Part shown: one piece after another, positions 1 to 64,000 of the stretch | Layout of the letters: each line of letters starts with the position of its first letter | How positions within the stretch are numbered: position 1 is the first letter of the stretch | NCBI RefSeq assembly: GCF_009730595.1 | Contig: NZ_CP046276.1 | Coordinates: forward strand, 992,001 to 1,056,000 | Length of the DNA: 64,000 nucleotides | Origin: Spiroplasma tabanidicola | GTDB taxonomy: Bacteria > Bacillota_I > Bacilli_A > Mycoplasmatales > Mycoplasmataceae | Direction of reading: 5' to 3' | Made by a program: the position numbers and the translations under genes | Notes under the pieces: generated by a model | Told to the model about the DNA's origin: nothing | Databases searched by the model: none | The model's input: only the letters and a program-made list of their open reading frames with translations

Positions 1-199
1 AATCTTTTAGATTATTTATTGTTTTATTTATACTATCAAAAACAGCATTTTTTGAAATTCCTAGCTGTTCTCCAATTTCTTGAAATGTTAAATCTTCAAA
101 ATAATATAGCTCAAAATACTCTTTTTGTTTTTCGGTCAATAGTTCTTTGTAGTAATCATATAAACTACTTATTTCTTCATTTTTGTTAATATTACTCAT
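1..199 (-). CDS. ylxM: YlxM/p13-like HTH protein, C-terminus cut off by the window
   Basis: Partial gene: it starts at 199 and runs off the left edge. The visible 66 residues start [19 protein letters not shown] and contain a sigma-like helix-turn-helix (LTFQEIGEQLGISKNAVFD). This matches the UPF0122/YlxM family, a small DNA-binding-like protein encoded next to ftsY and ffh and associated with the signal recognition particle pathway. Its ATG overlaps the ftsY stop by 8 bases, so the two are translationally coupled. Identification rests on the helix-turn-helix and the ftsY context; ffh would be expected next, outside the window. Confidence 0.85.
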   Translation of the reverse strand, partial: MSNINKNEEISSLYDYYKELLTEKQKEYFELYYFEDLTFQEIGEQLGISKNAVFDSINKTINNLKD

Positions 200-1172
200 C
201 TAAATCCTCTTCCATAAAGTCACTTGCCAAATCTCAAATGTAGTCATCTAAATCAAATTCTTTAATATCTTCAACTTTTTCGCCATAACCAACTAATTTA
301 ACTGGAATATTTAAAATATCTTTAATTGCAAGAGCAATTCCACCTTTACTTGTTCCATCCATTTTAGTTAAAACAATTCCTGTAACATTTGTTGCTTCTG
401 AAAAGGCTTTTGCTTGATTTACACCATTTTGTCCAGTTTGAGCATCAATTACCAATAAACGTTCATGAGGTCCATCTTCAACACTTTTTTTAACAATCTT
501 TGTCATTTTTTCAAGTTCTCTCATTAAATGCTCTTTATTTTGTAATCTTCCTGCGGTATCAATTAACAAAAGGTCATAACTATTTTCTAATCCTTTTTTA
601 ACCCCATCAAAAACAACACTAGCTGGATCTGAAGAATTTCCTTTGATTAAATCAACACCTTTTAATCTTTTTGAACATCATTCTTCCAATTGTTCAACAG
701 CTCCTGCTCTAAATGTATCTGCTGCTACTATTAAAACTTTTTTCCCCATTTTTGAATAATAGTTGGCAATTTTGGCAATACTTGTTGTTTTTCCAACACC
801 ATTAACTCCAACCATTACATAAATATTTAAACGATTATCTTTTCAGTTTAATTTAATATCATATTTTCCTGAATCATTATATGCATAATATAACTCTTCT
901 GCAAGAATTTCTTTAATATCATCAAAATTATGTTTTGGTTTAACTCTTTTTTGAACTGCATTAGATATTTCTAAAACCATTTTCATACCCATATCAGTTT
1001 TTATCAAAACATTTTCTAACTCTTCAAAAAATTCACTATTTGCGCTTTTGTATTTTTTACTTAATTTTTTTATATCACTTGAAAAAGTTAAAGTATTTTT
1101 ATGTTCTTTTAAGTGTTTTTTTTGTGTTTTTTTTATTTTTCTTCTTTCTTTTAAATTTGCTCAAAATCCCAT
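192..1172 (-). CDS. ftsY: Signal recognition particle receptor FtsY
   Basis: 326 residues when two or more UGA codons are read as Trp. It is the SRP-family GTPase that docks ribosome-nascent-chain-SRP complexes at the membrane. Visible: an N helical domain (about 40-110), P-loop GVNGVGKTT at 122-130, the DTFRAGA insertion-box motif, DTAGR (G3) and TKMDG (G4). The acidic A domain of proteobacterial FtsY is missing; a short basic N-terminus replaces it, as in other small Gram-positive forms. A GGGGAC Shine-Dalgarno-like sequence precedes the ATG. Followed by ylxM with an 8-base overlap. Confidence 0.97.
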
Positions 1173-1192
1173 AATATTGTCCCCTTTTGCTA

Positions 1193-1222
1193 TATAATAA
1201 TTTTATAGTATTTTTATACTAT
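1193..1222 (+). promoter_or_regulatory. Possible promoter/operator in the ftsY-divergent gap
   Basis: The 72-base gap between divergent ftsY and the plus-strand gene holds TATAAT at 1193-1198, TATACT at 1215-1220 and an inverted repeat ATAGTA/TACTAT (1205-1210 and 1217-1222). The second -10-like hexamer lies inside the inverted repeat. No convincing -35 box is seen, so this is a weak promoter/operator candidate. Confidence 0.35.
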
Positions 1223-1244
1223 TTAGAGTTTTAGGGTGATATTT

Positions 1245-1895
1245 ATGAAAAAATGATTAAAAGTGTTATTTGCATTAAATATGAACGCAACTCCTTTAAA
1301 AGAACTTTACAGTATAACTGAAAGAAAAAGTAATAAGTACAAAGGCTTTTTACAAGATTCAGAAATTGATTTATACATTAAAAAAGATTTATCTTTTATT
1401 GGTAGCGACAAAGATTTTGTATTGCAAAATTTAGACGATATGATTAAAGAAAACTTTGCTGATTATGACTTAGGCGAAGAATTTTTAAAACTTACAAATT
1501 ATGAATTTATAAGTTATGATAATTATCAAGTTACCTTAAAATTTTTTGATAAATATGGTGAATCTTGCTTAGGAAAAAGTGTAATTAAAACATTTGATGT
1601 ATTAATTTATAATTATGATAATTTTGAAAAATTACAAAATGAAGTTCTTTTAAATAGCAAAGTTGTAATTCCTGTGAATATAGTGAATTTAAAAGAAGTT
1701 GTTGATTATGTAAGTAATATGTATAAAGAAGAATTTAATAAAATAGCAAGTGAAAATATTTATCTAAATGATGAAAAAGACTTTTTCAACTATTTAAGCT
1801 TTTTTGAAATTGATGATTATGGGAACTTAAAAGCAGAATTTTTAGGTTCAAATATTTTATCAATTCCACTATATCAATTATCAGTAACTATTTAA
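1245..1895 (+). CDS. Unknown 216-residue protein, probably cytoplasmic
   Basis: I do not recognise this protein. The ATG at 1245 follows AGGG with good spacing; a UGA-Trp at codon 4 hides this start under the standard code. The N-terminus is MKKWLKVLFALNMNATPL, a short hydrophobic stretch that is not a convincing signal peptide and has no lipobox. The rest is hydrophilic, rich in Asp, Lys, Asn and Tyr, with mixed alpha/beta character and no motif I can name. It stands alone, divergent from ftsY and convergent with the dead hydrolase gene, and is closed by a clear terminator overlapping its stop. The intact frame in a decaying neighbourhood suggests it is functional. Confidence 0.75.
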
Positions 1896-1923
1896 AAACA
1901 CTGCAAAAACAGTGTTTTTATTT
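1894..1923 (+). terminator. Intrinsic terminator of the 1245-1895 gene
   Basis: A 10-bp perfect stem, AAAAACACTG (1894-1903) and CAGTGTTTTT (1910-1919), with loop CAAAAA, followed by T-rich sequence. It begins within the stop codon. Confidence 0.85.
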
Positions 1924-2790
1924 ACTTATTATTTTATTTAAAAATGTATTTATATCTTGATAAATTTTGTAGTATCCATATTCACAAAGACTATTATGTC
2001 TCATATTACAAAATAAATCTAATTTTATATCTAAGTTAATTTTTTATAGATTTTATACAATTTCACTGATTATGTTAAAAAAACTAACAACCCCATCTTC
2101 ATTACCGGCATTTATTAAATAAGTAAATCTTTTGGTATGGATTAATATTTTTTCTTTGAATATCCAGTCATCCTGTAAAAATATCTTTAAAGCAAAACTT
2201 GTAAACTTTTCTATAGATAATTGATTATTTATAGAAGCGTTAAAATTTTCTTTTTAACACTTAATCATTGTAATCCTGTACTTCAGGTTTCTTCAATTTT
2301 ATCATTTAAGGGTTTATAAGTAAGCTTTCAAACTTTTTTATCAATATGTTTTTCACCATATTTAGGTGATTTTTGTAGACCCTTTTTTTAATATTTTAAA
2401 AAGTTACTTCCATAAAATCCAGTTCATATAAGTATTGATTCATTAATTGAATTTCAATATTTTGCAATTTAATCTCTAACCACTAAACTTCCAATTAAAT
2501 GAACAAGAATAACATTTATATTATCTTTTATATTTTTGTTGATACTTTTAAATCTTCTACCAATGTTTCTCATTCACTTTCTTTTACAAAAAACAATTTT
2601 CTTCTTAATTTGCAGTTTTACCATGCCTTCTACGATCAGATCCTATAACTAATCAGTTCATTTTATTTAAATATTTTGCATATTTGCTATGACTAAAAGC
2701 ATGCCTGCATAAATCATGAGCAATACAAATTATTTCAACTGGAATTTTAGCATCATCTCACAAATAAGTATTTAATTCTTTTTTGTCCTA
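1922..2790 (-). pseudogene. Decayed S33-type alpha/beta hydrolase (lysophospholipase-like)
   Basis: No open frame survives, but minus-strand translation in pieces gives the family's landmarks. The 5' part reads IAHDLCRHAFSHSKYAKYL then GSDRRRHGKTA, matching the monoacylglycerol lipase/lysophospholipase pattern HGMAEHS...F A..L and GxDHRGHGKT. The middle VILVHLIGS corresponds to the nucleophile elbow (normally GHSMGS), with the serine lost. The 3' part carries MRHNSLCEYGYYKIYQDI, matching the catalytic-His end. More than ten stops and several frame changes separate these pieces, and no start codon remains. The family is common in Mollicutes for lipid scavenging. Class is fairly sure; exact substrate is not. 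Confidence 0.7.
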
Positions 2791-2821
2791 ACTTTTTATA
2801 CTTTATATAAAAATGTTTTGC

Positions 2822-3520
2822 TTATTTATCTTTTTTAATATCTTCTAACTTATTTTCAATAGATTCCCCGTACTCTTCAAATTTCCCAGTTCTTATGAAC
2901 TGTAAAGTTTCATCAATATTTATAAGATGCTCTCCAGCTCTTTCTAAATTTTTCAATTGTCTTACAATAGTTATAATTTTTTTGACTTCAGTTTGTTCTT
3001 TGGAACCATATAATCTTTCTGCTAAATTTAAACTTAAGTCTGAAAATTGAGAGTTAAGTTCTTTTTCCATTTTTTTAACTTTTTCGTTTTGATCATTATT
3101 ATAGTTTTCAATAAGCGAAGAAACTATATTTAGCATCTCGTTAACTAGGTCAAACATTTTTGAAATATAATCAATTTCTAATGTAATAGGTTTATATTTA
3201 ATCGTAAATTTACAAATATGTTTTGCGACGTCAGCGATTCTTTCGATTTCCTTACTAATCAACACTCCACCAACAGCAAGCCTTAAATCTCCCGCAACCA
3301 TTTGCTGTTTTGCAATTTTTCATAAAGCCATACTTGTAAATTTATTTTGTAAGTCGTTTATTATTAAATCGTCTGCTTCTACTTTTTTTGCTAACTCATA
3401 ATCTTTATTTTTTAAAGCGGTAAAAGTTTTTGCATATTGAGATTTAGTAGTTTCAACTAAATATATCAAATCTTTTTTAATTGCTTTAATATCATTATCC
3501 AATATTTTATTATATGACAT
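2822..3520 (-). CDS. phoU: Phosphate transport regulator PhoU
   Basis: 232 residues, one UGA-Trp at about codon 67. All-alpha protein of two PhoU repeats (about 10-100 and 115-210). Repeat landmarks are ADDLIINDLQ and LAVGGVLISKEIERIADVAKHI, and later LKNLERAGEHLINI, the conserved E/D-rich helices that bind metal clusters in the family. PhoU damps phosphate import through the Pst transporter and, where present, histidine-kinase signalling. It is the last gene of the pst operon, 12 bases after pstB; its Shine-Dalgarno AGAGGTG overlaps the pstB stop, which supports translational coupling. Confidence 0.95.
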
Positions 3521-3532
3521 ACACTTTCACCT

Positions 3533-4402
3533 CTATCCAAATCTTCCTGAAATATAATCTTCTGTTTTTTTATCTTTAGGATTAGTAAAAATTTTTTTAG
3601 TTCTATCAAATTCAACTAATTCTCCTTGTAAAAAGAAACCTGTATAATCACTTACTCTTGTTGCTTGAGCCATTGAGTGAGTTACTATTACAATTGTATA
3701 TTCTTCTTTTAATTTTAAAATAAGTTCTTCAACTTTAAGTGTTGCAATTGGGTCTAAAGCGCTCGTTGGTTCATCCATTAATAAAATTTTAGGTCTCATC
3801 GCAATTGCTCTTGCTATACACAATCTTTGTTGTTGTCCACCACTTAATCCTAAAGCTGAATCTTTTAAAAAGTCTTTTACATTATCTCATAGAGCTGCTT
3901 TTTTTAATGCATCTTCAACAATTTGATTTAATGCATTTTTATCTTTAACACCTTGATTTCTTGGACCAAAAGCAACATTATCATAAATTGACATAGGGAA
4001 TGGATTTGCTTTTTGAAAAACCATTCCTACTTGAGTTCTAAGTTTAACAACATCTGTTCCTGCTTCATATATGTTAAAATCATTTACCATTACTTCACCA
4101 TCAATTATTGTTCCGTCTACTAAATCATTCATTCTATTAATAGTTCTTAATAAAGTTGATTTACCACAACCAGAAGGACCAATAAAAGCAGTTACTGTAT
4201 TTTCTTTTATTTTCATATTGATATTAAATAAAGCTTGTTTTTCACCGTGATTATAAAAAAAGTCTAAATTTTTTATTTCAATAACATTCTCTCTTTGTTT
4301 CAAAGGAACCTTTTTGGGTTTTTTCATTATTTTTGCTTCATCTAAAATTTCAAGCTCTTTATCCTGATTATTGTTCCACTCTGTTTTTTTTGTTTCTGCC
4401 AT
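3533..4402 (-). CDS. pstB: Phosphate ABC transporter ATP-binding protein PstB
   Basis: 289 residues. Walker [11 protein letters not shown]-loop region [14 protein letters not shown], signature LSGGQQQR, Walker B ILLMDEP, and the switch histidine in VTHSM are all present. The [11 protein letters not shown] segment and the double-Phe-Pro motif are typical of PstB rather than of generic ABC ATPases. An N-terminal extension of about 35 charged residues precedes the domain, longer than in most bacteria. It energises the Pst permease. The start at 4402 has the strong ribosome site AAAGGAAG and lies inside the 3' end of pstCA (35-base overlap). Confidence 0.97.
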
Positions 4403-6524
4403 TATTTTTTGCTTCCTTTACAATATCTTTAATAACTTTGTTTTTTATACTTGAGTTTTTAACATATATTTTAAGTCTTTTAAATTTGATATAGTTAAAT
4501 CATTTTTTTGTTCTGATTCTTATTGATTTTCCAAACTTTTTAAAATCATTTATATAATTATGCTTAAAAATACCTACTATTCTTTGTTTCCATTTTTTTT
4601 CAAAACTTAATTTACTTTTATTCGGATCTAAATTTGATGCTGCTAATTTACTTAAAGCATTTAAACCTAAAACTAATATTATTGTTACTGTTGCTAATTC
4701 ATATGCTGTATTTAAAACTTCTGCGTTGCTTCCTTCAGAAGCTAACATATAAATTTCAGTTGTTAATGTTGCTCCAGATGCAAAAAAACCTTCACTTGGC
4801 ATTCTTACAGATGTTCCAAGCGTTAAATAAATTGGAGCAGATTCACCAATAATTCTAGAAATTGCTAGAATTAGTCCTGTGATAATTCCTTGCATTGCAT
4901 TTGGTAATACCACTTTCAAAGTAACCTTGGTTTTTGATAATCCCATTCCGTATGCAGCTTCTCGATAAGAATCTGGAACACTTGTTAGTGCATCTTCAAA
5001 CGTTGTTATCAAGGATGGTAAAACTACAATAGTCATTGTTAAACTTGCTGCAAATATTGACATTGGTAATTTAAAGATTACAACAAATAAACTTAGACCA
5101 AATACCCCAAAAACAATACTAGGAGTTGATGCTAAAACATTAATTGAAAATCTTATTGTTTTTGCAAACTTACTATTTTTATGTGCATATTCTGCAAGAT
5201 AAACCGCTACAAATAACGCTAATGGTATCGCTAATATAATTGTTGCAATTATTAACATTAGAGTAGTTAATAAAGTTGCAAATATCCCAGATTTTTGACC
5301 AGAGATTTGTATAAACGTTGCTGGATCAAAACCAATAATCCCCTTTGATATTACAACTAATATAATTCACATTGTAAATGCAACAATAATTGATGTTGAT
5401 AATATCATGAAAAACTTATATATAAATGTTTCAAATGTTTTATATATTCTCTTTTCGGTATAAGTTCTTACAAGAACTTTAAGTTTATATGGTTCATAAT
5501 AATAAGAATTATGCAATCCACTATTTTTAGAAAGTTTTAAATCTTTTTTAATTTTTAGTTTTCTAGTTTTTTTATTATTTAAACTACCAATTGCAATAAT
5601 TAATAAATTTATAATAATAACTAAGAAAAATAAGACTAATCCAATTGCATATAATGCAGATTCATGGACTGTTCCATGATTTTCCAACATTTCTAATCCA
5701 ATAGTTCCCGCTAATGTTCTAATTGAAGAAAATATAAAACCTCTGAAACCTTCTGAAAAGTTTAGTCCTTGAGAAGAATTACCAGCAATCAAGATAACTG
5801 CCATAGTTTCTCCGATAATTCTTGCCACTCCTGTTATAATAGCTGTGATTATTTTTGGCATTGCGCTTACTAGAACAACTTTATAAGTTGTTCTTTCTTT
5901 TGACATTCCCAATCCTAATGAGGCAAAACGATAACTATCAGGAACTGCTTCTAACGCATTAATTGACAAACTTATCATTGTTGGTAAAGCCATGAATGCA
6001 AGAGTAACACTTGCTGTCATCATGTTTCCTCCAGTTGGTGCACCCATTTTTACAAATAATGGTCCAATCTGATCTAAGGCGAATAATCCAAACACAACTG
6101 AAGGAATACCTGCTAACAACTGCACAAATGTTATAATGGTTTTTTTCAATCTTGTTGATAAATACTCTGTTATGAAAACTGAGCAAAATATAGTTAATGG
6201 TACCGCTATCAATAGAGAAATAAATAGCATTACCATTGTAGAAAAAATTATTTTTAATATTCCATAACTTCCAGCACCATCTTTGTCTGGAGCTCAAATT
6301 GTTGAGAAAATAAACTTGAATAATCCAACTTCTTTTAATGCAGGGACTGACTTATATAGTATAAACGAAATCAAAATAGCAAGAATTATTAGAGTAAACG
6401 TAGTAAAAATTATAATAGTGCTTTTGGAAACTAAATCAACTTTTGATTGTTTAGATTTATGCATTTTTTTCTTAGCTTCCATCAATTTTTTACTATTAAA
6501 ATTTGGGTTTAAATTAATTTTCAT
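4368..6524 (-). CDS. pstA: Fused phosphate permease PstC-PstA
   Basis: A single 718-residue frame joins two BPD-type permease units that most bacteria encode separately. The first half (about 1-370) has TM segments at [17 protein letters not shown] and [17 protein letters not shown] and the EAA-loop region [20 protein letters not shown]. The second half repeats this with [17 protein letters not shown] and [20 protein letters not shown], i.e. two EAA loops for two PstB contacts. Fused Pst permeases are known in other Mollicutes (I recall M. pneumoniae and M. genitalium). The last 44 residues are a basic Lys-rich tail that reads into pstB. It overlaps pstS by 11 bases and has ribosome site AGAAAGG. 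Confidence 0.93.
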
Positions 6525-7671
6525 AAACTACCTTTCTGATTTCAAAGTTTTGGACTAATCCTTCATCTACAAAGTTTTCTTTATAAATATTTTCATCCTT
6601 ACTTATTCCAATCATCGCAGAAAAGAATTCTATCAATAATTCATACTTTTTAAAATGAGTATTAAATATTGATATAAATGGTCTTTTAAACTTATACTCT
6701 TTGCCATCATAACCTTTAATAAACTGTTCATTAGAAACATCACCAGCAATTTTTTCAAAAGCTTTTGTTTGTTCGTTTAACTCCATACCAAACTCTCAAT
6801 TATCATTTCCTAAATTAGCAGGATTACCTAATTTTGTTTTATTAACTCCTGCAACATTTACTCCCGATTCTTTTGTTACTTGTTTTATAAACGCATAAGA
6901 TATATATCCAATTGCACTTTGAGATTTTTGGATATTTTCAAACATTGAACCGTTTGAGTTCACAACGTTTGCTGTTTCCATTTTTTTTATTCCTGTTAAA
7001 TCTCCAAAAGCACTTCTTGTTCCTGAACCATCTTCTCTTGTAAATGTTACAATTTTGGTTAAACTACTTGGCACATCACTTTGTCCAGCATCTTTTGCCA
7101 ACTCTTCTCAAGTATAGTTGTTTGAATAAATTTTACTTAAAACTGACTCATCTGTTTTATTTTTAGGTATATCAAAATTAATTTTATTTACAGTTTCTTC
7201 TGTTACTCAATCTGGTTTTTTAAAAATAATTACAATTGCATCAAGCGCAAATTCAAATGCAACATAACTTTTATCAATATCAATATCATTGTTGTGAGTT
7301 TTTAAATCAATCATTTCTTCTGAGAAACCGGTAGCCTCTCCTGGTAAAAATACTAATTTATCATCTTCACCAAAACTACTAAAACGATTATTTCCAGTTA
7401 AAGTTCCAGTTCCTACATCTTTTGATATAAAACCAGCTCCATACATTCCTTTTTCAACCCCTCCAACACCAGCTTGACTTCCGGTTGAGTTGTATATAAA
7501 ATCTTTTTTTTCGTTTGCTAAATAATCTTTTGTAAAAGATTGCATAAATGTATTTACACTTGTGCTTCCTCCTAAAACTACATAATTTTGAGTTGATAAC
7601 GATGATCAAATTCATAATCCTGTAATTATTGAAATAATTGCCAATAAGAGGATGCTAACTTTTTTGTTCAT
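6514..7671 (-). CDS. pstS: Phosphate-binding protein PstS, membrane-anchored without lipobox
   Basis: 385 residues. After an N-terminal hydrophobic segment (MNKKVSILLLAIISIITGLW) comes the PstS start VVLGGSTSVNTFMQ, then GSQAGVGG and later TREDGSGTRSAF, the phosphate-coordinating motifs of the family. There is no cysteine after the hydrophobic segment, so unlike Gram-positive PstS lipoproteins this one is probably held by an uncleaved TM helix or released after cleavage. About 90 extra residues at the C-terminus have no family motif I recognise. It starts 30 bases after smc with AAGGAG, so the pst genes may be co-transcribed with smc. Confidence 0.93.
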
Positions 7672-7701
7672 TTTTTTAAGACTCCTTATAAGTTTTAAAA
7701 A

Positions 7702-10653
7702 CTAATTTGCATTACTCAATTTTTTAGCTTCAATTAATTTAATTTGAACTAGCTTCGTTACCCCTTTTTGTTGCATTGTAGCGCCAAAAAGAACATCGCA
7801 ATTTTCCATTGTTCCAATTCTATGTGTAACAATCATAAACTGAGTTTTTTGAGTAAATGTTTTAATATATTTTGCAAATCTTTCAACATTTGCAATATCC
7901 AATGGCGCTTCTACTTCATCCAATATTACCAAAGGTATTGGTTTTACTTTAAGTATTGAGAATAATACAGATAAAGCTACTAATGATTTTTCTCCTCCAG
8001 ATAGTAAATTTAAATTACTAATTTTTTTACCAGGTGGAGCTATTTTAATGTCAATTCCAGTATTTAAAATATCCTCAGGATCTGTATAAACAATCTGAGC
8101 TGTACCTCCGCCGAATAAAGTTGAAAATGTTGTAGGCAAAGCTCCATTAGCCTCTTTTACAATACTTTTAAATTGTAATATCATTTGTTCGTCCATATCC
8201 GTAATTGCTTCTTTTAAATTTTTTATTGAATCTTGTACATCACTTGACTGTTCAACGTATTCTTGATATCTTTGATTTTCTTTATCGTATTCTTCAATAG
8301 ATTCTATATTTACATTTCCCAATTCTTTTATAGAACTTCTTAATCAATTAATTCTATCTCTAGTTTCATTTTCGTTATTAAAATCACTTATATCCATATC
8401 AAATGCAGACTCAAATGTTAAATTATAGTTTTCTGATAATCTTTCAACAGCTGACATTTGTTTTTGTTTTAATAAAGTTAAATCTGTATTTACTTTTGAG
8501 TAATTTTCTTTATGCGCATTTAATAATTTTCTTTCTTCATCTAAACTTTCATTTATTAGTGTTTGTTTTTCAAAGGCTTTTTCTTTTAAATTTCTTATTA
8601 CACTTAGTTGTTGTTGAATTTCTTCTTTTTCTATTTCTTTTACAGCAACTTCTTCACTTATTTTGATTATTTGTTCATCAACAGTTTTATAAGTGTTTTC
8701 TTCTTTATTTAATTCTTTTCCTGTAATTATTCGATATTCTTCTTCTACTGATTCTTGCTCATTTTCAATTTGAGAAATAACTTGTCTAGAAGTACCTGAA
8801 CTAGATTTTATTTCAGATATTTCTTCTCTTAAATGATCTATTTTAAAATTTAATGAGTTTATTTTTTCTTGCTTTTCTTTTTCAACTTTTTCTAACTCTA
8901 ATTTTTCTTGCTCTAATTTTTCTATTTTTATATTTTCATTAAATGAAGAATGCTTAGATTTTCTGCTTCCTCCAATAATTGCTCCATGAGGTAATATTCT
9001 TTGCCCGTCAAGAGTAACTATATTAAATTTATATTTTATAATTTTTGCTGTTCTAATAGCACTTTCATAATCTTTAACGACTATAAAATTTGCTAATAAA
9101 TAATCTAAAATTATTTGATATTTTTTTTCTATTTTTACAAGTTCATTTCCAAAACCAACAAACCCTTCTAAGTTTTGAACTGCAAATCTTATATCACTTG
9201 ATAAATATGATGCTGTTAAAGTGTCAAGCGGTAAAAAAGTAGCAAAACCTGCTTTATTATTTTTTAAAAAATCAATAGCTTGTTTAACGTCATTTGTAGT
9301 TTTAGCAACAATTGATTGGATTGAATTTTGCATAATGCTTGATATCGCAACTTCGTATTTATCTTCTACACTTATCAATTCTTTCACAGAACCAATTATT
9401 CCAGATAATACTTTTTTGTTTTCTAATATATTTTTAACACCTTCAAAAAGTCCATCAAAAGAATTTTTTTTATTTATCAATGTTTCTAAATCATTTTCTA
9501 TTTTAAAAAGTTTTTTTCTAATCTGTTCTATGTTTTTATTGTTTTCTTGTTTTTCTTTATTATAAGTTTCAAGTTGACCTTCTTTTACTATTTTTTCATT
9601 TATTAATTTTGCCAATTTTTGTTCTTCTGCTCTAAATCTGATATCCAATTGCTTTGATTTTGTTTTTAAATCATTTGCTTTAAATTCTTTATCATTAGCA
9701 TTGGTTATTGTTTTTTTAGATTCTAAATTAACCTTAGAAACTTTTAATTTACCTATTTCTTCAACAACTTTTTGAAACTTACTTGTTAAAACATTCAACT
9801 CATTGTCATTACTATAAGCATTTTCTCTAAATATTTTTTCTTGATCAGCTTTATTATTAACACTTTTTTCTAGTGAGTTTATCAAATTTTTTAAATCGAT
9901 TCTTTGTGATTCTATTTCTTCTATTCTTTGTTTATAAACTTTTATATCTTTTACAAGTACTGATATTTCAATTTGCTTTAATTCTTCAAACTTTTCTTGA
10001 TATTTTTTAGCCTTAATAGATTGTCTTTTTAAAGATGGTAATTTTCTTTCAATTTCATTAATTATGTCATTTATTCTATCTAAATTATCTTGTGTTTTAA
10101 CAAGTTTTCTTAACGCATCTTCTTTTCTTTTTTTATAAACAGCTACTCCAGCCGCTTCATCAAAAAGTCTTCTTCTTTGTTCAGGACTTGATTCAACAAA
10201 ATTTGAAATTGAACCTTGAGATATAATTGCTAAACTAGATTTTGTCAAACCAGTCTCGAGTGCAATTTCTTGAACATCTTTTAGCCTAACTCTTGAGTTG
10301 TTTATAAAATATTGAGACTCTTTATCTATTAAAAAATATTTTCTAGTAATTGATACTTCATTATAATCTAATGTTTTAAATGCTCTAGAACTGTTATCAA
10401 AAACAAGAGTAACTTCTGCCATATTTAATGAGCTTCGATCAGAACTTCCAGAAAAAACAATGTCCTCCATTGAATCTCCTCTAAGCGATTTAGAAGATTG
10501 CTCACCTAATGCTCACATAATAGCATCTGTTATGTTTGATTTTCCTGATCCGTTTGGTCCAACAATACCAGTCATTGCAAAATCATAGTTAATAACTACA
10601 GGTTCTGCAAAAGACTTGAATCCAAAGGCTTCAATTCTTTTTAAAAAAATCAT
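7702..10653 (-). CDS. smc: Chromosome segregation ATPase SMC
   Basis: 983 residues with the full SMC layout. N-terminal head with Walker A GPNGSGKSN at 32-40 and the SRSSLN/ALETGLTKSSLAIISQG lobe; coiled coil; hinge (about 400-560) including GIIGSVKELI and the glycine-rich GAIIGGS; return coiled coil; C-terminal head with signature LLSGGEKS and Walker B LVILDEVEAPLD. The coiled-coil arms are shorter than in B. subtilis SMC (about 1186 residues). It compacts and resolves the chromosome as a dimer with ScpAB. Start ATG has GGAGAAAA. In the ancestral order rnc-smc-ftsY it keeps its place, though a 1.4-kb gap now separates it from rnc. Confidence 0.97.
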
Positions 10654-12046
10654 GTTTTTCTCCTGTTTTGTATATAGCAATCCTATATAATCTAACTTAC
10701 ATTTGTATTATATATGCTTTTTATAAAAAAAAATATTTTTTTTAAAATACAATGGCTACTAATATGAATAAAAAGCGATTATGTTGCAAGTAAAATATAC
10801 TTTGAATAATAAATATTAATAAGCAAAAAAACGTATATAAATTTGATCTAATAAAATATTTAAGTTTAGCACATGTACATAAGTCTTTTTTTTATAAAAA
10901 GAACATACATATTGAAAAATAGAAAAATTAACAACAAAGAACGAGTTGTTAATTATAAAGGTAAAATGATTTGTTTGTCTAATATGCAAAGTTATATATT
11001 TAAAATTCATCATAAAAGTTTTTGCTACAAAAATGTAGAAAATATTATGATTTACTAAATTAAAAAAGCATTTAAACTTAAAAAATAAAAACTATAAACA
11101 TAACAAGGACGAATTCTAATTAGCAAGCAAAAAAAATATAAGTTGTTAATTCAGTTATATATAAAGATTTTTTATAAATATAGCAATTTATATTACTGCC
11201 GTTAAAAAACAAATATTAAAATGTAGTTGTAAATATATATTATTCAAAAAACCTAATGTATACAAAAAAATATCTATACAATAATTTAAAAGAAAGTATG
11301 CACAAAAAAAGTTTTAAAAGACAATTAAGTAACTTTAAAAAAAATTGAATAAAAAAAATGAATACTAATTAAGGAGTCGAAAAGTAAATAATAAATCATT
11401 ATAAAATTATTTAAATTAAAAGATTAAATAAATTTAATTGTTTATTTAATCTATTAACAAATACTATTAATAGTTGATATTATTTATCTAAAAAATCATC
11501 ATTAATCAATAATTGACATAAATTAGAAATATATAATAAAAGATATATTATAGTAAGACAAACTAAAATAAGGAGAAATTTAAATTATATTAAATCATTC
11601 AAATAAAAGAATGTATAAAACAAATGAAAGCTAAAAAATAATATATAGTACTATTCATGTATATAAAAGAACATTTTAATATAAAAATATATAATAAAAT
11701 AAAAATATTACTTGCATAACATGTAATAAGAAAATACTTATTTAAGCGTTATAAAAGTTAGTAATTGTTTTGCCTAGAGCGTAAACAATATTTAAAAAAC
11801 TCAAAAATCTATAAAAATTTTTACTATGCCTTTTTTTATTAAAATATAAAAGTTTGATGTGTAAAATTTAAAAAAATATCATAATTTTATAAAGCTTTTA
11901 AATACATGAATAATAATAAAAAAATACTTCAAAATAGGGAGAAGTATTTTTACGAAAGACAATTTGTATAATCAAAAATGCTTTTAATTTATTTTTTGAC
12001 TATTAAGTATATTAGAAATTATCATTTTATTAAGTTTTTTATATTT
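10654..12046. other. 1.4-kb AT-rich non-coding gap between smc and rnc
   Basis: No credible gene on either strand. Two short frames at 10816-11058 overlap each other on opposite strands and have no family features. At 11513-11576 there is a TTGACA, a TATAAT only 13 bases on, and an AAGGAG with no usable start codon: perhaps a relic leader. smc and its neighbours read leftwards, so smc's promoter must lie near 10660-10760, where a TATAAT sits on the minus strand but without a good -35. Confidence 0.6.
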
Positions 12047-12736
12047 TTATTTAAATAATTTTATTTTTGACAAAGCATCCTTGGCAGCATTTTGTTCTGC
12101 TTGTTTTTTGTTTAAACCTTTACCTATTCCATAAACCATATTATCTAAAATACAATTTATTGTAAATAATATTTTATTATTATCTATTTTTTCTTGATTT
12201 ACAAGTTTATAAACTAGATCACTTCTTTTATCTATTTGTATTAATTCTTGAAGTTCAGATTTAAAGTCAGATTTAAAGTCCAAACAAGCTAATAAATTAT
12301 TTGGTTCTAAAATTGTTTTATTTAATCAAATTTGAAGACTTTCCAAACCTAAATCCAAATAAATAGCAGCTGTTAAAGATTCGTATAAATCAGCTAGTAT
12401 ATTATCTTTATCAAAACCTCTAGAATCATGTTCACCAATTCCTAATCTTACATAATCTCCAAGATTTAACTTTCTTGCAATCATTGCAAGGCTTTCTCTT
12501 TTAACTAATGAGCTTCTATATTTTGACAATTCTCCTTCATTTGCTTTCTTAAACTTATTAAAAAGATATAAACTTACATTTAATTGTAATACTGCGTCAC
12601 CAAGAAATTCAAGTCTTTGATAATGTCTTTCTTTTTTGTTTTCATTAGAATATGAGTTGTGAGTTAAAGCTTCTACATATAGTTCTTTATTTTTTATAAT
12701 TATATTCATTTTTTTAAAAAATTCTTCAATATCCAT
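12047..12736 (-). CDS. rnc: Ribonuclease III
   Basis: 229 residues. Catalytic domain with ALTHNSYSNE and the signature RLEFLGDAVL at 41-50 (E43 and D47 are metal ligands), then DLYESLTAAIYLDLG carrying the downstream acidic residues. C-terminal double-stranded RNA binding domain ends with NKKQAEQNAAKDALSKI. It processes rRNA precursors and structured RNAs. The linker contains an exact 12-base tandem duplication giving DFKSDFKS. The start lies 1 base after the plsX stop, so plsX-rnc is an operon. Slightly shorter than the B. subtilis enzyme (249). Confidence 0.97.
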
Positions 12737-12737
12737 A

Positions 12738-13745
12738 TTAGGTAATTTTTAATGCCTCTTTCATTTTTTCTACTATTCTATTTTTTATAGCACTATAAGT
12801 CATACTTAAAGTTGCATAAAATGATATAGCATCACTCGAACCATGTGACTTAAACGCTATTTTGTTAACTCCAAGAAGTATAGCACCTGCATGATTTTTG
12901 TAGTCAAACTTTTCTCTAACTTCTATAAATGCTTTTTTCAAGCAAAATGCAGCTATTTTTCTAAATATGTTTTTAGTCAAACTATTTTTTATTTCTGTTA
13001 ATAAGTTCTTCCCCATACCCTCGGCAGATTTTAGAGCCACATTACCACTATAGCCATCAGTTACAACAACATCTACAAAACCAGATGTGATATATCTCGG
13101 TTCGAGATTACCATAAAAATCTAAATATTTATTATTTTTTAATAATTCATAAGCTTTTTTATGAATTTCTGTCCCTTTTGTTGATTCCTCTCCAATATTA
13201 AGTAAAGCTACTTTGGGATTTTTTACTTGTTTTATAACTCTTGAGTAAGCATTTGCCATTATTGCAAATTTTTCAATATCTTCTGGATCACTCTCTAAAT
13301 TTGCTCCAACATCTAATAATAATGTTACTTTATTTTTTAAAATTGTAGGTATAACAGGCATAAATGCAGGTCTCTCTATACCTTCTAATCTTTTTAAAAT
13401 AAATATACATCCAGCTATAAATGGAGCGGTTGCACCCCCAGTCGTAACTCCATCAGCAATATCATCTCTCACAAGTTCTAAGGCTCTCACCATAGAAGAA
13501 TCTCTTTTTCTTCTAATATCCATAATTCCATCTTTCATGTCAATTGTCTCTTCGCAATTGAAAAAATCTACTTGTTCAAGATTATACTTTTTATTTTTTA
13601 AAAAACTCTTAATCTCAAATTCTTTCCCTACAAATATGATTTTTAGATCTTTCTTTTCTTTTAGTATTTTTAAAGCAGCTTCAATCGCTGGTTTAAAACC
13701 ATTATCAGAGCCCATAACATCGAACGCTATCTTTATGTATTGCAT
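12738..13745 (-). CDS. plsX: Phosphate acyltransferase PlsX
   Basis: 335 residues. Starts with IKIAFDVMGSDNG, the family N-terminus, and keeps DVGANLESDPEDIEKFA, LLNIGEES.KG and DGYSGNVALKSAEGMG. It converts acyl-ACP to acyl-phosphate, the donor for PlsY in phosphatidic acid synthesis. In an organism that scavenges fatty acids it may instead work with acyl-phosphate made by the FakA kinase encoded in this window. Ribosome site AGAGAGGAAAA. In Bacillus it sits upstream of fabD-fabG-acpP-rnc; those genes are absent here and rnc follows directly. Confidence 0.97.
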   Translation of the reverse strand: MQYIKIAFDVMGSDNGFKPAIEAALKILKEKKDLKIIFVGKEFEIKSFLKNKKYNLEQVDFFNCEETIDMKDGIMDIRRKRDSSMVRALELVRDDIADGVTTGGATAPFIAGCIFILKRLEGIERPAFMPVIPTILKNKVTLLLDVGANLESDPEDIEKFAIMANAYSRVIKQVKNPKVALLNIGEESTKGTEIHKKAYELLKNNKYLDFYGNLEPRYITSGFVDVVVTDGYSGNVALKSAEGMGKNLLTEIKNSLTKNIFRKIAAFCLKKAFIEVREKFDYKNHAGAILLGVNKIAFKSHGSSDAISFYATLSMTYSAIKNRIVEKMKEALKIT

Positions 13746-15061
13746 TTAATTTTCCTCTCTTATAAAAAATATATTTACATTATATATTAAAATAAAAAAA
13801 TGCATAATGAATAATATTGTATATTTAAATTGGAATAGGCGATTCTAAAGGCAATATAATTAATCTAATGCTAATTATTATTTTTATTATGAATTCAGAC
13901 GATAATCCTATAACCACTTATGTATTTCTTATTTATTTATATATAATTCGAAAAAACAATCTTTCAATAATAGTTTTCAATTACATTAAGTGCATCAAGT
14001 TTAAAACGTTCTAAATAATCAACAAATAAGAATCTATTAAATTTTGTATCATATATTATTCATCAGTAGTTTTTTAACTACTATTGGTATTACATATTAA
14101 ATTTTATATTGCTTAATAATTATTATAACTTCATAAATTGTTTTTTAACAGCTTCTAAAATTATATTTAAGCAAAATTAAAAACTATGATATTTCTAATA
14201 TTAATTATACGAAAATATTCAAGCAATTAAACTGTTTATCTAAAATTATAATTTTTAAATAAGATTATTTAAAAACTATTTGAAAACTATAAATAATAGT
14301 AAAAACTTGTTTTAATAAATTAAGCAAGTATTAATTTTTTTTCAAGTTTGTTTTTTTGTTTGCTTGTATTTAGCAACAATAATAATTTTATTATATCGTT
14401 ACCCCTTTATAAATTTGTAGTTACTAATAATCTTAAATGCATCAAAATTTCAAAAACTATATTTGTAGAACCAAATTTAACCTATTTTTATCTAAAAATA
14501 TTTATTAACTAAGTTGCTATTTATTTATGTTTAATTTTATTTTATTTTTTTAGTAGTATATCTTTATTATTGTATGTTAATTTAGAAAGTTTATGAATGA
14601 GGGAATGCACTTATCTTTAAAAATTTTTCATAAATTAGCAAAACAATTAGCAATTTAATTAGGTCTTTTCATTTATTTTTTAGTTTTTATTTCCGACTTT
14701 AAGCCCATTCTTTTTTGTCATTTTTCATTTAAATAGCAGCTTCTTTTCAACAATAATTTAATTTTTAGATTTCTTAAGTTACATTTATCTATATTTTAAA
14801 ATTTTTTCTGCTAAATTTTTAGCTCTTTTTAAAGTTTTGAATAGCGCAAATTTTAATAGCAAATAATTTTCTTTATTATCTGTTTTTTTTTCATCATCTA
14901 AAAGCCAACATTATAAAAAAAACTATTATTACTATTATAACAACTTAATTTTATAATACTGTTATTCCGTTCTAACAATATAGTTATTTTTTTATTTATT
15001 TCGATAATTACAATATTATATAAGTTTATTATTTATGGGCATTTAACTTTACATATAATAA
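13746..15061. other. 1.3-kb non-coding stretch with possible decayed IS orfA
   Basis: No open gene. At about 14560-14900 the minus strand has fragments resembling the helix-turn-helix ORF of the IS at 32.7-34.0 kb: GAAGCTGC followed about 45 bases later by GGAAATAAAAACTAA, against GATGCTGC and CAGAAATTAAAACTAA in that IS, with a local RKLKIKLLLK-like reading. Similarity is patchy and stops are many, so this is a weak call. The rest shows nothing I can assign. Confidence 0.35.
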
Positions 15062-15111
15062 AAATCACTCTTTCTAAAAATTATGTATATAATTTTTAGA
15101 AAGAGTGATTT
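15062..15111 (-). terminator. Perfect 23-bp palindrome, probable terminator of the lipoprotein pair
   Basis: Arms 15062-15084 and 15089-15111 are exact reverse complements, with loop GTAT (ATAC on the minus strand). It lies 34 bases after the minus-strand lipoprotein stop and is followed on that strand by TTTTTATTA, so it can act as a strong terminator. It is unusually long and perfect. A damaged relative with the same loop lies at 26625-26682, so it may be a dispersed mobile repeat rather than an ordinary terminator. Confidence 0.7.
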
Positions 15112-15144
15112 ATTTTACAAATAAAATTTTTTAATAAATTATAT

Positions 15145-17127
15145 TTAAACCATTTCAATTACAGATTTGTATCTTCAAAATGATTGACTTTGTTCTCCTC
15201 AATTAAATCAAATATTGTCTGTTCTAAATCTTATATTTATAAAGTCAAGTTTAAAGTCAAAATCAAATTGACTAACATTATTTTTATAATAACCGTCCAT
15301 TACAAAACCTTTTTGCAAATCGCTTTGTTGAACATTAATAGAAAATCTATTTCATGCAACGTTTGATGGATCTGTGTCAATTTTTCATTGATAATCTTTT
15401 TGATTACCTTTACTTAATAATTCACTTCTAGCCTCAAATTGTTTATTGTTATTTACTGCAATTAATGATAAATTATCGCTAAATTTATCTCGGATTCTTT
15501 GTAAAGGCAAATATATTTTATGCACATTATCATAATATAACTCACTAACGCTATAAGATTCTCATAATTTATAATCACCACCATCATAAGCAGCTATTCT
15601 ATAATCATCAGTTCCTTTATTTGTTCCAAAAACTTTATGATATGACTCAACACCATCTATCATGTTATTTAACACAGACTTAAATTCACTTGAATTTTTA
15701 TCAACGACACTTAAATCTGTATTATCATTATTTCTATTTAAAACATAACCAACTCCAACAACAATATCATTTAAATCTGTTTCAAAATCATTGATTTCTA
15801 ATTTCAAACCTTTAATTTTTACAAACTTTAAATTTACTGTTTTTTTAAGAGTTTTTATAACTTCATCTTTATTTTCATAATTAGAATCATCACTAAGTTC
15901 TGTGTTACTATCTATAATACTATTTAAGTAATTTTTATATCATTCATTTCAGTTTTCACTTAAGTAACTTTTTAAATACTCATTTTCTTCTTGCTTTGCA
16001 TTTTCGTTATATTTAGTTTTAAAAATATAATCATATAAGTTTTGATTTGATTTATAAATATTTTCATCTTCTTTATTTGTTCAATTTACTTTTTTTTCTT
16101 TTCAAGCCATTTTAGATTCTGTATTAGCATTAAATGAATGGTCTCAAAAATCTTTTATATTTGATCAATTTGTTTCAATTTCGTAATTAGTTGTATTAAT
16201 TTTAACTCCATAATTTTCTAAGTTTTCAGTTAATTTATTTTGAATATTACCTTTTATGCTGTTTGAATTTTCATTAAATTTTTTTATCATAGACTCGTAA
16301 TCATTAGTAAAATCGTTATTACCGTCTATTAAAGATGATTTATCTTGCAAAAAATCAAACTTTAACTTTGATTTTTTGCTTTGTATAAATTCATACAAAG
16401 CTGTATTATCTGTTATTGAATACTTAAAATTTATAGGGTTAGAGTATTCAAAAGTTGTTAAAGTTCCATCTTTTGAATTACAATTTAAATTGATTTTTAA
16501 TCATGAATTTGCATATGCAAAAAATGATTCATTACCTTCTCTTTGTTGTACATCATTATTAGAACTATTAAAATTACCTTTATAGTACTGTACAAATGCT
16601 TCTTCCGGATCATTTTCAAAAAACTCTCTATTTATATTGATTAAACTATCTTCATTCAAGGATTTAAATAAAATATCATACTCACTTTTTTTAGTTAAAT
16701 CAATTACCTTTTTTTTAAGATCTGAAAAGTTTAATAAAGATTGAATATCGTTAAAATATTTAGTTTTATTTTGTGGTCCGTCGGTCTTTTCAAAAACAGT
16801 TTTTAATTTATACTGATTATTATTATTTTGTAAACCTTTTATTGCAGATTCAAGACTATTAGAGTTTAAAAACTCATGCTCCTGATTTGATTCACTTGAC
16901 GATGCAGATTGAAATCATTTTTTTGAAACCTCTTCAACATGACTAGCTATAATATCGTTAACTTCAAACTTATATTTACTTAAAACTTCTTCATAACTAT
17001 CTGCTATTGGACCATCTTCTGATTGATCACTATCTTGTTGTGTTGATTTAGGTTTACAAGCTATAATTGAAGTTGATGCACTTATACCCAAAGTAATTGT
17101 ACATAAAATACTCATTAATTTTTTCAT
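15145..17127 (-). CDS. Surface lipoprotein, paralogue A
   Basis: 660 residues. Type II signal peptide MKKLMSILCTITLGISAS followed by lipobox STSIIAC, giving a predicted lipid-modified Cys at 24. The body is hydrophilic, Asn/Lys/Asp-rich and full of UGA-Trp codons, with no enzymatic motif I know. Shared motifs with the next gene upstream (17149-19173) show they are paralogues: DYRIAAYDGGDYKLW against DYRLFAFDGGKYDIW, GVESYHKVFG against GIKSFKDIYG, and FKLDFINIRFRTD against YKLDFLNLSFRTD. Ribosome site AAAGGAGATAG. It starts 21 bases after its paralogue, so they form an operon. Probable membrane-exposed protein of the accessory island; function unknown. Confidence 0.88.
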
Positions 17128-17148
17128 TTCTATCTCCTTTTAAAAATA

Positions 17149-19173
17149 TTAGTTTTCTTTTTTAACTATTTTTTCAATATAACTTTTATGCAACAAAACA
17201 TTTTCAACAGTGTAACTACCATACACTTTGTCTGTTCTAAAACTTAAATTTAAAAAATCTAATTTATATATAAAATCCATATATAAAGTATTTCCAGACG
17301 CAGAACCTCCTGTTTGATTAAATATTATTCCAGGTGTATCTTGATTTCATAATTGATTAAACGGATCATTTGATAGACTTTGCTTTAAACTAAAACCTAA
17401 AGGTTTACTTGAATCTCTATTTAAATCAAAACCAATTTCAAAGTTTTTTTGATTACCTGAAGTTAACAAATCATTTCTCGCCAATACTTGATTGGCAATA
17501 TTTTCTTTTAATGAAAGGATGCTGTTATAAAACGGAGAATATATATAGAATACTCAATTCATATTTGCAAGTTTTGTATTTTCAAAGGTGTTTCAGATAT
17601 CATATTTTCCACCATCAAAAGCAAATAATCTATAATCTTCATATCCATCTTTGTCAATTTTTGTTGGAGTACCAATACCGTAAATATCTTTAAAAGATTT
17701 TATTCCTTTTTCCACATTTGTTAAGACAGCATTAAAAATAGTTGCTTTTTCTAAAGCTTCATTGTTTGTTGTTAATTCTAATATATTTTCATTTTTATTA
17801 ACACTAAAACCAGAATAAATTTTTAAGTTAGCTATATCATTTTCATAATCACCAATTTTTACTTTTAAACCAGTTATATCCAATAATTTTATATTTATAG
17901 TGGATTGAATAGCCTTTAAAATGTCTTCTGCCGACTTATTCCCTTCTCTTCCCTCAGAAAATACTTTATCTACATTAAAATCATCTTTAATTAGATTGTA
18001 ATATTTACTATACATATCTTTAAAATTGTTTATAAAGTGATTTTTTAAGGCAATTTCATAACCATTTTCATCTTTTTTTGCAGATACATCTTTTAAGATG
18101 TAATCATATAAATCTTGGTTACTTAAAATCGATTCATCTTTTCAAGCATTTACATCTCTTTCAGTTTTTCAAGCGTATTTAGTTTCATCAACATTTTTAT
18201 CTAAAGCATAATTCCATATTTCTTTTATATCTTTACCAAAATTATTAATAATAGATTCATTTTTATCGTCAAACACAAAGCTTGTATTCACATCTGTTTG
18301 AGCGTTATTTTTAAAAGTATTTAAAATTTTATTTTTTAAATTATCATTATTAAATTTTTCATTAAAAGTTTTTTCTATATTTGCAAAATCATTAATAATT
18401 TTGTCTTTATCTTCAATTGAACTTTCAATTATACTAGATGTATTCGCATCTGTTTCTGCTAGTAAATCATATTTTAAAGTCTTTAAAGATTTGTTGATAG
18501 CATCATATAAATTGATATTTTTTGTTATTGAATAATCAAAACTAAATTTATTTTCAAAATTTTCTATTTTAGTTCCGCTTTTATCTAAATAATTAAATTG
18601 TAAATAAATCTTAGAGTGAACATCAACGTTATTAAAATCGCTATCATGCTTTAAAAAAGCTTTAAAATCACTTACATCTGTTTCATCAGTTTTTTCCATA
18701 TTTATTGTAACTAATTGGTCTTCACTTATATTTTTTATTAACAAGTCATATTTTCCGGTGCTTTTCAAAAGATTTAAACTATACTTAATTGAGTCAAATC
18801 CAATATATGGTTTTACATCTTCATAATAATAATTTTTTGCTTCATTATTTTTAAAAATATCACTTAATAATACGTTTGAATTGGCTTGCGAATCTTTAGG
18901 TATATAATTTTTTATTTTATCTAAATTTAAAAATTTATTATTATATGTGCTTTCTTCTTTAGCGTATCAATTTATACTAGATTCACTTAATTTTTTAGCT
19001 ACTATATCATTAACTACGGATTTATAATCGTTTAATAAAGTTTCATAAGTATTTTCTTCTGCATTTTCATCATCAATATTTTCTCCTGTTTTTTTTGCTT
19101 TACATGCTATCTCATAAGAACTCGCTGAAATAGATAAACATAAAGAACTTAATAATATTAATAATTTTTTCAT
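17149..19173 (-). CDS. Surface lipoprotein, paralogue B
   Basis: 674 residues with signal peptide MKKLLILLSSLCLSISAS and lipobox SSYEIAC (Cys 24). It is the first gene of a two-gene operon with paralogue A; AAGGGGAG precedes the ATG. The protein is hydrophilic, predicted largely helical in the middle, with a more conserved C-terminal third containing the DYRLFAFDGGKYDIW block and the FRTD block shared with its neighbour. Trp codons are mainly UGA. Tandem paralogous lipoproteins are typical of surface-variable families in Mollicutes, but no phase-switching repeat or recombination site is seen here. No function can be assigned. Confidence 0.88.
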
Positions 19174-20213
19174 AACATCTCCCCTTAGATTTATTTTATA
19201 CCAAAATATAAAACTTATAATATAAATATTAAATATTTATATAAAAGTTTAAATTTCTTTCTTCTTATTTAAAAAGAAATTGTTTTTATATAATTCAATA
19301 TATAATTAGAGATTTTTTAAAATTTTTAAACTATTATTATTTTTAATCAATCTCTGTATTTTACAAAACTTTTATTTCATACAATTATTCAAACATTTAG
19401 CAGTGTCAATATGTTTAAATATTTTTCTTAACATTGATTGCATAATTTTATATTTTTAAGTGCATAGCTGTTTATTTATTTTTTTTAAAATATAGCAAAC
19501 ATGATATTCTACCATTGATCATAATTTTATATGTAAATCATAAAGGATAGTCGATATTAATAGATTAAAATTATAGCTTATTTATAATTTTTGAGTTATT
19601 AAAAAAACCTTAAATTTAACTCCATCAATACCTACAAAATTAACTACTTTACAAAATATTTTACCTAAATCTTTCTAATTTAATTATTATTTTTTTATTT
19701 ACTTAAAACAGACCTTTTTAGGTACTTTACTGGGGTTTTTAAAATTTTAGTTTTACATTCTTATTTTTCTAATTATTTTTTTTAAATACTTTGTACTTTT
19801 ATTTTTGAAAACTTTTTATTAATTAAATATCTCTTTTGTAATTTGAAATTACAAAACTAAGCTTATATTTAAATTCTAAACTTTTTTTATACAAAAATAT
19901 TAAAGATTCTAAATTATTTTTTTATATTTTATTTTACTTTATATTTTATTTATTTAGTAGTGAGCAATATTTTTAATTTTTGCTCACATTATCAATTTTA
20001 ATTACAAATTTTATTTTTACTAAAAACACAATAAACTTTTTATTTTTATCTTAAGTCCTTATTAATTGGATAAGTGCTATAATATTTTGTGCATTTTATT
20101 TGCCAATGTAGCCAATGGTCATATTTATTTATGATGAACCTTTATTTTTTGTATATTTTTTAGGCGCACTTCCCGTTTTAATATAAAAGACCCGTTGCAA
20201 AACTTGTAGACTT
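19174..20213. other. 1.0-kb non-coding stretch upstream of the lipoproteins
   Basis: Very AT-rich with stops in all frames and no conserved protein fragment that I recognise. The lipoprotein promoter should lie near 19185-19230 (GGTATAAAA on the minus strand is a possible -10). It ends at the IS remnant at 20214. Confidence 0.55.
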
Positions 20214-20710
20214 TGAACTCATTAATTAAAATTATTATTAAAAAGATATTTTCTCCATACGAATTATGTATATAGTTTTTTAAGTTCTTAACTATGTGTA
20301 ACATAATTATAAAAACACATTATAAGCTAAAATCACTGTATAGATATTTAAATAATTTAGTTATCTTATTTTATAATTATAAAAACATTCATTTTTTATA
20401 GTTTTAAAAAAAGTCTTATTCTCGATTATCAGGAGAATTACCTCTTCTTAATATTTGCTTTTGTTTGGATTCTTTTCCCTCATTCAAGAGCGCCTTCACC
20501 TTTATTTTTAATTTCTACTTTTCATCTTTTGACTGTACTTTTTTTAACATCATATTTCAATGCAACATCTTTCGACCAACTTTTTTTAGATAATTTAATA
20601 ATTTTAATTTTTCTTTTTTTTATCATTGTTTTTTATATAAAAAGAACACCTCTCAATAAAATTTTAACAATAAAAGTAATTTTTACTATCAATTTTATTT
20701 TAGATGTTCA
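20214..20710 (-). mobile_element. Internally deleted remnant of an IS3-type element
   Basis: Both ends match the near-intact element at 32737-33999: left end TGAACTCATTAATTAAAATT against TGAACTTGTCAATTAAAATT, right end TTTTATTTTAGATGTTCA against TTTTATTTTAGATATTCA. The inside joins the helix-turn-helix start of the transposase to its C-terminal RRGNSPDN region, losing about 761 bases. The join falls at a 5-base TTCTT present at both breakpoints in the longer copy. CTT flanks both sides (20211-20213 and 20711-20713), a probable target duplication. No functional protein can be made. It lies 31 bases after the permease stop at 20742. Confidence 0.88.
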
Positions 20711-20741
20711 CTTAGTTTTGTTTTTCTTAATATAAAATTTA

Positions 20742-22859
20742 TTAACTTATGTCAATTTTTCTAAATCTATTCATTGCAATAAATATTAAAACTATTGTTG
20801 ATGAAAAAATAATCAATAATGAATATAGTGGATCAAAATATTTATTATAAGTATCTTTAATAATAACATTAGAGTCATCTGATTTAAGATTATAAATAAC
20901 ATATGGCAGGAAAATGTTTTCTTGTTTTCTTGTATTTATAAGAGAATCATTGGAATATTCAAATCAAATATTATCATTATAAAACCCAGTATATTGAGTA
21001 AAATAACTTCATGTTGCATAAAATGGATTTAAATACGAAATTGCTTCTGCTATTTTTAGGTTTTTTTTGAATTGCACATAATTACTATCTTCTCGTAAAT
21101 TTAATGTTGTTAAGTAGTAATAATTAGTAGTGTAAGGAATGAAATATTCCTCTAATATTCTAGCAGTAAACATTAATGGAAAGTTCATATTTGTATTTAT
21201 ATATTCTTTCAAAGAATTTGTATCATCATCAAATAAACCTACACTTGGATTTGTTGCATCCGGTCTAGAACCTGTCATTAATATATTATAAATAGAAATT
21301 AGATCAGATTTTGCCAACACAACACTTTCTTTGTTTTCTTGTTTTAAAACATAATTTGTTTGTTCAATTGAATTGTAACTTACATTTACGCTTCCTTTGA
21401 AATTTTCAGATTCACTCTTAGCTTTAATAGAACAATTAGTTTTTGTTTGTGTTTGTTGATTATCTATCTCAACATCATTTTCTGTTATATTCAAACCTGT
21501 ATTAGCTTTATTTAGCGAATTAATTATTTGCTTAAGATTTGGTAAATCTTGATTTATTTCTAATTTAATATCACTTAAATTTTTTTGAGGCAAATTATTT
21601 AAATCAAACTTGTCATCTTCTCCCTTAACAAATTTTTCCACTTTTGGAGAGTTAAGTTCTTCTCCATATAATCAAATATAAGTTTTAAATAAACTAGATT
21701 TATCGCTTAACATGTTAGGTATTTTTGTTCAAATTTCTTGATTAAAGTTTAATAAATCATTTAAAATATTTTTTTGCTCAATTGAAGTTTCTTCAGAAGC
21801 TATCATTTCTTGTAATTGTTGTGTTGTTTTGAAAGTGCTCCCCAAAGAAAAGTTAACATCAACTTGATCTGTTATTTTTCAATTACCAGTTTTTGATGAA
21901 ATCATATCACTGTTTAAATAACTTAACTTGCCGCTCATTTTGTAATCTTTTTTTGTTTTATCAATTACATTTAATTGTTGATCTCAAAAATTGTTATATC
22001 TGTTTTTTAAATTTGATGCTAAATCTTTATTTGGTTTAAGATTATAATCATTTGGGTTTTCTGATGAGAAATCAGTTAAATAATTATTTAAAGCTTTTGC
22101 TAAATATTTATACTTAATTTTTCCAGTATTTATAGAATTTTGTAAATTAAAACTTTCATAAATATCTTTTACTGAAATTACAGTTTTTATTGCACTACTA
22201 TCTTTTTCGTTAATAGTTAAATTTAATGCTTCATATTTAGATTGAACTAGTTTGGCAGGTATATTCGCAACAAATGATAAAGACATTAAAATTGTAGAAA
22301 TTATTAAAGTTGGTTGTGAACCTAAAATTAAAATTAAAAAAATAATAAAATTTAAAAGTGCTATTACAATAATTAAAGCAAAAATTAAAAAGTAGGTTGT
22401 TTTGTGAAAAACATATTCACTTACTTTAAAGCCGTGCATAAAAAAATATAATGCATTGAAAATTATATAAGAGAAAATAACAGAAAATACAATAGTTATG
22501 AACATTGTTAAATATTCTGCAATAAAAAACTTACTTCTAGAAATATGATTGGATAATGCTATGAAAATTGTTTTATCATCTTTTTTTCTCACAAAATAAA
22601 AGTTAATAATTCTTATAATAATTAAAAACATAAAAACATTTATAAAAATAATTACATAAAAATCATAAACTTCATTCATCATTTCTCCAGATTTCATAAA
22701 AGAAAAAATAACAGCTACTAAAATACTAAACAAATTTGCTATAAAAATAAATATTAAAAAAGTTTTTTCGAAAAATAATATTTTAAAAGAAAACCTTATT
22801 AAAGATAATAAAGATATATTTTTAACATTAGAACTAATTTTTTTTAATTTTTCTTCCAT
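20742..22859 (-). CDS. ABC-2-type transporter permease with large extracellular domain
   Basis: 705 residues. Four N-terminal TM helices (for example LIFIFIANLFSILVAVIF, FYVIIFINVFMFLIIIRII, MFITIVFSVIFSYIIF, LIFALIIVIALLNFIIFLI) plus ISTILMSLSFVANI, then a soluble region of about 400 residues, then one last helix YSLLIIFSSTIVLIFIAM near the C-terminus. This is the ABC-2/NosY-like exporter plan with a very large extracytoplasmic insert before the last helix. It is third in an operon with an ABC ATPase (23748-24881) and an Asn-rich protein. Ribosome site AGAAGGTGG. Substrate unknown; peptide, lipid or lipoprotein export are possibilities. Confidence 0.8.
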
Positions 22860-22917
22860 AATTCCACCTTCTAATAATTTTGAAAACTTTAAATCTAGTA
22901 AAAAGTTTTTTCATATT

Positions 22918-23718
22918 TTATGAAAATTTGTCTATAAATGATTTTACTTTTTTTGTATTTATATTTCAGTCTTCAATATTATCTTCGCCATCTTGAAAGA
23001 CAAGTTCTTTTTCAACTTCAATAGGTTCATCATAAATAGTTTCATCATCGTACTCATATTTATTTACTATACTTTTATCAATAATTACTACTTTATCATT
23101 ATCACTTTCTTTATTTAATTCAAGGTTGTCGTTTATTTCACTTTCCTCATTTTGAATATTATTCAAAGATTTTGTGCTATTTTCCTGATTTGTAAGTGTT
23201 GTTTTTTGACTTTCTTTAATTAAATTATTTTCGTTTTTGTTTTCATTAGCATTTATATTAAAAGATATATTATCATTTATATTGTTATTTGTTTTATATT
23301 TTTGATCGTTATTTACTAAATCGCTTTTATTAATAAAATCAGCTGAATTATCTTTTTGATTTTGTTGAGTATTTGGTTTGAAAACTTCTTTATTGAAACT
23401 ATTCATATATGGATAATTACCTTGATATTGCAAACTACTATTTTGAGAAAATATATCAGGTTCCATTAAATTCTGAGGCAAACCATTCATCTGATTCATA
23501 TTATTGTATAACGAGTTATTTATTAAAGGTGCTTGTTGCCCAAAAAATGAGTTTTGGTAATATGGATTAAAGTATGGATTCGTCATAGGTAGCATACCTC
23601 TATTCAATTGTTGACATACCATAAAAGCACTTTGATAATTATTATAAACCCCACAAAAAAACCTATTTTGGTCTAAAATATAGTAAATATTATCTTTTAA
23701 GCATAGAATGTAGTACAT
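22918..23718 (-). CDS. Asn/Gln-rich low-complexity protein within the ABC operon
   Basis: 266 residues, no recognisable domain. A compact N-terminus (MYYILCLKDNIYYILDQNRF, residues 1-40) looks folded and may be the conserved part. Residues 45-110 are rich in Asn, Gln, Pro and Tyr with NPYFNPYYQN-type runs; residues 115-215 are Asn/Lys/Ser-rich and probably disordered; the C-terminal 50 are acidic and end in DNIEDWNINTKKVKSFIDKF. It has no signal peptide, so it is probably cytoplasmic. Strong ribosome site AAAGGAGG. Placed 29 bases after the ATPase and 58 before the permease, which suggests a role in this transporter, though none is known to me. Confidence 0.8.
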
Positions 23719-23747
23719 AAATAACCTCCTTTTTCATTTTATTTATT

Positions 23748-24881
23748 TTACGATTTTAACTTTTTTTCTTTCTTCTTTTTTAATTTTGTTTCAAATGAAT
23801 TATTTTCTTGTATTTCAAATGAATTATTTTCTTGTGTTTCTTGATTAATATTATTTTTTGACTTTTTTTTCTTCATCTTTTTTTTCTCAGTTAATTTATT
23901 TTCGCTAGGCTCTTCATTATTATTTAAGTCTTCTAAATTTTGTTTTTCTTTTGTTTTTTTTCCTCCGTCAATAGCTTTATAAATTGACTCCATATTTATT
24001 GGTAATCTAACTAAATTTAAAACTGGGGTTTCTTCTTTTAATAAAAACAAGAAAATTCAGTTAATTTCTTTTGTTGATTTAGTACCAAATACTACTGAAT
24101 TTTCTTTTTCATCATATTTAAAAACACTAATGTTTTTTTTAATTAAAAACTCTTTAAAACCATTATAATTAAAACTTCCGTAAAAATATATTTTATATTT
24201 AGAGTACATATTTAATTGTTCTTTTGATCCGTTAAAAACTTGTTTTCCATCTTCTAAAATTATATAATCATCTATCAAATCGTTAATTTCGTCAATATTA
24301 TGAGATGTTATTAAGATAGTTTTATTATTATTTTTATAGTCAACTAATAAATTTCTCATTTTATTCCTTCATGAAGAATCTAAATTTGCTCCAGGTTCAT
24401 CCAAAACTAATATATCAGCATCTTTGATTGCGCAAATGATTAAACTTAATCTATTTTGCATTCCTCAAGAAAAATTTTTGATTTTCTTTTTAGCGTCTTT
24501 TTTTAAATCAAAAAAATCTAGTCAGAAATCGATTTTTTCATTAACTACTTTTTTATCAACACCAAGAACAATACACATATTTTGTAAGTATGTAACTACA
24601 TTCATTTCATAAAGCGAAAAATCCATTTGTGTATAAAAACTTACATTTTTATTTGCTAAATGCGAATTCCTTTTCTTTTTTGAATAACCGCAAATATTTA
24701 CATCTCCTGAAAAATTTGTAATTGCTCCAATCATTGTTTTAATTGCTACAGATTTACCGCTACCACTAGCACCTAAAATAGCTGTTATTTTTCCTTTTTT
24801 AATTTGAAAATTCAGTGGGCCTATTGCATTTTTTTTAAATTTCTTTATATAATTTTTAAACTCCATTACATAGTTTTCCAA
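23748..24881 (-). CDS. ABC transporter ATP-binding protein with Lys-rich tail
   Basis: 377 residues from a TTG start at 24881 (GGGGTGAAAG lies 5 bases upstream); ATG 24866 is the alternative. Walker A GASGSGKSV, Walker B DILVLDEPGANLD and switch H in LITSHNIDE are clear. The signature is divergent (NFSWGMQNR in place of LSGGQ), as seen in some exporter ATPases. After the ABC domain (about 1-220) is a C-terminal region and an 80-residue charged tail, including an 8-residue tandem repeat QENNSFE and Lys runs. First gene of the exporter operon. An upstream in-frame ATG at 24932 lies inside the promoter and is not used. Confidence 0.85.
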
Positions 24882-24903
24882 AACTTTCACCCCAATATTA
24901 TTT

Positions 24904-24932
24904 ATTATACAATAAAAATGGACTTTTAACAA
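24904..24932 (-). promoter_or_regulatory. Promoter of the ABC exporter operon
   Basis: On the minus strand, -35 TTGTTA (24927-24932), a 17-base spacer and -10 TATAAT (24904-24909). Transcription would start near 24897, about 16 bases before the TTG start, giving a short leader carrying GGGGTG. Confidence 0.8.
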
Positions 24933-25419
24933 CCTTATAATGTAACCAATCTATAAAACTTTATTTTTAAAATTTAGTTTAATTAATAATAATATATTAC
25001 ATAAATATAGTAAATAAATATAAATTTAATATGTTGTTTTTATAGATTATATTTAATTTTTATAAAGAGTTTCTAAATAATTAAAGTATAATGAAAATAA
25101 AATTTTTTATAAAAATATGTTACATATTTCTTAAATTATAAATACCAATTTAAAAATATAAACAATCCAGTAGGATAGAAGATTTTGTATATAATATTAT
25201 TTATTTTTTTAATTTAAGAGTTCAAATGTTAAAGATAGATTGAGCCTAAATTTTTTCAACTATTCCAAATAAAGAAAAAGAGATGTTTACTAATTAAACA
25301 ATTTAATTATAAAAAATCATTTATTAAGAAATTAAATTAATAAAAAAAAAAAAAAATGATTCACATATTTAAGGTCAACCCAAACTATATATATTTTAAT
25401 AAATTACTTTTAAAAAATT
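24933..25419. other. Non-coding AT-rich gap
   Basis: About 490 bases with no open frame and no recognisable fragment. A run of 14 A residues is at about 25342-25355. It separates the exporter promoter from the decayed IS. Confidence 0.5.
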
Positions 25420-26625
25420 CTTTGGAAGTATTTTATAAAAATTTTTATTAGTCTATTATTAGAATAATTTTATATATAACCTTTAATATAATTTATAAAA
25501 CTTTTATTGTCTTCAAATTTATAACTTACATAATAATTTTGTTTTATACTTTTAAAAATTTTTCTACTATCGAGTTTGTCAAGAAGCATATTTTTCTATC
25601 ACGCTTTAAATAATATTGAGATTGTTGGTAAATTTTTTTTATAATTAAGCTCTAAATTGTGATCATCTATCAATAAAGAAAATACTATTTTTTTAAATCA
25701 TATTTATTAACCAGAACTTCATACTGTTAATAAGTTATTCATTTGTTTTATTGTTTGCCAAATATGTTAAAAATATAGTTTAGAATATTTATCTATAAGC
25801 AAATAAGTATTTTTACTTTAAACTCTTATATATCCAAACATATTTTTTTAATGATTTATTTACATAAATTTCATTTTATTTTTTCTTTGTTTTTTTATGA
25901 ATTAGGAGATGTATATATCGGATCTTTGTTTTTTTATTATAAGGTTTTCATTTTCTTCTTTTTTCACCATTTTGATAACTAAATCTTATGCTTCGATAGA
26001 ACTCAAAATAGTGTTTCAGCATAAAACAAATTTTAGTGCAATTTTTTATGTCCTCATTTTGATATCTTCCATATTTTAGATCTTTATTATAAGAACTTAT
26101 CTTATAAATAAATCATAACATGTGTCTATTTTGGTTACATATTCTTTTGAACCATTTGCCAATCATATTTTATAAGTTTTAGGATTAATGTTTAAAAGAT
26201 TAATTAGTCATGATATTGCTATATATTTTTGATTGTAATTTTTTGCTATTTTATAAAATTCAATATTTACTTTTTGTTTTTGCATTCCTTAACTAGAGAT
26301 AATGTATAATTTTTTATAACTTCGACTTTACTTGTTAGTTTTTATTCTCTTTTCTTTATATTAAGTTTTTCTTCTTAAACGTTCCAACACTTGCTTCTAT
26401 TTTCCAAACTAAATTGTTGACATATTTTCTACTTCTACCTCTTTGTGCATAAATTAACTCAACATCCCTTTTTGTTCATAACTATTTTTCAAAACATAAA
26501 TAGTTGATGTTTGTTTATTGTTTTATTTTAATGCAATATTCTTGCGATAATATCTGTAGTTGTAAATTCATCTATTATTTTCTTTTTTTCTTCAGCGCTA
26601 AATAACTTTGTTTTTGCAATAAAAA
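25420..26625 (-). pseudogene. Decayed IS3-family transposase, different subgroup from the 32.7-kb element
   Basis: Read on the minus strand in pieces. The orfA part gives AKTKLFSAEEKKKIIDEF (helix-turn-helix start) and VELIYAQRGRSRKYVNNL. The orfB start gives ISWLINLLNINPKTYKIWL, close to the ISWLC..L.I....Y..WL motif of IS3-family transposases. The C-terminal end gives RKIFKSIKQNYYVSYKF and NNRLIKI, matching the F..LK.E...Y region near the catalytic Glu. Many stops and frame breaks separate these. It differs in sequence from the transposase at 32761-33924, so at least two IS3 lineages have entered this island. Confidence 0.65.
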
Positions 26626-26682
26626 AATCACTCTACTACAAAAATTATATACATAATTTTATATTGTTTGTTGTGACCTTTT
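26625..26682 (+). repeat. Damaged copy of the 15.06-kb palindrome
   Basis: Left arm 26625-26648 reads AAATCACTCT then CTAC and AAAAATTAT; loop ATAC (26649-26652); the right arm begins ATAATTTT and then diverges but ends TTGTGACCTTT against the expected AGAGTGATTT. In the minus-strand orientation the 15062-15111 palindrome has the same arm start and the same ATAC loop. It abuts the 5' end of the decayed IS3 transposase. Confidence 0.5.
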
Positions 26683-27043
26683 AATGAATTAAGGTTTTTT
26701 AGAACTATTTATTATTTAATATATTTTTTAATTTATTATTTGTTTTTTTATAGCTATTAAATATTTAACATCGGACTATCACTACAGAAGATAAATTTAC
26801 ACTAATTGAGAACTTTTTCCAATTCATTTTTATAACACCTATATTTAATTTCTTAATAATTTTTTATATATAACACTTTTATATTTATTTGTAAAAATAT
26901 TGCTAAAAATATTATGCTTGACTAGTTTAATTATTGTCAATTTCGCCTATATTTTTTACCTATTCTTAATATTAACTTTATATTGATCTTCTTTTTGTTT
27001 ATATAATATTGCATTTTTGTTAATAGTCTAGTTTTTAACTCTT
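26683..27043. other. Non-coding AT-rich gap
   Basis: About 360 bases between the palindrome relic and the terminator of the Cys-rich gene. I see no gene or conserved fragment. Confidence 0.5.
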
Positions 27044-27080
27044 TAAAAAAAAAATTACACCTATTATAGTGTAAAATTTT
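27044..27080 (-). terminator. Terminator of the Cys-rich gene
   Basis: On the minus strand: stem TTACAC/GTGTAA (27069-27074 with 27055-27060), loop of 8, followed by a run of ten T. It starts about 20 bases after the Cys-rich stop. Confidence 0.75.
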
Positions 27081-27099
27081 TTTTAAATTATTTATCCAA

Positions 27100-27315
27100 T
27101 TATTTATTATATTTCTCTTTATTTTCTTTTTGTCTTAAACTTCCATTCGAACAACATGGACATTTCTTTTGTAGACATATTTGGCAACTAATGCATTTCA
27201 AACAACTTTGGCATCCATGAAAAGAACCAGAACAAACTCTACAACTATAGCAATTGTGCGCTCCACCCGGACAGCAAATATCTTTATTTTCTTCTATTTT
27301 TTTAGATAAAGGCAT
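27100..27315 (-). CDS. Cysteine-periodic mini-protein (13 Cys in 71 residues)
   Basis: 71 residues, not recognised. Cysteines fall at 14, 15, 22, 25, 28, 35, 38, 41, 44, 47, 52, 54 and 55: two arrays of strict C-x2-C spacing (22-28 and 35-47). Segment 41-52 (CISCQICLQKKCP) is one residue off the ferredoxin pattern CxxCxxCx3CP. Ends are charged and polar. No signal peptide or TM segment. Possible roles are zinc or iron-sulfur binding, metal storage, or a modified-peptide precursor; no maturase is nearby. The gene is convincing: strong AAAGGAG site, its own promoter inside the 3' end of the FtsX gene, and a terminator. Confidence 0.8.
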   Translation of the reverse strand: MPLSKKIEENKDICCPGGAHNCYSCRVCSGSFHGCQSCLKCISCQICLQKKCPCCSNGSLRQKENKEKYNK

Positions 27316-27344
27316 ATTACTTCTCCTTTTATAGTGTTAATAAA

Positions 27345-27373
27345 ATTATACCAAAAATTTTTTAATCAACCAA
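27345..27373 (-). promoter_or_regulatory. Promoter of the Cys-rich gene
   Basis: Minus strand: -35 TTGGTT (27368-27373), 17-base spacer, -10 TATAAT (27345-27350). The -35 lies in the last codons of the FtsX-type permease gene, so the small gene can be expressed independently of it. Confidence 0.72.
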
Positions 27374-30300
27374 GTATGTAAGGGGTTGTTTTTTTATTTG
27401 GCGCATTGCTGCTAATCAACCTATAAACATTATTCCGCCAACCGCAACAAAGGAGACTAAAGGGATATAATATAATATCGGCATAGCTATTAAAACCTGC
27501 AACTTAATTCATATCACATACTTAATAACTAATCAAACAACTCATGACATTGCATAAGCCCCTAAAAATGCTACTAAAGCTCCAGTTAGGTACCTGCCCA
27601 TAACCATTCAATTGACTTGTCTATCTTTATATCCCATTGACCGCATTATTGTTATTATGTTTATAGCATCAGTAACAACTATATTCATTATTACTATTAA
27701 TAAAATAACCAATAAAAATATATCTATTAAAATATACATTAACATTGTATTTGACATTTCTTGCATTATTGCATTTATAGCGGATTTTAAAATCGGAATT
27801 ACAACTAAGGTTAAATCTGTAGAACTAGCATTCAATGCATATACCATTTTTGGGTCTGCATCTTTAGTATAATTTTGAACTATTTTTAAAATATCTTTTA
27901 TACTGTCGCTAATTGGGACATTTGCATATTTTAATAATTCGTCTAAGTTTTTATAATATATATCTAATGAAGGACCTAATCATTCTTTTGCACCTTTTCC
28001 AAAAGATGTAAGTACAGTTGTTGTTGTTAATTTATTTGCGATATTTAACTGAGAACTTTGTAAATTTTTTATATCAAAATTTCCTTCTAAACTTGGATTT
28101 ATACTATATTTTTGATTAAAAAATAATTCATCTTTTGGTAAAAATTTATCTCCTAATTTATCCATTAATACATTATAATCTATCAAAATTTTTTGAGACA
28201 TATTGTCAGCTTTAAGAACTCCTGCAATTTTTGCATCAATTACCATTTCTCCATTTCTTCCAACTTGTAGTTTAAAGTTTTGATTTACACTAAGTTTTAA
28301 AATTCTTGCAATTCTTTGAGATACAAAAACATTTACATAATCATTAGAAGAGTCTTTTATTTCTTCTATTTGGTTTTCTTTAATACCTGATAAATTCAAT
28401 ATTGTTTTTGGGTTTCCATATTTATTCGAAAAATCTATGGCAACAATATTTGTATTATCAATATCAATATCATGATAATCAGTAGCAAATCCGGAAATTA
28501 TTAAAGCTAATAAATCAGTATTTGAATTATATAAAATCCCATTAGATGCTATAAATTGATCATTTGTCCCATCGGTTGCATTAAAATTTTTTGTTGCAAA
28601 CTCAAATAATCAAGTTTTTAAAATATTGCTCATAAATTTATCAACATTTGATACTTCTGATTGTTCGTTATTATTTTCGTTTATATTATTTCAAATGTTT
28701 TCATTTTCATTATTTTCTATAAAATTTCCACTTCCACCTAAGTAGTTTTTATAAATATTTTGTCTATATGCTTCAACATTATTACAATCTTCATATTCTG
28801 TTTCACTTGAAACGCAAATGTATTTTGCGACATCACTTAACTTAATTGCGTTTGTAACTTTAGTTTTAGTTTGTTCATAATTTTTTACATTATATAAATT
28901 ATCTTGGGCAATTCAATTTTTCAGTTTGGTTTTCAAATCTGCTTGAGAATTTGGATTATTTATATTAATAAGATCATTTAAAACTTCTAAAATATTATTA
29001 TCTAAATTATCAATTTCTGAAAAAGGATATATCAAAGAAAATGTATTAAATACTAATGGCATCATCTTTTTGTATTCATCAGGAATTTTATATGTATTGT
29101 TGGTTAATATGAATTTTCTTATATCTGAAATTTTTGTAAATAAATCAGAAATTTCTTGATATTTGTTAAAGTCTTTCAATCCCTGAGATTTTGTATAATT
29201 ATTTACATCTCCATATTGAGCATAATCTATATAATTAATTGTTGGAGTTTTAGAACTTGGATCAATTCTTATTTTATCTCGATAACTTAATCTTGATTGT
29301 CTTCAATAATTATAATAGTGATTTGTTTTATCTGTGAAGATATTAAATGCCCCATTAATCATATTATTAATAATCGGCAGAGCTCTCATTTGTAAAGTAA
29401 ATAAGAATGAACTAAATCCAATTAATATCATAATTAATATAAATTTTCCTTTACCAAAATTAATAAACGTTTCTTGCATTCTATATGTAAATCCAATACC
29501 TTTTTTCTTTAATCATTTTAAAACCAGTTTATTAATTCCTACATAAATTAAAGTAATTGGAATGAAAATATATATAAACAACAATAATAATTTATATTTT
29601 TTTTGTTTTGGTCCACTATTCATTAAATCAAGCGCACCTTCATTTAAATAACGATAAATCACTAAATACGAAACTATAGAAAATATAAAAGGTATGCCTA
29701 TAATTAACACAACTAAGAATCACGGATTAGTATAAACTTGTTGATAGTCAAAAATAACAATATTTTGATAAACTTCTGTTGCTGCTTTAATTTGAAATGG
29801 TATTGATAAAAAATAACCTATAGTTATTGCTACAAACATCGTTATAAAAGTCTTAACTGCAAAAACCCAAGTAAGATCTTTTGTTTTGTAACCTAATGAT
29901 TTAAACACACCAAGTTGTTTTCTAGTAGCGTTAATTTCTTTTTTAAGAACAAATGTAATAAAGAAGAAAGCTAACACAAACAAAATTCCACCAATTACAC
30001 TGAAAATATAAGTCATTATTGTTAAATTTGTCAAATTATCAATTTGATTAAACTTACTCATATTTTTAAATACAGTAGTTCCGGCATTTATCATTCCTGT
30101 AAATCCTTTTGTAGCATCAGATACGAAATATGAATTTATATCGTATTTACTATTTTTAATCATTCTATCTTGATCCATAGTTGAATTACTTGGAAGATTA
30201 TAGTTTTCTCCTAAGAAATTATTTGCATATAATATGTCACTATCAAAAAATGATTTATCGACATAAATTTGACAATAGTTTTTTGACGAGTCTAAAATAT

Positions 30301-31372
30301 TACTATTATCCGGAGTTAAAGCTGAATATTTATTGGCAATACCAATTATTTTAAAATTAAAAATAGCATTTTTATTTCCTCTTATAGGAAAATTTAGATA
30401 AAACATATCTCCTAATTTTAAATCATTTTGTATTAAAAATTCATCATTAACAAAGGCTTCAATTTCATTTGTATCTTTTGTAACTTTTTGTAAATCTTTT
30501 TTTAATGCTTTATCAATAACTAGATTATTTAAGTTAGCATCAATTTGGCTCGACAACCTTGAATTGTAACCTTGTATCTGATATGAAAAATTGGTTCCAT
30601 CTTTGTTATATTTTGTAAATAACTTTTGAAACATATTAAATCTAAAATCTGATTCTTTTGAAGAAATAAACGCTAATACTTTATTGGCAATATAACCTTG
30701 AACATTTCTTGATGCATTATATTCTTCTAACTCTTGATGAATTTCTGGTCTAAAAATATCTTTGAAAGCAATAGATAATACTCCTTCATCATCTAACTCA
30801 TATAGTTTATTTTCTTCTCTTCTTTGTGTTTCACCATTTTGTTCTTCTGCTTTATTTGGATCAACTTGAATTTGATACTCATAATTCATACCAGATCTTG
30901 TAGAGTAATAAGCATATTCACTAATTATTTGTGATTCAAATTCGAGAACTAAATCTTTTTTCTCATCATCTGTAAATGGGTTTTCAGATTTACTTTCAGT
31001 AAATCTTATTCAATTGTCTGTATAATCTTGAATTGTCTGGTGTGCTTTTTTTGTGAACCATCCATTTTCATCAATTTTTGAATAATCTTCAGTTATTTCT
31101 ATGTCTTTATCTTCGTATTTTATTTTATAGGATTCACCTTTATATAAAACTTTATCCAAAAAATTTGCATTATAGTTAAATTTATTTTGCATTTGAGAAT
31201 CTCAAGTGTTAGTAGCATTTTTGACTCCGTTAGCTTTTAAAGAAAGTTGTAAGGGTATCGCTAACATACCCATAACAATCATTGTAAAAACCGCTAAAAA
31301 TAAAACTGTTCCTAAAGTTTCTACTCAGGTTTTTGTAAATAACTTTAGGTATGATTTAAATATGTTTTTCAC
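27362..31372 (-). CDS. Large FtsX-type ABC transporter permease
   Basis: 1336 residues in one continuous code-4 frame with many UGA-Trp codons. One N-terminal helix (LGTVLFLAVFTMIVMGML), a large extracytoplasmic domain, a first FtsX block (TYIFSVIGGILFVLAFFFI, the KQLGVFKSLGYKTKDL coupling loop, FITMFVAITIGYFLSI, and further helices), a second large soluble domain, and a C-terminal FtsX block with IDIFLLVILLIVIMNI and MRSMGYKDRQV. This is the MacB/FtsX-like architecture common in Mollicutes, usually implicated in lipoprotein or peptide handling. GTG start at 31372 with AGGTGAAACT. No ATPase gene is adjacent; the exporter ATPase at 23.7-24.9 kb has its own permease. Confidence 0.88.
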
Positions 31373-31485
31373 AGTTTCACCTATTCCCTAAATTATTATA
31401 ACTAAAAGCAATAAAATCTAGAATATCAATTTAAAAAATATTTTTTATTATAGTTTATAATTATAAAAAATAAGGGGATTTTAAA

Positions 31486-32013
31486 ATGGAAATATTTGAA
31501 GTTGTTTTATTGGTTATAAATTTGTTTTTTTTAGTAGATATTAGAGATATTTTTAATAACGATGAAAAGAAAATAAACAAAAGATATTTTAATCAATACT
31601 TAAAAACTGGTTTTTTATATATATTTATTATTATCATTACTTTAACGGCTGCATTATTACTACAGCTTAGTTTTGAAAAAAAATATTCGTATTGTGCAGA
31701 TATTCCTGGTTATATATGTGCAACTTTTGGTTTTATCATTTATCTAGAACAAATTGCTTTTTCAATTGGATGTACATATTTATATAAAAAAATTAGAAAA
31801 GATAGTAAGTCAAAAGCACTAAGAACTTTTTATATAATGTTTATAGTTTTAACACCTGTTCTAGGATATTTTTTGAATATTATTTTTTATTCTACAATGA
31901 AAAATAAGGCTGAACTAGAAGGTTATACCTATCAAAGTTGATTGAAAAATAAAAAATCAAGAATAAATCAAAAAAAGTTTGGTTTTGAATCAGCAAATCA
32001 AGAAAAATTATAA
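31486..32013 (+). CDS. Unknown four-helix membrane protein
   Basis: 175 residues, divergent from the FtsX-type permease. TM helices at about 6-20 (VVLLVINLFFLVDI), 40-62 (GFLYIFIIIITLTAALLL), 74-95 (IPGYICATFGFIIYLEQIAF) and 115-138 (FYIMFIVLTPVLGYFLNIIFY); basic loops and a polar C-terminal tail reached through a UGA-Trp codon. No family recognised. ATG at 31486 preceded by AAGGGGA. A TATAAT at 31456-31461 is a plausible -10, without a clear -35. It is the only plus-strand gene of the island. Confidence 0.75.
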
Positions 32014-32422
32014 ATATAAAAAATTTTTTAAGTAATTTGATAAAAAAATATGTAATTTGTAGCGATATTTTATTTTAAATATATTAATAACTTTAACAAC
32101 AATATTTAGTAAGGTTACTTCATATGTACATGCTTATGTGAAATTTACAAACTTGTTTCATGCTAATTTCGCCTAGATCTAATTTTCAGTTTTATCAAGA
32201 AATTTTAATTTTATATTACAACCAACAATGATCATAGATTTAAAAAAACTACGGATATATCTAATTAATCAATTAGTTTTTTAATATTTTCTCATTTTCA
32301 TTTAATTTATTACCTATTTTATATTATTTTTAATTAGTTTTAAATATGTTTAAAGCTAAATCAATTTTTGAGACTTCTTAATAAAATTGTATTTTAAATA
32401 AATATAATTTTTAATAATTTAG
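32014..32422. other. Non-coding gap with a possible terminator
   Basis: About 410 bases without a gene. A hairpin CTAATT-AATC-AATTAG followed by TTTTTT at 32261-32284 could terminate transcription from the left, though it is 250 bases after the stop. Confidence 0.5.
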
Positions 32423-32451
32423 TTGTTTTTGTATTATAAATATTATATTAT
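32423..32451 (+). promoter_or_regulatory. Promoter of rpmB
   Basis: -35 TTGTTT (32423-32428), 17-base spacer, -10 TATTAT (32446-32451), about 20 bases upstream of the AGGTG ribosome site. Confidence 0.7.
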
Positions 32452-32473
32452 ATTTTAGTCCGAGGTGAAAAAT

Positions 32474-32674
32474 ATGGCAAGAAAAGACAATTTAACAAAT
32501 AGAGGTCCATTATCAGGTAGTTCTAGATCTCATGCTATGAACTCAAACAAGAGAAAATGAAACCTTAATTTGCAAAAAGTTAAAGTTATGGATGAAAATG
32601 GAAAAATATTAAGCGTAAAAGTTTCAGCCAGAACCTTAAGAACTTTGAAAAAACACAATCAATTAGCTAAATAA
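32474..32674 (+). CDS. rpmB: 50S ribosomal protein L28
   Basis: 66 residues. The N-terminus is [20 protein letters not shown], followed by the L28 core NSNKRKWNLNLQKV (UGA for Trp) and ending [16 protein letters not shown]. The zinc-ligand Cys of C+ type L28 is absent (KD in place of KC), so this is a C-minus form. Ribosome site GAGGTG. Its own promoter and terminator flank it. rpmB next to asp23-fakA in opposite orientation is the ancestral Firmicutes arrangement; an IS now sits between rpmB and fakA. Confidence 0.96.
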
Positions 32675-32685
32675 AATAAGTATTA

Positions 32686-32714
32686 TTTCTTACATTTGTA
32701 AGAAATTTTTTTAT
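32686..32714 (+). terminator. Terminator of rpmB
   Basis: Nine-bp perfect stem TTTCTTACA (32686-32694) with TGTAAGAAA (32697-32705), 2-base loop, then TTTTTTT. Confidence 0.85.
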
Positions 32715-32736
32715 TTTACAATAAAAAAGCACAAAT

Positions 32737-33999
32737 TGAACTTGTCAATTAAAATTGACATTAAAAATGTGCTTTCTCCATACGAAATTCGTATGGAGTT
32801 TTTTTATGTTTCAACATAGGTCTAACATAATTATAAAAATCAATATAATCTGAAATTATTATATAAATATTTGAAAAGTTTAACTCTTTTATTTTATAAG
32901 TATAAATACATTCATTTTTTATTGTTCCAAAAAAAGATTCGCACGCTCCATTATCAGGAGAGTTACCTCTTCTTGACATGGATATACTTATCTTGTTTTA
33001 ATCACATAAACTTTTTCAAGTTTCATTTGTATAAGGACTACCTTGATCAGAATTAATAATATTAGGAGTGCCTCTCTTTTTAATTGCAGAGATAAGGTTT
33101 GTATAACATAATTTACCATTAGGACTGTTAGATAATTTTCAATCAACAATTTCTGAATTTTATAAATCTTTTACAACAGATAAATATGCATTTCCTGATG
33201 CCGTCTTTATATAAGTAACATCTGTAACTCATTTTTAATTTAAACAATCTGCATTGAAGTTCCTTTTCAATAAGTTTTCATATCTCAAAGGACTAGATTT
33301 ATCATATTTAGGTACTCTTTTTTTGCGAACAGCTTTTAAATTATTGATTTTCATATATCTATAAACTACTCATGGTTTTAAGTTTTGATTAAAATATTTG
33401 TTTAAAAGTAGAGTTATCATGTTGTAACCAAAACGTTCTTTAAATAAATAGAAAATAAATTTAATTTTTATAGCAAGAATTCGATTATAGTTTTTGTTTA
33501 TAGGTTTTCCATTTTTTAGTCATTTTAAATAACCAAATCTTGAATCGCTTAAATATTTACAAACTAATGACAAAGTAAACTTTTTTGAATATTTAAAAAT
33601 GGTGAAGTACTTTTCTTTAGTTGTCTTCGCCAAATGCTTTTTTAGAGCTCGCTCCAATTTTAAAGCTTATCTTAATTCTTCTGTTGTCATATCGTCAGGG
33701 TCTTCAAAAATTCAATCATGAGATTTAAATTTCTTAATATTTCCTTTTGTTTGGATTCCGTTCCCTCATTCAAGAGCGCCTTCACCTTTAGTTTTAATTT
33801 CTGATTTTCATCTTTTTACTGTACTTGTGCTAACATCATATTTTAATGCAGCATCTGTTATTCCAATTTTTTTAGAATCTTCAATAATATTAATTTTTTC
33901 GTTTTTTGATCATTGTTTTGCCATATAAAAAGAACATCTCTCAATAAAATTTTAACAATAAAAGTACTTTTTTACTGTCAATTTTATTTTAGATATTCA
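32737..33999 (-). mobile_element. IS3-family insertion sequence, structurally complete, transposase inactivated
   Basis: 1263 bp. Ends are TG...CA with imperfect terminal inverted repeats of about 39 bases: left TGAACTTGTCAATTAAAATT, right (complement) TGAATATCTAAAATAAAATT, both continuing through GACA and TAAAAA. Flanked by a 4-base direct repeat AAAT (32733-32736 and 34000-34003). These are IS3-family features. Removing the element and one repeat restores AAGCAC-AAAT-GTGCTT (32727-32732 joined to 34004-34009), the hairpin of the fakA terminator, so the IS sits in its loop. Transposase is on the minus strand, in the same direction as fakA. Confidence 0.9.
32761..33924 (-). pseudogene. IS3-type DDE transposase with four in-frame stops
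   Basis: A continuous 388-codon frame without any frameshift, starting MAKQWSKNEKINII (helix-turn-helix), then an IS3 orfB part. DDE triad: D235 (VTDVTYI), D293 (NSDQGSPY), E329 (GACESFF), with 35 residues between D293 and E329 as in IS3 transposases. In-frame TAA stops occur at codons 86 (33667-33669), 230 (33235-33237), 255 (33160-33162) and 309 (32998-33000). At 230 and 309 the context suggests CAA (Gln) to TAA. No intact product longer than about 130 residues is possible. UGA codons in the frame are Trp, not damage. Confidence 0.88.
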
Positions 34000-34012
34000 A
34001 AATGTGCTTCTT

Positions 34013-35662
34013 TTATTCAATTCCCATAATGAAAGAATATACTTCTTGTCCTGCATCAACAACTTCATATTCTACATCAAAATTTTCATCTAAAATTTTT
34101 CTTAGGTCACTAATATCTTTGAAAGATGCATCTGTTCCAGTAAATATTGTGATTATTTCTGTTTTGGTTGAGATATATTTTGATAAATACTTATTGAAAA
34201 GGTCAACAAGTTTATCTGTAGATGCTATTACTTTTTTATCAACAGACATCATATATTGTCCTTCTTTGACGAATATACCATCAATATTCGCATCTCTTGC
34301 AGCTTTATTAATTGTTACTGAAGTAACATTTTTTATTGCTTTAGAGACATTTGATTCGTTTTTTCTAGGTGTTTCTTCTGGATCTAAACTTAAATATCCG
34401 GTCATACCTTGTGGAATAGTTTTGGTGTCTAAAACAATAACTTTTGACATTTTTTCAACAGCCTTTGCTTGCTTAGCAGCTAAATAAACATTACTGTCAT
34501 TTGGGAAAATATAAACTATTTCTGCATCTACTTCTTCAATTGCCTTTAAAAAATCGTTAGTAGAAGGATTCATTTTTGCTCCCCCATCGATCACATAGTC
34601 AATATTCAACTCTTCTTTGAAGTATTTTTGCATTCCTGCTGATCTTACAACAGCAATTGTTGCAAACTTTTTAGCTAAAGTTCTTTGTTTTTGCGCTGTA
34701 GCTTTTGCTCCACCTGGTAAATTATTTGCATCTTTTACTTGATGTTCGGCTTGAATATTCATATTTTCTACTTTAACTGTTTTAAATTCTCCATATTGTT
34801 GTAAATATGTTAAAACTTGTCCTGGTAATAATGCGTGTGTATGAATTTTTAAAATATTTTCATCAATAACAGCAACAATTGATGTGTTTCCATATTGTTC
34901 TAGTTGTGAACGAATTGGGTCCACTTTTAATTTATTTATTAAATCGTTATTTAAAATAACTATAGTTTCTGTACAATAACCAAACTCTTGTTCAATTTCT
35001 AAATCTATATTACCACCAGTATTTTCTTCTAATTTTTTTAATTTTTGTACTGGTTTAAAATTAACAGCATAGTGTTGTGCACCTTCTAAAAACTTAACAA
35101 AACCATATCCACCACTATCTACAACACCAACTTCTTTTAAGGCTGGTAATAAATTAGGTGTGTTTTCCAATGATTTATTTGCTACTTCTATAGTTTTTGC
35201 TCAAAAAGTTTTTACATCAATGTTCTCATCTTCTATTGAATTAATAAAATCACTTGTTTCTCGTACAACAGTTAACATTGTTCCTTCAACTGGTTTCATA
35301 ACAGCAGCATACGCTACTTCTTTTGCCTTTGAAAAGGCTTGTTTTCAAGTATCTAAGGTTAAAGAATCATTATTCTTCATTGCGTTTGAAAATCCTTTAA
35401 TGATTTGCGAGAAAATAACACCCGAGTTACCTCTTGCCCCCATTATTAATCCTCTTGCAAACTTTGTCATTAAAGCACCGATACTATCAAAGTTTTCTTT
35501 TTCTATTTCGGCTAACCCATTTGTGCAAGTTAAATTCATGTTTGTTCCTGTGTCACCATCTGGAACTGGAAAAACATTTAACTTATCAATGTGTGGATAA
35601 TTATTATATAAATTATTCACACCACTAGTGATCATGCCTTTTAAAATTTCTACATCTTTCAT
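34013..35662 (-). CDS. fakA: Fatty acid kinase catalytic subunit FakA (YloV, DAK2 family)
   Basis: 549 residues. N-terminal DAK2-like kinase domain (1-200) with the nucleotide/Mg motif NVFPVPDGDTGTNM and GARGNSGVIFSQI; middle domain with HTHALLPGQVL; C-terminal domain ending FTGTDASFKDISDLR...VVDAGQEVYSFIMGIE. FakA phosphorylates fatty acids bound to FakB, and the acyl-phosphate feeds PlsX/PlsY; FakB is not in this window. Ribosome site GAGGGTG. It follows asp23 by 105 bases and has its own promoter. Its terminator has been split by the IS. Confidence 0.95.
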
Positions 35663-35698
35663 AGTACTGTCACCCTCTAGTATTTATTTGTTTTTTTT

Positions 35699-35727
35699 AT
35701 TGTAAAAAAATAATAAAAAAATTGCAA
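35699..35727 (-). promoter_or_regulatory. Promoter of fakA
   Basis: Minus strand: -35 TTGCAA (35722-35727), 17-base spacer, -10 TACAAT (35699-35704), in the gap between asp23 and fakA. It makes fakA partly independent of asp23. Confidence 0.65.
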
Positions 35728-35767
35728 AACTATTTTTATTAGCTTGCCAGTTACATTTATGTTGTAG

Positions 35768-36079
35768 TTAAGCAATATGAATATCGTCAACTACAACATC
35801 TACAATATAATTTCGCATGAATTTACTTGCTTTTTCCAATTCATACTTTACACGCGTTTGGATTTCACTTAAAACATCTCTTATGCTAATTCCATTAATT
35901 AACACTACATGAATTTTTACTCTTTCAAATTCTAATGAAGAAGATAATTCAATTGCTCTTGTGATATCTTTTGTCAAAATTTCTTCTTCACTTTTTGCTT
36001 TACTATTTGCAAAAGAAATAACTCCTGGTACTGTTACAACTATGTCATTTATAACATCATATATTGATATATCTGCCAT
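35768..36079 (-). CDS. Asp23/Gls24 family protein (YloU)
   Basis: 103 residues covering the single Asp23 domain: ISIYDVINDIVVTVPGV, then VKIHVVLINGISIRDVLSEIQ and a C-terminal VVVDDIHIA. Asp23 proteins of Gram-positives attach to the cytoplasmic side of the membrane and are linked to envelope stress, and yloU is the usual neighbour of fakA/yloV, as here. In a wall-less bacterium the role is unclear. Ribosome site GGAGGT. No membrane segment of its own. Confidence 0.92.
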   Translation of the reverse strand: MADISIYDVINDIVVTVPGVISFANSKAKSEEEILTKDITRAIELSSSLEFERVKIHVVLINGISIRDVLSEIQTRVKYELEKASKFMRNYIVDVVVDDIHIA

Positions 36080-36216
36080 TCAACAATACCTCCAAATTTA
36101 AAAAAAGCGAAACACTTCAAACTGTACATATATATTCTATCATTATCTAAAAATAATAAAAGTAATATGTAATTTTTTTAGATTTTAAAAATATTATATA
36201 ATTTTTAAAATAGTTG

Positions 36217-36222
36217 TATAAT
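36217..36222 (+). promoter_or_regulatory. -10 box of tRNA-Leu
   Basis: TATAAT ends 10 bases before the tRNA. The -35 region (TTATAT at 36194-36199, 17-base spacing) is weak. Confidence 0.55.
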
Positions 36223-36232
36223 TATCAAGTAT

Positions 36233-36317
36233 GCCCTCTTGGCGGAATTGGTAGACGCAGCAGACTCAAAATCTGCCGAGTAAAATCGTATCGGTTCGAC
36301 TCCGATAGAGGGCACCA
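36233..36317 (+). tRNA. tRNA-Leu (anticodon CAA)
   Basis: 85 bases including an encoded CCA. Acceptor GCCCTCT pairs with AGAGGGC. Anticodon stem GCAGA/TCTGC encloses loop CTCAAAA, giving anticodon CAA (reads UUG). A long variable arm (CGAGTAAAATCG) marks a class II tRNA. T arm ATCGGTTCGACTCCGAT with the TTCGA loop is intact. It stands alone between divergent asp23 and convergent thiN. Confidence 0.97.
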
Positions 36318-36330
36318 ATTAAAAAACCAA

Positions 36331-36350
36331 AAAACCACATCTGTGGTTTT
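36331..36350. terminator. Bidirectional terminator between tRNA-Leu and thiN
   Basis: Stem AAAACCACA (36331-36339) and TGTGGTTTT (36342-36350) with loop TC; T-run on the plus side and A-run on the other, so it can serve both the tRNA and thiN, whose stop begins at 36352. Confidence 0.85.
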
Positions 36351-36351
36351 T

Positions 36352-36969
36352 TTATTTATTAAAAATAACTATGATAGCTTTATCTGTTTTGATTATTCCA
36401 TCTTGATGATCTACAAAACAATTAGAATAAGCTCTTGTTGAGTAAGGTAATAACATCAAATCAGATACTTCATATTTTAAATTTTTTATTGTAATAGTTG
36501 TTTGGTGTACCGGAAAGAAAGTTATGTAAGTATAATCTTGATATTTATCAAACTCAATTATATTTTTACCCTTTTGCAAACAAAACATAATTGAATTTTC
36601 ATTAAAAACTTTAACACGATCCTTTGAACAAAAATCAATTAAGCTAAAATTCATATCTAATCTTTTTGTTGGTTTTGCAATCATCAAAACTTCTGTAGCA
36701 CCTAACTCATAAGCTTTTTGAATTGCTTCTTTTCCATCCAAGAAATCTTTTTCATTATTTAATTTTATAAATTCATTTGAGTTTTGCTTAATTAAATCTA
36801 ACTCTTCATCAAACACATGATCGAAATCGCTTATCGCAAAATCAATTTTATAACCTTTAGAAATTATATCCAGACAACCTCTTTCTACTCCAATTAATCA
36901 AAAAGAATCATAATAATAACTTAAATTTAAGTCATTTTCACACGTTACAATTAAAAATTTAGTTTTCAA
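36352..36969 (-). CDS. thiN: Thiamine pyrophosphokinase
   Basis: 205 residues from a TTG start at 36969 (GGGTGTGAAAAC upstream). Landmarks: GVERGCLDIISKGYKIDFAISDFDHV (family G.D.G...L...G..PD...GDFDS), later EKDFLDGKEAIQKAYELGATEVLMIA, matching K..TD...A...A...G...I...G. The GDFD Gly is replaced by Ser. It makes thiamine diphosphate from thiamine and ATP. The start overlaps the rpe end by 11 bases. Identity is supported by the rsgA-rpe-thiN order of Firmicutes. Sequence is divergent, so activity is likely but not certain. Confidence 0.88.
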
Positions 36970-37636
36970 GTTTTCACACCCTTTGTTTAATTTTTTCAAC
37001 CGATAGACCACCAACTAAATAACTTCCTGCAACAATCATTTCAGCTCCAGCTTCTTGAACTAATTTAAAAGTTTGTTCGTTTACTCCCCCGTCTACTTGA
37101 ATTCTGAAATTTAATTTTTTTTCAAGTTTTAGATTTTTTAATGCTTTTATTTTTTCATATGTTTTTTCTATAAATTTTTGACCACCGAAACCTGGAAACA
37201 CACTCATCACTAAAATATTATCTAAATCATTTAAATATTCATCTAAATAACTTAGTGAAGTATCTGGATTAACCGCCAGTGAAGCTGCAATGTTATTTTT
37301 TTTGCAAAAACTAATAAATTCTACTACTTGTTCTTTGTTTAAAGATTCAAAATGAAAAGTTAATTGTTTAATTTTATTATTAATAAAAGGTTTTAAATAT
37401 TCTTCAACTGATATATTTAAAACCTGAACCATTAAATGAATATCAATTTTAAAATCATATTTAGAAGTAATATCACTTAATATCTTTGGTCCAAAAGTTA
37501 AATTTGGAACAAAATTATAATCCATAACATCATAGTGAATTCATTCTAAACCTGCTTCTTTTAAGTTATCTAACTCTTTTCCTAAGTTTAAAAAATTTGC
37601 AGTTAATATACTTGGAGCAACTATAAATCTTTTCAT
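36959..37636 (-). CDS. rpe: Ribulose-phosphate 3-epimerase
   Basis: 225 residues, TIM-barrel enzyme of the pentose phosphate pathway. N-terminus FIVAPSILTANFLNLG, then IHYDVMDYNFVPNLTFG, IDIHLMVQ (metal His-Asp-His set), VMSVFPGFGGQKFI and IQVDGGVNEQT, all family hallmarks. Under the standard code it would seem to end at RV, but that TGA is Trp; the frame goes on for WKLEN to TAA inside thiN. Co-transcribed with rsgA and thiN. Confidence 0.96.
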
Positions 37637-37642
37637 AAATTA

Positions 37643-38533
37643 TCACCTCTTTTTTGGTTGTTGATTTAATTCGTTTTGCATTTTTAAATAATCATTATAA
37701 ATAAATTCAGGAAAAATTCCTTCTTTAACAAACTTAGTAATTGCACAGCCTGGCGTTTCTTTCAAATGAAGACAATCTTTAAATTTACAATCATTTATAT
37801 GATCTGAGAAAAATTTAAAACTATGTGCTAATTCACTTTTTTCAATTGATTTTAAATCAAACGAAGAAAAACCTGGCGTGTCTCCAATCAAACCATTTTT
37901 ATACATAAATAATTCATTTTTAGTAGTTGTATGTTTTCCTCTATTTAAGGCTTTTGATATTTCTTGAGTTTTTTCTAACGCTTCTGGAAGGATATGATTT
38001 AAAGTTGTGGATTTCCCAGCGCCAGTTTGTCCAGTGAATACTGATACTTTATTTTCTAATGATTTAATAAATTTTTGTCATTCTTTATCTGTTTCAATTA
38101 TATTATTTATTAAATAAATTTCATATCCTATTTTTTTATACTCATTTGCTAAAGCTCAAACATCACTATTTTTACTTAATAAATCCACTTTTGTAAATGC
38201 TAATACAGGTTTAATATTTACAAACTCAATAAAAGCAAGATATTTATTAAGAGTATATGAATTAAAATCGGGTTCTTTAACTGATGTTATTATTACAACT
38301 TGATCAACATTAGCAATTCTCGGTCTGTATAATTCGTTTTTTCTATCCACTATTTTTTCGATTGAACCTTTTAAATTTATTTCATCTAAAATTTCAAACA
38401 TAACATAATCGCCTGTTATAGGACTTTGATTTTGGTGCCTAATTTTCCCTTTCGCTTTACACTCATATAAACTATTTTCATAAAATACATATGCGTATTC
38501 ACTTAAAATTTTTAAAATAATTCCTTTGAGCAT
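37643..38533 (-). CDS. rsgA: Ribosome small-subunit assembly GTPase RsgA
   Basis: 296 residues from ATG 38533 (GTG at 38536 is possible). N-terminal OB fold (about 1-65), then a circularly permuted GTPase: G4 (AFTKVDL) comes before G1 GQTGAGKST and G3 DTPG. C-terminal zinc-binding part has CKFKDCLHLKETPGC with the nearby His. It tests late 30S maturation. It directly follows prkC (TAGTGATG junction), implying translational coupling, as no independent ribosome site is seen. Six bases separate its stop from the rpe start. Confidence 0.96.
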
Positions 38534-38535
38534 CA

Positions 38536-39555
38536 CTAAATTAAAATGGCTGCCAATAAAATACTTAACAATGCAAAAAGTAAAAAAATAATAATTACAA
38601 AGTATTTAGTTGTGTTTATTAATGGTAATTTTTCATAAATAGTACCAATATTAATTCTTTTTGTTTTACTTTCATCACTTAATTTTGTTTTAATGTGATA
38701 ATTATATGGTTTTGAGGAGTCTGTTAATTTAACTTTTTGAATTTCATTATAAACTTCTCTTGCTGACTTATAACGGTTTTCTGGGTCTTTTTCAATCATT
38801 TTTAAAATTATGTTTTCTAGACTTTGAGGAATAGTTGGGTTTATTAACCTTGGAGGAATTGGTTTATTTTTAACTTGTTTTCTTGCAATTTGATGTGCAT
38901 CTTTTCCTGGAAACGCCGGAGATCCAGTTGCACACTCATAAAGCATTAATCCAAGAGAATAAATATCACTTTCAGGAGTAGCCTTTTTTTTCATAATTAC
39001 TTCTGGAGACATATATCTTGGAGTACCAATTGTCTTAGTTTCTTCTTTTGAAAATCCTTCCATAATTGATATACCAAAGTCGCCAAGTTTAACTTCACCA
39101 GCCTTCGTTAATAAAACATTATCTGGTTTTATATCTCTATGAATAATTTTATATTTATGCGCACCTTCTAAAGCAATACACAATTTACTAAAATAGTATT
39201 TAATTTCTTGCAATGTCATTGCACCAAAGAAATTAAATTTATCTTTTAAAGTTCCACCTTCAACACATTCTAAAACTATATACCATTCACCGGTTTGATC
39301 ATTTTTGATAATATCAAAAAGCTTTACAACATTTGGATTATCTCCTAATTTTGCAAAAGCTTCTTTTTCTATTTCAAATCTTTCGTTCCCTATTTCAATT
39401 TCTTTTATTTTTGATGTATTAATAATTTTTATTGCTACAATTGTTGAAGTCAATAAATCGACTGCTTTTACAACTGATGCCATTCCCCCAGAACCAAGAT
39501 TACTTATAACTTGATATCTATCGGCTAATACTTTTCCTTCAAAAAAATCGCTCAT
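38536..39555 (-). CDS. prkC: Membrane Ser/Thr kinase PrkC-like, without PASTA domains
   Basis: 339 residues. Hanks-type kinase domain (about 10-270): glycine loop NLGSGGMASVVKA, VAIK Lys 43, catalytic HRDIKPDN, DFG, GTPRYMSPE. A juxtamembrane stretch leads to one C-terminal helix (YFVIIIFLLFALLSILLAAILI region, 316-337), and the protein stops two residues later. The extracellular PASTA repeats that sense muropeptides in B. subtilis PrkC are absent, as expected without peptidoglycan. Paired with phosphatase PrpC 55 bases upstream. Confidence 0.95.
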   Translation of the reverse strand: MSDFFEGKVLADRYQVISNLGSGGMASVVKAVDLLTSTIVAIKIINTSKIKEIEIGNERFEIEKEAFAKLGDNPNVVKLFDIIKNDQTGEWYIVLECVEGGTLKDKFNFFGAMTLQEIKYYFSKLCIALEGAHKYKIIHRDIKPDNVLLTKAGEVKLGDFGISIMEGFSKEETKTIGTPRYMSPEVIMKKKATPESDIYSLGLMLYECATGSPAFPGKDAHQIARKQVKNKPIPPRLINPTIPQSLENIILKMIEKDPENRYKSAREVYNEIQKVKLTDSSKPYNYHIKTKLSDESKTKRINIGTIYEKLPLINTTKYFVIIIFLLFALLSILLAAILI

Positions 39556-39610
39556 ATTTATTTAACCCTTCTTAAAGTAATTATATCAACAAAAAAAGCA
39601 AAGTAAATTA

Positions 39611-40372
39611 TTACTCTGCTTCAATAAGCAAAATTGATAAGTTGTCAGTAGAAACGTTATCTTTTGCATCTTCTATAATTTCTTGACCTTTATCTTTTAA
39701 TTTAACTTTTTTATTAGATAAAATTGCTGCAACCATATCTTCATCAATATAATCGTGAACTCCATCTGTTGTTAAAATATATGTTCCTAATGGTGCTTCG
39801 ATATAATAAGTATCTATTTTAAGAGTCTTTTGTGGTCCCAATGCACTAGTTAAAACTTTTCAAAATGTAATATCATTTGCTCTTTCATATAATCCAGACA
39901 TTTGAATATCTTTTCTTTCTGCTTCAGGAGTTGAATTTCATAAGTTTTGATCTTGTGTAATTTGAAATAACTTATTGTCAACCAATTTATAAGTTCTTGA
40001 ATCCCCAATATTTATAACAAATCCACCAATTTCTGTAAATAGAATTGCTGTTAAAGTTGTCCCCATATCTTTTGTGGAAAAATCCTCATTTGAATATTCA
40101 ATCATTTCATTTAAAATTTCACTTATACAATTTCTCAATCAGCGATTGATTGTTTTTTGATTTTCACCTTTAAAACTATGTTCTTTAAATAAGTCAATGA
40201 ATTTTTCTACTGCCATTTTTGATGCGATTTCTCCATGAGCATGACCACCCATACCATCACAAACTATTCCAAAAGCAGCACCATCTTTATTAATAGCGAA
40301 ATCCAAAAAATCTTGATTTGATTTTCTATAATTTCCAACTTCTGATAGTTTCGCAAAATTAAACTTCATCAT
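39611..40372 (-). CDS. prpC: PP2C-type protein phosphatase PrpC
   Basis: 253 residues, metal-dependent phosphatase that reverses PrkC phosphorylation. Motifs: SEVGNYRKSNQD (family G..R..NQD), CDGMGGHAHGE (metal-binding DGMGGH), GTTLTAIL, NIGDSRTY, TTDGVHDYID and DNVSTDNLSILLI. Two candidate ATGs (40372 and 40369) are adjacent; both lie inside the rlmN 3' end (14-base overlap), so the two are coupled. Cytoplasmic. Confidence 0.96.
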
Positions 40373-41435
40373 TTTTGAATACCCCTTCTCTTTTTGCTCT
40401 TAATTGACCACAAGCAGCATCAATATCTGCACCAAATTCTTTTCTAACAATTGCATTGATTCCTTCTTTTTTTAAGATTTTAAAAAAAGTATCAATCTTT
40501 GTTGATTTTCTATATGGGTTTTCTTTTACTTCATTATATGGAATTAGATTCACATAAGCATTCATACCTCTAATTAATCTTGCCAATTCAACTGCATGTT
40601 CTTTTTTATCATTTACATCTTCTATTAAAATATATTCAAATGTTATTCTTCTATTAGTTGCTTCTATATAATAACTAACTGCATCTAGCAATTTTTCAAT
40701 CGGATATGCTTTATTTATTGGCATCATTGAGCTTCTTACTTCATTATTTGAAGCATGTAATGAAATAGCTAAATTTATTTGTGTTTTCATATCTGCAAAC
40801 TCAATTATTTTTGGAACAACACCACATGTTGAAATTGTAATGTGTCTTGCACCAATTTGAAAACCTTTTGTTTCATTGATTATCTCAATAAACTTCATAA
40901 CATTTTCAAAATTATCCATTGGTTCTCCAATTCCCATTACAACAATATGGCTTACTCTAGACCTTGGATTAGATAGATCATCTTTAAATTTTTCTTTTAA
41001 AATTTGATTCATTGTAAAAATTTGTCTAACTATTTCATTTGTTTCTAAGTTTCTTTCTGTTTTTATTAAACCAGAAGCACAAAACTTACAAGCCATTTTA
41101 CAACCAACTTGAGTTGTCACACATACTGATTGTCCATACTTTTGAGGCATTAAAACAGTTTCAATTGTTTTTTTATCATCTAATAAAAATAATATTTTTA
41201 TAGTTCCATCTTTCGATTCTTCAACTACTAAACTTTTTAAAGGGTTTGCATTAAAATTACTCATTAAATAATCTCTTAAATCTTTTTTTAAATTTGACAT
41301 ATTATTAAAATCAGTTTCTAATTTTACATATATTCAGTCAAATATCTGTTGTGCTGCAAATTTATTAAAACCATTTGCTACTAAAATTTCTTGTAAATCT
41401 TGAATTGAATAATTAAAAATGCTTTTTGTTCCCAT
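40359..41435 (-). CDS. rlmN: Dual-specificity 23S rRNA/tRNA adenine methyltransferase RlmN
   Basis: 358 residues. Radical SAM cluster motif C112-x3-C116-x2-C119 (GCKMACKFCASG); VVMGIGEPMDN, ISTCGVVPKI and LAISLHASNNEVRSSMMPIN follow, and the C-terminal GADIDAACGQL has the reactive Cys. It makes m2A2503 in 23S rRNA and m2A37 in some tRNAs. The true start is ATG 41435; one UGA-Trp hides the first 45 residues under the standard code. GGAG precedes it. It heads the rlmN-prpC-prkC-rsgA-rpe-thiN cluster. Confidence 0.97.
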
Positions 41436-41503
41436 ATAAATAACTCCATAACAAATTTTAACACATTTAACTATTAATTAGTTTTAGGTTTTAAGATTGC
41501 TTC

Positions 41504-44026
41504 TTATTTTCTTTTTTTGCTATTTTTAAGTAATAATAAACTTGACGAGATTATAATAACTAAACTAGCAATAATAATTGCAATACCATATTTTATAAAA
41601 AAACTTATTTTTGTTTTAGCAACATCTACTTGATCATCTATTGATTTATTATCACTGTTATTATCTTCCTTATTATCTGATTGGTTTTGTTGTTCATCAT
41701 TGTTTTTTTTATTAATTTTTAAATTGTATGTTAAAACACGTCCTGCTCTTGTAAATAATTTCAACTCTTTTTGCTCTTTAACTTTATAATTAACAATTAT
41801 TTTATTACCAAATCTTTCTCAATGTGCTGTTATAGTGTTTACATCTACGAAGTATTTATTCAAATCAATTTCAAATTCTTTTTCTATATTATAAAAATCG
41901 ATTGGGTCATCATATTCTAATTTATCAAATGAAAATATATCAAAATAAGTTTTTTTATTTTTATACATAATTGTATAAGTTATTTTTTTTTCATTTACAC
42001 AAGTATAAAATAATTTACCGTTACTATAAATTGCATCTTTATCATTAGATTCAACTTTTAATAAGTCCTTATTAACCTGCTCTAAATTAACTAATTTTAT
42101 TTCAAGATTTTTTTTACCTTCTATAACATAAAAATTAGTATAGTAAAAATAATCAATTTCACTTTCTACACACTTAATATTTACTTCTATTTCTACTTTT
42201 TGTTTTTGCGATATAAACTTTACTTTATACTCACCCATTTTTTTAGCATAAACAAAAAATACTTTTTTTTCTACATAAACTTCCAAATCTTTATTTGTAT
42301 TGTATACCGAAACACTGTCTTTGCTATTAATTCAACTAAATTCAAACATTTGTTTTTTACCTTGCTGAACTTCGAAATAAGTTTTATTCATTCTAAAACT
42401 ATAATCTTCATGATGAATCATATGAACATTTACAATTGCAAAATCTTTTGCATTATATGCATCAAACACTAAACAAGTATTTATTTCAAAATCTAAAGTT
42501 ACATAAAATTTATTATCAGATTCATTTTTAACCATTAACCCATCACTACTTTTAATATAAAAATTTTTAAGTTCATCCATATTTTCAACAACAACTAACT
42601 TCTCTTCACCAACATTCAAAGTTAAATCATATACGCTTAATTTGATATCTTTTTTAACTAGATTTTTGTATTCTTTATCATCTTCATTTACAATTTTTAA
42701 ACTACTACTATTTTTTTTAACTTGAAATTTTTTATAAACAACTTGATCAAAAGTTTTTAGTTTTGCATTTTTATCACTTTGCTCACAATAAGCAGCTATA
42801 ACAGAAGCTTTACTTATTTTATTTCCAGCATTATCTTCAATGGAGTAATAAAAAGTCATATGTTCTCATATTTCACGATTAGCAATTTGCTTAAATTTTA
42901 TTTCTTCTGGACTATTTGGCATAAAAGATAATTTGAATGTACTTGCTACAAAATCATATCTACTTTCTATATAATATTTAAATCTTTCAATATAATTATC
43001 ATAATTTCCTGTTATTGCAAAAAATCATGCATCAAATTTATCTTCAATATGATAAAGATAAGAAGTTTTAACTACTATTTTAGTTTTGAAATCCCTATAA
43101 AATACATTTAAAATTTGATCTACTTTATAATCTTTACCGTTTTCAATATAAGAATAATCTAATAAACCTCCATGGAGTACTGAAAACCTATCAATTCATC
43201 CTTGCATATATTTATCTCGATAACTTCTATTTATTAAATCATAGCCAAATCTTTTTTGCCCTAAATCAAGTCTTTTTAATTGCACAACATCAGCTTTAAT
43301 TGATGGATCTTTAGTAAGAAAAGTTAATTTTATATTTTCTAAAAATAGAGAACTAAATTTAGGTTGTAACATTTTAATATTTTTACTAAAATCACTTAAC
43401 TCTCTTTCATATTCATAAGTTCCTGAAATTCTAAAAGCATCTAGTTTTTCATTTGTTCTTTCTATTTTAAAATTCAATTTATATTGAGAATATTGCAATG
43501 AAAATTTATTGTATATTGAAGTTTCATAAACTATTTGTTTATATTTTTGCTGTTTTTTTAAATTTATATCAAAACTATAATCTTTATTATCAAAAGCTAT
43601 AGCGTTACGAGTATGAGTATCTGGAACATCTTTATACTTTGACGTAGATAAAAAACTTAAATCAATATCTGAATATTCAAAGTAATTTACTAAACTCATT
43701 ATTCCTAAATCTTTTAGACTTATTGTTATATCAAATGTTCTTTTTGCGTAATAATTTGTTCCATCAAACTCAACTGCTTTATCGTAATCTTGACTACTAT
43801 CATTATAAATACTAGTTATTATAAACTTAGAACTAACCTCGATTGTTTTTTGATAGAATGAATCATCTATTTGCTTTACACTTTCATTTTTAGTGTAATC
43901 ATATTTCTTCATTTCATCTTTATTCTCTATATTATAATTTTTAGAATATCCACTTGTTGAAACTGCACCAATTGATAATCCCGAAAATCCTAAAATTGAT
44001 ATTAAAAACTTTTTAAATTTTCCCAT
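41504..44026 (-). CDS. Large cell-surface protein with signal peptide and C-terminal anchor
   Basis: 840 residues, not recognised. N-terminal signal peptide (KKFLISILGFSGLSIGAVST) with no lipobox Cys; a long extracytoplasmic region rich in Lys, Tyr and Asn with predicted beta character, possibly repeated Ig-like modules in the second half (each ending in short VNV/IVN strands); a spacer rich in Asn/Asp/Gln (about 765-800); then a helix IIIASLVIIISSSLLLL and KNSKKRK. So it is a type I membrane protein facing outwards. Strong GGGAGG ribosome site. It sits between rsmB and rlmN, which are adjacent in Bacillus, so it is an insertion. Confidence 0.8.
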
Positions 44027-44072
44027 ATAATCCTCCCATTATATTAATCGTTAGAAAAATTTAAAAAGTATC

Positions 44073-45338
44073 TTATTTTTTTAGTTTTTTAATTTTAGCA
44101 ATATAAAATCCATTATTATTTCCTTCAAAACCAAAAAATTGTTTTTCGAAAATTAATTTTGCATTTTTATTATTATCTAAAAAAACTTTAATTTGATTTT
44201 GATTTTCTTTTTTATTTATTGTACAAGTTGAATAAACTAAAATTCCTTCATCTAATAAATGTTCAAAACCTTTTTGAAGTAAATCAAATTGCAATTGATA
44301 AAGAGCATCCATATCTTTTTTGCTAAATTTTTTTAATTTTATATCTGGTTTTCTTTTTAATACCCCAAATCCAGAGCAAGGAGCATCTAATAAAATCCGC
44401 TCATACTTTTTATTTATATTCAAGGCACTTTTAAATTCTATATTTACATTATTTATACCAAGTCTATTTAAATTACTATAAATTATATTTTTTTTATTTT
44501 CATTAATTTCAAAAGCATCAACAAGGTTTTTTTTATCAACTAATGAAGCTATATAACTTAATTTTCCACCTGGAGCACAACACATATCAATAACTTTTGA
44601 TTGCTTTTCAAGATCTAATAATTCAACTGCTAATATACTTGTTTCATCTTGTATAAAAACTAAGCCTTGGTCAAATACTTGTGTATTAATAATATTGAAA
44701 TCTGTAAGATAGCAATTTTTTGCGATTTTAGATTTTTTTAAATTAAATTTATGTTTGTATAGTTTTTCGAATTCAATTTGTGATATTTTATTTTCATTAA
44801 CTCTAAAACTAAACATAGTTTGATTATTCGAACTTTGTACAATTTGTAAAGCTATTTCTTTTGAATAATCTTGCTCTAAACTTTTATACAATCAAAATGG
44901 AAAGCCATATTCTAGTGGAATTTTATTTTGATTATTTTTTATATCAACTTTTCATAAATCTAAGTTTGCTAATTTTTTTGTTGTTGCATTAACAAAACCA
45001 GCTAGATTATTATCAATAATTTTAGCAACTTCAACCGCTTCATTATTAACAGAGTATTGAGGTGTATTTAAAAACTTAATTTGATAAAGATTTAATCATA
45101 ATAATAATTGAATTTTATAATTAGTTTTATTAGGCTTAATAATTTTATTAACAACATATTCTAGATAGATTTTATATTGAATTGTACCATATACCATTTT
45201 AAACACAAAGGCTATGTCTGATTTTGACATAGCCTTTGTGTTGCTTAATTCATTTAATAGTTTATTTGGTTGTTTGTCCTCTTTAAATACACCATATAAA
45301 ATATTTAATGAAATTAATCTTGCATTATTGGAATGCAT
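44073..45338 (-). CDS. rsmB: 16S rRNA m5C967 methyltransferase RsmB
   Basis: 421 residues. N-terminal NusB-like RNA-binding domain (1-140, starting NARLISLNILYGVF), then a Rossmann methyltransferase: DQGLVFIQDETSILAVELL, motif I VIDMCCAPGGKLSYIA, motif IV LLDAPCSGFGVLKRKPDIK with one catalytic Cys, and motif VI YSTCTINKKENQNQI with the second Cys. ATG 45338 fits the usual start; it overlaps the gmk end by 14 bases. An upstream in-frame start at 45368 would extend it by 10 residues and is less likely. Confidence 0.95.
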
Positions 45339-46209
45339 TTTGTTCAATACTAAAGAAGTTAACATCAATCATTAAATGTTCAATGATTGCTTCAATAAAT
45401 TCTTTACTTTCAATAACAGACAATTCTTCATTTGCTAAAACATGAGAATATATTTTATTTGTCAAAATATCTACTAAATAATTTTTAAAATCAAATCCAT
45501 CAGGAATTCTTATAGTATTTATTCTTTCAACATTTTCTCTTCAGTTGTCTACAAAAAACATGTAACTTTGTTTGACAACTGTATTTACTTCTTTTCTTAA
45601 AACGTGATATTTACTATAATATTTCGAAACTTCTAATGTCTCTTCTTTCATTAAAACATCTTTTACTTTTTCAACAGCATTTTCTACTGTATCTATTTCA
45701 ATTACATATTTGTACTTATGTTTTAAAGGAATTTCTAAAAGCGCTTTATCTAATCTTTGTTTAATAATTTCTTCTTTTTCTGTTCCTCTTCTTCTCAATC
45801 TTTGTTCTAAAGATTTTAAACTTGGTGGCATTAAAAATATTGATACTAAATTTTCTTGTTTTTCTTTTTTCAAAACTTGGGTTGCTCCTACAACTTCAAT
45901 TTCTAAAATTACATTTTCCCCGTTTCCAATTCTTTCATACACAGTCTTCCTAGGAGTTCCATAGAAATTTCCAATAAATTCTGCATACTCAATTAATTCA
46001 TCATGTTGAATTGCATCTTTAAATGTTTCTTTATCAACAAAAAAATAATCTACTCCATCAACTTCTCCTGGTCTTGGAGGTCTTGTTGTCATAGAAACAG
46101 ATTGAACTAAATTAAGACTTTTATCTTTTCTTAACTCCTTGTTAATCGTTCCCTTTCCTACACCTGAAGGTCCTGATAAAATTATCATTTTTCCTTTTTT
46201 TGATTCCAT
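45325..46209 (-). CDS. gmk: Guanylate kinase with long C-terminal extension
   Basis: 294 residues. Residues 1-195 are a normal guanylate kinase: P-loop IILSGPSGVGKGT, SMTTRPPRPGEVDGVDYFF, GNFYGTPR and the LRRRGTEKEEIIKQRL lid. It phosphorylates GMP to GDP. About 95 further residues follow through a UGA-Trp codon (from YYSKYHVLRKEV to FFSIEQNAF), predicted helical, with no domain I know. Bacterial Gmk usually ends near 190-210. In Bacillus the next gene is rpoZ, but the extension does not look like omega. Start chosen at ATG 46209; upstream ATGs at 46221 and 46278 are weaker. Confidence 0.93.
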
Positions 46210-46337
46210 AGATATCATCTTTCTAGTTTTTTTCTTTTTTTTAAAAAAATACCAACTTGTAATTATATTTGTATTCAATTTTAATATATCATATTTATAT
46301 TGATATTATTCTCATAAAAATCTTTATCTATATTATT

Positions 46338-46901
46338 TTAACTATCGTTTTCTAATCTTAATACATAAAGATTTTTATTTTTAAAAACTTTATGCTTTAA
46401 TAACACAAATTTATTTATATATTCATTTTCGATAGGTTTTTCACACTCAACAACAATTATTGCATAATTATTTAATAGATTTGAATTTTTTAAATAGTTT
46501 AATGCTTGATTATAATAATCAATTTCTCCATATGGAGGATCAATAAAGATTAAATCTATTTTTTTTTGATTTAAATCAAGATATTTTAATAAACTTAAAT
46601 AGTCTATTGAACTTAATTTATAATTTGATTCATCAATTTTAGCTAAGTTCTCTTTAATAATTGGCAAAATTTGTTTATAAGTATCATTTATATAAGCAAA
46701 TTTAATTCCTCTACTTAAACATTCGATACTTAATGCTCCACTTCCTGCAAATAAATCTAAAGAAGTTTTATTTTCAAATATAAAATAATTATTTAATATA
46801 TTAAAAATATCTTCTTTTAAACGAGCAGATGTAGGTCTTGTATTCTTTCCTTCAATAGTTTTTAACATTCTACCTCGATATTTACCGCTTATAACTCGCA
46901 T
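46338..46901 (-). CDS. rsmD: 16S rRNA m2G966 methyltransferase RsmD
   Basis: 187 residues. Starts MRVISGKYRGRMLKT (family RVIGG..RGR.L), has TRPTSARLKEDIFNIL, SAM site LDLFAGSGALSIECLSRG and catalytic motif FIDPPYG. It modifies G966 of 16S rRNA. Separate promoter likely; 128 bases before gmk. Divergent from def, 83 bases away. Confidence 0.95.
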   Translation of the reverse strand: MRVISGKYRGRMLKTIEGKNTRPTSARLKEDIFNILNNYFIFENKTSLDLFAGSGALSIECLSRGIKFAYINDTYKQILPIIKENLAKIDESNYKLSSIDYLSLLKYLDLNQKKIDLIFIDPPYGEIDYYNQALNYLKNSNLLNNYAIIVVECEKPIENEYINKFVLLKHKVFKNKNLYVLRLENDS

Positions 46902-46984
46902 AAAATCAATCTCTTTTCTTATATACTTAATATATCAAAAAAATAATTTTTATTACTATATAATCAAATAATGAGGTAATTAAT

Positions 46985-47593
46985 ATGAAACTAGATTTAG
47001 AAAAAGATTTATTACAAAAAGAGATTCCTACAAATAAATGACTTTGAAAAGACAGTCAACCAGAAGTAATTAGAAATACAAGTGTTGATGTAGAATTACC
47101 CTTAAATGAAGAAAATGAACTAGTTATGAAAAAATTAATTGATTTTGTTAGATATTCTCAAGATCCTGAATTAAACGTTAAAGGAAAAGAAGATTATCTA
47201 AGACCTGCAGTTGGTCTTGCAGCTCCTCAAATCGGAAGTAACACAAATATGTTTTTTACAAGGTTTGAATGAGATGAAGAAACTGGTGACATTGAAGAAT
47301 TTGCAATGATTAATACTAAAATTATTGCTAAAAGTGAACAAATTACATATTTAAAAGGCGGTGAAGGATGCTTAAGTGTTGATAAAGACCATCAAGGTCT
47401 TGTTCCAAGAAGTTATAAAATTAAAATAAGGGGTTATGATTGATTAACTAAAAAAACTATCGAACTTACATTAAGAGGTTATCAAGCAATTGTGTTTCAA
47501 CACGAAATCGAACATAATGTTGGAAAACTATATTACGACAGAATCAATAAAGAGGATCCTTATAAACTAGAAGAAGATTGAATTCAAGTTTAG
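46985..47593 (+). CDS. def: Peptide deformylase
   Basis: 202 residues, broken by six UGA-Trp codons under the standard code, so easily missed. Three metal-site motifs are intact: [16 protein letters not shown] (Cys ligand) and QHEIEHNVG (HExxH). It removes formyl groups from new proteins. A long insertion between the first two motifs is typical of Firmicute type II deformylases. ATG preceded by GAGGT. Divergent from rsmD. Confidence 0.96.
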
Positions 47594-47600
47594 ATAATAC

Positions 47601-47630
47601 AAAAAATAACTACCATATGGCAGTTATTTT
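47601..47630. terminator. Bidirectional terminator between def and the convergent membrane gene
   Basis: AAATAACTACC-ATAT-GGCAGTTATTT hairpin with one mismatch, T-run on the plus side and A-run on the minus side; it abuts the stop of the minus-strand gene at 47631. Confidence 0.75.
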
Positions 47631-48071
47631 TTATTTGGTCGCCAAGTTTGGGTTAACCTTAAAATCTTGTCGATAGATATTTTTATACTTATTTATTAAT
47701 GCGACTTTATCTTTCAAAATAAATATCATTAGAAATGATCCTAAATATGGAATATATACGATTTTTTTAGCTAAAAATTCTAATTGAAAATCCCCGAACT
47801 GGTCTTTTGTATCTAAGCACATGACATTTAGTAAATAATTATTAATCAATAAATTTAAGCAAAATATTGCTCCTGCTACCGAACAAGACATTATTAGTAT
47901 GCCAACATGTTGTTTTTTATATGGTATTGAACTTCTAAAATAAAAATATATACAATATGCAAATGCAATGGTTGCAATCACTTTTAAAACCCCATTAAAA
48001 ACACTGAGAACAATCAAGGGTAGTGTTTTTACATTATATATTTTGGGTAAAGTAAAATTTCTTTTTTCCAT
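47631..48071 (-). CDS. Unknown small membrane protein
   Basis: 146 residues, not recognised. Three to four predicted TM helices: LIVLSVFNGVLKVIATIAF, VGILIMSCSVAGAIFCLNLLI and VYIPYLGSFLMIFIL, with polar N- and C-terminal ends. The ATG at 48071 has GGAGGG 13 bases upstream, rather far, with AGG immediately before it. Stands alone, convergent with def and divergent from rnjA. Confidence 0.7.
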   Translation of the reverse strand: MEKRNFTLPKIYNVKTLPLIVLSVFNGVLKVIATIAFAYCIYFYFRSSIPYKKQHVGILIMSCSVAGAIFCLNLLINNYLLNVMCLDTKDQFGDFQLEFLAKKIVYIPYLGSFLMIFILKDKVALINKYKNIYRQDFKVNPNLATK

Positions 48072-48313
48072 CCTAATTAAAAACCCTCCTTCATTACTCT
48101 TATCTTTTTAATTATATAATATATAAAAAAAAATTATAAAATTTTGAAAAATAGTTTTAAATAAATAAAAAAAGATAAAAAAATAAGAAACTTTGATAAA
48201 ATATTAATAATGAAAATCTTGTTTTAATATCATTAATCGATCATAAAAAATTTTTATAATATATTTTTTTTAAAGTAGATTTTCTAGTTTTTTTAGGAGA
48301 GAGAATTAGTTTT

Positions 48314-50104
48314 ATGGATAATAAAAATAACACCAAAGTAGCAAGTTTAGTTGCTGATTTAGAAGCGAAAATAGAAGTTAAAAAAATTAATAGTAATGGC
48401 AAACCAATTAAAAAGAAGTTTGATGTAGCACCTTTTCCTACAAAAGTTTTTGCTCTTGGAGGACTTGAAGAAGTTGGTAAAAATACTTATTGTATCGAAT
48501 ATGATGATGAAATTATAATTATTGATGCTGGAGTTAAGTTTCCAGATGCAACTCAATTAGGAGTAAGTGCAGTAATTCCAGATTATAGTTACTTAGCAGA
48601 TAATAACAAAAAAATTAAAGCTTTATTTATAACACATGGACATGAAGATCACATAGGAGGAATACCTTATCTATTACAACAAGTAGATGTACCTGTAATT
48701 TATGCTCCAGAACTAGCAGCAGCTTTAGTAAGAGATAGATTAAAAGAATATAAATTAACAAATAAAACTGTTGTTAAAGAATATATAGAAGATGATGTCT
48801 ATCAAACAAAACATATGACTATTCAGTTTGCAGCAGTTAACCACTCAATTCCTGATGCATTTGGAATACATATTACAACACCGAATGGGGCTATTTTTTC
48901 AACTGGAGATTATAAATTTGATTGAACTCCATTAGGACACTCTGCAAATATCCAAAGACTTTCACAATGAGGAAATGAAGGAATCGAATTATTAATGTCA
49001 GATTCAACTAACGCAGAAGTTGAAGGATATACTCTTGGAGAAAGAAAAGTAATTCAAAATATTGATGCACATTTTTTAAAAGCAAAAGGAAGAATCATTA
49101 TTGCATCATTTGCATCTAACGTTCACCGTATTCAACATATCATCGAACTAGCAAATAAGTATGGTAAAAGAATTGTTGTATTTGGAAGAAGTTTAGAAAG
49201 AATTATCAAAATTATTCGTCAAATGGGGCATTTAAATATTAATGACAAAATGTTTATTAAACAAAATGAAATTGATAATTATCCAAAAAATCAAATTATG
49301 ATTTTATGTACAGGAAGTCAAGGAGAACCGATGGCTGCTTTATCAAGAATCGCAAGACAAGAACATCCTGCTGTTAAATTAATTCCAGGAGATACTGTTA
49401 TTATGTCTTCATCTCCAATTCCAGGAAATAGAGCTGATGTTGAAAATGTTGTTAATAAATTAACAAAAATAGGTGCAATTGTTATTGAAAATAATGGAGA
49501 GCAAAAAATCCATACATCAGGTCACGCAAGTCAAGAAGAACAAAAACTATTGTTCACATTGCTAAAACCTAGATGCTTTATGCCAATGCATGGAGAGTAT
49601 CGAATGCTTAAAGTGCATGGAGAAACAGCAGTTAAGGTTAATGTTAAACCTCACAATGTTTTTGTTATTGCAAATGGAGATCAAATCTTATTACATAATG
49701 GGGTTGCAGAACTTGGAAAACGTATTCCAGCAGAAGCTATTTTTATTGATGGAAAAGATATGACTGGAAAAGCAAGTAACATCATTAGAGAAAGAAATAT
49801 TTTAAGTAGAGATGGACTAATGGCTGTCATTATCTCAATTGACTCACAAGAAAATAAGCTATTAGCTCCACCTAGAATTGTGTCAAGGGGAAGTTTTTAT
49901 GTTAGAGATAGTGGAAATGTAATTGCAGAATCAATTAATATTGTTACCAATGCTGTATTAGGAGTTTTAAGTTCTCCTAAACCAACATTTGGAGCAATAA
50001 AAGCTGCAGTTAAAGAAACTTTATCCCCTTTTATTTTTAGATATAAAAGAAGAAATCCATTAATTATTCCAGTTATTTTAAATAAAAAAATGGATATTAA
50101 ATAG
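48314..50104 (+). CDS. rnjA: Ribonuclease J
   Basis: 596 residues. After a 40-residue N-terminal extension come LGGLEEVGKNTY and IIDAGVKFP, then the metallo-beta-lactamase HGHEDHIGG, NHSIPDAFG, STGDYKFDW, SDSTNAEVEG, the beta-CASP part with FASNVHRIQ and GRSLERI, TGSQGEPMAAL, and HTSGHASQEE. It is a 5'-3' exo- and endonuclease for mRNA turnover and rRNA maturation. The C-terminal domain (480-596) is present. Closest to RNase J1 in layout; J1 or J2 cannot be settled by eye. AGGAGAGAG ribosome site; TATAAT at 48255-48260 is a likely -10. Confidence 0.95.
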
Positions 50105-50119
50105 AAAGATATTAATATT

Positions 50120-51655
50120 ATGAAAAAGAAAAGTGAACAACTGAGTCTATTCAATATAATATGAATAGGTTTTAGTTTTATAGCAGGTATAACCTACACT
50201 GCTAGTTTTAGTACGGTTTTAGGCAAGGCGAGCGTCGGAAACCATATTTATTGAATATTTTTAATAGAAGGATTTATAGCATATATGTGTGCATGAACCT
50301 TTGCAAGATTAGTACAAATTCATCCAGAAGCAAATGGCGGAGGTGGTCAATATGTTAGAACCGCCTTTGGAAAATTTTGAGGCTTATTTATGGGAATGCT
50401 TAACTATGCAGTTATTCCAGCAATTGGAGTTAACTTATTAGTTAGTATGGTTAGATTAAATTTTGATGACTTAGCAGGAATCAAAGAAGATGGAAGTTTT
50501 GGAATTTGAGGAAGTTTTGGAAGTTTATATTTAGATTTAATAGCATTTGGATTATGTTGTTTAGCAACTTCAATTGTATTTTTAGGAGTTAAAAAATATA
50601 AAATAGCTTCTACTTGTATAGCATATTTAACATGAATTATAACTCTTGGTTTAGTTATTTTTGGAATAATTGGTGCTACAACAAATCTTAAAGCTGGAAG
50701 TAAGGGCTTATCAGAATATGCAACAAAAATAACTATGAGTAATTTTGCAACAACTTTTACAAGTATGTTTTTTGCCTTTTGTGGATTAGAAACTTGTATT
50801 ACATCAGGAAAAAATATAAAAAATAGACAGAAAAATGTACCTATTTCAATTATTGTAATAATTGTTTTAGCGACATTGTTCTATAGTGTATTTACACTAA
50901 TTGTAATGTTAGCAGTACCTGCTTCAGAAGGATTTGAACAAAACCCGAATTTACAAATATTTAAAAGTTTAAATAGTTCATTTTTACAAACATTTGGAAG
51001 AATAATAGTAATAATTTGTACTATATTAATGAGATTTAACTCAACTTTACAAGTTTCATTATTTGGAGGAGCAACTTTAGAACCTCTTGCAAAACAAAAG
51101 TTTTTACCAAAAGCATTTGCAAAAGAAAATAAAGAAAAAATACCAGTAGCTGGTGTGCTAGTGAACTTTATAGTATTTATAATTGCATGTGTAATGTTTA
51201 TATTTATACCAGATATTGTTCAAGGATTTACAAAAAAACCAACTCCATTTGACTATGCAACCTTAGCTAGTGTCGGTTCCATCTTATTAATTGCAATTTA
51301 TATGACAATATTGCCTGTTGCAATTTATCATGGAATCAAAAAAAATATGAAAGTACATATTTGAGAATACATTGGATGATCAATTACACTATTATTCTTA
51401 TTATTTATAGTAGGAGTATATTTCTATGGAATAGGTGCTGATTATGCAAGTCTTAATGTAAATGGAAGTTTAGATATACAAAAATTATTTAAATGCACTT
51501 TCCAATTAATATACTTTGTAGCAGTAATTGTAGTTTCACTATTGCTATATTATGTTTATCATAAAAAAGCAATAAATAAATTAAATGAATCAGAAAAAAA
51601 AGAATTACAAGAATATGAAAAAAGCTATGTAATTGTTGAAAACCAAACTAAATAA
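50120..51655 (+). CDS. APC-family amino acid permease
   Basis: 511 residues with about 12 TM helices and many UGA-Trp codons. Near the N-terminus, WIGFSFIAGITYTASFSTVLG is the unwound TM1 region of APC transporters; HPEANGGGGQYVRTAFGKFWG matches P.aGG.Y.Y....G. The TM6 region FFAFCGLETCITSGKNIKNRQKNVP corresponds to F..F.G.E......EE.KNP..N.P. Substrate is probably an amino acid but cannot be specified. It starts 15 bases after rnjA and may share its transcript. The stop codon lies in the loop of its terminator. Confidence 0.88.
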
Positions 51656-51672
51656 TAGTTTGGTTTTTTTTA
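51641..51672 (+). terminator. Terminator overlapping the permease stop
   Basis: Perfect 10-bp stem AACCAAACTA (51641-51650) and TAGTTTGGTT (51656-51665); the 5-base loop AATAA contains the stop TAA (51653-51655). Followed by TTTTTT. Confidence 0.85.
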
Positions 51673-51681
51673 TAGTTTAGT

Positions 51682-51687
51682 TATAAT
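51682..51687 (+). promoter_or_regulatory. -10 box of the secreted-protein gene
   Basis: TATAAT, with TTTGGT at 51659-51664 as a possible -35 (17-base spacer) overlapping the 3' arm of the preceding terminator. Confidence 0.5.
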
Positions 51688-51716
51688 ATATTTATATTAA
51701 TGGAAGGAAGTGTGCT

Positions 51717-53042
51717 ATGAAAAAAATATTAATATCACTAGGAGCATTTGCATTAACTGGTGCAACCGCTGGACCAATTGCATATAACATTATAAATAAA
51801 GCTCAAGGTGCACCATCTGAACAGCTAGCAGATGCAGGAGATGATCATCAAGATCAACAAACTGCTGAAGAAAACTCAGTTTGAATTTACAATGATTTTA
51901 GTTATAATGTGTCATTAGCAAATAACGAAGACAATAAAAGTGCAAGTGATATTGAAACATATTTAAAAACAAATAAAAGCATAACAATTAACCTTAATAA
52001 AGATGTTTTAAATGATTTTTTTGCAGAAATATATAGTTATGTTTCTGCAAATAATGTTGGACAAAAAGGTCAAAAGTTCGCAAAAGCAGTAATTTCAAAT
52101 ATTTCAGGAAGCAATGCAAGTGATACAAATATTATTAATGACTATTCCAAAAATGCCGGAAGAAGAACTGGAGATAATGTTGAATACTTTGATTATCCTG
52201 AAGCAAAAAGCTATTTAAATCCAGACAAATTAAGTCCAATGTTACAAGGAAAAGTTGAAGGAATTGAGCAAAATCCTGAAAAAACAGTTGAAACACTTTC
52301 TCACACCTTATTAATAGAACATGATCTAAATAATATAGCACAAGACGAATATAACTTTTCAATTTATGGAAGTTTTAGAGTTACAAATGAAAATGGTGAG
52401 AAAAAAGAATATAAAAAAATAAAATTGTCATCTTTTCCAACATACTTCCCTTTTAAACATGTTAGTGATTTTCTAACTACATTTAGAAATACTCTATTTT
52501 GCCATTTCTTAATTGTTGTTGATATCGACGGATATGATATAGATAATAAATCAAGCATTTATGGATTATCTTACTATGAATATTCTAATCAATCAGTTGG
52601 TTGAATAGTTACACAATTAGATCCACTATATAATGGTGAATATGATGAATCAACTGGTTTATATGATATTAATGGACTTTCAAGAGCTTCAATAAATGCT
52701 AGAAAAAGACTTTTATATTACACTTTATCTAAAAAAGGATATAAAAATATTAGTAAAATGGGAATTGAACATAAAGATTTAGGGGTTATGACTTTCCACG
52801 AGGCTGAACAAATAAATGGCCAATACAAACCAAAACTTGATCCAATGCAAGGTAGTTTTTTCCTAGATTATAATAAAGTAAAATACTACTATATTAAAGT
52901 TACAATTAATAAAAAGGCATCTGGAACATACTTTGTATTAGTAAAAAACATTAAACTTATTAAAGATGCAAATGGTAAATTAGAACCAGGAATTACTTAT
53001 GATCCAGAAGCAAATGTTAGTGAAGATGAATATGCAAAATAA
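51717..53042 (+). CDS. Secreted or surface protein of unknown function
   Basis: 441 residues. Signal-like N-terminus KKILISLGAFALTGATAGPIA with no Cys, so it is not a lipoprotein; it is either cleaved and secreted or held by its N-terminal helix. The rest is soluble: an acidic Asp/Gln-rich linker (40-60) and a mixed alpha/beta body with few Cys. No family recognised. GGAAGG ribosome site, own promoter and strong terminator, so it is monocistronic. Confidence 0.8.
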
Positions 53043-53048
53043 CATTAT

Positions 53049-53078
53049 AAACTCTACTTATATAAGTGGAGTTTTTTT
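53049..53078 (+). terminator. Terminator of the secreted-protein gene
   Basis: Twelve-bp stem AAACTCTACTTA (53049-53060) and TAAGTGGAGTTT (53063-53074) with one G-T pair and a 2-base loop, then TTTT. Confidence 0.85.
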
Positions 53079-53128
53079 GTGTTTATATAATATTTGGTGT
53101 ATTATTTAATTATGGAGGGAGGGACAAA

Positions 53129-54022
53129 ATGAATAGAAGTATTAGCGGTGTGAAGACTTGAACAATAGTTTCTGCAATCTTTGGTATCATTGTTTCTTTA
53201 ATTGGAATGGGAGAAGCTTTATATTATTATAAAAAGTTAAATCTAGATCCACAAATTGAATTAATAATTGTGACATTGATAGTCTTTGCATGTGCATTAA
53301 GCGTTTCATTTAGTTCTTATATAGTATATTTTGCAATGACATCAGATGAAGACACTTTTTCAAATAACAGATATATTTTGATGTTATTTTCACTAAGTGT
53401 TGGTGGACTAATTACACCATATTTACTAATGAAATTGCCAAATACAAATGTACAAACCACAATAACACCAAGAGTTTCAATATCTAGAGGTTATGGATAC
53501 TCATTCTTAGCAACTGGTCTTGTAACATTGTTAACATTTATTGGATTATATGCAAAAAACTCAGGTATTTCATCAATTATGGATGGAGATTTTAAAACAT
53601 ATAATATCTTAATTGTTGCAATTTCTGGAGCTATGATATTTTGAGGATTATTAAATGTTGCTACATTTTCAGCAAAAAGTACAGAAGGAACTTTTGAAAA
53701 AAAAGGAGCAGCATATACTTGAATGATGATTTTATCAACAATTAATTTAATTATTGGTACAATTTCATTAATTTGAGTTATTATAGCTTCTGTTTTAAAT
53801 ATAATCTCTTTAATTTCAGATATATTTAATAGAAGAGATGGATTATTAGCAATATTTACAATTCCATTAATATTGCTAAGAATTGCAATGCAATTTTTTG
53901 TAATCTATACTGCTGCAAATTGTATGAAATCAATATGAGCGCCAAAAGGTTATACATATGGTCAATATCAAAAATTGGCAAGCAGAGAAGAAGATTATTT
54001 AAGTTCAAGAAAAAAAGGTTAG
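53129..54022 (+). CDS. Unknown polytopic membrane protein
   Basis: 297 residues, about seven TM helices (for example IVSAIFGIIVSLIGMG, IIVTLIVFACALSVSF, ILMLFSLSVGGLITPYLL, FLATGLVTLLTFIGLY, ILIVAISGAMIFWGLL, ILSTINLIIGTISLIW and LAIFTIPLILLRIAMQFF). No known transporter motif. UGA-Trp codons in several helices. Strong GGAGGGAGGG ribosome site. The C-terminal tail is polar. Probably lineage-specific. Confidence 0.8.
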
Positions 54023-54024
54023 TC

Positions 54025-54058
54025 AAAAAAATCATATGAAATACATATGATTTTTTTG
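54025..54058. terminator. Bidirectional terminator between convergent membrane genes
   Basis: Stem AAAAAATCATATG / CATATGATTTTTTT, with core ATCATATG 54031-54038 and CATATGAT 54044-54051 and loop AAATA. It serves the plus gene at left and may also serve the minus gene ending at 54080. Confidence 0.85.
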
Positions 54059-54079
54059 TGCCAATTTATTAACTTTTTA

Positions 54080-54829
54080 TTAATTACTTTCTATTTCTGG
54101 ATTACTAGTTTTTCTAATTTTTTTAACTGTTGTATTTATACCAAAAGGACATAAAGCTAATAGTTTAAAATTACTAATTATATATTTGAAATCATCTTCT
54201 TTAATAATTGGTTCTGCAATCTCTTTAATTTTTTTATTTAATTTCATAAAAACTATTGTTCATCACATTCAACCAATCATAATTAAAACTACTCCAGTTA
54301 TAGAAACAATAGCATATGATTCTCCTACTAATAATATCTCATAACCTGGTGAAATAAAATTTGAAATAATTGCTATGAATATATTTAAAAAAGTTCCAAT
54401 TATAGAAAATAGTTGACTAAAAATTAAATTAGATCAAAAATTAGACTTCTTTTCTTTTAATTCAATTATACTTATAAAATTATAAAAAACTAACATTGCT
54501 GATTGTCCACTACTTGACTCTTCAAATTTTTTTGATAGATGTAGTTCTTCTTTACTTGCTATGTAATTAAAATGATTATTATATCTTTTTGCTGTTCCAT
54601 AATATATTTTTAAATCAATATATTTATAATTTGCTTTTAATTTATCGAATAAATTTTTATTAGAAAATGAAATTTGTTTTTTTGAGCTTTTAAAATATAC
54701 CAATATTCAAATTGTTAAAGAAACTAAAATTACTAAAATCGCAAAACAAATTCCTACAACAACAATTATTTTACATCAAAATGGAATGAAATCTTTTTGA
54801 TCATTTCATATACCTGGTATTATTGACAT
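54080..54829 (-). CDS. Unknown membrane protein with a cytoplasmic middle domain
   Basis: 249 residues, not recognised. One N-terminal helix (IIVVVGICFAILVILVSLTIW), about 100 hydrophilic residues, then two to three helices (LFSIIGTFLNIFIAII, YAIVSITGVVLIMIGWMWW) and a polar tail. AAAAGGAGAG ribosome site. It follows the 54848-55657 gene by 18 bases, forming an operon. Confidence 0.78.
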
Positions 54830-54847
54830 AACTTTCTCTCCTTTTTT

Positions 54848-55657
54848 TTAGTAAATTAATTTTAATAAGCTTTTCATATTAATATTATCATTGTTATCAT
54901 ACATAACTTTTACTAGCAAATTATTATCATCTAACAAAACTGCTCTAATTAAAAAGTTGTCTATAATTTGTAATTTGTTTTTATCTTTGATATTTATAGC
55001 AATTGTACTTTTGCTATCTTTATAACTAATTAAAACATTATTTTTATTTAAATAAAAGATATTTTTAAATTCTTTTGTATTATCAATACATTCTATGTCT
55101 TCAAATTCTTTATCGCATAATCATACTTCAAAGTTATTTTTTAAAACTATAAAGTTGTTTTCAAATTCTACGCAACTTAAAATATCTATTTGATAGTTTT
55201 TTAATTTTTTTAAATTTTCATCATATAAACTAATTTCCTTCCCGACTTTTCCAACCATTCCATTTGTATTATTTAATAATACTTGTATGTTTTTTCTTTC
55301 TTTATTTTCATCAAAAACCTGAGTATATAGTTTTTGATCAATTAAATAACTTATAAATATTTTTTCTCTAAACTTAAAAAAATTTTGAATATAGTTATCT
55401 TCTTTTTTTACAAATTCTACATCACTTTGTGATATTAAAATTGCATCATTTGAATATTCTATTAAAGGATTTGCTAAAAATTTTCTCCCAAAATCCCCTT
55501 TATTTTTTAAATTTTCTATTAAGTTTATCTTTGATATTTTATATAAACTCGAATATGAGCTATTAAAGTTAGCATCAGTAAAATATACAAAGTCATCAAT
55601 TACAAAAATATTTGTTATTCATCCTGAATTTTCTAAATCTCTAACTTTTCTAGCCAT
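54848..55657 (-). CDS. Unknown cytoplasmic protein, operon partner of the membrane protein
   Basis: 269 residues, no signal or TM segment. Many short strands such as FVIDDFVYFTDANF, DAILISQSDVEF and NNVLISYKDSKSTIAINI alternate with turns, suggesting a beta-propeller-like or repeat fold, but this is inferred from pattern only. Start ATG 55657 has GGTGAT. First gene of a two-gene operon, right after the pgk terminator. Two UGA-Trp codons (GWITN and EVWLC). Confidence 0.75.
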
Positions 55658-55686
55658 TTCAATCACCATAATAAGTATAAATAAAA

Positions 55687-55709
55687 AAAAGCATATATAA
55701 TATGCTTTT
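55687..55709 (-). terminator. Terminator of pgk
   Basis: Stem AAAAGCATAT (55687-55696) and ATATGCTTTT (55700-55709), with T-run on the minus strand, 11 bases after the pgk stop. Confidence 0.85.
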
Positions 55710-55720
55710 ATAATTAAATA

Positions 55721-56917
55721 TTATTTATTTTGGATTGCTTCAACTCCTGGTAAAGTTTTTCCTTCCATATATTCTAAAGAAGCTCCTCCACCTGTTGAAA
55801 TATGTGTGAATTTTTCTGCAAATCCATTTTGAATAGCAGCTGCAGCAGAATCACCACCACCAATTAAAGTAAATGCTTCTTGTAAGTTAGCAATCGCTTC
55901 ACAAACTGCAACTGTACCTTTTTTAAAGTTTTCAAATTCAAATACTCCCATTGGTCCATTTCAAGCAACAGTTTTTGCCCCTTTTAAAGTATCTTCAAAT
56001 AATTTAATTGAGTCCGGCCCAATATCTAATCCCATTACATCATCAGGTAAATCTACTCCTGAAAATGATGGATTTACATCTTTAAATTCTGGTGCATTTG
56101 CTGAGTCTATTGGTAAGATTATTTTTCCATTTGCTTTATCCATATATTGTTTTGCTAAATCAACTTTATCTTCTTCACATAGTGATTTTCCAATATTGTG
56201 TCCTAAAGCTTTGAAGAATGTATACGCCATCCCTCCACCAATAATAATTTTATCAGCTTTTTGTAATAAGTTATCAATTACTCCAATTTTATCTGAAACT
56301 TTCGCTCCACCAATAATTGCTATGAATGGATGTTCTGGAGAGTCAATTCCTTTTGCTAACATTTCTAATTCTTTTTGTACTAAAAATCCAACACAGCTTT
56401 CACTAATGTTTGATGCGATTCCGACATTTGAAGCATGAGCACGGTGTGCTGTACCAAATGCATCATTTACAAATACGTCACCTAAACTTGCTCAATATTT
56501 TCCTAATTCGGCATTGTTTTTTGATTCATATTTTACTACTTCACCATCTTTAACATCTTCAAATCTAGTGTTTTCAAATAATAAAATTTCTCCACCATTT
56601 AAAGATTTAATAGCATTTTCTAATTCACTTCCTCTAGTTTGAGCAACAAATTTAACAGGTTGTCCTGCAACTTCTTCTAATCTTTTTGCAACTGGTGCTA
56701 AAGATTTTTTAGCTTTATCTTCTTCTGCTTTAATTCTGCTTAAGTGTGAGAATAAAACAACTTTTGATCCTTGTTCTACAAGATATTTGATTGTTGGCAT
56801 AGCAGCTTTAATACGGTTGTCATCTCCAATAACTCCATCTTTGATTGGTACATTGAAGTCAACTCTAACTAAAACTGTTTTACCAGCAACTTTTATGTCT
56901 TTTAATGTTTTTTTCAT
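55721..56917 (-). CDS. pgk: Phosphoglycerate kinase
   Basis: 398 residues, full length. [25 protein letters not shown], the [15 protein letters not shown] loop, [21 protein letters not shown] and GGGDSAAA are all present. It transfers phosphate from 1,3-bisphosphoglycerate to ADP, a main ATP source in a fermentative Mollicute. AAGGAG ribosome site. Downstream of gap on the same strand but with the Panacea gene between them. Confidence 0.98.
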
Positions 56918-56970
56918 GTTTAAATAATCTCCTTACAATTAATATTTTAAAACAATTATAATAATTTTTT

Positions 56971-57474
56971 TTATTTTTTATCATTAACAATAAAATCTAA
57001 ATAACAAAAGAAGTTATCTTGATTTTGATTATGAAACTTTATTATATCTTCATCTTTTATTTTTATATTCTTGTTTGGTTTATACAAGTTCTTTCAAGGT
57101 GTTTGTTCATGACAAATTTGTACAATATCTCAAGAATTTAAATTAAGCATAAAATGAATGATTTTTTTACAAACTAGATAATCTTTTTCAAACTTTAAAT
57201 ATTCAATATCTATATTTTTATCAAATTCTAAAGGAATATTTTTATCTTTATATTTAGTTTGCTGTTTTCACAACTCATAAATGACAGGGCCTCATCTTCA
57301 AGTTTCAAAACTTATATTAGCGATTGGTTTTTTAAATATTAAAAAATAAGCATATATTATATAAATTATTTTTTGAATTTGAATTTGTGTTATTTTTGAG
57401 TTAATTTTTTTATTAATTTTTGCAATTAAATTTAGTATAAAATTTACAAAACTTAATTTGGAATAAAAAAACAT
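56971..57474 (-). CDS. Panacea/SocA-like (DUF4065) domain protein
   Basis: 167 residues from ATG 57474 (AGGAGTG upstream). The layout fits Panacea: KITQIQIQKIIYIIYAYF (family L.KLLYLA), the central RWGPVIYELW (family A...GPV...Y) and CHEQTPWKNLYK near the C-terminus (family TH...PW). Panacea domains are neutralising parts of toxin-antitoxin pairs (SocA, PanA) and also occur in phage-related proteins. No toxin-like gene is adjacent; the neighbours are gap and pgk. Hence either a solitary relic or a domesticated regulator. Domain call from pattern only. Confidence 0.7.
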
Positions 57475-57536
57475 ATTATCACTCCTCATTAATATAATCG
57501 TCGTGAAAATATGTCTATTGTACAATTATTTAAATA

Positions 57537-58565
<1,029 letters not shown>

Positions 58566-58575
58566 TCACATTTTT

Positions 58576-58581
58576 ATTATA
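58576..58581 (-). promoter_or_regulatory. -10 box of gap
   Basis: TATAAT on the minus strand, 26 bases before the ATG. The -35 region does not show a good consensus. Confidence 0.5.
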
Positions 58582-58667
58582 TTCCTATTGTTTAAAATGG
58601 ACGTTATTTTACAAATATTTTTTTCCAAAGGTTTTTTCAAATTATTTATTAATTGGAAAATATTCTA

Positions 58668-59564
58668 TTAGTACCTTTTATTTTCTCCTTTAATAGAAAG
58701 TTGTTCAGCTAATCCTTTAATTCTTTCAATAATTCTTGTCGTTCTAATTCTTTCAATATCTATCATGTCATTGTTTAATGGAATATTTTTTAAATACAAT
58801 TTTTCAAGTTGGTTTAATGTAAAGTTAGATGTAAAAAAAGTTAATTTATTATTTTCTAATCTTGTGTTTAATATACCAAATAATAAATCATCTTTACTTC
58901 AGTTAGACACCAATTCTGCTCCAATGTCATCTAATATCAATACATCAACTCTTGTACAAAGTTCTAAGAATTTATTATAGTCATTTGAATTGCTAGAATT
59001 AAATGTTTCTTTTACAGTTTTAATAAGTTTATTTACAGTAACAAGAATTACTTTCTTATCTAAAAAAGCGAATGAATTAGCAAGTATTTTCATTAAATAT
59101 GTTTTGCCAATACCTGGAGAACCACATAAATAAACACCTTTTTGTGGATTTTTATTTAATAATATTTCTTTTGCTTTTTCTAAAAAATACTTAATTGAAG
59201 GATTTAAAGTATTAATGTTTTCTTTTAAAAATTGAGATATTTTTTGAGTATTTTTATAAATGTCATAATCTGCAAAAACTATATTTTCTTTTAATTTATA
59301 GTTTTCATTTTCATACTGTCAATGACTACAATATGTTGTTGAGATATATATTTGTTTATTTTCATAAGATAACTTAGGTTGAAGACCCTGTATTAGTTGT
59401 TTACACTCTGATAAAGGTGCTTTTTCATAACAATACACTAATTGCTCTATAAAGCGAGATAATACAAGGTAATTAGTTTCTAAAACTTCATCATTTATGT
59501 TATTTTTTTCAATGAACTTTTTTAATTCTTCATTTTTTTTTAAAATATCAAGATCTTGACTCAT
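58668..59564 (-). CDS. dnaI: Primosomal helicase loader DnaI
   Basis: 298 residues. N-terminal helical domain (1-105, helicase-binding) lacking the full zinc-ligand set I would expect; AAA+ domain with Walker A YLCGSPGIGKTY, Walker B VLILDDIGAE, and sensor region FFTSNFTLNQLE. It loads replicative helicase DnaC/DnaB. ATG overlaps the dnaB stop by one base (TAATG), so it is coupled; ribosome site GAGGTG. End of the dnaB-dnaI unit. Confidence 0.94.
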
Positions 59565-60817
59565 TAAATGTCACCTCAAAGAGTTGGGTCAATTTTAATA
59601 TTTTCATCGACTTCTAAAATATAAGTATCTTTTTTAATTTCTTCTTCTCAAAGTTTAGTATGAAAATTGCTAGACATTGGTTTTTTAGGATTACTTTTTT
59701 TATTAGCCAATTTTAAATATTCCATTGTTTCTTTTGCATTTGTAATTCCACGTTCATTAATAGTTTTTGCTATTTTTAATAAGTAATTTTTTACTATTTT
59801 TGAATCATTTTTTAAATAAGAAAATTCTAACAAACAGTTTACAACACCATCTCTAAGTTTGTGTTCTCTTCTCAATGATCTAATTATTTCTAATTCTTCT
59901 AAAGCTAAATTATCAACACCCATTAATAATTCTAAAAATGTGATCGGATCAATTGTTTCCATTTCTTTAATTTTTGCATTTGTTTTATTTTTCTTATTAA
60001 GTTCTGGGTCAAATTCCGCTTTCAACTCACTTGTATCTTCATGAACAAAGTACTTTGATGATATTGAAATATAAAACTTTTCAATATCTAAGTCAACATT
60101 TTCAGCATCATAAGCTTTAATTAAAGCTTGAACAATGATATCTTCAGTTAAACTATATGAAATATATACTTCTTCAATAACTTCTTTTAATTTAATATTT
60201 TCTTTTGAAACATATACTTTATTTTCTGCTAGTTTTTTAATAATTCTTTCAAAGTTTAAGTCTTTTAAAAGAACATTAGTTTTATTTTGTCTAAATTCAA
60301 AATCATTACAAATTGTATTTTCAATTTTTTTATTAAACTCTTCAAATACTTCTAAAAATTTTGAAGATGTGTTTTGATAACCATTGTCGTTTAAATCATT
60401 TTCTTCTTTAAATGTTAATTTTGCTATTTCATAGTTTTTGTCTCCAATTTTATCTAATAATGCAGCGTTAAATAAACGATTAGCAAAATAGTCTTTCGGC
60501 TCTAAAGGTGAGTATAAATTAAAAATAATTGAGTTTTTTGCTTTATTTTCTAGAGTAACAACTAATCCCATAGCTTCAAGTCTTTTGATTGCTTTGGTTA
60601 ATTTATCAGAAGAGATTAAAGATATGTCTAATAATCTTTTTTCATCATATATTTCAGTTTTTTTCAACTCTTTAATGACTTCTGCTTCATGAAATAATGT
60701 CTTATAAAGTGCAACACTTCTTAAACCTAGTATTGGTTGATATAAGTAAGAAAGAACTTTGTCATCTAACAAATCAATTCTATTCTTTAAAACTACTTTA
60801 TATGTATAATTTCTCAT
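59564..60817 (-). CDS. dnaB: Replication initiation and membrane attachment protein DnaB (Gram-positive type)
   Basis: 417 residues. Belongs to the DnaB/DnaD family of primosome proteins, not the helicase. N-terminal winged-helix part (YLYQPILGLRSVALYKTLF) and C-terminal DnaB/DnaD-type helical region with SLTEDIIVQALIKAYD and VVNCLLEFSYL. It recruits helicase to the origin with DnaI. ATG 60817 with AAAGGT is preferred over GTG at 60835. A stretch carrying two DnaA boxes lies directly upstream. Confidence 0.92.
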
Positions 60818-60901
60818 GATAGTATTACCTTTCACCTATATGATATTTAAATAAAAAAAAATATAAATAAGTTTAATAACTTTTAATAAAATGACTTGAA
60901 A

Positions 60902-60961
60902 ATGTGGATAACTAATAACAAAAAACCCTTTACTTTAGTGTTTATTTACACTTATCCACAT
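60902..60961. promoter_or_regulatory. Inverted pair of perfect DnaA boxes upstream of dnaB
   Basis: TGTGGATAA (60903-60911) and TTATCCACA (60952-60960) are exact consensus DnaA boxes in opposite orientation, 40 bases apart; symmetry extends one more base on each outer side. They lie in the 150-base gap between mutM and dnaB. In B. subtilis DnaA is reported to bind near and regulate the dnaB-dnaI operon, so this is likely a DnaA-controlled promoter. No AT-rich unwinding array or further boxes argue against a full origin. Confidence 0.8.
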
Positions 60962-60967
60962 ACGAGA

Positions 60968-61795
60968 TTACTTTTGACAATTTTTACAATAATAAGTTCC
61001 TCTACCATTCACTTTAATTTTTACAATTTCACTTTGACATTCATAACAATTTTGACCTTTTCTAGTATGAACTTTTAATTCATTTTGAAATTTACCATCA
61101 ATTCCTTGTTCAGGTTGATAAGTATCAATTGTTGTTCCTCCAAGTTCAATAGATTTTTTAAGTATTTTTCTTGCAGATTCAGCAATTCTATCATAATCTT
61201 TAACTATTAAATAATCTCCTGTTATTAAAGGATTAATTTTTGCATCAAATAAGATTTCATCTGCATAAATGTTTCCAATTCCAGATATAATAGTTTGATC
61301 TAAAAGCATTGTTTTTATATGTCTAGAACTATTTTTCATTTTTTCATACAAAAAATTACCATCCACTTTTGAATTAAATGGTTCAGGACCTATTTTTTTG
61401 ATCGGATTAATATCTAAATACTCATTTACATCTTCTAAATTAAAAGTCCCAAATCTTCTAGTATCATGATAATTTAAAAGTTTATTATTTGACAAGTGAA
61501 ATGTTGCTAAAACGTGTTTTTTATCATATTCTTCATTTTTATCATAAACAAATCATTTACCTTCCATACGTAAATGACTAATTAATACTTTATCTTGTAA
61601 TCTAAAGATAATGTATTTTGCAATTCTTTCAATATTATCTATTTTTTTATTTTTTATTATATTTTCAAAATCTTTAACAGTTTGATTTGACTTAATTATT
61701 TTTGGATAAAATATTTCAACTTTCTCAATAGTCAAACCTTTTAATCTTTTATTTAAAGATCTAACAACAGTTTCGACTTCTGGTAATTCTGGCAT
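60968..61795 (-). CDS. mutM: Formamidopyrimidine-DNA glycosylase (Fpg)
   Basis: 275 residues. N-terminal PELPEVETVVR with the catalytic Pro and Glu; helix-two-turn-helix region with GIGNIYADEILF and Asn; C-terminal zinc finger CYEC...CKNC; K in LRMEGKW. It removes 8-oxoguanine and nicks abasic sites. AAAAGGAG ribosome site overlapping the polA end; polA-mutM is an ancestral Firmicutes pair. Confidence 0.97.
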
Positions 61796-61807
61796 ACTTT
61801 TCTCCTT

Positions 61808-64000
61808 TTATTTTAAATCATATCAAGTAGCACCAACTCCACTATTAACTTCTAATTTAACATCACTTGTTCTGTTTTTATTAGCTATTTTTAGTAAGTC
61901 ATCATATGCTTGATTCATTATTTGTTGTACTTCAACTTTTACTTTATCAATATTATCATTTTTAACGTGCAAAATAACTTCATCGTGAATTTGAGCAACT
62001 AATTTTGCATCAAGTTGTTTGGATTCTAGCATTTCAAAAATATTTATCATAGCAACTTTTAATATATCTGCTGCAGTTCCTTGAATAGGAGCGTTAATAG
62101 CCGCCCTTTTCCCAAATTCTCTTACCATAAAATTTGAGTTTTGTAATTCATAAATATATCTTCTTCGATTCGCCATTGTTTCTACAAAACCATTTTCTTC
62201 ACATTCTTTAATAATTTTGTCTTTATATTCTTGAACCATTGGAAAGGTTTTATTATAAGCTTTTATATATTGATCTGCTTCTGCTTGACTAATTTTCAAA
62301 TCTTTTGAAAGACCAAACTTAGTTAATCCATATAAAATTCCAAAATTAAATACTTTAGCAACTCGTCTTTGGTCAGAAGACACTATTTCATTAGCATCTA
62401 GTCCAAAAATATTTCTTGCAGCAAGTTCATGAATATCTTCATTATTTTTATATGCTTGAATTAAAGTTTCTTCTTTTGCAACATCAGCTAAAACTCTTAA
62501 TTCAATTTGTGAGTAATCAAAACTTAGAAAAATATAATTTTCTTGAGCTATAAATATTTTTCTTACCTTTCTTTGTTCTTCATCTCTAATCGAGATATTT
62601 TGTAAGTTTGGATCTGTTGAACTTAATCTTCCTGTATTTGTTAGTGTTTGATTAAAAATTGTATGTACTTTATTTTTATTATTAATAAACTTTTCAAACC
62701 CTTTTAAATATGTTGAATATAACTTTGAATACTTTCTTATTTCAATAACTTTTTCAATAATTGCATGAGCTCCTAATAAAGCATCAAGGGTTTCTTTATC
62801 TGTACTTCCCTTGTTATAATTTTTTAAACCTAAATCAACAAACAATAATTCTTTTAGTTGTTTAGGACTAGCATAATTTATTGGTTCAATACTTTCTCTT
62901 TTTAAAATTTCATTTGCTTCTTTTTCAAGATTAGTTAAAAGTTTTAATATATTTTGAGTTTGATTTTCTAATTCTTTTCTATCAATTAATACTCCAGCAT
63001 ATTCCATATCTAATAAAACATAACAAAAAGGAAGCTCCACTTTTTGATAAAGCTCATATTGATTTGTTTCTTTTAAACTATTTATAATTTCTTCTTTTGT
63101 TTTTTCAATTAATAATGCTTTTTTCAAAATATATTTAATTTTGACATTTTCATCAATGTCTTTTGTTTTTTTAACACCTTTTCCAAATACTTCATCGAAA
63201 GTTTCTATTTCTAATGATGAGTCTATTAAATTTAAGTGTGACTCAAAGTTTGATTTAACATTTGAGTTAATAACATAACAAGCAATCATCATATCATATA
63301 CAAAGTTTTTGTGTTTAATTTGATATCCTAAAGTTTTTAATACGTACATTGTTTTTTTAATATCATAAGAATAAAATTCATTTTCTAATAAAAATTTTTG
63401 TAAATTTTCGTCAATATTTTTTTCTTGTCAATTAAAAATACTTACTTCTTGTTGATTTTCAAAAGCATAGTAAAAATTCCCTTTTGCATTTACTATTCCC
63501 ATACCAATTACATCAGGGTTGTGATAATTATCATTTAAAACTTCTAAATAAATATAATTATGTTTATCACTATAAGAGCTATTTCATGTAGAAACTTTCT
63601 TAAAGTTAATAGTTTGTTTAGGTTCTACATCTTCAACTTCGCTTGAATATTTTCTTACCAATGAAACCATTTCATATTTTATAAAAAAATCTTTTAAGTT
63701 ATTAAAGTTAATTTTAGTTTCTCTAAAACTAAAATCTTCTAATTTAATATTTGTATAAATTGTTGCTATTTCTTTTGACAAAAAAGCATCTTCTTTTCCA
63801 TCAATTAACTTTTGTTTTTTTGGCCCAGTTATTTTATCAATATTATTATATAAATCTTCTAAGTTTTTAAATTCTTGAAGTAAGTCTTTTGCAGTTTTTT
63901 CTCCAATTCCAGATACTCCTTTTATATTATCAGAACTATCTCCTCTTAAACCTTTATAGTCAATTACTTGTTCAGGAGTAATACCTCATTTTTCAAATAA
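61808..64000 (-). CDS. polA: DNA polymerase I, N-terminus outside the window
   Basis: 730 C-terminal residues visible; the start lies beyond 64000. The part nearest the edge is the 3' end of the 5'-nuclease domain (VIDYKGLRGDSSDNIKGVSG, the helix-hairpin-helix region). The 3'-5' exonuclease domain lacks the DxE motif and is probably inactive, as in Bacillus Pol I. The polymerase domain is complete: motif A FDYSQIELRVLADVA, motif B DQRRVAKVFNFGILYGLT and motif C IHDEV. It fills gaps in repair and Okazaki processing. The last residues run through a UGA-Trp to TAA at 61808. Confidence 0.97.

Follow-up and report, generated by a model that had tools for sequence, protein, structure and literature searches.

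An IS3-family insertion sequence (IS) of Spiroplasma tabanidicola most likely carries a transposase that chooses the centre of AT-rich intrinsic terminators. The insertion points, with their mostly 3- or 4-bp target duplications, hairpins, and A-run/T-run dyads, were observed in several species of two genera. The copy from which the analysis started lies in a stretch of 64,000 nt (hereafter the window) of a 1.28-Mb, single-contig genome in which TGA encodes tryptophan.

Results

An IS3-family element splits the fakA terminator

The element in the window ends in TG...CA, has AAAT on each side, and is one of 11 full-length or nearly full-length copies in this genome (Table 1). The IS3-type assignment of the original prediction was confirmed: the transposase matched the family model NCBIfam NF033516 (265 bits against a cut-off of 160) and also Pfam rve, and the DD35E triad (D235, D293, and E329) was invariant in the transposase alignment. 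Two overlapping reading frames joined by −1 frameshifting are usual, not universal, in the IS3 family. Such a pair was not found here, as the intact relatives in genome G011, read with code 4 (TGA = Trp), encode the transposase in one open reading frame of 387 aa. Judged by its in-frame TAA stops, the transposase gene in the window is dead. A search of a phage collection gave no match, and the named genome collection yielded relatives only from S. phoeniceum.

The insertion lies just beyond the fakA stop codon (34013–34015, minus strand). When the flanks were joined and read on the minus strand, the arms AAAAAAGCAC (left flank) and GTGCTTCTTT (right flank) rebuilt a 10-bp stem with one G-U pair around the AAAT loop (−10.8 kcal/mol, z = −3.3), and none of 200 shuffles folded as well. 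The rebuilt hairpin adjoins a T-run and lies 13 nt beyond the stop codon of fakA. Because the gene for ribosomal protein L28 has a separate hairpin with T7, the split hairpin was assigned to fakA, which bears out the claim that the insertion divides the terminator of this gene. The original prediction was to be given up if relatives with an empty site lacked the hairpin. The comparison showed a hairpin and a T-run within a few bases directly 3' of fakA in 16 of 19 congeners, for example TAATAATTTTAGAGCTTTTAGCTCTTTTTT in G009; in the remaining three, another gene lies close downstream of fakA. Across congeners the position of the fakA hairpin is conserved and its stem sequence is not.

Table 1. 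Features of the insertion locus (window coordinates).
Feature	Position	Strand	Basis or remark
rpmB, ribosomal protein L28	32465–32674	+	Pfam Ribosomal_L28; convergent with fakA
rpmB terminator hairpin and T7, uninterrupted	32686–32712	+	read directly from the sequence
3' arm of the split fakA terminator, with T-run on the minus strand	32723–32732	−	fold of the joined flanks, hairpin score
Target duplication AAAT, left copy (terminator loop)	32733–32736		
IS3-family insertion sequence	32737–33999	transposase on −	1,263 bp; ends and duplication
Outward −35-like box TTGACA, right end	32743–32748	−	sequence
Transposase pseudogene	32761–33924	−	one frame, 387–388 codons, four TAA stops
Inner motif AAAGCACA	32768–32775	−	one base off AAAGTACA of L003/L005; pairs fully with stranded arm TGTGCTTTTTT
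Hairpin CTCCATACGAAATTCGTATGGAG and T7	32776–32805	+	predicted terminator against transcripts entering at the transposase 3' end
Ribosome-binding region of transposase, AGATGTTC	33932–33939	−	predicted partner of left tip
−10-like TAAAAT, left end	33986–33991		opened by the last base of the left tip
Left tip GAATATCT	33991–33998	−	predicted to pair with the ribosome-binding region in RNA that comes in from outside
Target duplication AAAT, right copy	34000–34003		
5' arm of the split fakA terminator	34004–34013	−	fold of the joined flanks, hairpin score
fakA, fatty acid kinase subunit A	34013–35662	−	Pfam FakA-like_C, Dak2, FakA-like_M

Insertions centre on terminator hairpins in two genera

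The sites of 53 insertions were read in seven mollicute genomes of two genera: 11 copies in the genome of the window, 25 in G011, five in G003, G005, and G009 (same genus), and 12 in G033 and G046, which belong to another genus and whose transposase is 42% identical. A target duplication was present at 44 of the 53 sites and measured 3 or 4 bp in 39 of these 44. The centre of a strong hairpin lay within 3 nt of the cut at 32/53 sites, with about 5% expected, and over the 53 sites this centring exceeded that at random, intergenic, and 3'-end-matched positions (within 60 nt downstream of genes). Relative to the 3'-end-matched positions, and with the copies within one genome not fully independent, strong hairpins were enriched in the genome of the window (5/11 sites, p = 2e-4), in G011 (13/25, p = 2e-10), in G003/G005/G009 (3/5, p = 0.002), and in G033/G046 (11/12, p = 8e-14). 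The G033/G046 site GGGTTAGGTACTTAGT (IS) AGTACCTAACCC is a near-perfect example. Moreover, further lineages have single copies in terminators (L136/L137, L138, and L140). Some recent copies have no clear hairpin (L028, L055, L058, and L059). Stem sequences varied between sites, and no membership in a family of REP or palindromic-unit repeats was found.

The main interpretation of the original prediction, like its observation, is thus supported: the other copies compared, in the genome of the window, G011 (25), and G033/G046 (12), mostly lie at the centres of terminator-like hairpins. Its proposal of loop-precise targeting holds as a centring over the copies, but the precision is only within about 3 nt.

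With regard to gene layout, 22 of 46 sites were located between convergent genes, compared with 52 of 561 background gaps, and one of the 46 between divergent genes. An orientation bias that would drive the transposase from the upstream gene was rejected among the 23 tandem sites (12 with, 11 against). The element is not positioned for transcription from the gene upstream.

Several loci were recorded as observations in their own right. In different species the element occupies one terminator, AAAACTAGTGTTAACACTAGTTTT, but is oriented oppositely in L136/L137 (G034 and G037) and in L113 (S. phoeniceum), which reflects either repeated insertion at one base or inversion of the segment between the arms. 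L066 in G011 seems to have inserted beside CTGTCATTTTTATTTTAGATATT, a left-end remnant from an older copy. In addition, a second, different IS3-family element of about 1.35 kb with 12–14 bp duplications also occurs in terminator hairpins of congeners (L278, L281, L284, and L290 in G015; L279, L282, L288, and L291 in G001), and in roughly half or more of the 13 copies read, its duplication takes in either the loop or one arm. That two unlike elements share the same kind of target within one genus is striking.

An A-run/T-run dyad is probably the main cue

The commonest feature shared by the sites was a dyad, with an A-run 8–14 nt to the left and a T-run 8–14 nt to the right of the cut. This dyad was present at 40/53 sites, compared with 2% of intergenic positions (p = 8e-34, 7e-14, and 4e-12). 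Furthermore, insertions in the genus of the window showed a more uniform A-run distance than background hairpins did (p = 0.001 and 0.012). A-run dyads of this kind are expected to curve DNA. Because hairpin-poor sites in G011 and its congeners carry the dyad too (p = 1e-7), the dyad, more than the hairpin, is probably the main cue.

It could be argued that the hairpin itself is the target, recognized as a palindrome or an extruded cruciform, and that the A- and T-runs are incidental to terminators. The insertion at hairpin centres agrees with this explanation, and recognition of this kind may be at work for elements inserted in the loops of REPs. Throughout the analysis, the terminator background was estimated from 400-kb samples per genome; a background of all hairpins after genes contained non-terminators, and an A-dyad background was used instead. 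In G033/G046 the inner stem clearly surpassed that of other A/T dyads (p = 1e-4), but it added little in G011 and near congeners (p = 0.04) and nothing in the genome of the window (p = 0.38). Moreover, some of the hairpin-poor copies that keep the dyad are nearly identical to the youngest ones, which makes stem decay unlikely. Recognition of the hairpin as such is a weaker candidate on these data, and we favour the dyad as main cue, supplemented in one lineage by the hairpin. An explanation without any target choice, in which insertions are random and only those in harmless spots between gene ends survive, is very improbable. The sites do lie near gene ends, often between convergent genes, but hairpins remain enriched when the comparison is with positions up to 60 nt downstream of genes, and the centring of the cut is accurate to about 3 nt. 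Moreover, in Spiroplasma ixodetis a relative is present in 30 copies that show little regard for terminators.

A relative in S. ixodetis has other targets

The S. ixodetis genome (G106; plasmid NZ_AP026935) holds 31 full, near-identical copies of this relative, whose transposase is 44% identical to that of G011. The centre of a strong hairpin was found at only 2 of the 30 sites read. The S. ixodetis relative does not target terminators, and therefore terminator targeting is not general to the group. The motif TTGTAA or TTGCAA occurred within 22 nt at 15 of 28 S. ixodetis sites and in 2 of 28 control windows (p = 1.5e-4), and TTGTAA is also found in the inner left repeat of the element itself, GAATTGTAACCTTTG. 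The three insertions L254, L256, and L272 hit copies of one repeated stretch at points that differ by no more than about 3 nt, beside TTGTAAACTAG.

A tentative alternative, to which the TTGTAA/TTGCAA enrichment lends weight, is that target half-sites are mimics of the inner terminal repeat of the element itself, and that terminators are hit since an A-run followed by a stem resembles this repeat. The targets in G033/G046 matched their own AAAAAGTTACTT better than the A-dyad background (p = 6.5e-6), and those in S. ixodetis matched their own motif (p = 3.7e-5; p = 1e-9 for TTGTAACC, which was chosen after looking). Against this, the motif search was exploratory, G011 and the genome of the window showed no signal beyond the A-run (p = 0.71), and a permutation of own versus other motifs over seven lineages was not significant (p = 0.39). 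Mimicry is thus a hypothesis that these sequences support in two lineages and that failed the wider test. In its general form, transposases would find mimics of their inner repeats as inverted half-sites around the cut, terminators would imitate such a pair, and a change in the S. ixodetis repeat would have shifted the target preference genome-wide; we regard this account as doubtful.

The leader and the exit side of the element

In RNA that enters from outside, the left tip is predicted to pair over 8 bp with the ribosome-binding region of the transposase gene, and this pairing was found in all 13 aligned leaders. For the tip pairing together with the next helix, 97% of cells were paired over the 13 leaders, compared with 47–59% when slid; few pairs changed on both sides, so that covariation support is modest. 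The leader of L028 folded 5.2 sd better than shuffles. These findings indicate that, in RNA reading through from outside, the leader can cover the ribosome-binding site. The original prediction had placed the transposase gene in line with fakA; the layout is true, but the copy is a pseudogene, the orientation of copies is unbiased, and the leader has this masking capacity. Short left-end remnants in L032 (G016) and L033 (G004) keep the tip/ribosome-binding pairing with a changed inner stem, which hints at further lineages of the element.

At the opposite end, a terminator of the CTCCATACGAAATTCGTATGGAG type was also found in other copies of the family. The window copy is the only one whose inner motif matches the stranded arm fully, and this pairing (−18.4 kcal/mol) suggests that a terminator may be rebuilt at the exit side, a single case and maybe due to chance. 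As a general effect, terminator rebuilding from an IS end and a stranded host arm was rejected over the copies (p = 0.34 and 0.44), with only the window copy and L005 standing out.

Proposed mechanism

We propose that the transposase reads two inverted A-runs, about 8–14 bp either side of the cut. In the AT-rich genomes studied here, such A/T dyads would be typical of terminators, above all of two-way terminators between convergent genes. The element would move by copy-out/paste-in via a circle in which the two ends meet to form a promoter: with 3 nt at the junction, the TTGACA box and TAAAAT would be spaced by 17 bp. The joined ends of known IS3-family minicircles carry such a junction promoter, and the promoter role of the TTGACA box is proposed here by analogy. 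Once inserted, the element splits the host terminator, and transcripts that enter at the transposase 3' end should be stopped by the opposed terminator that the element itself carries near that end. Read-through from the fakA side would carry the left tip, whose pairing with the ribosome-binding region should keep the transposase silent, whereas a transcript from the circle junction would begin within the element, past the tip, and so be without the pairing arm.

Discussion

The element described here uses intrinsic terminators, an entire class of regulatory sites, as landing places, as seen in dozens of natural insertions in several species. Since related elements with terminator and with other targets coexist, target choice by an integrase-like transposase becomes directly testable. 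In addition, a terminator is divided by every insertion, a point of importance when transcript ends are read in genomes as small as these. Site-selective IS3 elements of the IS1397 and ISKpn1 style are already known; what is new is the terminator as target. The open-licence literature yielded no account of IS3 elements inserted in the loops of terminators, which is weak evidence of novelty.

Group IIC introns are also mobile and likewise target intrinsic terminators. They are retroelements that insert after the hairpin, whereas the element in the window inserts in its centre. IS2, a member of the IS3 family, inserts at target sites with intrinsic curvature, but unlike for the element in the window, no terminator preference is reported for it (PMC3299598). 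IS30, which belongs to another family, moves by copy-out/paste-in and uses nearly palindromic hot spots, with a second preference for its own ends; these hot spots are not described as terminators (PMC9333248). IS911 of the IS3 family shows targeted insertion next to its own inverted repeats, according to work cited in PMC7986276, so that sequences of an element's own ends can figure in target choice. By that account IS911 inserts next to the tip, whereas the resembling half-sites found here are separated from the cut by about 10 bp, and it is the inner repeat that they resemble.

The nearest known systems are IS1397, ISKpn1, and ISPsy8, which insert into REP/palindromic units and, for IS1397 and ISKpn1, have a target reportedly set by the transposase (PMC1525189). 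Like the element in the window, they are IS3-family elements with a DDE transposase and a palindromic extragenic target, and insertion at the palindrome centre, a trait of IS1397, recurs here in the 32 sites cut within 3 nt of a hairpin centre. In contrast to these elements, which target one REP sequence family, the element described here enters unrelated terminators that share an A-run/T-run dyad.

Follow-up and report, generated by a model that had tools for sequence, protein, structure and literature searches.

Between mutM and dnaB this genome carries two exact copies of the 9-mer TTATCCACA in opposite orientations. DnaA is the initiator and also a transcription factor, and the pair raises the question of whether DnaA might act from this gap on the helicase-loading genes dnaB-dnaI, or whether the repeat has some other role and stands before dnaB by accident.

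The mutM-dnaB gap and its boxes

The window is the whole 64,000-nucleotide stretch of DNA that was analysed, and positions refer to it unless the genome or contig is named. Its minus-strand gene order is polA, mutM, a 150-bp gap, dnaB, dnaI and GAPDH, polA and GAPDH being named from their translations. The features of the locus are these:

60952–60960, plus strand: box 1, exact TTATCCACA, the distal (mutM-proximal) candidate DnaA box
60903–60911, minus strand: box 2, exact TTATCCACA, the proximal candidate DnaA box
59564–60817, minus strand: dnaB, Firmicutes-type helicase co-loader, 417 aa from its ATG (Pfam DnaB_2, PF07261)
58668–59564, minus strand: dnaI, helicase loader (AAA+) (Pfam PF07319 and AAA+)
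60968–61795, minus strand: mutM, the upstream neighbour (Pfam Fapy_DNA_glyco/H2TH)
60840–60867, minus strand: putative weak promoter TTTATA-16-TATCAT, downstream of both boxes

The gap of 150 bp runs from the mutM stop at 60968 to the dnaB ATG (60817–60815), and dnaI overlaps the dnaB stop. The two 9-mers face each other with exactly 40 bp between them, which gives a start-to-start distance of 49 nt; the coordinates thus confirm the original prediction of an exact pair, 40 bp apart and in both orientations, in a gap of this length. Relative to dnaB, and counted from where the dnaB match begins, box 1 is in reverse orientation at −140 and box 2 in forward orientation at −91. The Pfam matches (DnaB_2, 9e-07; DnaI_N, 5.5e-06) identify the product of dnaB as the Firmicutes helicase co-loader and not the helicase. 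The DnaA of the same genome possesses Bac_DnaA and Bac_DnaA_C domains (Pfam), and its C-terminal part contains FGGKDHTTV, which we take to be the DnaA signature.

Exact TTATCCACA occurs at 19 sites in the 1,284,335 bases of the whole genome. Fourteen of these lie inside ORFs, five of the 14 in one repeated ORF, and the five non-coding sites comprise two at oriC, the two in the mutM-dnaB gap and one at genome position 29150. The window holds one further exact copy (35592), within an ORF. Nowhere else in the genome is there an exact inverted pair with a gap of 25–55 nt. Simple arithmetic from the genome-wide count puts the chance of such a pair at about 1e-6 for a single specified gap of 150 bp and about 1e-3 over some 1,000 gaps, and bears out the earlier claim that the arrangement is unlikely to be fortuitous; the suggested count across the genome likewise came out in its favour, with two of the few non-coding sites at oriC.

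Several of the other sites deserve mention in their own right. The copy at 29150–29158 (C1) lies in a stretch without ORFs longer than 300 nt, and an Rfam scan at this site (L001) and at L013 gave no match. The repeated ORF, of about 1.4 kb, is present in five copies (C1 60979, 260500, 896264, 943032 and 1240079; L002, L003, L010, L011 and L016) which share an identical 33-mer around TTATCCACA; it is probably a mobile element.

Conservation upstream of dnaB in the Mycoplasmatales

Of the order's 320 genomes, 196 gave a dnaB match and the other 124 did not. From these, 110 upstream regions (30 loci and 80 regions) were taken, and two (G171 and G164) were dropped because their matches began elsewhere than at the start of dnaB, leaving 108. 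Genomes outside family f1 were mostly taken in order of E-value, so that the sample leans towards closer relatives. Conservation in relatives had been set beforehand as the test that could overturn the original prediction. In 73 of the 108 genomes TTATCCACA or TTTTCCACA, a motif set picked after the first conservation results, was found in the 300 nt preceding dnaB, against about 1.3 expected from shuffles (summed per-family fractions), the genomes being related and the counts not independent. Exact TTATCCACA alone accounts for 45 of 108. The first 300 nt of dnaB contain a box in none of the 108 genomes, and a control stretch from −700 to −400 in three. The box upstream of dnaB is in reverse orientation in 71 of 108 and forward in three of 108, the present genome having both.

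By family, the box is found in 45/58 genomes of f1, 8/8 of f11, 5/5 of f9, 4/7 of f7 and 11/23 of f8; within the same 300 nt the strict box is absent from f3 (0/5), f4 (0/2) and 12 of the 23 members of f8, and upstream of dnaB in genus g27 it was found in none of five. A further 18 f7 genomes contribute six, for a total of 79/126. No P-loop was found downstream in 12 of these 18, so that some may not be dnaB-dnaI loci; a DnaB_2 match is absent in 12 of 30 f7 genomes. Within the host genus, a reverse box with no more than one mismatch is present in all 20 genomes.

A MutM C-terminal motif lies upstream in 44 of the 73 box-bearing genomes and is not found in the remaining 29, which comprise 12 from genus g8, four from f7, 11 from f8, and G316 and G318. 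The last two may be cases of a missed MutM, judged by eye. Since the box persists where mutM is undetected upstream, it follows dnaB rather than mutM.

Within f1 a reverse box (≤1 mismatch) lies between −215 and −110 in 52 of 58 genomes, the other six having none in that interval even with one mismatch. Half of the 52 (26/52) also have a forward box (≤2 mismatches), usually weaker, in the window 47–51 nt beyond the reverse one, their actual offsets being 48–50 nt; other 5-nt offset windows hold on average 0.5 and at most 2. By these counts box 1 is the deeply conserved member of the pair. In most relatives which have it, box 2 is degenerate (TTATNNACA), reading TTATTAACA or TTATAAACA, and it often matches at just seven of nine positions. 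In the closest relatives by dnaB identity it is TTATTAACA (G187) and TTATTCACA (G186, one mismatch). Of the two perfect boxes originally described, both are exact here, but perfection of box 2 is special to this species and the conserved feature is the 49-nt geometry.

This geometry becomes visible when box variants are allowed. Exact inverted pairs with a 25–55 nt gap are present in 11 of the 320 genomes, and a control with the reversed pattern gave none across the same 320. At dnaB, other than in the present genome, the exact search finds a pair in G211 alone, and by itself would have suggested no conservation there beyond that genome. In G211 (contig 115, L117), a member of the distant family f8, the exact inverted pair lies approximately 380–330 nt upstream of dnaB. 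Further exact pairs in the order include G068:C3:189865, G069:C27:1315, G117:C4:196268 and G127:C11:134993.

In other genera both boxes point the same way, and the second is found at 51–54, 61–63 or 83–84 nt. When each of the 17 genera with any pair is represented by a single modal spacing (two subsets chosen afterwards were also tried), the values group around multiples of 10.5, with an R of 0.58 that random spacings reach in 0.27% of draws. An approach to whole helical turns is suggestive only, because the genera are related and coding sequence may contain some of the pairs.

Likeness to the dnaA promoter and oriC, and other readings of the repeat

Autoregulation of dnaA through DnaA boxes in the dnaA promoter and oriC is general in bacteria, and the dnaA promoter of the same genomes resembles the dnaB gap in having a strong reverse box near −150 and a forward box 47–51 nt downstream. 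Upstream of dnaA in f1 the reverse box near −150 is present in 34 of 40 genomes, with a forward box at 47–51 nt in 13 and at 86–90 nt in 23; this extra forward box, frequent at dnaA, has no counterpart at dnaB. In the present genome the boxes before dnaA are a reverse TTATCCACA at −148 and a forward TTATTAACA at −98, close to the −140 and −91 of dnaB. The base two positions before the box is A in 49 of 52 dnaB boxes and in 29 of 34 dnaA boxes.

The letters of the box point in the same direction. Thirty-nine genomes had data for both oriC and dnaB and 35 of them a box on both sides; in 29 of the 35 the variant before dnaB also occurs at the genome's own oriC. Permutation of the variants gave a mean of 19.9, with none of 5000 reaching 29, and permutation within genus a mean of 24.4, with three of 5000 reaching it. 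In G187, for example, the dnaB box and three oriC boxes all read TTATTCACA, and genus g8 is an exception with TTATCCACA at dnaB but TTTTCCACA at oriC. Across this sample of sequences, then, the dnaB box letters covary with the oriC boxes of each genome.

DnaA might be held by these boxes with no consequence for dnaB, the pair serving as a titration site like E. coli datA or the DnaA-box clusters of Bacillus subtilis, and its location being incidental. Two exact boxes make a plausible high-affinity sink, and passages of PMC5295017 describe earlier initiation in B. subtilis upon loss of six clusters outside oriC. Yet there are just two boxes, often with one strong; the 200 nt upstream hold two with at most one mismatch and not a dense cluster of the datA/DBC kind. 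Distance and the single orientation to dnaB are kept even where mutM is undetected upstream, and the geometry is that of the dnaA promoter, a layout which a sink would not require. We regard titration as unlikely, though the strongest of the alternatives.

The sequence of the gap itself bears on a second alternative, that the inverted repeat is a transcription terminator of mutM and its match to the DnaA box is fortuitous. Minus-strand RNA of the repeat folds at −15.4 kcal/mol against −8.2 for shuffled sequence (z −3.1), and a hairpin terminator which most relatives in the genus have between the boxes is missing here (60912–60951). A search for intrinsic terminators (a G+C-rich stem followed by a T run) found none in the mutM-dnaB gap. 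In the relatives, however, box 2 no longer fully pairs with box 1 (TTATTAACA versus TGTGGATAA) and a separate hairpin stands between them; moreover the box letters track oriC, and the boxes persist without a detected upstream mutM. A terminator as the whole explanation is thus very improbable; because it folds in RNA and the inter-box hairpin of relatives is lacking, the repeat may contribute secondarily to the termination of mutM transcripts.

The gap might also be conserved as such, through shared ancestry and not for DnaA. The genomes are indeed related, and the closest relatives have other blocks in common. Against this, identity in genus g1 is 0.91 for box 1 but about 0.52 for what lies between the boxes and beyond them, and the 9-mer persists over several families with visibly different gaps, so that we give ancestry alone a slightly smaller chance still. 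Least probable of all is a second or relic replication origin, for although the geometry resembles the dnaA-side half of oriC there are two boxes only and the oriC of this genome sits at the dnaA end, with boxes at 1284172 and 1284188.

A candidate DnaA-responsive control region

We are left with a predicted DnaA-responsive control region of the dnaB-dnaI operon, arranged as a dnaA-like promoter module, to which we assign a probability of about 0.77; binding, its cooperativity, the promoter position and the sign of regulation are all predictions. The original prediction had proposed DnaA control of dnaB-dnaI, and conservation, covariation with oriC and the dnaA-promoter layout support it, binding and a transcriptional effect being presumed. 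By its consensus boxes, conservation (79/126) and oriC-like preference (29/35) the region can be classed as a predicted DnaA-controlled promoter.

DnaA would bind the strong reverse box, roughly 150 nt ahead of the start codon, and presumably a second box some 49 nt nearer the gene, cooperatively; in other genera this role would fall to the same-orientation box at about 51–54, 61–63 or 83–84 nt, near whole turns. A promoter consensus scan of the gap did no better than shuffles. An alignment of the host genus contains a conserved T-rich (T/A-rich) block and a TATTAT-like −10, with both boxes upstream of these. Since both boxes precede the likely core promoter, action from upstream is indicated, which argues against simple promoter blocking. 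The DnaA complex would most likely modulate transcription of dnaB-dnaI from there, with activation weakly favoured over repression by looping. Because the same box geometry occurs at the dnaA promoter, initiator and helicase loader would be supplied in step with each other.

Downstream of box 2 and before the likely promoter (minus strand, approximately 60850–60890) there is a tandem 10-nt repeat, TTATTAAAAG/TTATTAAACT, and close relatives have similar A/T-rich repeats. These are possibly weak DnaA sites or an UP element.

The original prediction spoke of a control kept in a minimal genome. Here the evidence points the other way. With dnaI as the anchor, 40 Bacilli from outside the order were sampled, and none has exact TTATCCACA within 3.5 kb upstream of that gene, so that the element was probably gained within the Mycoplasmatales; TTTTCCACA occurs in three of the 40, in each case within the ORF preceding dnaI. 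ORF lengths in many of these Bacilli fit the order mutM-coaE-nrdR-dnaB-dnaI (names by length and position), and 58 of 60 Mycoplasmatales genomes lack the NrdR ATP-cone domain. The simplest reading of these arrangements is that the element probably arose when dnaB-dnaI acquired a promoter of its own.

More tentatively, and at somewhat less than even odds, the DnaA regulon of the Mycoplasmatales may have been cut to dnaA(-dnaN) and dnaB-dnaI, both under one shared module (a strong box near −150, a second near whole turns) which was gained on leaving the mutM-coaE-nrdR-dnaB-dnaI layout and forms one feedback circuit. If so, this single circuit would be what is left, in near-minimal cells, of transcriptional control over the initiation of replication. 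Two successive initiation steps would be coupled by a DnaA switch that is conserved at the helicase-loader operon and arranged like the dnaA promoter. Given its recurrence across an order with very reduced regulation, the switch may count as one of the few controls on replication which selection adds or keeps there, and the timing of initiation in near-minimal cells becomes directly testable at two promoters.

A literature search at the level of titles and abstracts found no earlier report of a DnaA element at dnaB-dnaI. By term search, DnaA and dnaB are absent from the main text of a Mollicutes promoter-mapping paper (PMC5138195), and the matching passages of PMC4447404 include no dnaB or dnaI region.

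Related systems are known from other bacteria. According to passages of PMC5295017, the DnaA-box clusters of B. subtilis, which like the present boxes are distant from oriC, have been proposed to limit free DnaA; unlike these, the element described here stands before dnaB-dnaI, where all 40 sampled Bacilli outside the order lack an exact box in the 3.5 kb upstream of dnaI. In E. coli, as described in part of PMC11317965, DnaA binding relies on two boxes at a set spacing, as we presume here, but those pairs are 2–3 bp apart whereas these are 40 bp apart or near whole-turn multiples. In Caulobacter crescentus, to follow the relevant passages of PMC8203912, DnaA regulates replication genes and predicted boxes lie upstream of dnaQ and the dnaB helicase gene, as members of a DnaA regulon. 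That bacterium belongs to another phylum and its dnaB encodes the replicative helicase, whereas dnaB-dnaI here specify the loader.
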